From Deroplatys truncata (lineage: Eukaryota; Arthropoda; Insecta; Mantodea; Mantidae), in the NCBI GenBank assembly GCA_030765065.1, contig CM060980.1, positions 60,682,364-60,746,363 on the forward strand: a stretch of 64,000 nucleotides of DNA, written 5' to 3'. The position numbers and the translations under genes are program-made. This document shows, in pieces, positions 1-64,000 of the stretch. Within the stretch, counting starts at the first letter, position 1, and each line of letters opens with the position of its first letter. The notes beneath the pieces are model-generated. The model was not told the origin of the DNA. It saw nothing but the letters and a program-made list of their open reading frames with translations, and searched no databases.

Positions 1-73
1 TGATCATATAAAACATGGAGTAGTAAATTTTTAATAAACACTTGAAGACAGATCAATCCTATAGGAAGAAGAC

Positions 74-116
<43 letters not shown>

Positions 117-212
117 GTGACTTGTAGCAGCCTAGCATAGTTCAGTACTACAGCTAGAAACTCGAACCATTGATCTTCGGCTTTCCCTGCAGATGCTCTA
201 TCGCTGAGTTGA
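74..212 (-). mobile_element. tRNA-derived SINE with (ATT)n tail
   Basis: Read on the minus strand, the segment starts with a tRNA-like head (CTCAGCGATAGAGCATC resembles an A box and GGTTCGAGTTTC a B box) and ends in a run of ATT triplets at 74-114. A tRNA head with internal RNA polymerase III promoter boxes and a simple-repeat tail is the usual layout of a SINE. The head abuts the poly-A end of the next SINE (223-436), so one probably inserted next to the other. The element is short and degenerate, and the tail may have expanded after insertion. Confidence 0.55.
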
Positions 213-222
213 TATTCTTTTT

Positions 223-436
223 TCTTTTTTTTTAAGTTCCCTTGTCTTACCGAGCTTATGATACTGTGGATTTTTTTACGGTTTTTTTCATTACCGCTTA
301 TTGCCGCAGCACACAACATACATACACACCACAAACACCCATAGCCATGGCGGGACTCGAATCCGCGACCCTCAGCTTGGTGGAGCGCCGGAGCTATACA
401 CTCCAGCAACCACGGCTACGAGGGCCGGCACTATGG
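223..436 (-). mobile_element. tRNA-derived SINE, same family as the copy at 25539
   Basis: On the minus strand the element opens with a GC-rich head containing GTGGTTGCTGGAG (A-box-like) and GGATTCGAGTCCC (B box). It then runs through an AC-rich middle and ends in an A-rich tail, seen as T-runs at 223-234 on the plus strand. The same head and body recur at 25539-25771, which makes this a dispersed retroposed family rather than a tRNA gene. It lacks a plausible cloverleaf 3' end. Confidence 0.7.
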
Positions 437-1029
437 CGGCATGTCCGCAAGCACAATAAATTTCTCATCTGATTCATGTAACCCAGAAATCTTTGAGGCG
501 ATCTTAGTAACTCAGAGATGTTAAATTTTAAAGGCGATTTACACTGTTGGAAGCAGCTTTAATTTCTGAAGTTTATATTTAATCATTATAGGGGTTAAGC
601 TTTTTGAAAACACTGTTTCACACTAGCTGAAATAATTTTAATAGCATCTATTTATCTTCAAATACGCTTTTCTTATCAATTTGGATATTAATTATTTTAC
701 ACAAGCGTTCTTCTATATTAACATGTTGAAAGGATGTTTTTTAACATGAATGTGCACTGAAAACAGATTTACTTAACGCACATTTTAATTTTCAAAATAG
801 AAATGAACTCGAGCACAAATTTGCATTATATATTCTTTCTCTATATTTTTTTCGAATTTCTAACAAATGTTACTGGGAAATTAGCTAGCTCTTGTTAGGA
901 CTAAAGTATATTTTTATCTGCAAGAATCGAAAGTAAAGCTGTCCTTAGGCCTTAGATAAAATTATTTTCTTGAAGCAGCTGCCAGATATTGTCATTTTCT
1001 GGATGCAACTTGATGGCAGACAAGATTCC
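437..1029. other. No recognisable feature
   Basis: AT-rich sequence with only short chance frames. I see no repeat family, RNA gene or coding signal here. Confidence 0.5.
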
Positions 1030-1362
1030 AGAGACGAACGAAGTCCCTATCATTTCCAGTTCGAAACACCCGCACTTGGCCAGTAGACGCGGAGTCCCGC
1101 GAGAGGGCGACGAGGCGGCCCTTGCAGGTAGGCTAACGTGCCCTGTCTTTTCGGGCAGAAATCTTTCCAAAGCGCAGTAACCATGCCATCTGTCCATCAC
1201 TAGGCGCACTACGGATCCCGGAGATATGAAAGGGAGAAAGATGAAATGACAGGAAATGAGGGAAAGGGGAAAGCGTGGTAGAATATACCACTCCAGCATT
1301 CGCCTAGGCGACCAGGAAAACCATGAAAAACCCCATGGTCGAAACCCCGAAAAAACCACGAA
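1030..1362 (-). mobile_element. SINE fragment carrying the shared SINE core, head missing
   Basis: On the minus strand this GC-richer block contains GGTTTTTTCGGGGTTT, then a GGCGAATGCTGGAGTGGT-like core followed by a T/C-rich stretch. The same core follows the tRNA heads of the SINEs at 22266 and 37095, so this is probably a 5'-truncated relative. The open frames over it are shadows of the GC-rich composition. The 3' limit is uncertain. Confidence 0.5.
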
Positions 1363-2354
1363 AAATCCCCAGAGAAAAGAATATCATAAAATACTCTCAT
1401 CTTTTTATAAGCGAGCCCAACTTGGAATATCGATATTACCTCATTGCCATTACCGGCACACTTGTGATAATGAGCCAATATGCACGATATTTATTACAGG
1501 ATAAGGTTGCATATAAATAACTAACTCACTACTTCTGGTATAATTTTTAAAAATAACACTTTTCTATATGATAGCAAGGGACGAGAGTACAGGCTGTTTT
1601 TGTTATGTTGGTAGTATTGAGATGCGTTTCCTTCTCACTAGCGAGAGAAACTAAACTTCTCTCTCATCTTCTCCCACCCGCCTCTCGTCCCACCTCTGCT
1701 CCTTTTCAGTTAAATATATGTGCAAAGTTATAATACAAGGAAATGTGTAAGAGAGAATATGCAGTTGTATGGCTGGTAGCGGGGGAGGGGTTAGTCGTGG
1801 AAGGAATAAACCTAACTACAGCCAGCTACTCCCTTCTGTTAATGCAAAGCAAAGGAGCACAGAAACCTGGCTTGTACATATGTGCACACAAAGAGCAAAT
1901 GTGCGATACACGCGTGTGTGTGCGCTCAAGAAAATCAGAGTGAATGACCAGCAAAGATGCAAGTTTTAAAGGGCTATGTTTACACGCTCAGAGTTTGTAA
2001 ATCCCGAGGGGTTAAATTTGCTATAGAGGGAAAAATACTTCTCATGCTCGAGTTGAAATTAGAAACAAATCTGGAGTGCAACAGCAACAACCTTCTTTAG
2101 CCGTTGCAGTTTCCATGGTGCTGCACGTGTTATTCGTGTAATTGCGTTACTTTTACATTCACTTTAATGTGATGATAAATACCTGACAAGAGATGACTTA
2201 TTCTTCTTTTTAAAACGGATTAGACTTCTATGTCTATTTCAGTTTCCACAATTTCGTTTTCGGTATTATCTCCCTTTTCCTTTAGGTTTAAATTGAACGG
2301 GTGCTCACAAAACGGGCGAACCAATTTTTACTTTCTCTACTACGTTGGTTCACT
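1363..2354. other. No clear feature; pyrimidine- and GT-rich patches
   Basis: Mixed-composition sequence with a CT-rich patch near 1650-1710 and a GT-rich patch near 1910. A short match to the inverted end of family A (TTACTTTCTCTACTACG) lies near 2330. Nothing else is recognisable. Confidence 0.4.
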
Positions 2355-2884
2355 CAACAACAAAAAATGTATATGACGTAAATTTTGTATTTTAACGCGA
2401 TCTACATTTTTCTGTGTAGTAAAATTTTCTCTATTTCTTGTGGTTTACCAGTTATACAAAAATCGTTCACATTAAAGGATGCTTTTGGAGACATTCCCAG
2501 AAAACTCAAGATATATATTTTATTTGTCATGAAAGTATCTTAAATATATGATATTTTAATCAAAATCGTTAGAGCCATTTTTGAGAAAATTAAAATTATC
2601 GAAAAATGTTCCATGTAAAGGGTAATATGGGATAAGCGGATTTTCTTGAAAACCTTTGTGTCGCATCTCTGGAAGATATTGAACCTAAATACCAAGTTTG
2701 GTGTTTATCCAACTGTTCGTTTCTGAGTTATGCTGTTCACAGACACACACGGACATTTTTCCAAACATACCTTTTTGGATTCAGGAGGCCTCAAAGCATG
2801 TATTTCCGGTGAAATCTCGGTATCGAATTTTTGAGTGGAATGCAATGCTTCCCCTCCTTACTGTACGTAGTAGAGAAAGTAAAA
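2355..2884 (+). repeat. Family A dispersed repeat (subtype A2), 5'-truncated
   Basis: The block shares a long series of motifs with copies at 44296-45185 and 61810-62605: TTTTAACGCGATCTACATTT, a TTCCCAGAAAA.TCAAGATAT segment, GAGTTATGC followed by CACAGACACACAC, and the terminal GGTGGAATGCAAT-like and GTAGAGAAAGTAAA motifs. It lacks the 5' module with TGTTACATTCACATGACTT. Short open frames across it are chance frames conserved by repetition; I see no codon-level evidence of a protein. Confidence 0.75.
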
Positions 2885-3359
2885 AGCGACTATCGATCAT
2901 TTTATAACAGTTCGAATCGCATGTTATATTTATTTCTTTAATTGACATTTATAAAATACTGCATATGTGTGTGTGTGCTTGTGTATGTAATGAAATATCT
3001 AGTGTCAAAACCTCTGAATAACCTTTATTGTAGTTTTACAGATGTATGCACTGAACAAACCTTCTAATGATCCTCACGTGCGAAATGTTTGCTTTATTTC
3101 CTTTGTGAGTATGTTGTAATCAGCTTCGTTAGCTAGCGCTTAAATAACTGTATAAAAATAGAGCATTTATAACATTAGAAATCAGTGAATAAATATTTTA
3201 TAATTAACAGCTGGGAAGATTGTTTTTCTTAATGGCCGTAGATTATTTTACAAAGAGGATAATCTGATGGCCAGGGAATGCTTAATCTTCATATTCAGCT
3301 TCACCTCTATTTCGGTGCAATATGTTACAAAATTGAGTTTTATTTACGGACGCTCTTTA

Positions 3360-3619
3360 AATGCTGCGGTCCTTAGCGTCCCATTCTATATTGGGCGTGA
3401 AAGACCGGTAATTTTGCTCAGAGGCCTCTTTATCAAGCTTGAGGTTCTTTTACTGCCGTAAATCTACGACACGGGACCATCGGCTTTACTTCAATTCCGA
3501 AGAAAGTCATGCTAAGGACTTTTACGCTCGAAAAAATTCATCGCCCTCCGCCGGGTTTGAACCCGCGACCTCGAGAACTAGAGGCTAAGCTTGGTAACCA
3601 CTGCACCACAGAGGGCGAC
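3360..3619 (-). mobile_element. tRNA-headed SINE with a strong cloverleaf-like head
   Basis: The head at about 3541-3618, read on the minus strand, begins CGCCCTC and closes with GAGGGCG, a perfect 7-bp acceptor-like stem. It has an A box (TGGTGCAGTGGTTACC), a paired anticodon-like arm with an 8-base loop, and a B box (GGGTTCAAACCCG). A body with CCCGTGTCGTAGATTTAC and GTAAAAGAACC follows, which resembles a core I recall from other invertebrate SINEs. There is no CCA or terminator-like T run next to the acceptor, and the anticodon loop is one base too long, so I call a SINE rather than a tRNA gene. The 3' end is uncertain. Confidence 0.65.
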
Positions 3620-4105
3620 AGTGCATATGTTAACATTTTCTGCATTATGTGAAAACTACGAAGCGTTTTTTTTAATTTTTAATAACAATAGAACTAAACA
3701 GAAGGTACAAGGATTTAAAATCTCACACACTGTAACTACCTAAAAAATTAGTCAACCATTCCGACGATGAGTGTTGCACCGCTAAAGGGTACTTATAGAC
3801 TATAAGCATTTCCAGAACTTAGAAGACTGTCGGAGGAAAGTAAAGAAGTAAGACGCTCCGCCGTTGTATCACATCCTTTTCCGTGAATTTTCATCCGTTA
3901 TTAAGAATAGTCGGGCTGTACAAAATTACAATTATAAGGTGTTCAGGATAGGATTGACCATAAAAATCGTCTAGATCATTGTACAATACTTTAATAGAAC
4001 GAAGGGAAGGTAAATCAAAATTAATTCGTTATTGGAGCCTAGAAAGGTAAATGTGCAATCCAGCTAGTGTTAAAACTCAATACATAAATACTTTGAATTG
4101 TCTGT

Positions 4106-5264
4106 TGAGGCAGTATGTTTAACACCTCAATGATTTCTGTCTAATTATATAATATATAAATTCAATAACAGCCCACCTTAAAGCAATATGTGTATGTAAC
4201 AAGATATAAAAGGTATATATTTGAAATGATATATTTGTTATTAGTTGGTAGTTGGAAGATGCTTCATGTTGATATGCCCCATGTATGGAAGCCAATTTGT
4301 CGCAGTCACTTCGTGTTATCTTATTGCTGGGCGCCTGTTATTTCCTAACAATGCTTATAATTAACAAACATCTCAAATCAATGTCATACAATAACGCTTA
4401 TTTACACTACAATCACTCTGGCATTTACATTATTGTGATACAAATTTCTGCCACATATTACAGTCATTGTTTATGTTTATATTATTGTATACATGTAATA
4501 ATGTTATGTGAATGTATTACATAATTTAATAATGTAAGAGCTGTGAGAATAATAGGTTAAAAGTTGCTAACAATGAGGTAATAATGAGGTAACCTTGAGG
4601 CAATAATGAGTAAGAAGGATTAATAATGCTATTAGTAATTTTTGGGGCAACAATAATGTAAATTTTGAGACAGTTTATAAATAGCCAATCATCAACCAGA
4701 AAAAAACTTAAGTTAAGTAAAAGTATTCTATTGGACTAGGAATAGGCAATGAGAGACTTAAAATAAAGCAAAATTTACAAATTCAGAAGGCAGTTGCTTG
4801 CAGACAGCGTTACTAACCAGACACGAGATGAGTCCTCGAGAAATTTAAAACGTATTTTTGTGTGAGACAAAAATAGTTTACGCTAAAAAGTGCAAGTATT
4901 TAATAAAAAAATCTCACAGCTCTCTATATCAGTGAAGTTTTATTTAAATCCTGTCAAGCATTAATAAAAGGAGTGAAGTAAAGTTATAATTTGTGTAAGC
5001 CTACATTCTTCAGTCGCACCACTCCCTGCTAAGACATTCATGTCTCTAAACAATATAAATACTGACGCAGCCAAGACAAACATAAATATATAATATTTAA
5101 AGAAACAGTCAAAATTAAAAAGTTAATATTTTTTAAACATTTGGGGCAAAGGCCACCGGAAACTACATTTAGGGCGAAGCTACCGGAAACTTTGTACCAT
5201 ACGTGCGGTTGTAACTAATTCAAGTTCGGCTCCCTAACATTTGAACTACAATATAACTACTTCA
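4106..5264 (+). mobile_element. Family B solo-LTR-like element, target duplication CTGT
   Basis: The element starts TGAGGCAGTA, ends CTACTTCA, and is flanked on both sides by CTGT (4102-4105 and 5265-5268), as expected for an LTR retrotransposon insertion. Promoter-like parts lie in the middle: TTTATAAATAGCC near 4675, CCAAT boxes on both strands within the next 100 bases, and AATAAAAG near 4965 as a possible polyadenylation signal. The 3' fifth has GGGGC(A/G)AAGG(C)CACCGGAAAC-like repeats. No internal coding region or second LTR is present. Confidence 0.75.
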
Positions 5265-5268
5265 CTGT

Positions 5269-6600
5269 ATTTGCCGTAATATAAAATTCCATATAATGAG
5301 ACTAATAATGACAACACTTCATAAGCCTTACTTAAAATCCTTGTGGATGAAGCTACGCCAGTGTCTCGGATTTCCAGTCAAAATATTAACAATAATCGAC
5401 GCCGAAACTCGTAAGCCCCTCGCCTAAGCTCGGAATAATAACCTGAGTTCCATGATATGAGTAAACTTTGGGTCGACTGAAGGAGATAGTTTCGATATAG
5501 TACGGTCGGCCGAGTTTTGGCTCAGCGTATCATTGTGTGTATGTGTGTCTTGGAATTAAGTCCGGACCATTGAATGCCCATATTAGTTTCTCCAACAGAT
5601 ATGGAAATTCCTATACACAGAGCAACACCCTGGTATTATCCAATACAATTCCTCTCCGCCCCATTCTAATTTCTATACTGTTTTTCGCTTCTGCTCAGAT
5701 AACAAATGAGAGCATAGAGGCGTAGGAACAGTAATACTATTGGAGTTTGAACTACCGCACGCATGGTTGCAGAATATCGGCCCCTTTCCGTTAAGATGGT
5801 CGATGAAATGTAAATAATTCCTTCACAGAGGGCAACTTGGTTCTTCATATGGGAACTTTAAGAGACAAGGCAACTGAACTTTAGGGAATATAACCAGTGT
5901 CACGCAGCATTATACGAGAATCCAAATGTATAAATTTCCATTTGGTTATAAGTTCAATTAATAACTGAAATAAGGGGATTAAAGCCCACGGAGCTGGGCT
6001 GTTAGAGCTGTTCACGGAGCCCACAAGTGACCTAAAGCCATGCTATCCAAATAAAATAACTATTGCCCATCTTTCTAACAAATTAATCCTGCTAAAACGC
6101 ATTATTGAGTAGTCGAGATTGAAACACTTTCAGATACCTTTTCTCTCTCAAGACAAACATCAGGTCGGATATGTTGCCTGAAATGACATAATTGATCCCC
6201 CATTTATAGAACGCCAAATAGGTCTTTGGCATGGTATAGCATTGTATGGATATCACATAGCATAGTACCTAACTCGCATTATCTAGCGAGTTATTCTTCT
6301 CAATTTTTTATAGTTTAATATCCCTTGTAACAGAAGGAGTGAAGATTTTATTAACGAATCCTAAAATGATCCCTAGGTCCGAAAATCTGAGTTGCTCAGA
6401 TCTGTCCAGTATGAAGAAATATTCCGAAAGAAACATAGAGGCAACTCGCTTCAATCGATATTCGAACGCGGGCCTCCTGAATTACATTACCACTTTCATC
6501 TCGGTGGTGATGTTTCAAAAGTTCTCGATGATGGCATTACATCATCATCATGAATTGGGCCTCTGTTCCGGTCTCATGAAAGCTAAATTTGTTCAATCCA
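5269..6600. other. No recognisable feature
   Basis: Moderately AT-rich sequence with short chance frames only. I see no match to the repeat families of this window. Confidence 0.4.
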
Positions 6601-6690
6601 TATACATACATACACACATACGTACACATACATACATACGTACATACATACATACAAACATACATACATACATGCATGCATACATGGTTT
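6601..6690. repeat. (CATA)n-type microsatellite
   Basis: Imperfect run of ATAC/CATA tetramers with interspersed CGTA and GCAT units. The Tyr/Thr/His-rich frames over it on both strands are artefacts of the repeat. Confidence 0.9.
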
Positions 6691-8289
6691 ATTTTTAATG
6701 ATACTACGGCAGCCACCGGGTCTGACTCGATTAGGTATCGTTTTGAATGACCCCAGTCTATGGTAACCTAGCTCACGCAACTACGGAGGGCAACTGTAGT
6801 TCAGTCTAACGTTGTTTGGGATGCTATATAGTGGGAATAGCGTCCTGTAAATATCTGTTGGTTGCATTTATTGTTTGTAGTTGCCATACAAAACTGCGTG
6901 TGTTTGTGTTAGCTTTTGCTCGAGTGTCACCGTTCCTAAAAAATCCACAATTGATAGGTTATTAGACTGAGTCTGTGTTAGACAAAATGAAACGTAAAGA
7001 GTCAATAGCTCCAACGGAGGAAAAATTAGACGAAAAAAGGACTGTGGTGAAAATAAGTCCAAAAAAATTGTTGCCTCACATTACAACGTATTTTTTTACG
7101 ACAGAATATTTGACTGGTCTGCTCGTGCTCGATATATAAATACATGTGATTACTTTCCTTGGTGGAGTACTTAAAGATAAAGCTTATGCAACAAATTACC
7201 ATATGCTTGACAAATTATAATACAATGCCTGGCGTGCATCTTCCTATATTTGGGTTAGAGAAATTCGTCGAGTGTTCGACGATGTGTTCAACAGGTTCAG
7301 GCCGCCTCTACTGTAAGAAAGGATTCGTAAAGGGTTGCCGCGGGAGCGACAGTTGTCATATCACGTCATTCAAGAGAAATCCTGTGTGTATGAATACATA
7401 TAGATTAAAACATAATTTGAATAGGAACCCACAGAGCAGTTACAACCGATATTTTTTAGATCTGCAGATATAATTATAAAGTTTTCTGTTTGCTATAAAG
7501 TGATTTTGGGCATTATAGTACATAGCTGTGCTTGTTCTTCGTCAGGCATTTTGTTGAAGACTTTAAGGAAACTTTGCATTCACGGAACCAGCAAAAGGCA
7601 ATTTGTGGTATCTGAATTTGGTAGACTGTGAGCTGCAACAGCGACTGCCAATGACACCTAAGGGTTCACTGTAAATGATGTTTATTTTAACTTTTTGAAA
7701 CTTCTAGCCCTATGGATGAAAATACGGGCTTTACTGCGCTCAATTCCAGAAGTAAAGGTAAATACTGGTTCTGGCAATGCGTCAATTTGTCTGAAGGATT
7801 CACTGATCACATAAGTACACTTCAGTCAAGCACTAGCTCATTCCTCACTCGGTTAGCTGTGTTACTCCAGCCTAGTGCCAACATGCAGCTCATGTAAACT
7901 GCTTGCAAGTGGCGAGCAGTTATAATGGCTAATAACGTTTAGGTGAAATATAGCAGCAAATGTCTCCATCACTCAGAAGCTAAACGTCTGACTAATCTAG
8001 GATCGACCAGATGTGTCATCTTCAGCCTCTCCACTGTTCTCAGTATGTTACAGGAATACAATGTTCCTCACTATGGTATTAAGGTATTTTGTGTATCTCC
8101 TTGTTCTTATCCTTCATATTCATCCTTTTTCTCTGATTAGTACCATCCTCTTCTTCCTCTGTTTCTCTTTCCATATCCTTTTCCTTCTATTTTTCCTCTT
8201 CCTCTTCCTCCAAGATTCCTTTTACTCTTATTATCTTTTTCCTCTTCTACTAGAATAAGATTTGACCTTAAACTCCTTCTGCTAATAAT
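6691..8289. other. No clear gene; pyrimidine-rich tract at the right
   Basis: Contains short unidentified frames (for example 7159-7473 on the plus strand, 104 codons with several Cys and Ser residues), which I cannot assign to a family. A long CT-rich tract at about 8110-8250 has few purines and could adopt unusual structure, but it shows no coding signal. Confidence 0.35.
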
Positions 8290-8417
8290 ACAAATTCGAT
8301 GTTTCACATTCACATGAATCTCTCTATTCTCTATCATTTATTAGTGGGTATAAAACTATTCTTAATAAAGCTACTATGTACTTCATTTTAATTCAGATAA
8401 GCTTTTGCACATTTATA

Positions 8418-9605
8418 GTAGTAGTAGTAGTAGTGGTATTTATTAAGAATTTAGAATTACATTAATCGCATAACACAGTCACATGGGTCGTAAGACCGTA
8501 CATGCTCTCTAGAAAAATACCTGGACTGTATACGTGACTTGCAGTATCGACCAGAAAACAACTATTTTTTTATAATCACCGCAATATATACATACATATA
8601 AAATTGAAAAATCACTCTGAATCACACTCTCAAACACACACACACACACACTCACAGTCGCGCACAAGTACTCAAGCCCCACATATATTTAGAGAAAAAT
8701 TACATAAACACCTTATCTCTCACACACGTACTCTCATTAAGTATGTGCCCAACCTAAGCCATGCTATTCCAGTCCTCTGTTTTATACCTAATTCCAAAAT
8801 GTATGTTTCCTTACCCCACCTAGTTTTTATTTCATTTTGTAGCTCCAATGTTGATCTTTGTCTACATTATATTTTCTGCCTGTTTATATCGCATAGTCGT
8901 GTTTTGACTTTTCTCACGGCACTGTGTGTATTTTCATTACACCTTAGCCAGATATTATTTAAGCCAATTTTTGATAATTCGCGTTGCAACCCCGCCGCCC
9001 ACCATTCTGGATGCTCTATGTTGTTCATTTGATGACGATAACATATTGCTCTCAGAGTTGTTTGATCACCTTTAATTATTCGCAGCCAGTACCTAACTAC
9101 GTTTAGTTTAGCAAATACAGCATCTTCCCAGCACCCTACCTCACGAAGAACCCCGTAGTTTGAAGTACCCCTCCCCAACCCTAGAATGCGCTTCCAGAAA
9201 TTGCATTGTATTTTATTTACATTATCCACCCTCTCCCATCCCCACACTTCACTGCCGTATAGTAATGAGGACCTAACCATTGCTTCATACATGGTCTGTA
9301 ATATTTTTACTGGCATATCTGGTACCCGGGTCAATACCCTTAATACTTCAGAAAGTTGTCCAATCCATTTGTGTTTTATAAACTCCATGTTCTTGTTCCA
9401 TTTTCCGCCCATATCAAACCTTACTCCTAAGTAATCGAAGTGTTTAACATTTTGAATTTCTTCCTCCCAGTAGGTCCACTTTTCATGTTGGCCGTACACA
9501 TATCCAGTTTTAAAGGTGACTGTTTTAGTTTTAAGAATATTTACCTCCATACCCCATTGCCTATAATATTGTCGAAGAGCGTTTAAACCAGATACATAGA
9601 GAACA
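8418..9605 (-). mobile_element. 5'-truncated non-LTR retrotransposon with (ACT)n tail
   Basis: On the minus strand a reverse-transcriptase C-terminal region (8867-9605) is followed by about 440 bases of 3' untranslated sequence ending TTCTTAATAAATACC and a run of ACT triplets at about 8418-8436, a typical LINE-style 3' end. The 5' end breaks off next to the position of the YADD-like motif. This fits target-primed reverse transcription that stopped early. The element sits inside a family A copy, so it is younger than that copy. Confidence 0.75.
8867..9605 (-). pseudogene. LINE reverse transcriptase, thumb and C-terminal part
   Basis: An open frame of 227 codons from 9550 down to 8867 extends upstream in frame to about 9605 as a degenerate HAVLYVSGLNALRQYYRQWG segment that aligns with the end of the catalytic YADD motif and the following helix of reverse transcriptases. 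Visible downstream motifs are WGMEVNILKTKT, FDYLGVRFD, LLYGSEVWGW and KIQCNFWKRILGLG, the usual order of the post-palm region in non-LTR elements. The YADD aspartates, the rest of the palm and any endonuclease are missing, so it cannot be active. The long unbroken frame suggests fairly recent insertion. I am sure it is a non-LTR reverse transcriptase but cannot name the clade. Confidence 0.8.
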
Positions 9606-10340
9606 GCATGGTCATACGCTATATGCGGACATAAAATTCCATGCTGTCTCCATGCAATCGCGAGAAACAGAAACTGAATATTGAAAAGACTTTAAGAGAA
9701 TGACAAAAGTATTCAGATTTCGAATTATTAATAACGAATATTTCGGAAATGGCTTATGCCGCAAAAAATTAAAAATAAATAGTGAGTTTTAAAGATATCT
9801 AATTTTCTGTATAGTACGTTTTCGTCTATGGCTAAACGTTACCAGTTATGCATGATTAGATAAAATTCCTTACGAATGAACAGAACTTCATAGGCTATAC
9901 CCACAAATTTCAAGATATATATTTTATTTGTCATGAAAATATCTTAAATATATGGTATTTTAATCAAAATTGAAAATGTTTAAATAAAAATAAATGTTGA
10001 TCCTTTATTAATTTTTTCCAATTAATAATTTAAATTCTTCATGTAGTTTTTTGATAATTAAATTTCATAGTATTTTATCAAAATCGTTAGCGCTATTTTT
10101 ATAAAATAAAAAATGTCGAAATATGTTCCGTGTGAAGGGTAACTGGTGTGGGAGGATTTTCTTGAAAATATATGTGTTGCATCTTTGGAACCTACTGAAC
10201 TTAAATACCATACAGACACACATCCGGACCTTTTTAAATGTGCCTGTTTTGGGATTAGGATGCCTCAGAACATATATTTCCGGTGAAATTTTGACAGAAT
10301 TTTTGCTGGAATGCAGTACTTTTTTTTACTTACTAAAATT

Positions 10341-11715
10341 TGAATTGCCTTCCTTCTTAGTCTGAGTTATTTCCATGTTTTCTGTACTCTTATATATGAT
10401 ACGTTTGTTCTTTCCTCGTCTTATACATTATTTATTTTATTTTTATTTATAATTAATACTCAGAATTTGTAGTTTCTGAAGGATTATAAAGTTATTTAAT
10501 TCATCTCTTAATGTAAAGCTACTTGCTTAAAAATTCCAAGTTACAATTTCCGTTCTGATGTCTCCAAAATTCAAGTGTCATACGTAAAATGAGGTGTATG
10601 TAATTTATTGCGTGGCAAATCGTCATAGCTGTTTTTGGGCCAGAAAGATGTTTTGCCATAGACAACCATGACTGACTTTATAAGCACATAGATATAGTTA
10701 AATTATAAACATGTAAAATATTTACTGTAATACTTACTATACAATACCAACTGGTCATCCTCCAAACATTTAGCTTTAAGAATGTAGGACTGCAATCGCT
10801 TTGTAAGCTTCCAGTAGAATTTAGAAACTACTGATGAGATAAATCTATATAACACTTCAAATTAGCTGAAAACTAGTTAAGAAATGTTATTCTCTACCTG
10901 CTACATATATACCCGTATGAAGCATGAGAGAATAATTCATAGCCCTTTTTCGGCTGATTGTAAAGTTCACGCAGAGCACATGTGGAAGATGTTTTAACCC
11001 ATTAAGCAACATCTCGAAAATCTTAACAAATAATAACAACCTATTCCACAGATAGGCATAAGTAGACAACGCATGGTTACTGATTGCTATTTTTAGTTCC
11101 AAATATTGCTAATATAATTTTGCATTGATGCCGATAACGAACCCAATTATCATTTTGAAGTTTTATTTATCTGAATTGTAAATTCATGAAGAATTTCTAG
11201 AAGAAACAAAAAGATTCACTATATCCTAGATACGCAGAAACAATGAAAGAAGTGATTGTTAACAGAGACCCTCAAATGTGCGCGGGGTGCAACGCGTTGA
11301 AGGTTATTCGATATTTATCCCATGAGATGCGGGAAACCCCGGAAAAAATCTACTCAAAGCAATTCTTATAAACCGTAATTACTATTATACAACGAAATTA
11401 TATTAACAAAAACTAATTCGATAAATAAAACTAATTACAATGAACAGGAATTTTGGCTTTTTCAAGTTGTATTGACAGAAATGAGCATAAAGTAGTGAAT
11501 AGTAATAATGATGATAATCATAATATACTTATTATATGTTGTTAATTGTTGTATCAGCATTATTATATTTGTTTGTAACGCAATATTATATAAGCCTACA
11601 TATAATAAAATCAACAGAAGTGTTACCGGTAATTATTAGCATTTATGTTAACAATTCACACTAACGCATACAATAGGCTATACGGAAGTCCATTGCATTT
11701 ACAAATTGCGCTGGG

Positions 11716-11749
<34 letters not shown>

Positions 11750-13382
11750 CTGTGTGCCATGAAACTTGGTCTGCAACACACCTTAGATCGCAATTAAAAA
11801 ATCAGCCATCTGTCATGTTAAGCACTTTATGGTTGTAATGTGGTGCAAACTAACAAATCCCAATATCTCCATTATTATTAATATTATTTTTAACGTTACA
11901 TAAAAAGAGAATGTATCTAGAAATTGTGCTATTTACACAGTTTGAATGGGATGGATAATTAGCAATTTTTTTCATATACATAAACCGGTTACCACGAGAT
12001 CGAATAAGACGCACAAGGGAAAGGTAAAAATTTGTACAGTGTTAACCCTTTTACTAATGTTTAAATTTTACTAACACCATAAAAAGACCCTTTAATTGCC
12101 ACCTTTAAAAATATAGCATTACTTCGAAGTTGCACAGAGAAAAAGAGTGAGCATGCGGTTGATGGACATAGAGGGAGAGTGAGTGAAAAAAGAAGAAAGA
12201 GAAAGACTGAAAGAGGGACACAAGAGTATACGCATTTAATGCAATAAAGCGAGCAGAGCTGCGAGTTGGATAGCTTGTAAATGTATTATTTCACAAGCAC
12301 CTTGGACGTACCATTAGTTGACGTATTGGTCAGCCAACCTCACTGTGAACAGCAATAAAGGAACTGGACTCGAGTATCTGCTCAACATCGCTGCACGGCC
12401 ATGAATAACATATCAATACGCAAGCATCGGTCGTATAGTATGTAGTAGGTAACAGCAGAAATTACAGCTACAATCACGATTTCCCTCCTTTCTTCCACTT
12501 CTCTCTCCCCCTTTTCATTTCTGTTCAAGTATGTTTAAAAATTAAGTGCTATAAAACTGGCTTATCTTTGGTAACGGCTAAAACTAAGCTATACTAACTG
12601 GTTAATAGCCTATTTAACGCCCCTCAAACGAACAGAAGAAACCAATAAACGGAAATTAGAATCTTGAGAATTTTACAGAGTATTTTGATGTTTACTGAAT
12701 AAAATGTGGACAAAACTTTATACAAAACCAGTTCCAAATCTCTTCGTACTAAAAAATATCAACTTCAAATCTGGAGAGAAGGAGAGAAAACAACAACCAC
12801 AGAGAGAAAGAAGACAACCCAGCACTTATCCCTATTTGGCATTCAGAACTACTCTCTTAATGTAGTCATTGCAAATTACGGCAACCATATAGTGTTTAAC
12901 AAGAGAAACAATAGAAATTTCATCACTTAATTCCATAAAATGTGTTTCATAGCAGTATTATTATTTGTACTAACCCTGCATAATATGGTCTTGGATATGA
13001 AATGAAAATTTGAATCTTCTTTGAGATACACCGTGCAGCTTTCTGTAAGGCACATTAATTTAGGTCGTCTAGGACTGAGGTTTCAAAAATTCTATAATTT
13101 TTATTAGCTGCTTTTGATACGGTAAATAAGTGCGTTACTAATAAGCAGCATATATTAATTTTTAAACAATTTCTAATATGCAAATGAAACAAATTCAAAA
13201 CATTCATTATGTACTTTCTTATATAATATTAATATATTTTAATGGGAACTTAAGCAATTTTATTTTAAACTTTTACTTATCCTGAACCAGCATACGGCAT
13301 TGCTTTAAATTCTGTTCGAAGAATCATTTCCGATTATTCATCACCACAGTTACGATAGTTTCGAACAAAGGCATGCAAGCAC
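10341..13382. other. AT-rich sequence without recognisable genes; (TG)n at 11718-11746
   Basis: Only short chance frames are present. A GT dinucleotide run lies at about 11718-11746, and an AG-rich stretch near 12130-12230 is low-complexity. I found no copies of families A, B or C. Confidence 0.45.
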
Positions 13383-13760
13383 AGTAAGCGAATGATGAGT
13401 AAAATGTCCCCTTGGCTCAGTGAAGATGTACTTAATCTCAACAGATACCAAATAAATCTGATAACCGGGCTCTTGACTGGACATTGTAGATTACAGAAAA
13501 ACCTACATACAATGGAAGAACCAGTATGCACGTTATGTAACGAAGAGGACAGAACTGCATATCATATGATTTTCTAATGTAGGAAAAGATATAAACCCAG
13601 ATGATCATCTTCCTAAGAAACATTTGGTTAATAAACTACGTCCCTTATTAACTGGACAGGGCTATTTAACTAAAATGATAGAGATAGGAGATAATTCAAT
13701 AAACCCTATAGGTTTCAATGTTAAGGGCAATCGTAACCCGATTCATCTTTACATAAATCA
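13383..13760 (+). pseudogene. LINE ORF2 C-terminal fragment (RNase H tail and Cys-rich region)
   Basis: The frame at 13392-13577 reads ...INLITGLLTGHCRLQKNLH followed by EEPVCTLCNEEDRTAYHMIF. The pattern LLTGHCRL...L, then CxxC with E/D, then H, is characteristic of the region after RNase H at the C-terminus of Jockey/R1/I-type LINE ORF2. A stop interrupts the frame at the position where a Cys-containing continuation would be expected. In another frame further downstream I can read KKHLVNKLRPLLTGQG. Both ends are missing. Clade not determined. Confidence 0.7.
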
Positions 13761-13984
13761 AGTCAAGCTATTTTAAATCAATTTGAGATTGAACTTGTTG
13801 GTATAAACCTGTTGGTTTACACAATTTTTATATCCTATGAATTATTTTATCATAGGTAATTCCACTAGAAGTTACAAGTTTATCGATAATTCGCGAATGA
13901 ATTTATCTGATGAAACTCGTAACCTCGTATGAGATCTATTAAGACTATTTCTTTTGGCTTTACTGATGGTCGGTTTAAATGATG

Positions 13985-14080
13985 ACGGGAGTCTCAAAGG
14001 GCGTGGGAATTGAATCTCGGACGGCATGAATCCCCGACGTCTTAAACAGGTTAATGTACTGCGGCGGTGCAGAACTGTTT
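13985..14080 (-). mobile_element. Possible tRNA-like SINE head
   Basis: On the minus strand, ACATTAACCTGTTTAAGAC followed about 40 bases later by GAGATTCAATTCCCACG resembles A and B boxes of a polymerase III promoter. It is one of the GC-richer islands in an AT-rich area. There is no second copy in the window, so the call is weak. Confidence 0.3.
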
Positions 14081-15565
14081 TTCACTAGGACATTTATGCG
14101 TTTTTTGCACGCGAGATGGAAGTGACCAACGATCACAGAATTTGCATGGCTGAATGCTACTTCCGAACTGAAAGGATACGAGCGGGAGTCTATCGTTACG
14201 ATATTGGCCGCTGCATGAATGATTTTCTCTATTCTTGCACAGAATTTCATCAAATCCCGAGACAAAATATGATAAAAAGATTATAAAATTCCATTTGCTG
14301 CTTTAAAGAGTATGAACAAGCTTTTCTTGTAATGGAAAAGTTGTGCCATTAAAGCCGAGACACTACGCTATAAAAACCGTCCAATTATTTGAGTTACCTA
14401 TCAGCATACATGCTCAGATTTTGAGTTTACAAGACGCAAGAAAAAAGTTTCAAGTGTAAATACTGAAGAGGTAATATGCAAGTCCCGTTTCACTAAGGTG
14501 ACCTCGAAACTGTTAACATCCACCTTCCACTCATCTTTCGGTAGTCCTTTGCCAGAGACACGCGATAAACTCGCTTCAACTATTGACGCCATGCGCAGAC
14601 AACCGACTGGTGACAAGGACCGAATAAATCTGAAGACCCATATAACTTGTGTTGTTTGAAGTCAAATTGCTACTGTGTCAGCCTTCAGATCACAGCATAC
14701 TTACTAAATGAATGAACAGTCGAATGTGTTACGGTATGAGAAAATAGTCAACCTCAAAATAAGCTAAAATCAGAACGCAATAAAGACAAATATCTTTGAA
14801 AAACGTAATTTATTTGGCAGCTGACACTATTTGCAGATGCAGTGATTTAAAACAGAATTGGATGACTAGCCTATTAATCACTACATACAGATACTATTAC
14901 AACTGACATTTTATTCGATAAAATAGCATCCTTGAAAGCAGTTTATAACATAGCTGGATATTTGTAGTACTGCTAATCTTTATTGCTCGATATCAAATAC
15001 GCTGCGTATGAATGGAATAGGCAATCAAAATTAACATCTCTTTTTTCAAAATAAAAATTTATCACAGCTTAGATTTGCATTTCAGAATTTTATTTTGGTT
15101 ATTCTCGAACAAATGTAAAAATAAAATTGGAGAAGAATTCGCATGCATGGGTTGTTTTGAAGATGAAAAATTTTGTTTTGATAAAATTGCATTTTATTCA
15201 CGCCATTTCATTTATTGTATAATACGAATTTGTACGTTAGGGTCATTGGGAGTTTCTAGGGTAAAACTTCTACTGTTATCATTCTTTCTAAGGTTCAAAG
15301 ATTGTTTTTATGTAAAAATCCAAATATAAATTATTTTAATGCAAACTCAGTGACTTAGTCCCCTTAAAAACTGCTCTAAAATATAAATAGATAATTTTGG
15401 GGTTTTGTTATAACTTCATTCGGCATTATATATAAAGTATTTACGAACAGTATAAATTAATTTATAAACAACCAGAATAAATTGCGATTATGGCTTATGT
15501 TTAGAAAGCTTATGTAGTAAAAGAGGTTTCAAAATTTCTGTTCATACAATGAAACCGCAAGAAAC
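14081..15565. other. No recognisable feature
   Basis: AT-rich sequence with short chance frames only. Confidence 0.45.
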
Positions 15566-16186
15566 AAAAATCTCATGTGTTACATTCACATGACTTTGTC
15601 TACGTACCATAGTTTATTTTTGTACTTTCCGTGCTTGATGCTAAATCGAAATGAACCTTTGCAGAAACAGTTCACAACACATTTCTTAGTAGGTACCAGG
15701 AGGATACAAAAGGCACAATCAATAGGTATATGTCTCCATATAATGGTCTTGAAATACCGTACTCTTTGCACGTCATCGCAAGAAAAAACAGAATAGTGGC
15801 AGCATTTTAAAAACTGACAAAGATCTGATAAATGCAAACCAACAATAACTGATATCTCGAACATGACTTTGCCACAGAAAAAGTTATTTGAAATAAATTG
15901 AGTGTTTTAAAAGAGATCCACATTTTTTTGTACTAGATTTTTGTCTGTATGTTATGGTTGACCAATTATAGGAAATTATATAAAATTCCTTCCGGATAAA
16001 GAGGACTTTAGAGACTAGAAAATTCAAGAGATGCAGTTTATTTGTCATGTAAATATCTTCAATATATGGCATTTTAATCAAATGCCTTAGAGGGATTTTT
16101 GAGAAAATCAAATATTCGAAAACTTGTACATGTAAAGGGTAGCTTGAGGTGGGGGAGTTTTTTGAAAGTCTTCGTGTCGCATCCAG
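15566..16186 (+). repeat. Family A copy, 3'-truncated
   Basis: Starts with the 5' module TGTTACATTCACATGACTT and follows the family A order through AAAAAGTTATTTGAAATAAA, TTATTTGTCATGTAAATATC and GTACATGTAAAGGG. It breaks off after GTGTCGCATC, before the CACAGACACACAC and terminal motifs. Confidence 0.75.
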
Positions 16187-16374
16187 TGTGGCAAGAAAAA
16201 AGGTGGATTTATGTGTAGGAATCCATTTTTAAACACTTTTTATCATGACATGCGACGTAAATACGATTTACCAGTGATACGATTGGGAAGTATCTCGTTT
16301 CCACTAACCCAGAGAGATGCTATTATTTTAATTAAGCTACCTTTGCTATTAAGTTTTACATTCTTTTTAGCGAA

Positions 16375-16460
16375 GGGGAGGTTCCAACCCCCAAAACCTA
16401 GCTACGCCTCTGCCTTAAGGGGGAGACGTAGGTCTGAATGCAGAGGCATAGGTAATTATT
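16375..16460. repeat. Transposon-terminus-like inverted motif
   Basis: CCTAGCTACGCCTCTGC is followed 20-odd bases later by GCAGAGGCATAGG, and the left arm is preceded by a run of C's and A's (CCAACCCCCAAAA). Read on the minus strand, GCAGAGGCGTAGCTAGG resembles the ends of widespread DNA transposons that begin CAG(G/T)GGCGTAGC. I do not see a convincing second end, so the element boundaries are unknown. Confidence 0.35.
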
Positions 16461-16894
16461 TTTATCTCCTGAACTATTGCAGTTAGAGTTATGAACATTT
16501 TCACACTCAATAAGTATAATATGTTTGTGTCTTAGAAATTTTTGTTAGGTTTTTTTCTTTTGTTTGTAACCCACTTAGAGATTTTTATGTTTTTCATGAC
16601 ATCGCTTATCTTATGTACCTTTTTTATGAAATCTTCTCAATGCAGCACTCTGAAATTTTATCTACTAATTTTAAATAGATTAATACAACTTTCCTTGAAG
16701 CCATTTCGTTTTACTTCTCCCCATTAATTTTCAAAAAAATTATTATTGAACAAAACCTAGACATTGAAAAACAGCTCATTTTATAATGTATGTGCCTTAA
16801 ATATATCCGATGAAATATTGACATGGATATTTTGTACTATTATATATGTACTAATTGTAGTACGCAACAGAAAATAGTATATTATGCAACGAGG

Positions 16895-16990
16895 CTATAA
16901 CGGTAGTAATAAAACACGAGTATTATTATTAACCGAACGAGCGAAGCAGGGCTACCAATTATCATACGAGCGTTTTAATCACCGTTATAG
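16895..16990. repeat. Short inverted repeat pair
   Basis: CTATAACGGTAGTAATAAAA (16895-16914) is repeated in inverted, imperfect form at 16970-16990 (GCGTTTTAATCACCGTTATAG). Between them lies GAACGAGCGAAGCAGGG. The arrangement suits a small foldback element or the end of a larger transposon. Confidence 0.4.
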
Positions 16991-19900
16991 TCAAGTTTCA
17001 TACGACTGTTTATGCTCGACCATGTATCTAAATTAAAGGTTTCATAAGTATTCGTTTCTGGTTTGAGTGATGTGTTACAATCGTTATCCCTTTATCTATA
17101 GTTACAATACAATGACCTTGTAGCAGCTGTGTCAAACAAAGTTGCTAGCGTTGTGAGACGTACTACGCAGAATAATCGATACTTGCGCTTTCACAATGTT
17201 ACGTGGCCGCTTCTGATTGGTCGAGTACCAATACTTTAATGAACAGGTGTACTTTAATGAGGCCCATTAAAGTACTGCTACCAGCCGTATAAATGCTACA
17301 TTTTGGCATGCTCGAGCATAAAGTAAAAAGGAGCAAATGGTTGCGGCGAAATGAGGATGTAGCAACACAGCACAAACATGGCAGTTTGCTGGCATTCAAG
17401 GGAATTATTAATGCACACAATCGTTTATAGTGGCCCTTAGTTTGACACAGACAAGCTGTTGTTCTGTGTGTACTCACAAGGATAAGCAGACCCATAAGAA
17501 GGTATTAGCAAGAAGGGAGAGGTTTCGCCACGTGTCACCGGCGCGGTGGCGGTATCATCGCCTCAAACATATTACGTACATCAACCCTTAAGCCGTTCAT
17601 CCTAAGGTCAGAACAATAACAGCACATTCTCCCCGTCCAGCCACTATCTTCACAGCTCCCTCGACTATTAATATACAAGGCGGAGGAACAGTTGGATTGT
17701 ATTGGGCCACGATGATGACCAGAACTTAGTTCTAAGGCCACATTTGTTCACCTGTCGGGTTTCCAAGTTGAATAGCTCTAACCATTATCATTTCTCAGCT
17801 CTGCTCCTTATCCTTGGCATTAATTTTGATCCTCACTGTCGTCTTGAATGCACAAAGCAAGTATTTAACACTACAACTTGAGATATATATCATAACAAGA
17901 AAGATGATTCTGTGAAAACATGAAACGATATTCCCAACTTTCAGGAATTATCTAATTTAGAATTTCTTACAGATGTACAATGATTTCAATACTACTCTGA
18001 TATCGCCTTTTGTAAATGAACGTTCTACTTCTTTCCCACGATTTTGTTTATCTCTAGGAACTGGCAAAGGCTCACGTGTTATAAATTTCTAGAAATGTGC
18101 TTTATTGGATCTTTAATAATTTAAGTTGCACTTTCCAGTGACACGACACCGCATATTTAACCTGAGTGTGATTGAGATGGAGATAGGTCATACTATAGTG
18201 TTTATAAAAATAGATTAATTTGCATTATGTTCTAGAAAATAAATATTTCATAAGCTTATTAGATATTTAACAGCACGTTTTATCAAGTAATGTATACACA
18301 TTATTAAACTAAAGGCACTGGAATGCTAAGGTAACTAACGTATGACACTGCTTTAAATTCTGGTTACACTATAACTGCTAAATCAAAGCTAAATAGATTT
18401 GGGTTGGTTATATTTTAAATATTTTTTAAACTAATGATTATAAAAGTGATAATTTAACCATCGCTTAAAGTTGCCCAAAAGTTACGTAAATGACACACTG
18501 CTTCTACCTAAAAATTTCGCAACTTCAGGAGCGTATTTCTCTTATTATTCTGTTTCTATGATCACCACTTTATCCTAAATCACATAAAATATAATTTTAT
18601 ACTCTAAACAAACTATTATTCCAATTTTAATCTGTCTATAATAAAAATATTGCAGCATCATGTAGCATCAAAACGTCAATATTATTTTTCATAATTAGCT
18701 TTTTTATTTTCATGTTTATTTAAAAATCTTAAAAGATTAGTTAAGCATAAAGGGATAGTTTCCAGAGATACCCAGTAATTTTGGTGTACATATATTTAAT
18801 TCTTTTTGCGAAAACTGCACCTGAAGTATGAAAACACCAACTTAGGGGAATCTGAGAAGAAAGAAATAATACAATGGACATGGATAGTACCACCGTATTT
18901 AAATTGGCAAATTTAAAGGGTCAAATTGGTCAATAAGCCCAATGATATATATACCCAAACGTATTTTAAAACTGAAGATTTATATATTTTTAATCACATT
19001 TAAAATGAGAAATCGAACCTTTTAAGCATCTTGATCTCCCAGTGACCTTAACAATATTCTTAAACAGACTGCCTCTGTGATCTGCTAACCTCCAAATCTA
19101 GAGGTCTCGAATTTTTCTTTAGCCAGGACTATACCCCATCCTGCCTAGAATCTTGAATTATGGATAAGAGTGAATATGTATGTGTATATATGTATATATA
19201 TGAGTGAATTTAATGTAATAACCAAGAGTAATATCAATCCAGAGACTTAACGCCACTGTAAGCGAGTGAACTTCATTGCTGATGAGCAGCTGCTCCAAAG
19301 CTAAACAGCCACCGATATAACCTTAGACGTTAAAGGCGGCATATAAATGGAACATTAAGAAACATTATTGTTAAATAACTGCAATTTTAATGACTGCTCA
19401 ACCATGTATTTAAAATGCACAGATAAAGTAAAGTACGCATATGAATTTGCAAGCATTTGCTCTAATACCAAGAACTAATTAACACCAAATATTACGTACC
19501 ATTTAAGTATACTCTTAAAATATATATTTAAAAAGCCTATATGCTACCTAGTAATCTTTTATTTTCATAACAATTCTACAATTATTCATAAAGCAGCGAT
19601 TTTTTCTGTCCGATCATTTTAATTACATCCACGTAATTCCATCTACTTTCAGTGTATCAAGGCATATGTTAAAATGCATTGCATATACCCTCAGATGATG
19701 AGCATGGATGTTTAAGGAGATCACACGATAATTTAAATAAGTTTAATAAGATAATTCTGTAATGTATGTTAAAACAAGAATTTCGAAATTAAACATTAAC
19801 TACAAATTACATATGCAACAAATGTGCATTAATTTCACATTTTGCCTGGGGTTTAAAGTCTGATTATCCAAAGGATACATCACACAGGACATTTATTTAA

Positions 19901-20947
19901 CCTTAATTTTATACTCTCCAAAATCTCTCACACTTGATTTAAGTATAACATCAAAACACTCGATTCAAATATTAGCATTAATATGACAGCCAACAAACGC
20001 TAGATTCAAAACAATTAATCCAAGTATTTAAGGGCATCCATAGTTGAAATTTCTAAATGTTGCACTTTTTATCCAAATGCTTTCAAAGGTTTGTCTCATA
20101 CTGCTATACTACGATTTTAAGTGGTTTTAAATTTCATCGATATCTCTTTAATAGTTTTTGAGGAAACAATTATTTTACTTTTATTATACTAATTTATGAG
20201 GTGTTGCACACGATATAGAAATCGTAATTTTGAAAACAAATAAACAAATAATCACATTATTTAAATGCTAATACATCAAAATGGCATGTATAAATTTTTT
20301 ACAGCCCTAGTTGTTTCAGAAAAAATGTTTAAACCTTTGAATATAATTTTTGTAACAATTTATCCTCAGTTTCATATCTCGACCAATTTAAAATATAGCA
20401 AAATCCATAAGCCAGTTTTTAAGTTCATTTGCTGTGAGTTTCAATAAGTTTGGTTACAAACTACATTACGTGGAACATTTTTAATGCGCAAAAGTGTAAA
20501 AAAATCAAAGTCGAGTAAAAGGCATTGGAAATAATTACAGTCCACAATGAGTACTCCTGGGTATTTAAATCGTCACGTGTTGAAGCTTTAAAAGGCTCTA
20601 AAAGCAAAATCATAATATTTAATTGAGGCTAAAGAACTAAAACAAATTCACAATTTTGACCAAATTTCAGTTATGTGTACCCTTAAAGTATGAAAATGTA
20701 ACATAAAATTACAAAATGCATGAGGAGTTAAAGCGACACCTAAGACACCATTACAAATTAGAATCACTGTTAATTAGTGTTGTAAACAAAAAAATTCTTT
20801 GTAGACACACTGTTGCTGTGGGAAGCGCCTTCGAAGAGTAAATCGCCGACGTAATCCCCAAACCCGCGCGTTGGGAAGAAGTCTTTGTGCCAAAAGAGAA
20901 AGGACGTTTTCGCTGTACGTAAGGAAACATGAAAGTCATCTGTAGAA
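16991..20947. other. Long AT-rich stretch; mixed region at 17100-17760
   Basis: 17100-17760 is less AT-rich and contains TACTTTAATGA twice and once inverted within 70 bases (17230-17275). The rest, 17800-20900, is AT-rich with no repeat family from this window and no frame longer than about 60-70 codons. No gene is recognisable. Confidence 0.45.
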
Positions 20948-21682
20948 CAGGGTATACCAAACTACGGCCCGGGGGCTTAACCCAGCCCGTCAGCTGCTAT
21001 TATTTGATAAACTTAAATAAATATAAATAAAAAGAAAGGGTGCGCTGTATTATAATAATTTATTTGCGAATTTCTAAAGATTAAATAAAGTTAAGTTGCC
21101 AGATTTTTAATTGATATAAAGTGTAATGGCTTAGTGAAGGACAAATACAAGGAAGTTAATTTGGTTGATTTCTACAACTGTCTGCTGAGTAACATTTCTT
21201 GCTTGAAAGACTTTTCATGAGGGCTAATATCAGGATTCAAAACTGAAATGCGTCAAATCAAAATATTGGTCTACTATGACTAACAAATCTTTAGAATCCG
21301 TTTTGATAATAGGAAGCACAAAAATAGAACTAAAAGTGTATGCAATTATAGCATAAAAAGTAAGTTTTATTCCTCCATTGAATACGAACTGCTATTAATG
21401 TAAAAATACCATGTAACAGATGTTAATATGTATTCCAGATGAGTTATATTCTCATGAGTGCTATGAATGAGCTGACCATTTGTTAAGCATTTAGTTACAT
21501 TGATTATTAATCTGTAAGCGTAGATTTTAGTTCAATAGAACACTGTGTTTGAAAGCTAACCTGATTTGTGCTCAAGGTGCCTGTAAGTTTATGGTTTCCA
21601 TCTTAAACTTATGTGGCTTTTCCCACGGTTCATTCTCTGACGGTTAATGTGGCCCCCGTTATGAAAAGTTTGGCAGCCCCTG
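20948..21682. mobile_element. Non-autonomous hAT-type element
   Basis: The left end CAGGGTATACCAAACTACGG is matched by an inverted right end, read outward as CAGGGGCTGCCAAACTTTTC. Both continue into a GGGGGC-containing block, a pattern known from hAT transposons whose ends read CAGGG(G)T..CCAAACT. Eight-base flanks (CTGTAGAA and TTGAAGAG) agree at five positions, as expected for an old hAT target duplication. No transposase frame is evident in the 735 bases, so it is non-autonomous or decayed. Read on the plus strand the interior is AT-rich. Confidence 0.65.
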
Positions 21683-22029
21683 TTGAAGAGCAGTGGTAAT
21701 GCTTGCACAATAACAGAACTAGCGATAGAAGGGCTAACGTGACGGTATTATAAGCGAAAACCATAACGGCACAAATGGGCAAATAGAGACTCAGAATTTT
21801 CATAAGATAAGATTTGAAAACTAATATAAATAGTTTTGCTGAGACAGACACAGTTGACACAACTTAGAAAGGTTTCTTACGTATCCACACGATGTCTCCC
21901 AACAGACTTCGGTACCCTCATACCTCCAACGTGTTGGAACAGAGATTTCCAGTGACAGGATAGAAGCTCATGTTTCCTCAAAACAATTAATCCTCTGCCA
22001 TATCGCACACAACCATCCAGCACACCTGG

Positions 22030-22140
22030 CCCAGCGAGCATAAAGGATGAAATGGAAAGCGAAATGAGGGGAAAAGATGAACGGAAAATTTTTTGATGCG
22101 GGAGAATGCATCCGTCTAGGAATATGGAAAATCTAAAAAA
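22030..22140 (-). mobile_element. Degenerate SINE body fragment
   Basis: GGATGAAATGGAAAGCGAAA and GGGAGAATGCATCCG resemble, on the minus strand, the body of the SINE at 22266-22769. No tRNA head is preserved. Confidence 0.3.
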
Positions 22141-22265
22141 TAAGTCCTTAATAAGGATAATCCATTACTTAGAGATCGAAGGCAATTCTCAAGTGCTATC
22201 GCCTGAGCCATCCAGTTGATAAACTTATGAGCACATATTAATTTGGTTCGTATATGCTTATTCAC

Positions 22266-22769
22266 CGCGGGATAGCTCAGGCGCTACCGTTTGTAGCCCG
22301 CATTCGCGAGGTCCCGGGTTCGATCCCTGGCGACCGCACACTTTGGTCCATGGTTTTTTCGGGGTTTTCCTGGGCGAATGCTGAAATGGTTACTTTCATC
22401 ATCCGCATTTCCTATCCCTCCATTTCGTTCCATTAATCATTTCATTTATCCTTCATCCCGCTTGGTCTGTTTCAGGGTTGGAAGTGTTGGCTATGGTGTT
22501 TCGGTGCAGCTAGGCAGGGAAAAATGATGCTCTGTCCCTCAACTGGTTACCGCCGTGACCGCCGCTTGAGGCGGGGTCCTCGACCTGCCTGTCCGTCTAC
22601 TGGGGCGCCTCAATCTGGAAATCTGTAGGGATCCTGTCATTGCCGTCATTCTGGTTCCGGTGTCTATTTTCACCTCATCCCTCTCTCCCATGGGTGCCTC
22701 CTGTCGGGCGTCGTCATAATATCATTCCTGGATTGGTGCCGAATCCCCTCCGCTACACAATCCAATGCA
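22266..22769 (+). mobile_element. Complete tRNA-headed SINE with target duplication
   Basis: A tRNA-like head carries GATAGCTCAGGCGCTACC (A box) and GGGTTCGATCCCTGG (B box). It is followed by the shared core (TTTTTTCGGGGTTTTCC then GGGCGAATGCTGAAATGG) and a long GC-rich body. The element is flanked by ATATGCTTATTCAC (22252-22265) and ATATGCTTTATTCAC (22770-22784), one base different, which marks it as a retroposed copy. At about 504 bases it is long for a SINE. Local GC-rich frames are shadows. Confidence 0.85.
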
Positions 22770-22784
22770 ATATGCTTTATTCAC

Positions 22785-23215
22785 AATCAGATGTTACTGA
22801 CAGAAATCAGAAGGAAAGAGCAGCAACACGTTATATTAGGAGAAATTGACGAACAAATTATCATCAAGATAAGATAAGCCCATTAGATACCCGAAGGGCA
22901 AGGACCTGCTATCTTTATGGCAGGGATAGCTCTAAGAGACTCAGAGTGAGTTTCGTATTGTGCGTATTCCTAAATAGTTAACCTTATTTCGTCTACTTAA
23001 ACATACTTCTAACTGTTATTCTATAGTCTAGTGTCTGTCATTTCACTGCCCTTATTTGCATTTCCGTCCTTTTTATCCCACATATTTGCTTCACTTCAAC
23101 TATTTTATTTTATTCCTGCTAGTGTCTCCTTCCACCTTGTCCTGTCTCTTGCTACTCTTGATCACTACACACCCATCACTTCCCTGAAGTCACCCTCTGC
23201 TCCATTTTCCTATCA
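22785..23215. other. No recognisable feature
   Basis: Mixed-composition sequence with CT-rich patches. Part of it may be the 3' region of the LINE fragment that follows, but I cannot show this. Confidence 0.35.
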
Positions 23216-23475
23216 TCAGGTTCCACGCCGTAGTGACATAGGCACACTTGCTGGCTGCATCCTGCTTGCGTGTCCTCCTCTCCATCTGACCTTATATGTT
23301 GTGGTGGCTGCATCTTCTAAGCCACTCCTTATTCATATCTCGTCATTTGTCAGTGTCTGATAGTAACGCGTAGCATTTTTCTTTTCATTTTCCGTTGACT
23401 TATTTGGATCTTCTGGAACCACCCAGGTTTGGCAGCCATATATAAGGAAGGGTTGGTATGACGCAAGCATCAGAA
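23216..23475 (-). pseudogene. LINE reverse transcriptase C-terminal fragment
   Basis: On the minus strand the translation reads MLASYQPFLIYGCQTWVVPE, continues to KVRWRGGHASRM, and ends LRRGT before a stop at 23216-23218. The pair LIYGCQTW and W(R)GGHA(S)RM is the hallmark of the segment after the palm domain and near the C-terminus in a common class of arthropod LINEs (compare LTYGCQTW and WAGHVARM). One internal stop near the middle breaks it. Everything upstream, including the catalytic palm, is missing. Confidence 0.65.
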
Positions 23476-24556
23476 TAAGGCCAGGACAAATCGATTAAAA
23501 GTTACCACTCATTTATGATAATACTACTTCTGAAACAAAATAGAATTATTTTGTATTCTATCGATAAGTGTAACAACTTATTGTTTTTCATGCTGTAAGA
23601 TTATAGATAATGTTTATGTTAAGGGTACGATATTGTTTTAAAAAAAATGGCCTTATTAAAGTTTTCATAGAAAAATCCTCAAACACTGTCGAGTTAAGAA
23701 TCAGCTGCGGTTTTGCTTTTATAACCGTTTAAATGTCCATTCGCGATATTTAAATGGACGTAATTGCCCGTAATTTTGTTTTCTTAGACTTTTCTACTCT
23801 AAAATGCCCCCCATAATGCAATTTTAGTTAAGATCTCCTTCAGATTTTCAGCGTAGATACTTTGAAGCTTGATGAAGGGATCTAAACTGCCTTTTCTTGG
23901 TATCAAGTACGGTTTTCGATTTGGGGTTTAATTAACGCTTAATCATTAATTTTAATAAACGAGCCTGCTATCTATTTTATTTATTTATCCTGGAAAAGTT
24001 AATTCTATACAAAATTTAACCTTTGATTATTGTATTTGAGAATGATATAAAAAGTTTAAAAGTTAAACTTTCCAAATTTCCATCACGAGGCATACAACAT
24101 AGTAGACTCAATTTTATTGGGAAGTTATGTATGTAGGACCCCGAACAAAAGCTTCAACTAAACTTCTTGTAGTTCGTACAAATTATCTCATAATAGGCAC
24201 AACAACCGTGCATAATTACTAAAATTACTAAGATGAAAACTTTAATTCGAATTGAAAAAGTCGGAACATCAACCATGATCTTTAGCTGTATGTGCCGATG
24301 CTCTTACCGCTTGAGCTACCATGGCGAAATACTCGTAGGTGCATTAAATCGTTTCATCTGTTTTAAGTTTCCCCCAAAATCTTCAAGCCGATCTAAACTA
24401 CTCAAAACTTCGTAATAATATGCAGGTCCTTTTGATTTTCCGAGTTTCATACTTAACCAGTACTAAGCTTAATGTATCTTCGTTGTTCTGAACATGACCT
24501 GTAATAAGCACTATATCGCTTAAACCAGTTGTGTGAGACATTTGATTTTAAAATAT
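23476..24556. other. AT-rich sequence; tRNA-like remnant at 24262-24340
   Basis: On the minus strand, GGTAGCTCAAGCGGTAAGAG with a decayed TGGTTGATGTTCC about 35 bases on looks like the A and B boxes of a SINE head. The rest shows nothing recognisable. Confidence 0.35.
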
Positions 24557-25120
24557 CACATACATAAACTAATGTCATGGCATTCAGAGCAAAATATCCC
24601 ATACGTTTTAAAATTATACAGAATGATAATATAATTCTACATATGTGCAATTTTAAATTTTTAGACTGCAATATAAACTTCGAAAGAGAAAATTATACAA
24701 ACGAACTTATTACATTTCAAATGATGTGTGGCACAATACAAAGAACACAAAGAGCAAACCAAGGCAAGAGACAAAATTAAAATTCTATAAGATAATAGTC
24801 ACAGCAGTTTTAATTCATGTAAATGAATCATATCAAAAAAGAGCAATACAATTACAGATTAGACAACTGGACTTTTTAAGGAAAGTAAATGTTGTACAAT
24901 ACTGGGTCAATTATGAAACGAAGAAACAAGAGCAGAATTAAAGTTAATGAATTTGTACAATAAAATAAAGAACAATAAATACAATATATTAAACGAATGG
25001 CAAATGGAGAAATTGTCAAACAAATGATAAAGCACAAACCAGAAGTAAGACAAGAAATTGGATGACCTAGGAGGATTGCTGGAGTGAAGAAGGAACAGGG
25101 TAGAGGCCCAATCCTTGATA
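24557..25120 (+). pseudogene. LINE reverse transcriptase fragment, post-palm region
   Basis: The frame from 24577 reads MAFRAKYPIRFKIIQND, then FKFLDCNINFERE (normally FKYLGC), FQMMCGTIQRT, and after frameshifts KLKFYKIIVTAVLIHVNES and HKPEVRQEIG. This order is typical of one abundant arthropod LINE type (TKVMAFRG..PIRSKI, FKYLGC, CGTIRRTL, KFYKVMAVPVLLYGSE, YKPKGRRDIGRP). Copies at 51846 and 58155 belong to the same type. Stops and frameshifts show it is dead; the catalytic palm lies upstream and is missing. Confidence 0.75.
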
Positions 25121-25538
25121 GTGAATTGTTCTTTCACAATTGCCTCGTGTAGACAAATACAAAGTTGAATCAGATATACCATGGTAATCAAATTAAGCGT
25201 ATTGGCATGGAGAGCCGTAAGTTTATAGTTCAAGTCCTGGCCGAGGCAGTGAATTTTTAAAGAATTTAACGTTCCGATTATAGATAACAGTGTTACCTAA
25301 GAATGAAATATCAACTTTATATATTAATTACTGTTGTTTTATTTTTAGTTTTTTAATTCTATGTATTTTTCCTGCTTAGTTATGAGATAAAGCTTTACAA
25401 ATAGAATGTAAAAATCTGATGCTACATTCACATAACATAACTTCCTCTACCCTCTATTCCTAATTAGTAGGTATATAAATTATTCTTACGAAACCTTATT
25501 TTTCTATCTACTTTATTTTAATCGATATAAACCTCTTT

Positions 25539-25771
25539 TTTAATATGAATCTATATATATATATATGTATATTCTTTTAAGTTTCCTTGTTTACCCAGTT
25601 TTACGAGTATTATTACTGTGTTTTACTGTTTATGTTACTGATTATTACCGAAATTACAAACACACACAAACACCCATGCCCATGGCGGGACTCGGGACTA
25701 AAACCCGCGATCCTCAGCTTGGCGGAGCGCTTAAGCCATACGCTCTAGCGACCACGGCTGCGAGGGCCGGC
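25539..25771 (-). mobile_element. tRNA-derived SINE, same family as 223-436
   Basis: The minus-strand head contains GTGGTCGCTAGAGCG (A box) and GGGTTTTAGTCCC (B box, one insertion). The body and CCCATGGGCATGGGTGTTTG match the copy at 223-436. An imperfect repeat of AAACCT(C)TTT flanks it (25529-25538 and 25773-25780). It interrupts family A. Confidence 0.75.
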
Positions 25772-26356
25772 AAAACCTTTGCAGAAATAGCTAAATTACA
25801 TATTTTGTTATAAATACAAAGGGAACAGCGATACTCAAGTGTTTATAAATAGGAGGCTATATGCTGGCGCTAAAATTCCATAGTCTTTCCATGCAATCGC
25901 GAAAAAGAACTTATTCCACAGGACGCTAAAAGAATGACGAAGTATTGAACAATGCAAACCATTAATAACGAATATCTCGGAAATGACTGATACGACAAAA
26001 AGGTTATGAAATAATTTGTGTGTTTTAAATAGATATACTTTTTTTGTAGTACGTTTCCGTCTATCGCTTAACGTTTACCAGTTATACAAGATTGCAAAAA
26101 ATTGCTTCCAAATGAAGTGGACTTCACAGGTTACAAATTATTCCCAGAAAATTCATGATATGGATTTTATTTGTCATGTAAGTACCTTTAATATATAGTA
26201 TATTAATCAAAATTCTTAGAGCCATTTTCAGAAAAGTTTGATATTTATCCGACTTATCGTTTTTGAGTTATGCTATTCACAGAAACACACACATGGACAC
26301 ATGCCTGCTTTATTGAGAGGGTCTTAAAACATGAAGTTTCACTGAAATCTCCATCT

Positions 26357-27392
26357 TGCAGTAGAATACCTTTACGTCATTAGCACCAGGCTTTGGGCGC
26401 CAAACTTGAAGTTGTTTAATTGTTGTGGTTGCACCACGTATTGCGGGAGATATGTTTCTTGGAGTATTCGTCCCACGTACGGTACAAACGTTCCGGTGGC
26501 CTTTCCCCACGTTTGCTTTTCCGGTAGCCTTCGCCTCCACGTTTACTTTTCTGATGGCCTTCGCTCCACGTTTAAAATTTAATTTTTATTTTAATGTTTC
26601 TTTAAATATTATATATGTATGCCTCGGTTGCGTCAGTAGTAATTTTCTGAACACGTATCTCTTAGCAGAACTGATGTAGCTAAAGAATGAAGGCTTACAC
26701 AAATTATGATGGTATTTAACTTTGTTTTATTAATCTTTCACACGATTAAATAACATTTCACTGACGTATACTACTGTAGAGCTGTGAAATTATTGTTAAT
26801 TGTAGTTTTAAACACGTACACTTTATATTATTCTCACCGCAATAAATGTTCATGTCTCACACTGAACCCATATCATATCTAACTGACTGCTTGGGTACGC
26901 TATCTTGTAGCGTCTACCGCTTCAATTTGTATATTTCCTCTATATCAAGTCTCTTTTTGCCTAAGCCTACTCCAATAAAATACTTTTAATTTAACTTTAA
27001 CTTTTTCTAGTTTTTGATTGGCTATTTATAAACTGTTTTAAATATTATATTATTGTTCCAAGAATTATTAGTAGCCATTATTAAACTTTCTAATTTATGT
27101 TGTCTTAAGGTTACCTCATTGTTAGCAACTTTCGGCTTTTACTTTGAAATTCTGTTTGCTACGAAAAGCAGCTTGCTTCTATTCTCACAGCTCCTACATT
27201 GTTAAAACTACTTAATATATTCACATAACATTATTATACATGGACATAATAAAATAAACATAATACAATGACTGTTACATGCACTTTATATATTATATTA
27301 CATATATACATATTGCTTTAAGGCGGGCTGTTATTATATTTTATACTATATCATTAGACTGATATCATTTAAGTGATCAAAATAATGTCTCA
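26357..27392 (-). mobile_element. Family B solo-LTR-like element inside family A
   Basis: On the minus strand it begins TGAGACATTATTTTGAT and ends CTACTGCA. Flanking tetramers ATCT and ATGT agree at three of four positions. The 3' part holds at least three tandem units around ACGTGG(G)G(C)GAAGGC(C/T)A(C/T)C(G/A)G(A)AA and a GTTTGGCGCCCAAAG motif near 26395, which resembles a gypsy-type primer-binding site. There is no internal region or coding sequence. Confidence 0.75.
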
Positions 27393-27589
27393 ATGTCGAA
27401 TTTTTGGGTGGAATGCAATATACCTACTATGTACGTGGTAGTGAAAGTAAAACTTGTTTTGAAAGTGCTAAAATGTGCAATACTAAGCGTCCTGGTTTAG
27501 GGAACCAGACACAGGCCAACGTATTTCTGATTTTATATTTATTTTTTTCGTTTAGTGTTACTTAAAGGATTTTCGAGAATACACCACAC

Positions 27590-28570
27590 ATTTTATATAC
27601 GCATAAAAATTGTCCGGCGGCGCCGTGGCTGAGTGGTTAGACCGCTCGCCTCCCACCGATGCGGCCCGGGTTCAATCCCAGGGACCTGCATGTGGGATTT
27701 GTGGTGGACGAAGCGGCGTCTGGGCGGGTTTTCTCCGGGTTCTCCGGTTTCCCCCGCCATTCATTCCACCCACTGCTCCATCATCACCTTTCCTTTCATC
27801 CATTTCACCACCATTTCGTTTCATCTACTTCCGTCATCCCATACCAGGCATCGGGCTGATCACCCATCCTGGATGCTCTGTCTGATCCATGAGTGTCTGT
27901 TCCTCGACGGGCCTCTGACCCCAGGCACCCGCTTGTAAGTCCTGGGGGGTGTAAGTCCTATATAAGAGGAGGGTAAACAGATAATGAATGAATAAAAATT
28001 GTCCAATCCCCTAGATCACCATAGTGCTTTCCCTTCGGAAGGTTTCCATCAAGTAACCAACTTTTGACTCCAACCAGCCTGTATCAGTTCTCTATATGAC
28101 TGGCCTGAAAAACCACACAGGTTCATACAAACTAATGAACCACTATGGAAGAGTTTCACAACGATTGGTACACAAGGAAAGGCTAAACCAATTACTTCTA
28201 GAGGAATGAATGAAGAATATTTTCGTGTGTGGTTAAACTAAGCGACAGCTCGACATCTAGATATATGAGAGCTTTCATCAGCGAGACGAAGGTTAAAGTT
28301 GTAGCCGTTACTAAACGGCAACAAGAAAACCGGCATTAAGAAAACGGCAGTGTAGCATGAAAATATAAGGTTTATGTTGTAAATTTACCTTTCAGAAGTT
28401 CGGCAATACTTTGTGGGAGGTAAAGTACCCTGCCAGTCTACTGACGAGAATTATGCTCCATAAACAGTGGTGGTCACGCCAGTAGTAGATGGTGGGACTA
28501 GATTTTGTCAGTACAACATTAACAGCTCCGTTCCATTATGGGCCACGTTTTATACACGCCAGTATACATA
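27590..28570 (+). mobile_element. Family C DNA-transposon-like element, split by a SINE
   Basis: Without the SINE insertion this copy is about 590 bases. Its right end, read inward, starts TATACTGGCGTGTATAAAAC followed by GTGGCCCATAATGG. The left end, TATATACGCATAAAAATTGT, is a decayed inverted counterpart. The interior matches the minus-strand copy at 46415-47080 along its length, including TGGTACACAAGGAAAGG and ACTGGCCTGAAAAACCA. No transposase frame is visible, so a non-autonomous element is most likely. Confidence 0.65.
27616..27991 (+). mobile_element. Complete tRNA-headed SINE with perfect 13-bp target duplication
   Basis: The head GCCGTGGCTGAGTGGTTAGA (A box, tRNA-Ser/Leu-like) is followed by CCCGGGTTCAATCCCAGGG (B box), a GC-rich body with CCGGGTTCTCCGG, and an ATAATGAATGA tail. 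ATAAAAATTGTCC occurs exactly on both sides (27603-27615 and 27992-28004). It is inserted in the left inverted repeat of a family C element. The overlapping Pro/Ser-rich frames are artefacts of the SINE body. Confidence 0.9.
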
Positions 28571-29385
28571 GTAGATAGAGGAGGTAGCTATTGATTCCAC
28601 TAAAAAATTCGATAACGATATTTCAATAGAAATACATGTTTTGAGGCCTCCTGAATCCCAAAAGAGCATTTTTAAAAAAGGTCCGTATGTGTGTCTATGA
28701 ACAGCATAACTCAAAAACACAAAGTCGGATAAATACCAGACTTGGTATCTTCCAAAGATGCTGTATGAAGATTTTCAGGAAAATAAACCCACCTCCAACT
28801 ACCCTTTATATGGAATATTTGTCGAAATTTTTTATTTTCTAAAACATGACTATTGATTTTGATTAAATATCATATATTGAAAATGTCTACATGTAAACAA
28901 AATGTATATCTTGAATTTTCTGGGAATAGCCTGTGAGGCCCTGTTCATTTGGAAGAAATTTTGTATAATGTTGTTTGACTGGTAAACGTTAAGCGATAGG
29001 CGAAATCGCACCACACAAAAAATGTAGATCTCTATAAAACAAACGATTTACTACAAATAACTTTTTGTGGCGTAAGCCATTTCCGAGATATTCGTTATTA
29101 ATGGTTCCAATTGCTCTATACTTGTAATTATTTTCAAGCCCTGTCGGCATTCAGTTGTTTCTCGCGATTGCATGGAAACAGTGTGGAATTTTAAGACGAG
29201 CATATAACATCTAGTTCTTGAACATCTAACTATCGCTGTGCTTTGTATCTATAACGAAATGTGTAATGTAGCTATTTTTGTAAAGTTTATTTCGATTATA
29301 ATGAAGTAGACAGAAAAATAAAATTTTGTTAGAGTAGACAGAGGGTATAATATGTCATGTAAATGTAACACATCAGATTTTTAAC
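28568..29385 (-). repeat. Family A copy, near full length
   Basis: On the minus strand it runs from ATCTGATGTGTTACATTTAC (29385) through GCAATCGCGAGAAACAACTG, AAAAAGTTATTTGTAGTAAA and ATTTGTTTACATGTAGACAT to the AATTTTTTAGTGGAATCAAT end next to family C. Confidence 0.8.
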
Positions 29386-30637
29386 CACTGGCAGCTCTTT
29401 GTGTTTAATTTTGGTCGCACATTTGAACATACTCTCTCTCTCTTTAATTAGGTTAGATCAGAAATGCTATGTTATAACAAACGTTTGAAAAACCCATACG
29501 TGTCAAAGTCTATGTTACAAAAAAATGCCACAAGAGAGAAAGAACAACCTGTTAAACTCCACACAGAGGCGCCGCTATTTCACACATGTCTACATACGGT
29601 CTCTCTTGCACACATGTGGATAAATCCAATCCCAGGCACCAATTAATTAACACCCTCGGAGAGCAGGCCTACCTCTCAACCTCCCTTACCCTTTGTGCGA
29701 AGCCCACCCCCTGATTTCGCAATACCAAGTCCCACTCCACAATACTACTAATCATCACTGGCAATACTGTAACCAACCCTTTCCCGCTGCCACCCCGGAC
29801 ATTTTCCATCGCTGTATCAATACGCGCCGTACAAAACAGATTACTTCATTATTAACCCGAATGTATAGGGACTCCAAATGTTTTTGCTGCGAGAGTGTGT
29901 CGAGATGGATCGCATTTTTTTTTCCAGGTATAGATGGAGAGGGATAGGACGCAAACAAAAGATAATCATAAAAAGGGGAAGCATTGGGAATGTTAAATGA
30001 AGCGCCAGACAGGACGTTAAAATCAAGGTAATAAAACGTAGCTCCCTGTCGGACGTGTTGAAGTGTTATGTATTGGTTGCACACAGCACAGAGTTGTTTG
30101 TTTTCCTGTATCGCTCACCGCGATTGAGACAGCTGAGGAATTACAGAAACAAATACCATTCCCATCACGGGAAACAAATGATGCTTCTCTACAAATGGAA
30201 TACAAGTGAAATGACACACACTTGCTATTTTCTGGGATCGTGATAAAGAGGAGCAGCGCCATTCTGTGTCAATATGCTTGACTAAAATTATCAAGCGCAT
30301 ACGAAATGTTCTATTCTCATAATGTAAAACTAAGTGTAATATAACGTAAATTTTCTCAAAAAGCACTAAAGCTACACACATTATATTTTGCAGTACTTTT
30401 ATGGACAATGCATGTTCAAAAAAGCAATAAAAATTTGTTTTAAATAAAATATAAATGAATTTAAATCAGAATCAAGAAAGATAATACACATTAGTATTCC
30501 TGCTAAATAAATTAATAGTAATACATAGAAGAATCAAAATCTTAATGATATAAGCACTATACTAGTGCTATAAGTTTGTTTTAGGTGTTTTATATACCAG
30601 ACATAAATTTTCCTGTTTAGATCAAATGGTTTTCTAA
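29386..30637. other. Unassigned sequence with several short frames
   Basis: Less AT-rich than its surroundings, with overlapping frames of about 60-109 codons on both strands (for example 29755-30084 minus). Frames open on both strands over the same bases suggest composition rather than coding. I recognise no family. Confidence 0.35.
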
Positions 30638-31437
30638 TTACTTTCTCTACCACGTACGTAGGTAGATATTGCATTCCACCCAAAAATTTGATACCAAGAT
30701 TTCACGGGAAATATATGTTTTGAGGCCCACGAATCCAAGAAAAGCATTTTTAGAAAAGGGTCTTTGTGTGTGTCTGAACAGCATAACTCAAGAAGGAAAA
30801 GTTTGTTAAATACCAAACTTGGTATTTAAGTTCAGTATCTTCCAGAGATGCGACACGAAAGTCTTCAAGGAAATCCCCCACCCCAAACTACTCTTTACAT
30901 GGAATATATATCGAAATTTTTGATTTTCTAAAAATGGTTCTAATGTTTTTGTTTAAAATACCACATATTAAAGATATGTAAAAGATAAATAAAACGTACA
31001 TCTTGAATTTTCTGGGAATATCCTGTGAAGTAGGAAGGAATTTTATATATCCTGTATAACTGACACGATAAACGAAAACGTACACACACAAAATGTAAAC
31101 AATTTATTTCAAATAACTTTTTTGTGGCATCAGCCATTTCCGAGAGAACCGTTCGATTGTTCAAAATTTAGTCATTTTTTAAAGTCCTATCAACGTTAAG
31201 TTGTTTCTCGCGATTGCATGGAAACAGTCTGGAATTTAAAGGTCAGCGTATAGCCTCCAGTTCTTAAGCATTTGACTGTCGCTATTCCCTTTATCTGTAA
31301 CGAAAGCTGTAATGTAGTTATATCTGCAAAAGCTTATTTGGATTAAAATTAAATAAATAGAAAAATAAGTTTTAGTAAGAATGGCTTGTATACCCACTAA
31401 TAAACGACGTGAATGTATCACATTATATTTTTAGAAA
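30638..31437 (-). repeat. Family A copy, near full length
   Basis: The plus-strand left edge is TTACTTTCTCTACCACGTAC, the inverse of the family A 3' end, and the order then runs backward to TGTATCACATTATATTTTTA near 31437. It is directly followed by another copy in the same orientation. Confidence 0.8.
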
Positions 31438-32150
31438 AATATCTATGTGTCTGTCAACTCAAAAAGGAAAATTTGGATAAACACCAACCTTGGTATTTAC
31501 GTTCAGTATCTTAAGGATGCGACACGAAGATTTAAAGGAAATCCCCTACCCCAACTACCCTTTACATGGTACATTTTTCGAAAATTTTTATTTTTAAAAA
31601 ATTTCTCTAAGGATTTTTATTAAAATACCATATATTAAAGGTATTTACATGATAAATAAAATGTATATTTTGTTTTTTCTGAGAATAGCTTGTGAAGTCC
31701 TCTTCGTTTGGAAGGAAATTTATATAATCTTGGTAACTGACAAAGTTAAGCGATAAACGAAAAGGTACTATACAAACAGTGTAGAAGTCCTTAAAAGAGA
31801 GAATGTATTTAAAATAACGTTTTTATGGCATCAGTGATTTCAGCGCTTACTGTTATTAATGGTTCAAAATGTTCAATATTTTTGCATTCCTTTAAAGCTC
31901 TGTCAATTTACCCTGTTATGGAAAGGGTATGGAATTTTAAGGCTAGCGTGTAGCATCAGTTCTAAAACATTTGACTATCGCTATTCCCTTTGTATCTATA
32001 ACGAAATATGCAATGCAGCTATTTCCGGTAAGGCTTATCTCAATTAAAATGAAGAAGATAAGAAAATACATTTTCCTAAAAATATTATACAGCTACTAAT
32101 CATCTATAGAGGATAGGGGAAGTCACGTAAATGTAACACATTTAGATTTG
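31438..32150 (-). repeat. Family A copy, 3'-truncated, abutting the previous copy
   Basis: Begins abruptly at the GTGTCTGTCAACTCAAAAAG part of the consensus and runs to AAATGTAACACATTTAGATT. The order matches family A read on the minus strand. Two same-orientation copies with no spacer suggest tandem duplication or repeated insertion at one site. Confidence 0.8.
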
Positions 32151-33212
32151 TTTTCACTTATGTTAATTTTATCACAGCATTTATTCTTAACAATAGAAAT
32201 AGTAGCATCAGCATTTGCATCAACAAAATATAAATAAATTCTGAAAGTTTCATGCTTCAGTGTTAGCTAGAACCTGAAAATATTCCTTAAGTAGAAAAAA
32301 AGTAAACAGGTGTGAATGGGTCTCTCAAGTTTTGCAACTTAATACAACCCTGTCTATAGCAGTTAAACCATGACATTTTGAGGCAGGAAACGAAGTGCCC
32401 AATACGTGGAAAATTAAGAATAAAAAACTTAGAGTTATAATACCCATATAATTGAGTCACCATTTTGAAGAGGGGATTTCAAAGCACTAGGAATTGTGTT
32501 GTAAAATCTATATTTTTAACGCAAAACCTACTCCATATACACCATCTGTAAAATTTGATAAATATATGAAAATTTTCAACCTTGTATATTTTAATTTTTA
32601 TTGTAGATACTTATAACTTGTACTTTCATGCTACACAGTTGGTTTTTTGATATCAATAATTTTAAAGCATAAATGACTACTTAATCGGTTCTTTACCATT
32701 TAGGTAAAGTATTGCAATTAACTTTAAACTTCATTTTTCTCAATTAATTTTTGAAAATTACTCTTGGACATAGTTAATAACTGCTAGCTTGAAATTCTCA
32801 AAGAGCTTTAGGAATTACAGATTTAAAAATTGATGTGCACTAAGCTAAACATATTAAATGGTTTAGTTACAATTAATTACTTTATAAAAACACATTGAAA
32901 ACTTTGAAGAATTCTTTAACATATGTATGTAAGTGTTTCTCTTAAACTAATTAAAATTAAAAATTCCTGCACAAAAATTTCCTTATGTTTGTATACTAAA
33001 CTCAAATTAAAAATTGGGGAGCGATAATATAACTCGTAGGGTCGAAGAAGCAATTCAGGTTACCCTATCTTAAAGTGACCAATTATTATGAATAAAACAG
33101 TTAATATCGTATATTGTCTAGTACATTTCTACGTAGCAAGCTTTTTGTTTAAAGTAAGTGTGATTAAATTTTTAGTTTATACGCATTATGTAGCTCAAAA
33201 AAAAATCAAGTG
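32151..33212. other. AT-rich sequence, nothing recognisable
   Basis: Very AT-rich, no frames of note and no repeat family. Confidence 0.5.
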
Positions 33213-33836
33213 CGAGGCGTGTTTTTAAAAACGCTACGTTTTAATATTTTGCCGCTACAGCGCTGCCGTCGCGCTTTCGAGCATGTGCGATCATTTCCTC
33301 CATTCATTAGGAAGCCAGACGAAGCTGTGAGCCATCGTCACTTTGAGTTTTCCTGTTGTTAGAGCGTTTTGATAATTTAAAAACAATCGAACGACTCGGC
33401 GACTGTGAAGTTAGGTCAGTGATTCGTTTTTTGAATACCAAAATGTTACGCCGACAAGCATTCATCACCAATTGGGTTTGTGGGGAAACAGTAATGAGTG
33501 ACAATTTCCGGCCACACACAGCCTAACAAGCTCAAGATCTGATCGCATCATATCGCTGGGAACAATTCGACCACCCTCCGCATTTGGCACCAAGCGAGTT
33601 TTATCTGTTTCTCATCTGAAGAAATTCCTTGGTACAAAACATTTCAACGTCGATGATGTGAAACAAGAAGTGCAGACTTGGCTTTCATCAAAGACGGCAT
33701 CATTCTTTGACGATAGCATACAAAGACTTTTCCGTTACGATAAGTGCCCGAATAACGTTAATGACTATGTGGAAAAGCAGTGTAAGGTGTTCTGGTATTT
33801 TTTAAAGAATTATTTGTACTTACTTTAAAAACACAC
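33213..33836 (+). pseudogene. Internally deleted mariner-family transposon
   Basis: Terminal inverted repeats are suggested by CGTGTTTTTAAAAACGCTAC at the left and, read inward from the right, GTGTGTTTTTAAAGTAAGTA. Between them, N-terminal transposase helix-turn-helix sequence (CEVRSVIRFLNTK, then GETVMSD) runs straight into the DNxRPHTA block that carries the second catalytic Asp in mariners. LIASYRWEQFDHPP, LAPSEFYLF, KKFLGTKHFNVDDVKQEVQT and the C-terminal YDKCPNNVNDYVEKQ follow. The middle of the protein, with the first catalytic Asp, is missing. The third catalytic position reads Glu instead of Asp, and stops and frameshifts are present. It is a dead, MITE-sized derivative. Confidence 0.85.
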
Positions 33837-36689
33837 TTTATTATATGGCCAGAAATCCCGTGCGTTTACATAAAGATTTACAAGTGTATAACTTACTCAT
33901 GAGTTTGCTTTATTAATAACATGTCTCTAAACTTATACAATTTTAAATCAAATGTGTCAATAAAATTAAAATATAATATATGCCTTGTCAAACATTCATA
34001 CAAGTCCTTATAAATTGCGTAATTCCCATTTTAATCGAATTGTCTCATAAGTGTTACTCTCAGTGAAATTTATCACATTGGTTTAAATGTTGTTGGGTAT
34101 TTATTGGTAAATATTATAACAGTTGTCAGCTTCATGTGTAATTTAATAATTCATTTTAAATTGTAGAAAAAATTAATGTCCTACTTTACAATGAATTAAC
34201 CATTTGCTGCCAAGTAATACCGCGCGACACAAGCAATAATATCGCTTTTAAATAAATCCTCAGTTAGATTTATTAGAACTGGAATCTATTGAGAAGATTA
34301 GATATTCTTGAGACTACTATATATTATTATTGTTATTACTATTATTATTATTAAACACGTGTGCCTATGAACATATATGGTTTGAAATATATATTTTCTT
34401 TATTCAGAACATAACACATTTCCTTTATTTTTACAACCGCATTAAATGTAAATTTATAAAACATGTAATCCCTTTAGGATTAATAGTCAACAGAAATTTA
34501 AATGATTTATAAATTAAATATAACATCATAATTATTCATTTGAATACCATTTTATTCGCAAAAGTAATACCTCTAGTTTAAAACTTTGTGAAAAATAAAG
34601 ATTGTTTATTTATACCCATTCCGAATATTTATCGTATAAATTCAATGTTATAAGCTGTTTACTTCGCTGATAATGTGAAGGCACTATTTTAAATGTGCCT
34701 TATGTCTATTTTTATAAATATATAGAGGAAAGGATACTGATACGTTCCTGCTTTTGTTCTTGACTATTTTTTACACCTTGTCTTTGATGTCACTTCTTAG
34801 ATAATTTAAAAACATCCCCAGTAAAAATAATATACAATTTTTTAATTATTCCTCCTGAGATTCTAATGAAAATTTGCACATATTTACAACAATATTAAAA
34901 GATATCAGAAAAGTAAAAGTTAAGGTAAAGGTATTTTAACGAAGTAGAGGTCACAACACCTTGAGTGCACGGCAATTTAAATGATCACATGATAGAACGT
35001 AGAAGAACCAAAAGCGTAACGGGTAACCGTAGCTAAAGGTTCAAACTATTTTAAGGCATAAAAATTAAGAACATATTTTTTTTAAAAAATGACAAATTTT
35101 CACCTATGAGTATCCTTAATATCCGAAATATTTGGATCCTGTTGAAAAAAAATGTGTATAGTAACCCTTTATGGAATAATCAAAGTCTAATTGCTAAATT
35201 ATAAAGCTTACAAACCGAGACTTTACTACCTTTTTTCTGCTTTACTAAGCAAATTACAGCAAAAACGATGTCTACTAAATCTGTTACAAGGCAGGAAAGA
35301 CGTTACAGTTAAATTTTATATTTTTACTGTCAATTCTGTTGAGCACTAATCCAGATTCATAGCGTAATCCCCAAAGCTTTAGAATCATCTGCAACCCTCT
35401 CGAAGGGAAACTGAACAATTTTACAACCATCTTCTATTGACTCCAACCATTAAAAATATACAACCATGCATATCAATTTAAGTGACGGAGCTTGAGAAAT
35501 GACAGGGGTAGGGGATTGCTGAGACGCAGTGAAAAGACGGCGAGGATGAGATGCCTATACTACTATATTATATTGGAAGTATATGTATGGAAGCTATGCA
35601 TAATAAAACACACACATAAGAGCTCATGGATTGGGGAGCAATAGGAGTGGAAAGGGAGGGGGAGAGATTCCTTTACGTTCATTGCCTCTGCTGCTCCGAC
35701 TACCTTCTCTTTTCTCTCTTCGAAGTCCCCAATGTTTATATGCATAAATGGTGGAGAGACAAAAAAGGCAAAAATATGGCAATATATATTTTATATTCCA
35801 CTCGTCCTTACTCTGCTGGATCTTCTGATTCCTCAACTGCATCTTCGTGAAGGAATCTAGTCGCTTTGGGAGGGAAAATCCTGGGGAGACAGAAAGAACA
35901 GAAAGATCGAGCAAAAGAAGCACAATGAAACGAATAAGAAACCGCAATCATAAAACTGTCGAAATCCATGAGAATAAAGCTATATTCTGTGGAGAAGTAA
36001 TTCAATTTCATTTTAGAGTAGCAAGGAGAAACAGAACAGGGCAGCTCGGTTAAGATGGCATGCTGGACCAAGATTTCCTTAACATGAATGCTGAGCTAAG
36101 CAAGATGTTGACAGAGCAATGAGAATTACTCTTACTTAGAATACGCACAAATAAAGGGATTTGTTTATTAGGGATATACACTCTCGGAATTATATTTAGT
36201 TTTGCTAGTGGCTTTAATTCATGTATTTATAGAAAAATTATAATGTACAATGATAGCAAACGAAAATACTCATTTTCTACTTTGACGGGAAGAAAGAAAG
36301 CGTTTTGTTAATTGATAATTTACTTACATGAAAATAATGCATACAAAGGCCTTTCACCAGCTGACATACATCCCAAAAGTTGACATGTATATAAACTTTT
36401 AATTAAAATAAGAAAAGTATATAATTTAAAAATTCCAAGAAGGAAAACAAAACAATTAAGGAAGACTAAGAATTAATATTATTTTTATCTAAAAGTTCAG
36501 TATAAGAAAATAAAAACAAAGACAATGTTAGGGACTTTGTTCATAATATGTGAAATCAGGACTGCATTGTAAATCATGTTAAATGAACAACAGCTCAGAC
36601 AAAACTTCCTATATTATAAGATCAACTAGTCACAGAAATATGTTGAGAGTGTAGTATACAAAGTATTTATACAGGTGTTAATAAGTTGT
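33837..36689. other. AT-rich sequence without recognisable genes
   Basis: Includes a short ATT run near 34323-34352 and a less AT-rich block at 35480-36070 with overlapping frames on both strands. No frame resembles a known family. Confidence 0.4.
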
Positions 36690-36985
36690 AATATGCGACT
36701 ATTTCAGAAATGGTTAATACCACAAGAAATTATATTTGGTATAAATGGTATATTCTAATATATCTGAATTTTCCTGTGGCAAGCTTTCAGTGGTACAAAA
36801 TCCAATAAGAATGAAGGGGATATCATAAGCTATTTACAGAAAATTCTTGATATGCACTTTATTTGTAATACATAGATATACGTCAATCGTTAGGAGTGTT
36901 TTAAATTAGAAATACCGAATGGTATTGTATATAATGGGTTGTTTTTCTGTGGGGAAATCTCCTGGAAAATCTTCATGTAACCACT
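36690..36985 (+). repeat. Degenerate family A fragment
   Basis: Retains TTTCAGAAATGGTTAATACC, GAAAATTCTTGATATGCAC and GGAAAATCTTCATGT in family A order, with many differences. Both ends are lost. Confidence 0.6.
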
Positions 36986-37094
36986 TAAACTATATCAGTC
37001 TTAAGTATGAAGATGGGTGTTCATTCGTGTTCTCGTATCTGTGTAATTCGGTTTATAAAGTGACTGGTACTTCTTTAAAGCCTCCTTCATAAGG

Positions 37095-37520
37095 AGAGAC
37101 CTAACTGAGCGGTACCGCAGCGATGCCAGAGAAGCGTAAGCCCCCGCCCAGCCACAACCCGCCAAACACCGTCTTCTGGTCCTACAACCTTGAAACAAAT
37201 GACAAGGAAGATGATGAGTACGGGAAATGAAAGGAAGGAGAGTCGTAGTAGATGAACCACCCCAGAATTCGCCTGGCGACCCGGGTAAGCGTAAGCCCCC
37301 GCCCAGCCACAACCCGCCAAACACCGTCTTCTGGTCCTACAACCTTGAAACAAATGACAAGGAAGATGATGAGTACGGGAAATGAAACGAAGGAGAGTCG
37401 TAGTAGATGAACCACCCCAGAATTCGCCTGGCGACCCGGGTAAATCCGAAAAACCCATGGACCAGAGTGGGTTGTCACCGAATCGAACCCGGGAACTCCT
37501 GAATGCGGACCTGACCTCCT
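37095..37520 (-). mobile_element. SINE with a 155-bp internal tandem duplication
   Basis: The minus-strand head near 37465-37515 has GAGCAGGAGGTCAGGTCCGC and GGGTTCGATTCGGTG (B box). The shared SINE core (CGCCAGGCGAATTCTGGGGT) and a T/C-rich body follow. The body occurs twice, at 37134-37288 and 37289-37443, with one base different in the part I compared (AAAGGAAGG against AAACGAAGG). The long Pro/Gly-rich frames here are reading frames of this duplication. Confidence 0.75.
37134..37443. repeat. Two tandem 155-bp units
   Basis: GCGTAAGCCCCCGCCCAGCC starts each unit, at 37134 and 37289. The near-identity implies a recent duplication compared with the age of the other repeats. Confidence 0.9.
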
Positions 37521-39091
37521 GCTCGATGAGGGGATAGATAACTTTCTCAGCTGAGGTCTGAGAAAAATATTAGGGCAGAGTGTAAACAGTGCTAAAGGTA
37601 GCCCGCTGGGTGATGGAACTTTATTTTATGTTATTATTCAGGTATTGTTATTGTCTGTGTTTACTTATCTTTCTTGAATACTCTTTGATAATATAATAGT
37701 GCACAACAATACAAAGTAATAACATATACTGCTATTTCTGTTTTGTTCTTAATTAAACTACTATTTTTGATTATAATCTTGCATTTTTTTATTGTAATAG
37801 TGTTTTAATATGCTTATTTTCTCTGTTTCCTTATATTCTGCGTATTATAAAAGCGCGTACCTACGCGAATTTTAAGGATCAAAGCTTGTAAAATTAAATT
37901 TAAGTAAAAATACATTCATGCATGCTTCCACTTTTCAGCATTACCATTGTTCCGAATTATGAAATATGACTTGCTATCTATAGGTAGAATTAGCACGATT
38001 ATGTAGCATTACTAGCTGCTTCAAAGTTGAACAAAGATTTAAAAAGATGCAATATTTGCTAAGTGCTTGGGATACGAACTTCAAAAACGAATCGTGGAAA
38101 CAAAGTAGAGAAGAATTTCCATCCGTTTACTTGATGCGTTAGGGAGGTTTATGGAGAAGTAGGAACGTGACAAAAGAAGAGATCCCTCCTGCTTCTACCC
38201 ACCCACCAACTCTAGTATTCGAGACCCGAAGCGCATGAAATGACGCGAGGGCCACAAATCATATGTTAGTTTTGACGTGGTATGCAAAATATTCCCAAAC
38301 TGTTTGCCTCTCCACCCTTGACTGAAGATGACGCCATATCCCACTATGTATGCCGGAGTATTGTGAATATATATATCCGGGGGTTACGACTCTGAGAAGT
38401 AGGAGATGTGCAGGGGTGGAAAGAGAGAATCGAAGCAGAGGGAAACTGGCTTGGCTGCTGGATATCCGCGAAGTTGACAGTTATTACGAATGTCAAGGAA
38501 TTCTTACTCTCCTCCTCCTCCTCCTCCTCCTCCTCCTATGACTATTTACATCCAACCTTCTCCCCGTGCTGTGCCTAATATTCCTCTTTTTCCATATATT
38601 GGCTGGAAAATAACGGGCGAAGAGCCTGGTGAGGCATATAATATATTCTTCGATACATACATGCGAGCGGGAAAAGGCAATGTCGTGGGGATATGTTGTT
38701 GTTACGCAGGATATGTAATGGAAATCTTTCATCTACATGCCTGCAAACGAAGATCTCTTCTGATATTGGAAAGTGGCCTTATTTACAAAGAGTAGCAGTT
38801 GCCGAAATCGTTCACAATCTGAAGGAAACCATAAAGGAGATACGACTCGGAATATCTGAATACACAACAAGCTGAGCCAGATTGAAAATTTTATTCCATT
38901 GTTATTTTTTCGTATTAGATGATATGCATCTCTTCAATCACATAAATCTCTACTTGTGTGGAGCAGATTCCAGTCGATGAAGTATTCAACTCTGTGTCTA
39001 CAAGAACCCTGTTCAGAGCAGAACAAACAAATCTAATGCGGTACAATTACAGGAATTGCTCTATCCACTGCAATTTAATTTTAAAACTACT
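37521..39091. other. Unassigned; (CTC)n at 38511-38537
   Basis: Contains a CTC triplet run at about 38511-38537 flanked by frames that translate it as Leu or Pro repeats. The block 38150-38880 is less AT-rich than its surroundings but matches nothing I know. Confidence 0.4.
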
Positions 39092-39765
39092 TAAAAATGT
39101 TCATGTTGCATTCTCATGACTTTCTCTACTCATTCTTTCACAAACTATTCTTACAGAATCGTATTATTCTATTTACTTCTTGTTATCCAGATAAACTTTT
39201 ATTACACATTTGGTTGTAGGATATAGCAGTTAAAGCATTACTCATGTTTTTAAAGACCTTATTGAGAAAAGTGTAGGCATTTGAAAATTGAAACCAATAA
39301 CTCAAAACAGTTTACTTGTCATAAATCGTGTGCTTCAAAGACATCTACATTTATTGTGTATTAAAATTTTGTCTATCTCTGACGGTATATACGTTATAGA
39401 AAAGGACTTCAAGGCTATTCCCAGAAAATTAAAAATATCAATTTATCTTGTGCAAATATCTTAAACATGTGGTATTTTAATAGAAATCGTTTGAGCCATT
39501 TTTGGAAAATAAAAAATAAAAATATTTTTTCTGTTTAAGTACAGTTTTGGATTGGATATTTTTTGAAAATCCTCATGTCTCATCCTTGGAGAACGCTGAA
39601 CTTAAATACCAAATTTTGTGTATAACTGACTTTTCGTTTTTGAGCTATATTATTCACAATCACGCGCGTTTTTGTAAAAATGGCTTTATTTATTCAGGGA
39701 ATCTCAAATGATGTACTTCTGGTGAAATCTCAGTATCAAAAGTTTGGAATAGAATGTAATACTTC
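39092..39765 (+). repeat. Family A copy
   Basis: From ATTCTCATGACTTTCTCTAC through GGCTATTCCCAGAAAATTAA, TTTTTCGTTTTTGAGCTATA and GGTGAAATCTCAGTATC to GAATAGAATGTAATACTTC. Many substitutions suggest an old copy. Confidence 0.7.
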
Positions 39766-40129
39766 TGTTCATAATAAGTTGTTTTTCTCTCTACTTCCTG
39801 TAACTCGTGATTCATTCTGTTAGAAATAGCTTCAATTAGGATTTTGTTGTGGCGACACAGAAGTATATGAGGAGGTTGAGACAAAGGTCAAATGTTTTAA
39901 AAGCAGGCCATTAATACCCACCTTGGTACTGCGTAGTTTTTATAGCAGCTCACGAGAAACAAAAGAACGCACCTCGTACATAAGAAGTGTGCAGCTTAAA
40001 ATATTATAGACCTCAAACGAAACAACAGGAAAAATCTTACAAATACTACAAAAGCGTTACTTAACACAAGTTGTACATTTCAACTTATTTAACACTTTTC
40101 CGTGGTAAACGTGTGTCTCACATTGATAT

Positions 40130-40392
40130 AGAATTGAATAAAATCCCATAAAAATGAAAAGGGCTTCATGGCCTATCCTCAGACAACAGGTAATTCAAGA
40201 TATGTTTTTTTCAAGTAATAAATATATGAAATTTTAATCAAAAGCGTTTTTGAAATAATAAAAAATAAGTAAACATTTTTCATATAAAGGAAAGTTTGGG
40301 ATTGAGAAATTTTGTGCAAACCTTGAAATAATATACTAGGTTTAGAATTCATTCGCATTTTTTATTTTAGTTACACTATTCGCTCATTCACA
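40130..40392 (+). repeat. Degenerate family A fragment
   Basis: Retains TTCATGGCCTATCCTCAGA, AATTCAAGATATG, TTTTAATCAAAAGCG and AGTTACACTATTCGC in family A order. Confidence 0.55.
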
Positions 40393-41265
40393 ATACCGTT
40401 TGCTAAAAATATTGCAACTGTGGGTTTCAGGTGATTTTCAGAATAAAGTACTCAATAGTATTATAATTTATTACCGCATTTACAGAATATTTTTAGAATT
40501 ATCTTTCCAGACAAAATACCATGTACATGTACATGAACCCTCATCTGCTGCACATAAACTAATAGTACACCAATGCTGGACTATAAAATAATTAAAATAT
40601 CCAAGTTTCTTACATATCTTTTTTCGAATGGTCCACGTTTAGTGCCTGAGGTTTTTGTTTCGTTTTTTCGTCTGTCCTTAGGATGATGTCAATCAGTACC
40701 TTAGACAATTAGTTCCCCAAGATCGTTTGTACATTGCTGCATAATGTCATACCTTATCCAACAGAACCCAATTGCTTAAGAAAGATCAAAATCACAAAAA
40801 AGAAAGCTGAATAATCACAATTTTGTGTTGTATAAAAGTTTAAAGTCTTCTAATGTTTTCAATTTGAAAGTTTTATATCGTTCTTACCCACGAAAAACTT
40901 ATATATTAACAATACATTAAATGAATAATTTTCTATAGTTCATAATATATATTTCCTTACTTATCTAAATAACATTAAAACACTTGTTTAATCACATTAT
41001 AATTTTATCACATCCAAAAAGATGGGACATAATTTCGAAACAGTATTTTACAAAGAAATTGCACGAAAGACATAAATAAAATCTAAAAGGACAGATATCG
41101 GAATAACGGAAAAACATAGCTGCTTGTTATTCTAATGGAGCTAGAATGTTTATGAAATAATTTTGCAGTTACTAAGCACAGAATTATGGTAAATGTACTA
41201 TAAGAACTGCTAAAGCATTAATTTGCATGTGAATCTTAATTTTATACCGAAAAGGGTAGGAATGC
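40393..41265. other. AT-rich sequence, nothing recognisable
   Basis: Only short chance frames are present. Confidence 0.45.
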
Positions 41266-42236
41266 TGAAGAAGTTGGATGTACGTTATTAGCCCCAAGTT
41301 TAGGTATGCCAATTTGGAGTAGGTTGTATTGTAGTTCCACTGCAAATTTGATGAAGTAACTGCCCCGCGTATGGTACAAAGTTTCTGGTGGCCTTCGCCC
41401 CAACGTTCACTTTCCGGTGGCCTTCGCCCCAACGTTTAGGAATCAACTTTGTGTTTTTATGTTTCTTTAAATATTACATATATTTATGTTTGCCTCGGCT
41501 GCGTCAGTATTAATTTGTAGAAACATGTATCTCTTAACAAGGGGTGATGCGGCTAAAGAATGTAGGCTTACACAAATTATAATTTTTACTTCACTCCTTT
41601 TATTAGTCCTTCACACGATTAAATAACACTTCACTGATATAGAGAGCTGTGAGAATTTTTTATTAATTGCACCTTTTAACACGTAAACTTTAATTTTATT
41701 CTCGCCGTAATGAATCTTCGTCTCACACTGAATACGTATTGAACTTCTCGAGAACGCGTCTAGCGTCCGGTTGGGAAAGCTGCCTACTAGCAACTGGCGT
41801 TTACCGCTAAAATTTGTAAATTTCGCTATTTCAAGTCTCTGATTGACTAATTTGACTCCAATAGAATACTTTTATTTCACTTTCAGCTTTTCTGGTTGTT
41901 GATTGGCTGTTTATAAACTTTTTTAAATATTACATTATTGTTTCAAAGAATTTCTAATAGCATTATTAAACTTTCCAATTCATTATTGCCTCAAGGTTAC
42001 CTCACTGTTCGCAACTTTCAGCTTCTATTCGCACAGCTCCTACATTATTAAATTACGTAAAACATTCACATAACATTATTACACATGTACACAGTAATAT
42101 AAACATAATACAATGACTGTTATACAATACGTTTTTATATATTGTAGTATACACATATTGCTTTAAGGCGGGGCTGTTATTTTTTTTATATTATATAATA
42201 GACTGAAATCATTTAAGTGTTAAAAATACTATCTCA
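41266..42236 (-). mobile_element. Family B solo-LTR-like element
   Basis: On the minus strand it begins TGAGATAGTATTTTTAACAC and ends CTTCTTCA. The flanking tetramers ATGC and GTGC agree at three of four positions. It has TATA- and CCAAT-like motifs near 41890-41930 in the expected place. Near the 3' end are two tandem ACGTTGGGGCGAAGGCCACC units (41390-41440). Confidence 0.75.
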
Positions 42237-42299
42237 GTGCTAAGGCTTATTCGAATTCATAAACTTCATTGCATTTTCTCATTTCCTAATCTAGAAATA

Positions 42300-43092
42300 A
42301 ACCTGATCCGTTACATTCAAATGACTTTCACTATACACTATCTTCCATTTTATCTCTATAACTGTTAAAGCTAAATCTTAACATAGCTCATTTTACTATA
42401 GATCTTTGCAGAAATATTTTTATTTGTATTTCATTGTAGGTATAATAACCTATAAGCTAGCCTTGAAAGTCCATATTCTTTTCAAAATATTGCAAGATAC
42501 AACTGAATAGTGAATTTCAAAGAAGGTGGCAAAGTATTGATAAATTCAAACCACTATCTCGGAATATTTGTGTTTCAAAGAGATCTACACTTTTTTGTAG
42601 TAAGTATTTTACTATCTCTTGTTGTTTACCCGTTTTACAAAATTATATAGAATTCCTTCCAAATGAAGAAGACTTTGAGGCTCTCCCAGAAAAATCAATA
42701 TATACATTTTATTTGTCATGCAAACATCTTAAACATACAGTATTTTAATTAAAATAATTAGAATTATTTTTGATGAAATAAAAAATATTATCGAAATCGT
42801 GTCCATGTGGAGTGTAGTTAGGAGTGAAAAAGAATTTCTTGAAAATCTTATTGTCGCATCTTTGGAAGGTGCTGAACTTAAATACCAAGTTTTGCAATTC
42901 GGTATTTATCGAACACTTTGTTTTTGATTTGCGTACGTTGTTCTCTCATTGTTCGGACCTTTTCTAAAAATGCTTTTTTTGGATTCAGTGGGACTCAAAA
43001 TGTATATTTCCGGTGAAATCTTGATATCCAATTATTGGGTGGAAAACAATACTTCCTTTTACCTAAGTAATAAATAGGTGGCAGAGAAACTA
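42300..43092 (+). repeat. Family A copy, near full length
   Basis: Runs from CCGTTACATTCAAATGACTT through TTCCAAATGAAGAAGACTT and ATTTCCGGTGAAATCTTG to GGCAGAGAAACTA. Confidence 0.75.
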
Positions 43093-43457
43093 ATGCATTT
43101 GTATGAGGTTTAGTTAGTAGCACATAAACACCTTGCTTCTATTGACCTTCTTTCTCATATGTTCATATCGACTTTTCTCCATCTTGTGCAAAAATCTGCG
43201 TAAGATACAGAGCATTGCTTGGGGGAAGGTAGAACATCGCCCCCGCATGAAATCGAGGGAATGTTCGAGTGTAGTGAGGACGTTATCGTCATCTTCCTTG
43301 ACCCATATCGTGTCACGCCGTTGTTTGTCCTTTTGACCCACCTCTTTCACTCCTCGATGAGTCCTCACTCCATTCTCTCCGCCCATTTTTTATTTAGAAG
43401 TTGAGCTTGAGAGCGACAGAGGTTCGTTCGCTTGGGAAATGGAGTGGCATGGCACAT

Positions 43458-43460
<3 letters not shown>

Positions 43461-43509
<49 letters not shown>

Positions 43510-43544
43510 AGTGCGCGCGCGCGCGCGTGTGTATGTGTACGCGC
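43461..43544. repeat. (GT)n followed by (GC)n alternating purine-pyrimidine tract
   Basis: About 45 bases of GT repeats pass into GAGAGTGCGCGCGCGCGC and then GTGTATGTGTACGCGC. Such tracts favour left-handed DNA in vitro. The Val/Cys- and His/Thr-rich frames over it are artefacts. Confidence 0.9.
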
Positions 43545-43884
43545 ACCACGAGGGTGAAATAAATGAGAACGGCATTTTGATGCAGTCTTCTCTTCTCTCC
43601 AGAGATAGCTCACTGTGTATGAAAGGGGGATGGGTGTTGCTGTGACCGCATGTTTTCCGTCAATTTAAGCATATGTTGCGATGCCAGTATAAACCGCAAG
43701 TTATGGTAGGAGCGGAGGTCAATGATTCGTTAAGTGAAAATGCTGTAAACACTAGAAGCATTTTATTTCAGTAGCAGATCTATAAATTCGTTTTGTTCGA
43801 CACTAACCAGAAATTTATTATTTTTCATGCATGTTTACCAGTACACACTGCGAGAAATATAACTGTGTAATATTTAATGTAATT

Positions 43885-44225
43885 TAAAACTCTTATGTGT
43901 TACATTCAAATTAGTTTCTCTTCCTACTATCGCTTATTTTTATATAGCTTCTACAAAATATTCTTAGGAAGGCTTAATCTTCAATCTACTACATGTAAAT
44001 ATTTCACTTCAAATACCTTTGAAGGTACAAAGGGAATAGAGGAAAACCAATCGATAGGCAGATTGTTAAAAAAAATCTATGTTGCCCGAGAGATTCCAAC
44101 TCCCATGTTTTCGCGAGAAACAGTTTTAAAAAAAGACAATGTGTTAAAAATTTAAACCACTAACAACGGATATATCGGAAATGGCTGAGATTAACTTTGG
44201 GACAATATTAGTACGTTTTACACCT
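43885..44225 (+). repeat. Family A copy, 5' half
   Basis: Starts TTATGTGTTACATTCAAAT and follows family A through CGCGAGAAACAGTTTTA and TATATCGGAAATGGCTGAGA before breaking off. It precedes a tandem array of the subtype A2 5' module. Confidence 0.7.
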
Positions 44226-44295
44226 CAAGAAGATCAGTAAACTATTCTTAAGCGATGCAATGCTTAAAAGTGATGGATAACAATAAAAATGTTTT

Positions 44296-45185
44296 AAAAA
44301 AATCTGATGCGTTTCACTCACATAACTTTATTCTTGTACAAACTATTTTTACAAACGCTTATTCTCCACATGCTTCATGTTAATCGAGATATCGAGATGT
44401 TAATCTTATTGCTAATTTTCTTGTAGATGCAAGGGGAATTGGTAGGCTTTAAGCGATAATCAAATATTTTAAGAGCTGGTTGCTATGTGGAGTATTCCAT
44501 TCTCTTTGCATTACCAGGACAAAAAACGTCTTATGTGTTACACTCACATGACTTTCTCTACTCTTGTATAAACTATTTTTACAAACGCTTATTCTCCATA
44601 TGCTTCATGTTAATCGAGATGTCAATCTTATTGCTAACTTTCTTGTAGGTGCAAGGGGAATATGGTAGTATTTAAGCTATAGTCAAATCTTTTAAGAGCT
44701 GGTAGCTATGTGGCGCATTCCATTCTCTTTGTATGTCCAGGGCATAAAATAATCTCATGTGTTACACTCACATCACTTTCTCTACTCTTGTACAAACTAT
44801 TTTTACAAACGCTTATTCTCCATATGCTTCATGTTAATCGAGATACGTTATTGCTAATTTTCCTACAGATGCAAGGGGAATTGCTACGCTTTAAGCAATA
44901 GTCAAATATTTTTAGAGGTGGTTGCTATGTGGAGTATTCCATTCTCTTTGCATTACCAGGACAAAAAAAAAGAATAACGAATTTGGAAAAAGTATAAGTA
45001 TTGGAAAATTTAAGGGAATAACAAGCAATATCTCGAAAATGGTTCTCCCAACAAATAAAATGTATATAACATAAATTGTGTATTTTAACGCGATCTACAT
45101 TTTTTGTGTAGTAAAATGTTGTCTATCTCTTATGGTTTACCAGCTATGCAAAAGTCATTCACAATGAAGAATACTTTTGGAGACT
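44296..45185 (+). repeat. Family A2 copy with its 5' module present three times
   Basis: Three head-to-tail units of about 225 bases (44296-44520, 44521-44743, 44744-44970) each run from an ATCT.ATG.GTT(A)CACTCACAT start through TTTTTACAAACGCTTATTCTC, GATGCAAGGGGAAT and CTATGTGGAG(C)TATTCCATTC to a CCAGGACAAAA-like end. The last unit continues into the rest of A2 (AATATCTCGAAAATGG, GCGATCTACATTTTTTGTG), which stops after TTGGAGACTTTGG at about 45185. The copy at 61810 has only one such module. Confidence 0.85.
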
Positions 45186-45199
45186 TTGGAGGCTTCTGT

Positions 45200-45440
45200 A
45201 TTTCTATATTGCCCTTGCAAATACAAAACAAGGAGAACATAGTAGGCCTTAAGCGATAGTCAAATATTTTTAGAACTGGTGGCTAAGTGTAAAATGTAAT
45301 TGTCTTTGCACGTCAAAAGATCGTTTCTGCAAATGTTTATCCCGATTAATATGAAATAGATGGAGAATAGAGTTTGTAAAAATAGTTTGTACAAGAGTAG
45401 ATAAAATCATATGAGTGTAACACATCAGATTTTTTCTACC
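45200..45440 (-). repeat. Inverted copy of the family A2 5' module
   Basis: It contains AAAAATAGTTTGTACAAGAG and GAGTGTAACACATCAGATT, the reverse of the module start. Its left part also has AAGCGATAGTCAAATATTTT in direct orientation, so this piece is rearranged internally. Confidence 0.6.
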
Positions 45441-45469
45441 TCTTTGCACTTCATGGTTATATAAAATAA

Positions 45470-45880
45470 CATAAAATGCTTTAAGAATAAAGGAGACTTC
45501 ACAGGCTATTCAAAACAAAGTTTATAAGATATATATTTTAATTTCTATGTAAATATCTCAAACACACAACATTTTAATCAAAATCCCTAGAACCATTTGG
45601 AAAAAAAAAAGAATATTGCCTAGCTAAGGTGTAGTATAGAATGGGAGATTTTTGTTTAAGATCTTTGCCTGCCATCCTTAAACTTTCTCTTTTATTTACC
45701 CAACTTTTGAGTTCTCCGTTCCCTCTCTCTATCTCTCTCTCTCTCTCATCAATTTCTCAAAGTGCTTTTCTTTCAATTCAGGTACCTGATAACGTCCATT
45801 TCCAATTACCTCTGGCACTCAAAGTTTGGGTGGAATGCAATACATCCTCTACTTGTCAATAATTAATAGTAGAGAAAATA
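45470..45880 (+). repeat. Family A fragment, 3' part
   Basis: GAGACTTCACAGGCTATTCA, TTTTAATCAAAATCCCTAGA and GTTTGGGTGGAATGCAATAC follow family A order. A CT-repeat tract (about 45718-45748) lies inside it. Confidence 0.6.
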
Positions 45881-46031
45881 ATCCAGGAATTTGAATACAT
45901 AATTGTAACTTTCAAACAGTTACTGGATATCAGCAATGATATCATTCATGCAAAACATGTTGACTATACGCTATGTCAAACGCTAGTTTGTGTGGTCTGA
46001 TTAATTTGGTTAAGAAGTATATGAGCCTGTA

Positions 46032-46064
<33 letters not shown>

Positions 46065-46414
46065 TCTAACCTTACTTTCATATTTTGAGAGCACTTAAGA
46101 GCAAAAAAGAATTAAATTTAAGCTTTGTATACCTTAATCTTTTTATTTCAATTCAAAAATAACTTAAACAAATGATATTCAAGGAAATATAAATAGAATG
46201 ATTTTGTCATAACAGCCAATTCTTCACATTGTACATCCATGTTCCTGTACTTTGTGCAAGCGTTTGCACACCTTATATTATTTTGTATATTATTCTCGTA
46301 TTTTCAGTTTTATAATATGTTGCTGCATAATGAATTGGATATGCTTAAGTTTATAAGTTATTGCTTAATCACTTTCATCGGTCCTACAATGGACAAACTT
46401 TTTTCGAAAGCGCT
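45881..46414. other. AT-rich sequence with an (ATT)n run at 46026-46064
   Basis: A pure ATT triplet run is the only recognisable feature. The frame at 46239-46598 (119 codons) crosses into the family C end and is probably chance. Confidence 0.5.
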
Positions 46415-47080
46415 TATATTAACATACACGAAATGTGGCCCATATTGGGACGCAGCTGTTTATGTTCGTACTGACACTCACTCTCTGCCAGTGCGACTTC
46501 CTCTGTTTTTCGAGCATTATTGTAATCACTGGATTGGTAGTGTACTTTACCTCCGCCAAAATATGACCGAAGTGCCGAAGGCTAAGATTGTAACCTAAAC
46601 CTTCTATTTTCAGGCTACAATGCCGTTTTCTTAATATCGGTTTTCCTTTTCACGTTCAATAGCGGCAATAACTTTAACTTTTATTCATATATCGCTGATA
46701 AAAGCCCTCATGTATAATTTACTATATCGCTGATAAGAGCCCGCATGTAAATGTCGTACCTGCCGTCCAGTTTAACGACACATCCAAATAATTCTTCAAC
46801 CCTTCCTCTAGAAGGCCGAATTATGTTGTATTGGTTTCGCCCTTTCCTTGTGTACCAATCGTAGCGAAACTCTTTCATAGAGGCGGTATCCGAATCACCC
46901 CTTCATTTGATATCCATTATAACCTCATTCATTGATTCGTTGGTTTTTCAGGCCAGTCACATAGAGAGCTGATATCGGCTGTATGGAGCCAAAGATTCTG
47001 AAGGTGGAAACCTTACGGAAGGAACAACACTATTGCGATCTGGGGGGATGGGCCACTTTTTATGCGCGTTAGTGTACATA
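46415..47080 (-). mobile_element. Family C DNA-transposon-like element
   Basis: Inverted ends are visible: read inward from the left, TATATTAACATACACGAAAT then GTGGCCCATA; from the right, TGTACACTAACGCGCATAAA then GTGGCCCATC. The interior matches 28005-28570 in the opposite orientation. A 38-base segment with TATCGCTGATAA(A/G)AGCCC is duplicated in tandem at about 46685-46755 in this copy only. No transposase frame is visible. Confidence 0.7.
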
Positions 47081-47179
47081 CCAGAAATTGTTGACATTGC
47101 TGTTTTTGTGCAATGCTCCATTCTACCCTTCAAAATGTCTACCACGGAAGATATTACAACGGATCATCATCAACAACTT

Positions 47180-48184
47180 TGAGGCAGTATTTTTAACGCT
47201 TGAATAATTTCAATTAAATTATATAATATGTAAATTCAATAACTGTCCGCCTTGAAGCAATAGTAATAATTTATAAAAATGTATGTAACAGTCATTACAT
47301 ATGCTTATATTATTGTAAACATGTTTAATAATGTTGTATGAATGCATTACGTAATTTAATAACTTAAGAGCTGCGAGAATAATAAGTTTAAAGTTGCTAA
47401 CAATGAGGTAACAATGCGGTAACCTTGAGGCAATAATGAGTTTGAGAGTTTGAATACTACTAGTCATGATTAGGGCAGCAATAATGTAAGTTTTGTAACA
47501 GTTTAAAAAATAGCCAATCAAAAGCCAGAAAAAGCTTTAGTAAAATGCAGGTATTCTATTGGACTAGGATTAGCCAATCAGAGACTTGAAATACAGAAGT
47601 TTGCGGGTTTGGACGGCTGAAATATGTTCAGTTGCCTGCAGACCTTGATAGTGGCCGGATAGAAGACGCGTTCTCTTGAGAAATATTACGTATTCGTGAG
47701 AAACGAAAATTAAGTGTACGCGTTAGCGAAGTACAAGTATTAAATTAAAGAATCTCACAGCTCTTGATATCAGTGTAATGCTATTTAATTTGTGTCAAGG
47801 ATTAATAAAAAGAAGTGATTTAAAACTTAAAATCTGTCTAAGCCTACATTCTTGTCGCACCACGCCCTGATTAAGAGAAACGTATCTCTAAACCAACACT
47901 GACGCAGCCGAGGCAAACATAAACATAAATAATATCTATAGAAACAGTTTAATAACAAAGTTAATAAATTATTTTTAAACTTGGAGCGTAACAACAAAAA
48001 TACATCTTCAAATCAGCTTTTCATACGTAGCAGCATATTACGTAATAAACAATCTTCTTCAAATTGGCTTACCAAAGCGTGGTGCAAAATCATCAACAAC
48101 AGTAACTCCTACATCTTCTTCAAGTTGGCGCCCAAACGTGGGGCTAACATAAAAACAATTACAACAAAATAAACACCTTCTTCA
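47180..48184 (+). mobile_element. Family B solo-LTR-like element, target duplication ACTT
   Basis: It begins TGAGGCAGTATTTTTAACGC, ends CTTCTTCA, and is flanked by ACTT at 47176-47179 and 48185-48188. The 3' fifth contains three diverged tandem units ending TTGGCTTACCAAAGCGTGG, and CTTCAAGTTGGCGCCCAAAC then GTGGGGC near 48118-48145. The last resembles the primer-binding site region of gypsy-type elements. There are CCAAT boxes near 47510-47580 and AATAAAAAG near 47802. Confidence 0.8.
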
Positions 48185-48188
48185 ACTT

Positions 48189-48592
48189 CAAAAGCATGGT
48201 TATTATCCAGTTCCGACTTCAAGAAATTTTTGATCTTCCTATCTTGTGTTTGAGCGTTCACTTATTCCTTTCCCTTCTGACTGTGTATATATTGTTATAA
48301 TTTGAAGTAGTCTTTCTTCTTCCCTTCTATCTGCATATTACTTCCGGTTTTATCTACTATTTATTATTCATTCATTTACATTGAATATTTTTTTGTTTTT
48401 GTCCGTGTTCTGTATTTCGTTTATGGTCTGTTCTTTGGCATCCGGCAACTGTTTTTAGAAATGGCATTTCTGTGATTGTATTTGTTGTGTTACACTTGTT
48501 GTTAGAGTCGAAGACTCAACAGTATATATTAATATAGGGATTGATATTGTTTTGTATCATTTTGTTAATAATTATTTTCTTCCTCTGTTGTT
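48189..48592. other. No recognisable feature
   Basis: T-rich sequence without frames or repeats from this window. Confidence 0.45.
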
Positions 48593-49126
48593 TTAAATTT
48601 CCAGTACAGTGCCTATTATATTTCTAAATAAATTAATTTTATTTTGCATGCTTTGATCTCGTAGATAAGTTGTTCTGCACGCCAGATTATTAAAATGCAA
48701 CACAGAATGGGTAATAATAAATATTATTATAAACATTTCTCGTTTCTTAGGATCAGTCTTACCTGTGGTGCACACATAATTCGTGTTTTGTATTGCTAAT
48801 AAAGCATGTTTTATCCGCAAACTCATGCAAACTTGGTAATCTGTGAACACATCTGCTAGCTGCACCTTTGGCTTCCCATGTTTTCCTTCCCTTATGCCTC
48901 TCCCATTCTTTTTGTAAAAAGTGTAATGATAAAGAGCCTGGGTAGGGCCGTTTTCTACTTCCTTTGCACTCCGTTCAACATTATTCGTAACAAATCTATA
49001 TCTAAGCACCTCTACATACACCACGCCACATTCTAGAAGCAAATAAAACACATCTGTTCGCAGAATTTTCCCTACAGAACTGGAAGAATAATCCCGAATA
49101 TCAAAATCCGATTTTCCCTCCGCCAC
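48593..49126 (-). CDS. Unidentified 177-codon open frame
   Basis: This is the longest open frame in the window that I cannot attribute to a mobile element. The putative protein starts MAEGKSDFDIRDYSSSS, has a charged middle (ERSAKEVENGPTQA; KKNGRGIREGKHGKPKVQLA), and a hydrophobic stretch FIIIFIITHSVLHF near residues 131-145. I recognise no family or catalytic motif. It could be a coding exon, a piece of an unknown transposon, or chance in an AT-moderate region. Upstream (49127-49340) the DNA is GC-richer and CT-rich, which could be promoter-like but is not diagnostic. The chosen start is simply the first ATG of the frame. Confidence 0.2.
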   Translation of the reverse strand: MAEGKSDFDIRDYSSSSVGKILRTDVFYLLLECGVVYVEVLRYRFVTNNVERSAKEVENGPTQALYHYTFYKKNGRGIREGKHGKPKVQLADVFTDYQVCMSLRIKHALLAIQNTNYVCTTGKTDPKKREMFIIIFIITHSVLHFNNLACRTTYLRDQSMQNKINLFRNIIGTVLEI

Positions 49127-50904
49127 CCTCCCTTACGTCCCTTCGTTTGCCCCCTCCTCTTTTCTCTATCTACTTCCACCGTTTTCCAAAACCGCAAACT
49201 TGAATGATGGCTTTATCCCTTCCTTATACTACACAACGTTTTGCGGGAAGAGCTCAGCCGAAGTTTCTCCATCTCGCTCGCTCGCCCATATCCTCCACAG
49301 CGCTGTCTTTGTCTATTCCCCAGAGCTTCGCTAAATCACACGAAAAGATGTTGTAATACATAACGATGCAGCAGAGAAGTGGCTAGGAACCGCTAGAAGC
49401 AAGTGTTACAAATGGCTAGCAACTCAGTTAAGTATGGATAGTACCCTTTAGCCGGTGGGTTGGTCGGTAAGGTAGCCACCACCACTACCATTATGTTACT
49501 AAATAATTATCTACAAATTGTAGCTCCATGTGTGTTTGAGGGAGCACGGTTTGTGCGAGATGGAGCCATATTCTTTCGGAATATTAAGGTGGAATTTATG
49601 GGCGGTAATAATGCAAGAGCCCGTCTGAGAGGCGCAGTGGTTTGGCTACAGCAGCTCTAAGTGCTGTGCGAAGTGGTGAATAGGAGTATGCATGAAGAGT
49701 TTACTCAGTATTCATTACCTCATCTATTATAAGCCGAACTGCAACCTAGTACGTATCTATCACGAATTACTGCATTAGTAACACACGTGTGAGCGCGTGT
49801 GTCTTTAGTACCCCTTGTAACAGCACAGGTGCACAAAGAAGCTCAATGTCGATTGAATAAAGCCTGTTCGAATGAGCACGGGGTCCAAAGAGATGAGCGT
49901 TATCCAACAATTTGCTTGATGTAGCACCCAGCACGAGATTTTTGGTTGACCACATTATAATACACTGATTACATGTGACGTAACTGAAGTGTTATGGTTT
50001 CCACAACACTACAGCGACTCGTTATGATTTTATTCGGAGGTGCAAGCAGCTCCCCTATCGCCCATACCTTTTAACAACTCCAAAGCATCAATCCGCTGGG
50101 ATCCATTCCCCAGATAAATAATTAATATGTATCATTTAAAATAAAATAAATTCTGTTCATTGTAATTTTAAAATTCTAATAAAGTGAGTTCATTTCCTTT
50201 GCTTCAATATGTATTGCTTACACGTTGCCTGCAAAAATCAATAAATACGGCGTGGACTGAATAGTGCTGCCATCTGTTGCACTACTCGCACACACGCTTA
50301 AGGTCCTGCCATCATGCTGTCATCTCATCAACATTTAATTACATACAATTAACAATGTGTTATCTTTTTTGTAGAAACACAAAGATTTTAATGTGGCCGA
50401 TCAAAAACAGTTGTATATGCTATCGTATGTAATTACTGACTATAATGGTAATTAAGATGCCCATATGAATATTATGAAACTCGCTACCGCTTGTTTGATA
50501 ATTACGTTAATTATTACCATTATAGCCTTGTTGCATAATATACTATTCAGTTCGAGTCTTCTAGTATGTACACCACGGAAGTGGACGAAGTCATCAAGGA
50601 CCTGTAATAGTAACACACTATACGGATACCAAATGGACTGCATTGTCATAAACAGGCACAGGAATTCTTAAGCAGTTGGCTTAGAGTTATCTATACTCAA
50701 GCCATTATCAATACACTGAGTATAAACAAAGCGGCCATGAGTCGCTGACGGACAGGTAAACACGGTCTGATGAATGCTGTCCACAAAAGTCAACAGAGTG
50801 TACGACTGGTTGGGCGTAGATTGTAACCTACGACGTCACTGCATAAAGTCCAGTAACAATTAAATTTCATTTCCTTTCGTCCCGGCTTTAATGGTTAGAA
50901 ATTT
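49127..50904. other. Unassigned sequence, mildly GC-richer at 49130-49340
   Basis: No repeat family from this window, no recognisable coding frame. The GC-richer block includes GAAGAGCTCAGCCGAAG and CTCGCTCGCTCGCCC. Confidence 0.4.
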
Positions 50905-51112
50905 CTATGTCTGATCATAAGTATCCTTTCACTAGGACAGTGGACTTAGATTACACATGAAATGATATGGAATCGGGAAACCAAATTTGGAATGGAAACT
51001 TTGGAGTACCGCCAGTTATGAGGACTAAGGTGAGAGTTCCGGCTGGATTTGAACTGCGGATCTTCCGTTCACGAGCCTTAACAAACCTCGGCCACCCGTG
51101 TCAGGTTTTTAG
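50905..51112 (-). mobile_element. Degenerate tRNA-headed SINE
   Basis: On the minus strand the head GGTGGCCGAGGTTTGTTAAG (A box, with an insertion) is followed by GCAGTTCAAATCCAGCCGG (B box) and a body with CACCTTAGTCCTCATAACTG. The tRNA-Leu/Ser-like head without a closed acceptor stem fits a SINE. The 3' end is uncertain. Confidence 0.5.
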
Positions 51113-51454
51113 AAGTGAAGGTGCTATGTCCATTAGTGAGGTAACGCTAAACAGAACCGCGCTTCTTTTATACTGCGAATTAGACGCAGTGAATCGTTGG
51201 TTTTCACAATGTGCATAGCTTCCTAACACTAGATGTGGCTTCCGAGACCCGAACTAAATTACGTATTTCTGCATTTAGTCAGGAGCCTGTTGCATAGTAG
51301 TTTGCAAAACTATATTGTCAGTAACATGCTTGAAATTCTTAGTTTTTAAAAGATTTGCAGGGCAAAATAGTTCTAAGGGGACTTAAAATGATGATTAAAA
51401 ATCTTGAAATTCTCAAGTGAATGTTTATAAGGTTATAGCGGTTACGGCACTGTT
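51113..51454. other. No recognisable feature
   Basis: Short unassigned stretch between a SINE and a MITE. Confidence 0.4.
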
Positions 51455-51824
51455 ACACAGGATGGGTGGACCATTTAAGTTGAGACTGTACAATATCTGT
51501 AAAACTAAGCGTTGTAGAAACAAATGTCTTTATTACAAGTTGCTTGATACTATAGGGAAAAGCAAATGGCATTAGTCGTATTTTGTTTGTAGGACGTTAG
51601 GATGGTCATTTTAGTCAATTTATTCTTTTTAAAATGGGAACCTAAAATTAGAGTCAATTTAAATTCACTCTAAAATGACCATCACAACGTCCTGCAAATA
51701 AAACACAACTAATGTCATTTGGTTTCCCGTATAGTATCAAGCACCTTTTATTCAAAAACTTTCTTTCTACAATTCTTAGTTTTGGAGATATTGTACAGTC
51801 TCAACTTAAATGGTCCACCCTGTA
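51455..51824. mobile_element. Foldback MITE with about 165-bp terminal inverted repeats
   Basis: The left arm (about 51455-51622) and right arm (about 51655-51824) are inverted copies of each other. Shared blocks include GGTGGACCATTTAAGTTGAG, ACTGTACAATATCT, TTGCTTGATACTATA/TGCTTGATACTATAC and GATGGTCATTTTAG. Only about 30 bases separate the arms, so the DNA is nearly a perfect hairpin. The outermost bases read CACAGG(AT)GGGTGG and ACAGGGTGG, next to TA on both sides, which suits a Tc1/mariner-type MITE. No coding sequence remains. Confidence 0.85.
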
Positions 51825-51845
51825 TATTAGTGCATTAATAAAGTC

Positions 51846-51904
51846 AGATAAGTCAAGAATAGAAGCAACAGAAATGAATCTTTTAAGGTAAATGCAAAAT
51901 ACTC

Positions 51905-51941
<37 letters not shown>

Positions 51942-52012
51942 ATACAAGAAATAGTGATATAGGGGAAGAACTAAACATACTTGAACTGAAAGAAAAGCGA
52001 ATATATAGAGAA
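51846..52012 (+). pseudogene. LINE reverse transcriptase fragment interrupted by (ATT)n
   Basis: DKSRIEATEMNLLR is followed by an ATT run (51904-51940) and then, in the next frame, RNSDIGEELNILELKEKRI. Both belong to the same C-terminal stretch of the LINE type seen at 24557 and 58155 (compare KSKIQAAEMKFLR and IRNEDIRKELNI). The repeat lies between two adjacent conserved blocks. Confidence 0.6.
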
Positions 52013-52184
52013 AACTTGACTTCCCCTACCTTCTAACTTTATTGGTGGGTATACAAACTATTCTTACTGAAGATTATTTTTCTATCTACTACATTTTAAT
52101 TCAAATAAACTTTTGCAGACATAGCAGCATTACGCATTTCGTTATAGATACAAAGGGAACAGCGATAGTCAAATGTTCAAGAAC

Positions 52185-53508
52185 ATTTTTATTCTTTTTT
52201 AATTTATTATGATCAATCAGCATTACATACTTTACAGATCTTTGTGAACAATAGAACACAAATAAATGATTATTAACACTTAAGGAAGGCCAAAATGGCT
52301 CCTTTTAACTATAAAGTATGGGTAAAGTGATACATAGTGAGGCAGTATTTTTAACACTAAAATGATTTCAGTCTAATTGTATAATATATATAATTCAATA
52401 ACAGCCCACCTTAAAGCAATATGTGTATGTAACAATATATAAAAATGTATGTAACAGTCATTGTACATGTTTGTATTATTGTATCCATGTGTAATAATGT
52501 TATGTGAATATATTACGTAATTTAATAATGTAGGAGCTATGAGAATAATAGGTTAAAAGTTGCTATCAATGAGGTAACCTTGAGGCAATAATGAATTTGA
52601 AAGTTTAAATGGTACTAGTCATTATTGGAGCAACAATTATGTAAATTTTGAGACAGTATAAAAATAGCCAATCAACAACCAGAAAAAGCTTTAGTTTAAA
52701 TGAAGAAATTCTATTGGATTAGCAATATCCAATCAGAGACTTGAAATACAGAAATTTACAAGTTTAGGCGGTTGAAATCAGTTCAGTTGCCTGCAGACAG
52801 TGATTGTAACCGGATGCAAGATGCGTCCTCGAGAGATTTAATACGTATTCGTGTGAGACAAAAATTAAGTTTACGTGTTAAAAAGTGTAATTAATTAATA
52901 AATAGAATCTCACAGCCCTCTATATCAGTGAAGTGTTATTTAAATCGAGTCAAGCATTAATAAAAGGGGTGAAGTAAAATTATAATCTGTGTAAGCCTAC
53001 ATTCTTGTCGCATCACAACCCTGCTAAGAGAAACATGTCTCTAACAATAATACTGACGCAGCCGAGGCAAACATAACTATTTAATACTTAAAGAAACAGT
53101 CAAATTACAAAGTTAATATTTTTAAATTTGGGGCGAAGGCTACCGGAAACTTTTTACTATACGTGCGGTTGCAACTACTTCAAGTGTTTGGTTCCCCAAC
53201 AGTTGAAATATAATACAACTCCTTCAATACAACATCATCAAATTTACGCCCAAAGCCTGATGCAAATAACGTAACAATACACCTACTTCAAATAGGCTTC
53301 CATACGTGAGACAACAATAAACTTTCTCAATAGTAATTAAAAGTGATTCTCATAGAGAAAATTGGTGTAGTTAGTGATCTGAGTAATCGGAGTTACTGAG
53401 TAGGAGGGACTGTCGTACTTGTCTCTTCAGGCGTGTGAGCTGGTGGATGTGTACAGCTCCTGGAACGTCTGGCAGTTGTGAGAAGAAGCGACCGGCGATC
53501 ATACGTGT
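52185..53508 (-). pseudogene. 5'-truncated retrocopy of a host-gene 3' end, split by a solo LTR
   Basis: On the minus strand the insert starts at 53508 with an open frame of about 44 codons that reads TRMIAGRFFSQLPDVPGAVH, then IHQLTRLKRQVRQSLLL and SNSDYSDH, followed by a stop near 53374. About 190 bases of apparent 3' untranslated sequence follow (53334-53373 and 52185-52333), with an AATAAA signal near 52203 and an A-rich end. GTTCAAGAAC (52175-52184) and GTTTAAGAAC (53509-53518) flank it as a target duplication. A truncated 5' end, polyadenylation signal, A tail and target duplication are the marks of a processed pseudogene made by LINE machinery. The coding part is clearly GC-richer than its surroundings. 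I do not recognise the parent protein. A family B element sits in its 3' untranslated region. Confidence 0.65.
52338..53329 (+). mobile_element. Family B solo-LTR-like element, target duplication ATAG
   Basis: It begins TGAGGCAGTATTTTTAACAC, ends ACTTTCTCA, and is flanked by ATAG at 52334-52337 and 53330-53333. It has TATAAAAATAGCC near 52660, CCAAT boxes and AATAAAAGGGG near 52960. The 3' part holds GGGGCGAAGGCTACCGGAAA and an ACGCCCAAAGCCTG unit. It interrupts the retrocopy, which interrupts family A, so it is the youngest layer of this nest. Confidence 0.8.
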
Positions 53509-53792
53509 GTTTAAGAACTGGAGGCTATACGCTGGCCTTAAAGTTTCATAGTGTTTCCATGAAATCACGAGAAACAACTAAATATTGACAGGACTTTAAA
53601 GAACGTAGAGTAAAAACTGGAAAGAAGATGCAGTGAAACGACCAAATAACAACCAGCTAAAATTTCCAGAGGGATACCGAGGCCAAGGAAGAACAGTAAA
53701 GTACTCTGAAGGCCGGAACAGGCCATAGCCTACACCTCTTGGTAGGTGAAAACATAATGATTCAAAATTACTACAAATTATCAGTGGACATA

Positions 53793-54325
53793 TGTTTACT
53801 TTCTCTACCACGTACATAGTAGGTAAAGTAGGTATTCATTCCACCCAAAAATTCGATATCGAGATTTCACCGGAAATACGTGTTTTGAGGTCCCCTGGAA
53901 AAATGTCGGTGTGTGTATCTGTCTGCGTCTGTAAATAGCATAACTCAAAAACAAAAAGTCGTATAAATACCAAACTTGGTATTTACGTTCAATATCTTCC
54001 AAAGATGCGAGAGGAAAACTTTAAACAGATTCCTCTATTCACAAACTACCCCTTACATGGAACACTTTTCGAAATTTCTGATTTTCTCAAAAATGACTAA
54101 CGACTTTTATTAAAATAGCACATATTTAATGTATTTATTGTATGACAAATAAAATGTATATCTTGAATTTTCTGGGAATAGCTAGTGAAATCCCCTTTAT
54201 TTGATTTGTATAAATTTCTATAACAGAAAACCATAAAGGATAAGCAAACACTTACCCGAGAAGAATTGTAGAGCTCATTAAAACGCAGATTTTGTGTTTA
54301 ACAACTTTTTCGTAGCGTTAGCCGT
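53793..54325 (-). repeat. Family A copy, 3' two-thirds
   Basis: The left edge is TTTACTTTCTCTACCACGTA, the inverse of the family A end, followed by CCCAAAAATTCGATATCGAG, CATAACTCAAAAACAAAAAG and TCTTGAATTTTCTGGGAATA, ending near TTTTTCGTAGCGTTAGCCG. Confidence 0.8.
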
Positions 54326-54567
54326 TTTATTGTCATCTAATAGCATGCATGAAGATGTGCGATCTTCCTTTGTTTCTTTATTTTCATCGTCAGCGCTTGT
54401 TACTACGAATGAAACATTTGGTTTACATTGAAAAATCAGTTTACTGTGATTTTTATTTATTTTTAAGAAATCTGTGCTGTACAGTATAGTTGTAGAAAAA
54501 ACAAAATTAATTTGAAACATGTGTTTGAGTTGTTACCCACTGGAATCCCAAAGTATATTTGCTGTCA
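54326..54567. other. No recognisable feature
   Basis: AT-rich spacer between family A and the Jockey-type element; the LINE 3' untranslated region may lie here but no tail is visible. Confidence 0.35.
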
Positions 54568-56450
54568 TTAGATTAGGTCTATCGGTCTTTTTCTTTCAAG
54601 TCGTCTGTTGGTGTATTCAGGTGTAGGGTTTGCTGGTATCTGTGGTAGTAAAGGATTGGGGTGTGGTAGAAATGAGTTGTTTGTCTTGTAGCTATCTCGG
54701 AGGACTGTAGAAACCTCCGGAATGTCTAGATCACTCTGAAGAGTAGTGTTGTGAATGTACCCAGGTGCATCCGTTATAATTCAGAGAAATCTGTTCTGTA
54801 GAGTTTGTATTCTTCGGATTTGTGATGAAGGGGAACCCCAGATTGCACATCTTTACTGCCATATAGGACAGATAAGGGAATTATATAACAATCTTTTGTA
54901 CTGCAAATCAACTGCCGATTTCCTAGATATGATGGGCTTCAGAAGACGATGTTTGACCTACGTTAGTGATGTGGTCATTGCATGTGCATCTGCGATCTAA
55001 AATTAAGCCGAGATATATAACAATTTCTGGTATGGGTGTTACGGCATCTTTTAGTTTAATAGGATCATTACTGATGTTTCTCTTATATATGAACTTGACT
55101 AATTTTGATTTTAAAGGATTCATACTAATTCTCCAACGCTTACACCATAGGTTGATTTCTCCACAGAGTGTATTAAGCTGTCCGACTGTTGATTCACAAG
55201 TTCATTTGCTCAGAATTGCCATGTCATCAGCGTAATACTCAACAGTCAAGTTTATGTGTGATGGAAAGTCAGATGCATATACGATTTAGAGAAGTGGTCC
55301 AGGAACAATTGCCTGAGGTACACAGATTTAATTGCAGGTCATTATCACCGTCCTAGTTTCATTTTACAGAATAGATGAGATTGGATGAGCTAGACTTAAT
55401 TATTCTGTAATATATATCTGAAGTCTTATTTTTAATATTGTATATAACCCATCGTGCCACACTTTGTCAAAAGTCTTCTCTGTGTCCAGGAAAACATCTA
55501 AGCAAACTGATTGTTCTTCGTAGGCGTCGAGTATGGTGTCAATAATTCTATGTAGTGTTGTGGACAGGAATGTTGTGATCTAAATCCAAACTGAAAAGGA
55601 GATATAATATCTTCTATGTCAATTAATAAAAGAGGCATACGTTCGTAAATTTTTAAAAAATGGAAATAAGACATATCGGTGATAACTTGTTGGATCTCTT
55701 CTGCTTTGTCGGGCTTAGGTATCATTATTATAACAGCGTGTTTTCACTTTTGAGGAAAATATGATAAACGAAAAATAGTTTTGTATATATAAGTTAGCTG
55801 TAGAAGTGATTTATTTTGTAAGATTTCTAGTAATTGTTGTACAATTAGTCCTTGATCAGGAGATTTATCTTAGGAAATATTTTTATTTTAATTTTTACTT
55901 CAGCAGGTGTAAAGTAAATTTTGAAAGGTAACAGCTGCAGAGGTTGAGAGATGACATTTTCGACTGTGCTAATAAATTCGGGACCCATATTTGGGTTCGG
56001 TTTAAACTGATCACTAAGTTGTTCTGAAAATAGCTGAGCTTTTTCTTCAGGATATGAAAAACATTATTTATTTACTACCTATCAGTGGTGGAGTCAAAGA
56101 AAACTGTTTTGTTATCTGTTTCGTTTTTCTCCATAGAGATCTTGTGCGTTGAGTGATCGTAGATGATTTTCCAGACTGTTATGTTATTCCTGTTGCAATG
56201 TATGCTTTAGAGCTTTAGTAGGCCTATTGTACTTATCTTTATGATCAAGATATTTTGTCTGTTGCCATAGCCTTCTATATTGCTTTTTAATCATATGCAA
56301 ATTTTCGATAGTTGGAGAATTTAATGTTCTTGTTTTGCCTTTAGATGATTTAAGACATTTACTTGTTACATTTGCAGCATATTGAATATTTCTTGTAATG
56401 TGTGAAACTGCAATTTCATTGTCTTGTGATGTCTTGAAAGCGCTGTGATT
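54568..56450 (-). pseudogene. Jockey-type LINE ORF2, reverse transcriptase region to C-terminus
   Basis: Read on the minus strand the element shows, in order: the linker HMIKKQYRRLWQQT (about 56270); EKAQLFSEQLSDQF and FTPAEVKIKI; the finger motif IPKPDKAEE (about 55720); SPFQFGFRSQHS (about 55590); the catalytic motif VFLDTEKTFDKVWHDG (about 55450-55500); the catalytic YYADDMAIL (about 55225); KYLG-like VIYLGLILDRR; and a C-terminal ITDAPGYIHNTTLQSDL ending RRLERKRPIDLI before a stop at 54568. This order and the ending are typical of Jockey-clade ORF2. Frameshifts and stops break it, and part of the palm between FLD and YADD is missing. The endonuclease and ORF1 are not recognisable upstream. 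Confidence 0.85.
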
Positions 56451-56796
56451 ATGTGAAAAAATATAAAAATCTATAATAACTTTATAAAGGGCACAAGTTG
56501 TGTATCTTCTTTAAGCAGCTTTTGCTTCCAAAGTGTGCTGATTGAAGCAAATTCGTAAGCCTGTTTCATTTTGTTAATTCACATCCTATTTTCAAGCGTT
56601 CTTAGTTTCTGTTCTTTGTTTTCGTTTATTACATTCTAACACATTTCATTATGCCTAGCAAGAGACGAATCAGCTTTACTTTTGATGTAAAGAAGTGTTT
56701 TTCCGTGAAAGCAGCCAAAGTTGTAGCTGGTTCTATGAGTCAAAATAATTATATATTGGCGAGGTTAAAAACACACAGAGAATTAACTAATTTACA

Positions 56797-56873
56797 AAGA
56801 ATAGTTTGTATACGCGCTAATATACTATAGGAAGTAGAGAAAGTCATTTAAATGTATCACATCAGATTTCTCT
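56797..56873 (-). repeat. Family A 5' end fragment
   Basis: GAAGTAGAGAAAGTCATTTA and ATGTATCACATCAGATTT are the inverse of the family A start. Only about 80 bases are present. Confidence 0.6.
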
Positions 56874-58154
56874 TCTATACGTGCTAAATCTCTCACTTAG
56901 AAACAATTAAAAGGAGTCTTTGCAGAAACTCGACTGTTGATGCTGATCTCGTGTAGTTTGGGTACTTTTAACATTTCACTGATATTATTAGTAAGGTGTT
57001 GACTTGCGCGCATTATTCGCTAGAGTACGTTTTAAGTTGTATTTAGTAGATTTCCTCTGACAAAATGATAAAAATCGAGCACTAGGTTTGGTAACACTTT
57101 TGTCTTTCTTGCAATGTAGGGTAGGAATGTCAAATCTATCTGGACTAGGCAACGATCTAAATTTCCTACTGTGATTATGTCAGGGTAGGGTATGGGAGTG
57201 TTGAGAGCAGGATATTGTCTTGAAAGAAAGGCTGTTTTCACCTTTCTCACTCCGGCGCGTCTTTTGTTAGAAATCCTGCAAGATTCTGTGGTTTTCTCTA
57301 ACACGTGCAATTCTTTAACAATGTCTTCCCACTATTATCTGTTGGTCCACTAACGTTTGCTCCGGCTAATTATTTAACATTTTGGTGCTCTATCACCGTT
57401 CCTTAGATTCGCGCGAACTTGAAGTAGCCACTTGACAAATACTAAATCGTTATATAATCTTGCATAAAAAGTATCTCAACGAATACTATCAGCACATTAC
57501 ATAAGTATTCCACAGATATACCTTATAGTTATTATAGTTATATAGTTGCGCGGCACTTAGCAAATTTCGGAACTTAGCGTCCTTTTGTAACTCGAAATAC
57601 TACGTGTTCACTTAACGAAGACTCGTGACACATTGTGTGAAATCCACGCTTACGTTTACATATATAAACTCACTACTAGCCTCCGGATTTTTGTACATGC
57701 AACCACATCTTCCTATCTTTTCATTGCTTCTAACAATTATCCTGTATAGTTATTGGCTCTCTGGTTGAAAATTCGATGCCGAAACGGTAAGAAATAACCG
57801 TTGCCTACAGCGTCTACTTTCTCTTGAAACTTGGTTCTTCCCCTCGAAGTACAAAGAAACTTTGGATTTTTATGGCCCCAAGCTCGGAAAAATACAATGA
57901 ACATTTTGAAGCGAAGATACTCTATTTCACCTAAATTTTACGGATTTTCTTACGCAATTACGCCTTTATTTATTGGACAACATTAATGAAACTTAAAACA
58001 TATTTACACCTTTTAAAGGGCTCTTGGTTGATTTAGTGTGTAATACAGTTACTTTAAAACTGTTGAAAATTATCAAATTGCGTTTTAATTAATAATTTGT
58101 AATTCATAGACTATAATTATTTAAGGGTTCCTTTTTGTACAGGTGTAATCAGAC
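56874..58154. other. Unassigned sequence
   Basis: A minus-strand frame at 57032-57310 (92 codons, with ALNTPIPYPDIITVGNLD) is unidentified. It lies upstream of the Jockey-type element on the same strand, so it might be a remnant of that element's 5' part, but I see no endonuclease or zinc-knuckle motif. Confidence 0.35.
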
Positions 58155-58344
58155 AGAAATATTGATACAAAGTAGAAATAAACATATGAATATAATGCAG
58201 ACGATATAGCAATAATACAGAACTGTGAAGATAATTCGCAACGTTTAGTATATAAGCTAACTCAAATTGGAAAATAATATAAGTTGCAAATATCTACAAG
58301 CTAAACGAAAGTGATGGCCCCTATTGTAAATACTCTGTGTGATA

Positions 58345-58381
<37 letters not shown>

Positions 58382-58940
58382 GAAAATGAAATACTGGAAC
58401 AAGTAGTTTATTTTATGTGGTATGTACGAGATATAGGCTATAACAGAGACGGGTTATTGAAAATACATTGAATATAGTTCAATAAATTTGTGAAACAAGG
58501 AATAGAACTCTTCAAAATAAAACCCGCAAAGATTCAAAATTAAAATTTTATAAGATAATGGCTGTACCAGTGTTACTGTTCGAATGTGAAACTTGAATAA
58601 CATATGAAAGAGATAAATGTAAGATACAGTCGACGAAAATGACATTTCTCCGTAGAGTAAAACGATGCACAAGAATAGATACGGTACTAAATGAAACTAT
58701 ACGAAAAGAATTGAGCATATAGAACTTAAATCAAAAATAGAAGGGTATAAAAACAATTCAAGAGTCCACCTATCTCGAATGAGTTCTGAAAGAATCCCAG
58801 CCTTGGTGAATACCTCAAGGTAGAAGAGATGTTGGGTGTCCGAGAAAGAGAGGGTTATAGCACTGTGAAATCGGAACAGACAAGAGCGCCTAATCCTTCC
58901 AAGGACGATTATAATATAATAATAATAATAATAATAATAA
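58155..58940 (+). pseudogene. LINE reverse transcriptase fragment with an internal (AAT)n run and (AAT)n tail
   Basis: The translation shows NADDIAIIQNCEDNSQRLVY (a YADD-type catalytic motif with Tyr-Asn in place of Tyr before ADD), STS*TKVMAP, an AAT run at 58347-58381, then NEILEQVVYF, KLKFYKIMAVPVLLFECET, KIQSTKMTFLRRVKR and QGRRDVGCPRKRE. The order matches the LINE type at 24557. The fragment ends in a second AAT run (58917-58940) after CCAAGGACGATTAT, a likely 3' tail. Several stops and frameshifts mean it is inactive. Confidence 0.75.
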
Positions 58941-59389
58941 TGTTACGTTTTATCTCTATCCAAATTACAATGTTGTTAGATATCTAAAGACAGAAGAACA
59001 TCTACTACAGGGTAAACCAATGGATCTGTCACCTCAGGGTCCACTAAGAGACAAGAACCAGAAGTAAAGCTCTGACTGAGCTACTTACCTTTAACCCCGT
59101 TTGCGTCTCTTCTCTTACTTCTCTATGCCCACCCTTTTCAGATACAAGAGAATCGTCGAGAGAAGAGAGACGAGTTGTCTGTGCCTGTGGGATTTTATCT
59201 GGACTCCCAAACTAGATGGTTTTCTCATTAGGTGGTTTACCTAAACGGACTAAGAACTGTCAGAAACAATGATGAACCGATCGCGAAAGAATCAGAAAAT
59301 GACCCTACCTACCTACGGGAGGTAATCACTTTAAGATTCTACTCCAGTACTCCTGCAGAATTTAGAAGAAATTCCGTTGCTTTAGAATG
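58941..59389. other. Unassigned sequence
   Basis: A CT-rich then AG-rich pair of stretches near 59100-59175 includes TCTCTTCTC and GAGAAGAGAGA, which could fold back. Nothing else is recognisable. Confidence 0.35.
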
Positions 59390-60195
59390 CAGTAGAACCA
59401 CTTAACCGGAAGAAAGGGGCAGCTGGTTTCAGTTTACCTAAATTTCAGATAAAAACAAAAATGTTTCTTTTAGCGTTAAGAAATGTTTTTTGAAGTTTTA
59501 GGTGAAAGTAAACAATACATATACATACAAAGATAAAGTAATTAATAAACGCAAGCTACTGTATTTACACACACACAAAGATAATCCATAATGCATACAA
59601 TACTTTTAACTGTATATACACGTAATAATTTTGTTTGTAAAGGTCTTATATTTCCTTTTGCTTTTCCTTTTCACTTCGTTTCCAAGCCGCTATGTCACAT
59701 TACGGTTTCATTAGTTGAACGTCAGAAGGTGTTGAAACTTCAGATCTTTGGACAAACCGTAATGCTATCTGGCAAGGGAAAGGCAAATTCACTCCCTTTA
59801 CATTAGTTTAGGTACTTGATGGCAACTGAGAAATCCCTTCCATGAAAAAGTGGCGGAACGGTCTGTATCTTGCTGTCCACAATACTACGTTCCCAACGAG
59901 AATACTTACCTGCATAATAACAATCCGTCACTATGGCTGTGACCCTAAACGATTGACAGCTAACAAAAGGAAGTGCCGCCTGCCATTAACGAAAGAGCCA
60001 AAACAGTTGTCAATAGAGAAGGAATGGAAATAGTTATGGTCAGAGAAAACGCATTCCGTTATGCATCCCCTTTGTCATTCCTAACGTAAGTTAATAAACA
60101 TTGCCTCTTCAATTTATTTTAAACAAAAATATTTGTTTCGCTTCGGTTAAACATTTTGTCGGTTAAAAGTGTTTCGAATAACAGAGGTTCTACTG
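59390..60195. mobile_element. Possible pogo-type DNA element remnant
   Basis: CAGTAGAACC at 59390-59399 is matched by an exact inverted copy at 60186-60195 (GGTTCTACTG). On both sides TTAACCG follows within about 35 bases inward. CAGTAGAACCTCTGTTAT-like ends are typical of pogo/Tigger-type transposons in arthropods. No transposase frame is seen in the 800 bases between. I cannot see a clear TA target duplication, so the call is tentative. Confidence 0.4.
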
Positions 60196-61809
60196 AATAT
60201 GATTAGTAGTATTTCTTTAGAATAGAAACTAAATTGTGATGCCCCAGATCATAAGCAGAAAAATGTCGTGAAACTACTTACCTATCTCTCGTTTCTCAGA
60301 CATTAAGAAACTGTTCTTAGAACCACTATGGAGTTGTCACCTACTTAGAATAAGGGGTCGTTATCTACGGCTTCAGTACAGCAGTTTTGTAGGAAATATA
60401 TAGGACTTAAAATACAATTGTAAATTCTCATCAGGTAGAATTAGTTCTAATTGCTTTCATAAAGAGTTATGCCACCTTATCTTTTTGTTCCTATTCCCCC
60501 ATTAGATGACAACAGCACGTAGCAGTGAACGATAAAAAAATCGAGATGTCATCACCGGTTGAGACGTGTGCTCCTCTCTGACACTTGTAAAATCGTCCCT
60601 ATAACTCTTCAATACGTTTCAAACCTCACCCCTTTGCCCGTCGCTCCCAGTCATACTCTCCCCCTCCACGTTTCCTTCATCCTCTTTATGCCTAAAGCCC
60701 ACCCTTTCCTCCTTTCCCTTCGTCTCTTTTACCCTCCCTTCTAATTAAACCCCTTCATGTTCGCCTCAGACCCCCTCCATTTCACACCCCTTTCTACCAT
60801 CTCCATCTCTCTCTTAGCCTTCACATCTTGTCGCTATTGATCTTGTATTGCCTATATAGATAGATAATTTACTAAATGGACCCAGCATCTCCATGGTAAC
60901 CCATTGGAAGGAACGGATGGATTGATTTTGGGGTCCAGCGCAGAGGCAAGTAAGCCGTAAGCTGCTCCACTCCTCAGCAGTGGTACTTCGTTTTAAAACA
61001 AGACATGTCGGGCACCTATTGATTGGGGCGAAGTGGAAGGCTCTTTCGCATTGTGGAAAAGGGGGCTTTACGAATCAGCACTTTAACATATGAGCTGAAG
61101 GCAGAAGGGGTTGCGATAGGAAGAGAGAGGGGAAAAATGCTGTACACCAACCCTTGGCATCTTTGTCACTGTCGCTGTTGTATAGATGGCGAGACGATAA
61201 TCCTCCAAAGTGGGAACCTGATGTGAAAAGTAGGTGTTGGTTCTTCTCTCTCCTACTCACTGCAATTTCAGATATTCTTTAGCTTTAATGAACAGGCGCT
61301 CCAGATAAACATTTCGTGCTAATGAAAGAGACTCGAATTTTTCTTCAAATAAAGAAAAAAATCGGATGTTTGCAGAGTGTCCTCAAAGTTCTTTCTGCCT
61401 TTTGAAGTGATGTTATTTTAAGGCATAGGGGTAAAAATGTTAGTGGCAACACAGCTCGCTCTGATGATACAGTCCGTCCAAAGTGTTGCCACACCGCTCT
61501 TACTCTTTACTTTAGCATGGACTTCGTCAAATTAAGATCACCTCTATTGAAGGCTGATGGGTTTCAAAGCAGAATTATTTTCGCGGGTTTTCTAACTGAC
61601 GGGCCGAGAGTGGATGCCGCTCCGGTTACGCTGATCTCAGCGTATGTGTTCCTTGGCTCTCTGGTGGTCTCTGGTTCGAAGCTCACCGGCGGCTGGATCG
61701 TGCTGGGAAGTGCTGGAAATTAAGCCTACCCCTATCGATTTTATCTCAGGAGTGGGTGAAGGCAGTCATGTAATCACTTGTTCGGTTATTAGCTAGAGTT
61801 TATTCCAGA
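60196..61809. other. Unassigned; pyrimidine-rich tract at 60600-60830
   Basis: About 230 bases with a strong excess of C and T (for example CCTCCTTTCCCTTCGTCTC) but no coding signal. The region 61560-61730 is GC-richer and contains TCTGGTTCGAAGCTC, a weak B-box-like motif without a convincing A box. Confidence 0.35.
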
Positions 61810-62605
61810 TATGAAAAATGTGACGTGCTTCACTCAAATGACTTTCTCTACTCTTCTACAAATCATTTGAAAAACACTTATTCTTCATCTGCTTCATGTT
61901 AATCCAGATAAATATTTTCTGAATATATCTTATTGCTAATTTTCTTTAGGTGTAAGTGGAATATGGTATGCTTTAAGTGATAGTCAAATCTTTTAAGAGC
62001 TTGTTGCTATGTGCAGCATTCAATTTTCTTCGCATGTCCAGGACATAAAAAAGAAATGACGAATTCCCACTTGAGAAAAAGTGTATTGAAAAATTCAAAT
62101 AAATAACAAGGAATATCTCGAAAATGGCTCCCTTGACAAAAAAATGCATGGGACATAAATTGTTTATTTTAACGAGATCTACATTTTTGTGAAATAAAAG
62201 TTTGTCTATCTATTACGGTTTACTAGTTATGCAAAAGTCCTCTTCAGAATGAAGACAAATTTTGGGGACATTCCCAGAAAATTCAAGATATAAATTTCAA
62301 TTACCATGAATACATATGATATTTTAATCAAAATCGTTAGAGCCAGCTTTGAGAAAATCAAAATTGTCGAAAACTTTTTCATGTAAAGTATAGTCTAGAT
62401 TGGGGGAATTTTCTTGAAAATCTGCGTGTCGCATTCTTGGAAATACTATACTCAAATACCAAGTTTGGTATTTATCGACTTTTCGTTTTTAAGTTATGCA
62501 AAGACACACACATTTGGATTCAAGGCACCTCAAAAGAAATCTCGGTATGGAATGTTTGGTCGAATGCAATACTTCCCCTACTTACTATACGTATTAGAGA
62601 AAGTA
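61810..62605 (+). repeat. Family A2 copy, near full length
   Basis: Has a single 5' module (GTGCTTCACTCAAATGACTT to CATGTCCAGGACATAAAA) followed by the A2 order AATATCTCGAAAATGG, GAGATCTACATTTTTGTG, GACATTCCCAGAAAATTCAA and the end GCAATACTTCCCCTACTTAC...GAGAAAGTAAAA. This is the reference for what the 44296 copy would look like without the tripled module. Confidence 0.8.
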
Positions 62606-63256
62606 AAAATAGAAGTAGCTAGCAAGTTATTTCCCTTAAGTTATTTACTTTAATTAAGCTGTTTCTGTATTTTAACATTTTTCCCGTTACTCGCTATTTT
62701 TAGTAATTTATGGGAGCTAACCCATTATCGTCATATGGTATCTCACCCTACCCTTCACACAACGTTCAGCGCCTCTGCGTCACAATGTCTCAATAATGTG
62801 GGCTACTAGAACAAAATCTCTCCTTTTATATGAAAATGCCACGACGCGCAAATTCGCGCCAATAATTCTAACGACAGTTTTCATTGATGCTTTACATAGT
62901 ATTGTATGAGAGTTCAATCGCTCGTATTTCTGCTGTCAGCTTCTTGGTGTCATGTTTGGAGTAGACAGATTCCATTGTTTTCTTACCTTATAAATCCAAT
63001 CTGCCTACTTGTAAGAAAAGAATACTTTATTAAATAAAATTTAAGCAGTGGGTCAATTTTCACAAAATCCCGAAAAACACAAAATGAAAAAAAATTTAAG
63101 TAAAACTTTCCAAAATCATATATCTCCACCTCTTTCAGAGCTCGGCCCTCTCTCTCATACAAACTGTCATTTCTACAAGTCCCTGTGCTGCTACTGGTAT
63201 CTTTGAGAATTACATGCTATTTCTGTATCTTTCCCTCGTCGGTCCTCTCTTTTATA
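62606..63256. other. Unassigned sequence
   Basis: No frames or repeats recognised. Confidence 0.4.
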
Positions 63257-63634
63257 TAGGGTAGTTGAATTATATTCGAACCCACTCGCGACCTCTCTCT
63301 ACTGCGCGAGACAGCCGGCAGTCGCCGGCGAAATTACGCCGACAGAGGCGGACTAAAATCCTTACCTTATAATAGATGCTGTTGTTATTTATGGAGTTCT
63401 TTAAAAGATAAAGTGTATCGTTTCAATCCTCGCACACTACAGGAACTTAGAGAAAACATTGTGTAGGAAACCACAAGAATTCCTGCTGCTGAGCTTCGGA
63501 ATGCAAGCGAGAATATTTACACGAGATATGCGGCCTGTTTGAGAACAGAAGGCGTAATTTCCCCGGCGACTGCCGGCTGTCTCGCGCAGTAGAGAGATGC
63601 CGCGAGTGGGTTCGAATATAATTTAACTACCCTA
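63257..63634. mobile_element. MITE with 84-bp GC-rich inverted repeats and a transposase tail
   Basis: The arms 63257-63340 and 63551-63634 are inverted copies with only a few differences, starting TAGGGTAGTT and containing TCGAACCCACTCGCG, TCTCTCTACTGCGCGAGACA and GCCGGCAGTCGCCGG. TATA-type sequence flanks the ends, compatible with a TA target duplication. The plus-strand interior (about 63416-63545) translates as YRFNPRTLQELRENIV, a stop, then ETTRIPAAELRNASENIYTR and YAACLRTEG. This matches the C-terminal pattern of mariner/Tc1-like transposases (TL.ELK..I...I..IP...L......N...R...C....G). It is an internally deleted derivative that kept the last part of its transposase. Confidence 0.85.
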
Positions 63635-64000
63635 TACAAGCTCTTACTTTTACCAACCCCCTGTGCTGCTAAAATCCAGATGCTAATTACTTTACTTGCT
63701 AGCCGCTTTTCCAAATTTACCATTTTTATTCCATATATAGTTATAATGTTATATTACGTGTTATATAATAATATTTAAAATATTTCTGTTATATACACTG
63801 TTCTATTTTCTTATTTTCCCCTCTTTACTATATATTCTTTGCTATTTGTTTCCCTTCCAGTTTATTACCATATCTGATTACATAAATTACAGTCGCTTGT
63901 GCGTTGATTATGGGGTGGGTGTTCTCCTACACTTGACACTATATTGTAAATGCTTATGCCGTTTTAATCTGTTACAATCTGTCCTCAGGTTTGAAGTAGT
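63635..64000. other. No recognisable feature
   Basis: AT-rich sequence to the end of the window. Confidence 0.45.

Follow-up and report, generated by a model that had tools for sequence, protein, structure and literature searches.

In five repeat copies that look like solo LTRs of one LTR family, the 3' end of the LTR consists of units that each begin with the LTR's own terminal sequence, CTWCTTCA, followed by ~3 nt, a stretch resembling the primer site for tRNA-Lys(CTT), and an A-rich spacer. The units are diverged and, in four copies, tandemly repeated, and the LTRs end at different unit boundaries, the position of one copy being ambiguous. The earlier note on this DNA remarked neither on the terminal sequence at the start of each unit nor on the differing ends. 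The point where an LTR meets the primer site is usually regarded as fixed. Copies terminating at different repeats of this junction would document its movement in nature, a simple route to LTR growth. We lean towards this reading, and consider it narrowly probable that successive 5' LTR/primer-site junctions are preserved in the array as fossils.

Self-comparison of the 64,000-nucleotide stretch of Deroplatys truncata DNA analysed here (the window) identified five copies of the family, with pairwise identities of ~67 to 80% in the longest matches; a profile search of the window with filters off detected no sixth copy. All five copies are old, and five is few. They are c47 (47180-48184, plus strand, 1005 bp, beginning TGAGGC and ending CTTCTTCA, flanked by ACTT at 47176-47179 and 48185-48188), c52 (52338-53329, plus strand, 992 bp, target duplication ATAG), c41 (41266-42236, minus strand, 971 bp, GCAC/GCAT), c26 (26357-27392, minus strand, 1036 bp, ACAT/AGAT) and c4k (4106-5264, plus strand, 1159 bp including an insert at ~4215-4453, CTGT). 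Every copy starts with TGAG and has TG...CA ends, and an AATAAA polyadenylation signal occupies the equivalent aligned position in all five. The 4-bp target duplication is exact in three copies and has one mismatch in two; for c47, the unit that the earlier note described as an LTR with a 4-bp duplication is indeed so bounded. We compared the four bases preceding TGAG with the four following each CA over a 500-nt region spanning the 3' end; this sampled 31 to 37 CA sites per copy. The duplications of c4k, c47 and c52 were exact at the proposed end only. With one mismatch each, the proposed end of c41 was its single best site and that of c26 was tied with two other sites. The limits of c26 are settled by its nested insertion in a copy of a second repeat and by the empty site visible in a sister copy: the match to the host repeat breaks off at 26354 and restarts at 27388, and the sister copy at 53.8 kb is uninterrupted, with ATAT at the c26 insertion point. 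Four of eight further host-repeat copies tested also align across this point.

Since each copy has its own target duplication, all five look like solo LTRs. We rejected c47 and c52, which lie 4.15 kb apart on the same strand, as the LTR pair of one element, each having its own duplication on both sides, and found no internal region between LTRs of one element in the window. The ~239 bp insert in c4k (4215-4453) includes a minus-strand primer-site-like stretch at 4276-4295 (score 10.5), whose 25 bp match to unit 3 of c52 is not significant (E 0.12). Three of the five LTRs have TCAGTT, an initiator-like motif, at similar places (LTR positions 507 in c26, 449 in c47 and 441 in c52); a downstream promoter element was not consistent among the LTRs.

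The target duplications and the nested site bracket the array, which therefore lies between the LTR ends; an LTR ending before the array, the outcome that would have contradicted the earlier note, was not found with either line of evidence. The U5 of a 3' LTR can derive solely from the 5' end of the RNA, which places the array upstream of the primer site used. As the earlier note had observed, a primer-site-like motif lies about 60 bases from the end of c47: TGGCGCCCAAACGTGGGGC, at 48126-48144, starts 58 bases before it. It belongs to the best unit, unit 3 (48115-48176), which consists of CTTCTTCA, AGT, TGGCGCCCAAACGTGGGGC and an A-rich spacer, and which matches all 18 primer-site bases with one extra A. 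One unit upstream (unit 2, 48054-48114), CTTCTTCA is followed by TTGGCTTACCAAAGCGTGGTGC, a primer-site-like, diverged relative of TGGCGCCCAAACGTGGGGC, and a spacer. Units 2 and 3 align with a score of 47, whereas 500 shuffles reached at most 30, in agreement with the claim that diverged tandem relatives accompany the motif. Unit 1 (48003-48053), with the LTR-end-like CATCTTCA and a decayed stretch, is weaker; its score of 26 against unit 2 was reached by 6 of 500 shuffles. The LTR terminus (48177-48184) is again CTTCTTCA, identical to the starts of units 2 and 3. The tandem-repeat check that the earlier note had proposed did not bring out this array: Tandem Repeats Finder, at a minimum score of 40, left it unreported.

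Similar units, with limits placed by hand throughout, occur in the other copies. Units 1 to 3 of c52 (53175-53232, 53233-53282 and 53283-53321) are followed by the terminus CTTTCTCA at 53322-53329. On the minus strand, the c41 array (41274-41360) consists of unit 2 (41274-41322) and unit 1 (41323-41360), and the c26 array (26365-26467) of unit 2 (26365-26414, TGGCGCCCAAAGCCTGGTGC) and unit 1 (26415-26467). The single unit of c4k (5215-5256) precedes the terminus CTACTTCA at 5257-5264. A further junction-like match, at 57413-57427, is not followed by a primer site.

The 18-mer that the units match is the Lys1,2 primer site as printed in the available part of PMC1084362. We scored the LTR tails against 29 tRNA 3' ends, using 102 nt of the 238-nt tail of c26. 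Lys-CTT ranked first, with a summed score over the five tails of 46, compared with 34 for the next, Lys-TTT; in 300 shuffles of the tails, the highest sums were 27 (Lys) and 32 (best tRNA of the entire panel). The comparison with tRNA 3' ends suggested in the earlier note did reveal complementarity, to tRNA-Lys(CTT), at the top of this panel. For single tails, the Lys score was reached by 0 of 300 shuffles for c26 and c47, 1 for c52, 12 for c41 and 67 for c4k; hence the match is moderate in c41 and not above chance in c4k. The proposal that the LTR contains primer-site-like stretches in multiplied form is supported for c26, c41, c47 and c52, where tandem diverged stretches fit tRNA-Lys(CTT) best, but less well for c4k, whose single unit fits weakly.

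Matches to Lys-CTT are concentrated in the tails. The sense strand of the five tails, although it makes up 0.8% of both window strands, accounts for six of the 13 places in the window that score at least 7; at lower cut-offs, this share was 9 of 29 (at least 6) and 10 of 55 (at least 5). LTR bodies had no match. As controls in the tails, the reversed 18-mer gave one match at each threshold (7, 6 and 5), and the antisense strand gave 1, 4 and 5. Lys-CTT was the best tRNA for 7 of 11 units, one of the seven at a chance of 0.1; the units with another best tRNA were the first ones of c47, c4k, c41 and c52. In all four multi-unit copies, the Lys score climbs strictly toward the LTR end (0, 7.5, 16.5 in c47; 3, 5, 7, then -2.5, 7.5, and 6, 11 in the others), an agreement in direction expected about once in 144 under random order. 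Five of the seven Lys-best units have the same extra A.

We considered whether the oldest units matched a different primer tRNA. This is possible, but no single tRNA stands out, and we claim no switch: the summed scores for the first units of c4k, c41 and c52 were 11.5 for Lys-TTT, 11 for Glu and 11 for Asp. Alone, the first unit of c52 scored 8.5 with both Glu and Asp (reached by 0 of 300 shuffles), that of c4k scored 5.5 with Lys-TTT (chance 0.04), and that of c41 matched nothing (0.74). Two other stretches gave no convincing primer-site match. For P1 (TTTGTACCATACGTG...), the best sum was for Leu-TAA (24, compared with 16.5 for Lys-CTT), with best-match chances of 0.04, 0.42, 0.17 and 0.58 in four copies and Lys-CTT tied for best in c26 only. 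P0 is a minisatellite of 27-30-bp CGAAGGCCACCGGAAA repeats, separate from the primer-site units and upstream of them, with which the primer site shares ACGTKGGGC; its best sums were for Phe and Gly, with chances of 0.08, 0.63, 0.27, 0.52 and 0.04 in five copies. Its copy number varies among the LTRs from part of one to about three: 27-bp units at 5137-5191 in c4k, 2.9 copies of a 30-bp unit reported by the tandem finder at 26491-26574 (minus strand) in c26, and two units at 41390-41440 (minus strand, coordinates from the earlier note) in c41. The related arrays that the earlier note had reported in other copies, at 5150-5200 and, on the minus strand, at 26440-26560 and 41390-41440, do exist as strings, but they are this minisatellite and are not convincingly primer-site-like. 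Specifically, Lys-CTT was the best tRNA in none of the five CGAAGGCCACCGG and CGGAAAC stretches (best-match chances 0.04 to 0.63), at odds with their description as a primer-site array. No tRNA gene was found in the window, and no Rfam family reached its gathering score there, a level at which a decayed tRNA could escape detection. Elsewhere, viral contig L001 contains one exact match to the bare primer site, which we took as chance: the contig is G+C-rich, with many long ORFs and no LTR adjoining the match.

Where the LTRs end among these units differs from copy to copy. The end points of c4k, of c26 and c41, and of c52 fall at three successive unit boundaries, such that the terminus of one copy is an internal point in another; the point homologous to the c4k terminus lies inside the LTR in c41 and c52. 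In c52, the third-last unit is matched by the last unit of c4k and the second-last by the last unit of c26, and in both comparisons the LTR end sits at the junction motif. For c47, whose final unit aligns with the final units of both c41 and c26, the place among the boundaries is ambiguous. The differing end points suggest that the start site shifted outward stepwise, lengthening the LTR.

The 3' end of an LTR is the base adjoining the primer site used. As we infer the process, from the origin of the duplicates to their priming and the succession of steps, the leader would acquire a tandem duplicate comprising the LTR 3' end CTWCTTCA, the tRNA-Lys(CTT) primer site and ~30 nt of A-rich leader. 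If reverse transcription were then primed at the downstream copy of the junction, the first cDNA would pass through the older primer site and then the older LTR end on its way to R. This would place the end of the new LTR one unit further out, with the older primer site now in its U5, where it would no longer be needed and could decay. Repeated cycles would yield LTRs ending after one, two or three units. Whole junctions, rather than bare primer sites, would be repeated because the terminal CTWCTTCA in each unit is presumably required by integrase. The chief difficulty for a moving junction is the shared extra A, which should disappear whenever the primer site is renewed from the tRNA. Perhaps only the first bases of the primer site were renewed, or some units may have been copied within U5; short primer sites occur in the Ty3/gypsy superfamily. 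We advance a wider claim tentatively, as something short of probable: that LTRs of this lineage have a variable 3' boundary, set at each replication by which tandem junction in the 5' RNA is primed, so that LTRs would lengthen, and could shorten, junction by junction, and the U5 of each copy would record past primer sites and perhaps past primer tRNAs. If true, movable LTR ends could partly explain the long, repeat-bearing LTRs of some gypsy lineages, and such boundaries could be misplaced by programs that search for the primer site solely downstream of the LTR.

The main rival, to which we give real weight while thinking it unlikely, is that U5 took in a junction on one or a few occasions, after which the units were multiplied or reduced by reverse-transcription slippage or unequal recombination, the primer site otherwise staying unchanged and the ends coming to differ through loss of terminal units by recombination between the 8-bp repeats. 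The adjoining minisatellite, also in U5, does differ in copy number, and both the extra A common to five of seven Lys-best units and the alignment of the last unit of c47 with those of c41 and c26 would fit such a history. It sits less easily with the correspondence of the last units of c4k and c26 to the third-last and second-last units of c52, the LTR ends coinciding with the junction motif, and recombination among diverged 40-60-bp units should often yield chimeric units.

A moving junction also has to be set against readings that we find improbable to varying degrees. Selection could have kept tRNA-complementary sites in U5, as extra annealing sites for primer recruitment or as decoys for tRNA fragments; the sites do recur among copies, and contacts between U5 and the tRNA matter in HIV-1 primer selection, according to the accessible text of PMC1084362, but in all four multi-unit copies the upstream units fit the tRNA less well, and we regard this as improbable. 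That the real LTR ends before the array, which would then be leader, the five copies not being solo LTRs, would put the primer site in its expected place; since the duplicated flanks enclose the array in every copy (with one mismatch in two of them) and the nested c26 has an empty site, this seems very improbable. Least credible is that the likeness to a primer site arose by chance or from an antisense tRNA-derived insertion. Four of 11 units and stretches P0 and P1 fit Lys-CTT poorly, and the c4k tail is at chance level; against this, Lys matches are enriched in the tails, Lys-CTT is first of 29 tRNAs, the window is without a tRNA gene, and, by eye, the match ends with the 18-mer.

Retroviral vectors built with two primer sites reportedly initiate at either site; these are engineered, and not a case of natural LTR growth. 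Ulysses is grouped with the Osvaldo lineage of Ty3/gypsy. In the accessible part of PMC3286476, that lineage, with woot, has LTRs of ~1 kb or more, a tRNA-Lys primer and mostly 4-letter target duplications, features that our five copies may share. The Osvaldo lineage of Culex is described there as having LTRs of 997-2055 bp and always a tRNA-Lys primer site, and the duplications in 12 table rows have 4 letters in nine, 5 in two and 6 in one, the lineage of the first two rows lying outside the visible part. Our LTRs, at 971-1036 bp in four copies and 1159 bp with its insert in c4k, are at the lower edge of that range, and the tRNA-Lys(CTT) matches here are decayed sites inside the LTR, the active primer site lying outside the window. 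LTR length, tRNA-Lys and 4-bp duplications thus point to the Osvaldo lineage as a lead, not as membership, because there is no internal region here and hence no pol tree. The same part of PMC3286476 does not mention decayed primer-site junctions inside the LTR. It does describe another disturbed junction in this lineage: in cqgypsy_1 of Culex quinquefasciatus, the region where LTR and primer site meet contains a direct repeat of 26 nt from the 5' LTR. That repeat flanks two whole inserted head-to-head tRNAs, whereas our copies have no inserted tRNA and carry the repeats within the LTR. In the available text of PMC10886601, Helenus TRIM elements likewise have tRNA-related sequence inside their LTRs, with animal members showing 4-bp duplications; theirs is a tRNA-like promoter, whereas our copies have no more than the complement to a tRNA 3' end, repeated at the LTR end. 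We did not encounter a Helenus-type tRNA-like promoter in the LTR, in a window where no tRNA or Rfam family was detected and a decayed tRNA could be missed. In the literature searched, mostly non-subscription, we recognised no description of primer-site arrays inside LTRs, and do not claim their absence from print. Exact family patterns found no relative in viral and prokaryote contigs, where none is expected.

The window is A+T-rich, with few long ORFs and many old repeats, in keeping with an animal genome; Pfam gave no match in its five ORFs of at least 120 aa. The second repeat family (B), of ~500-800 bp, is present in about a dozen copies, one of them split by the c26 LTR; examples from the self-comparison are at 2346-2918, 25773-26354 with 27388-27451, 28565-29391, 53759-54327 (minus strand) and 62121-62630. 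A third family has copies at 46431-47063 and 27992-28550, 67% alike on opposite strands, the former ending ~110 bp upstream of the c47 LTR. Three tandem 224-bp units at 44295-44971, ~83% alike, are related to 61814-62272, and two ~400 bp stretches, at 51442-51838 and 63252-63639, are 78% and 66% identical to their own reverse complements. The two tandem 155-bp units at 37132-37443 are 99% identical, and are therefore probably much younger than the other repeats of the window.
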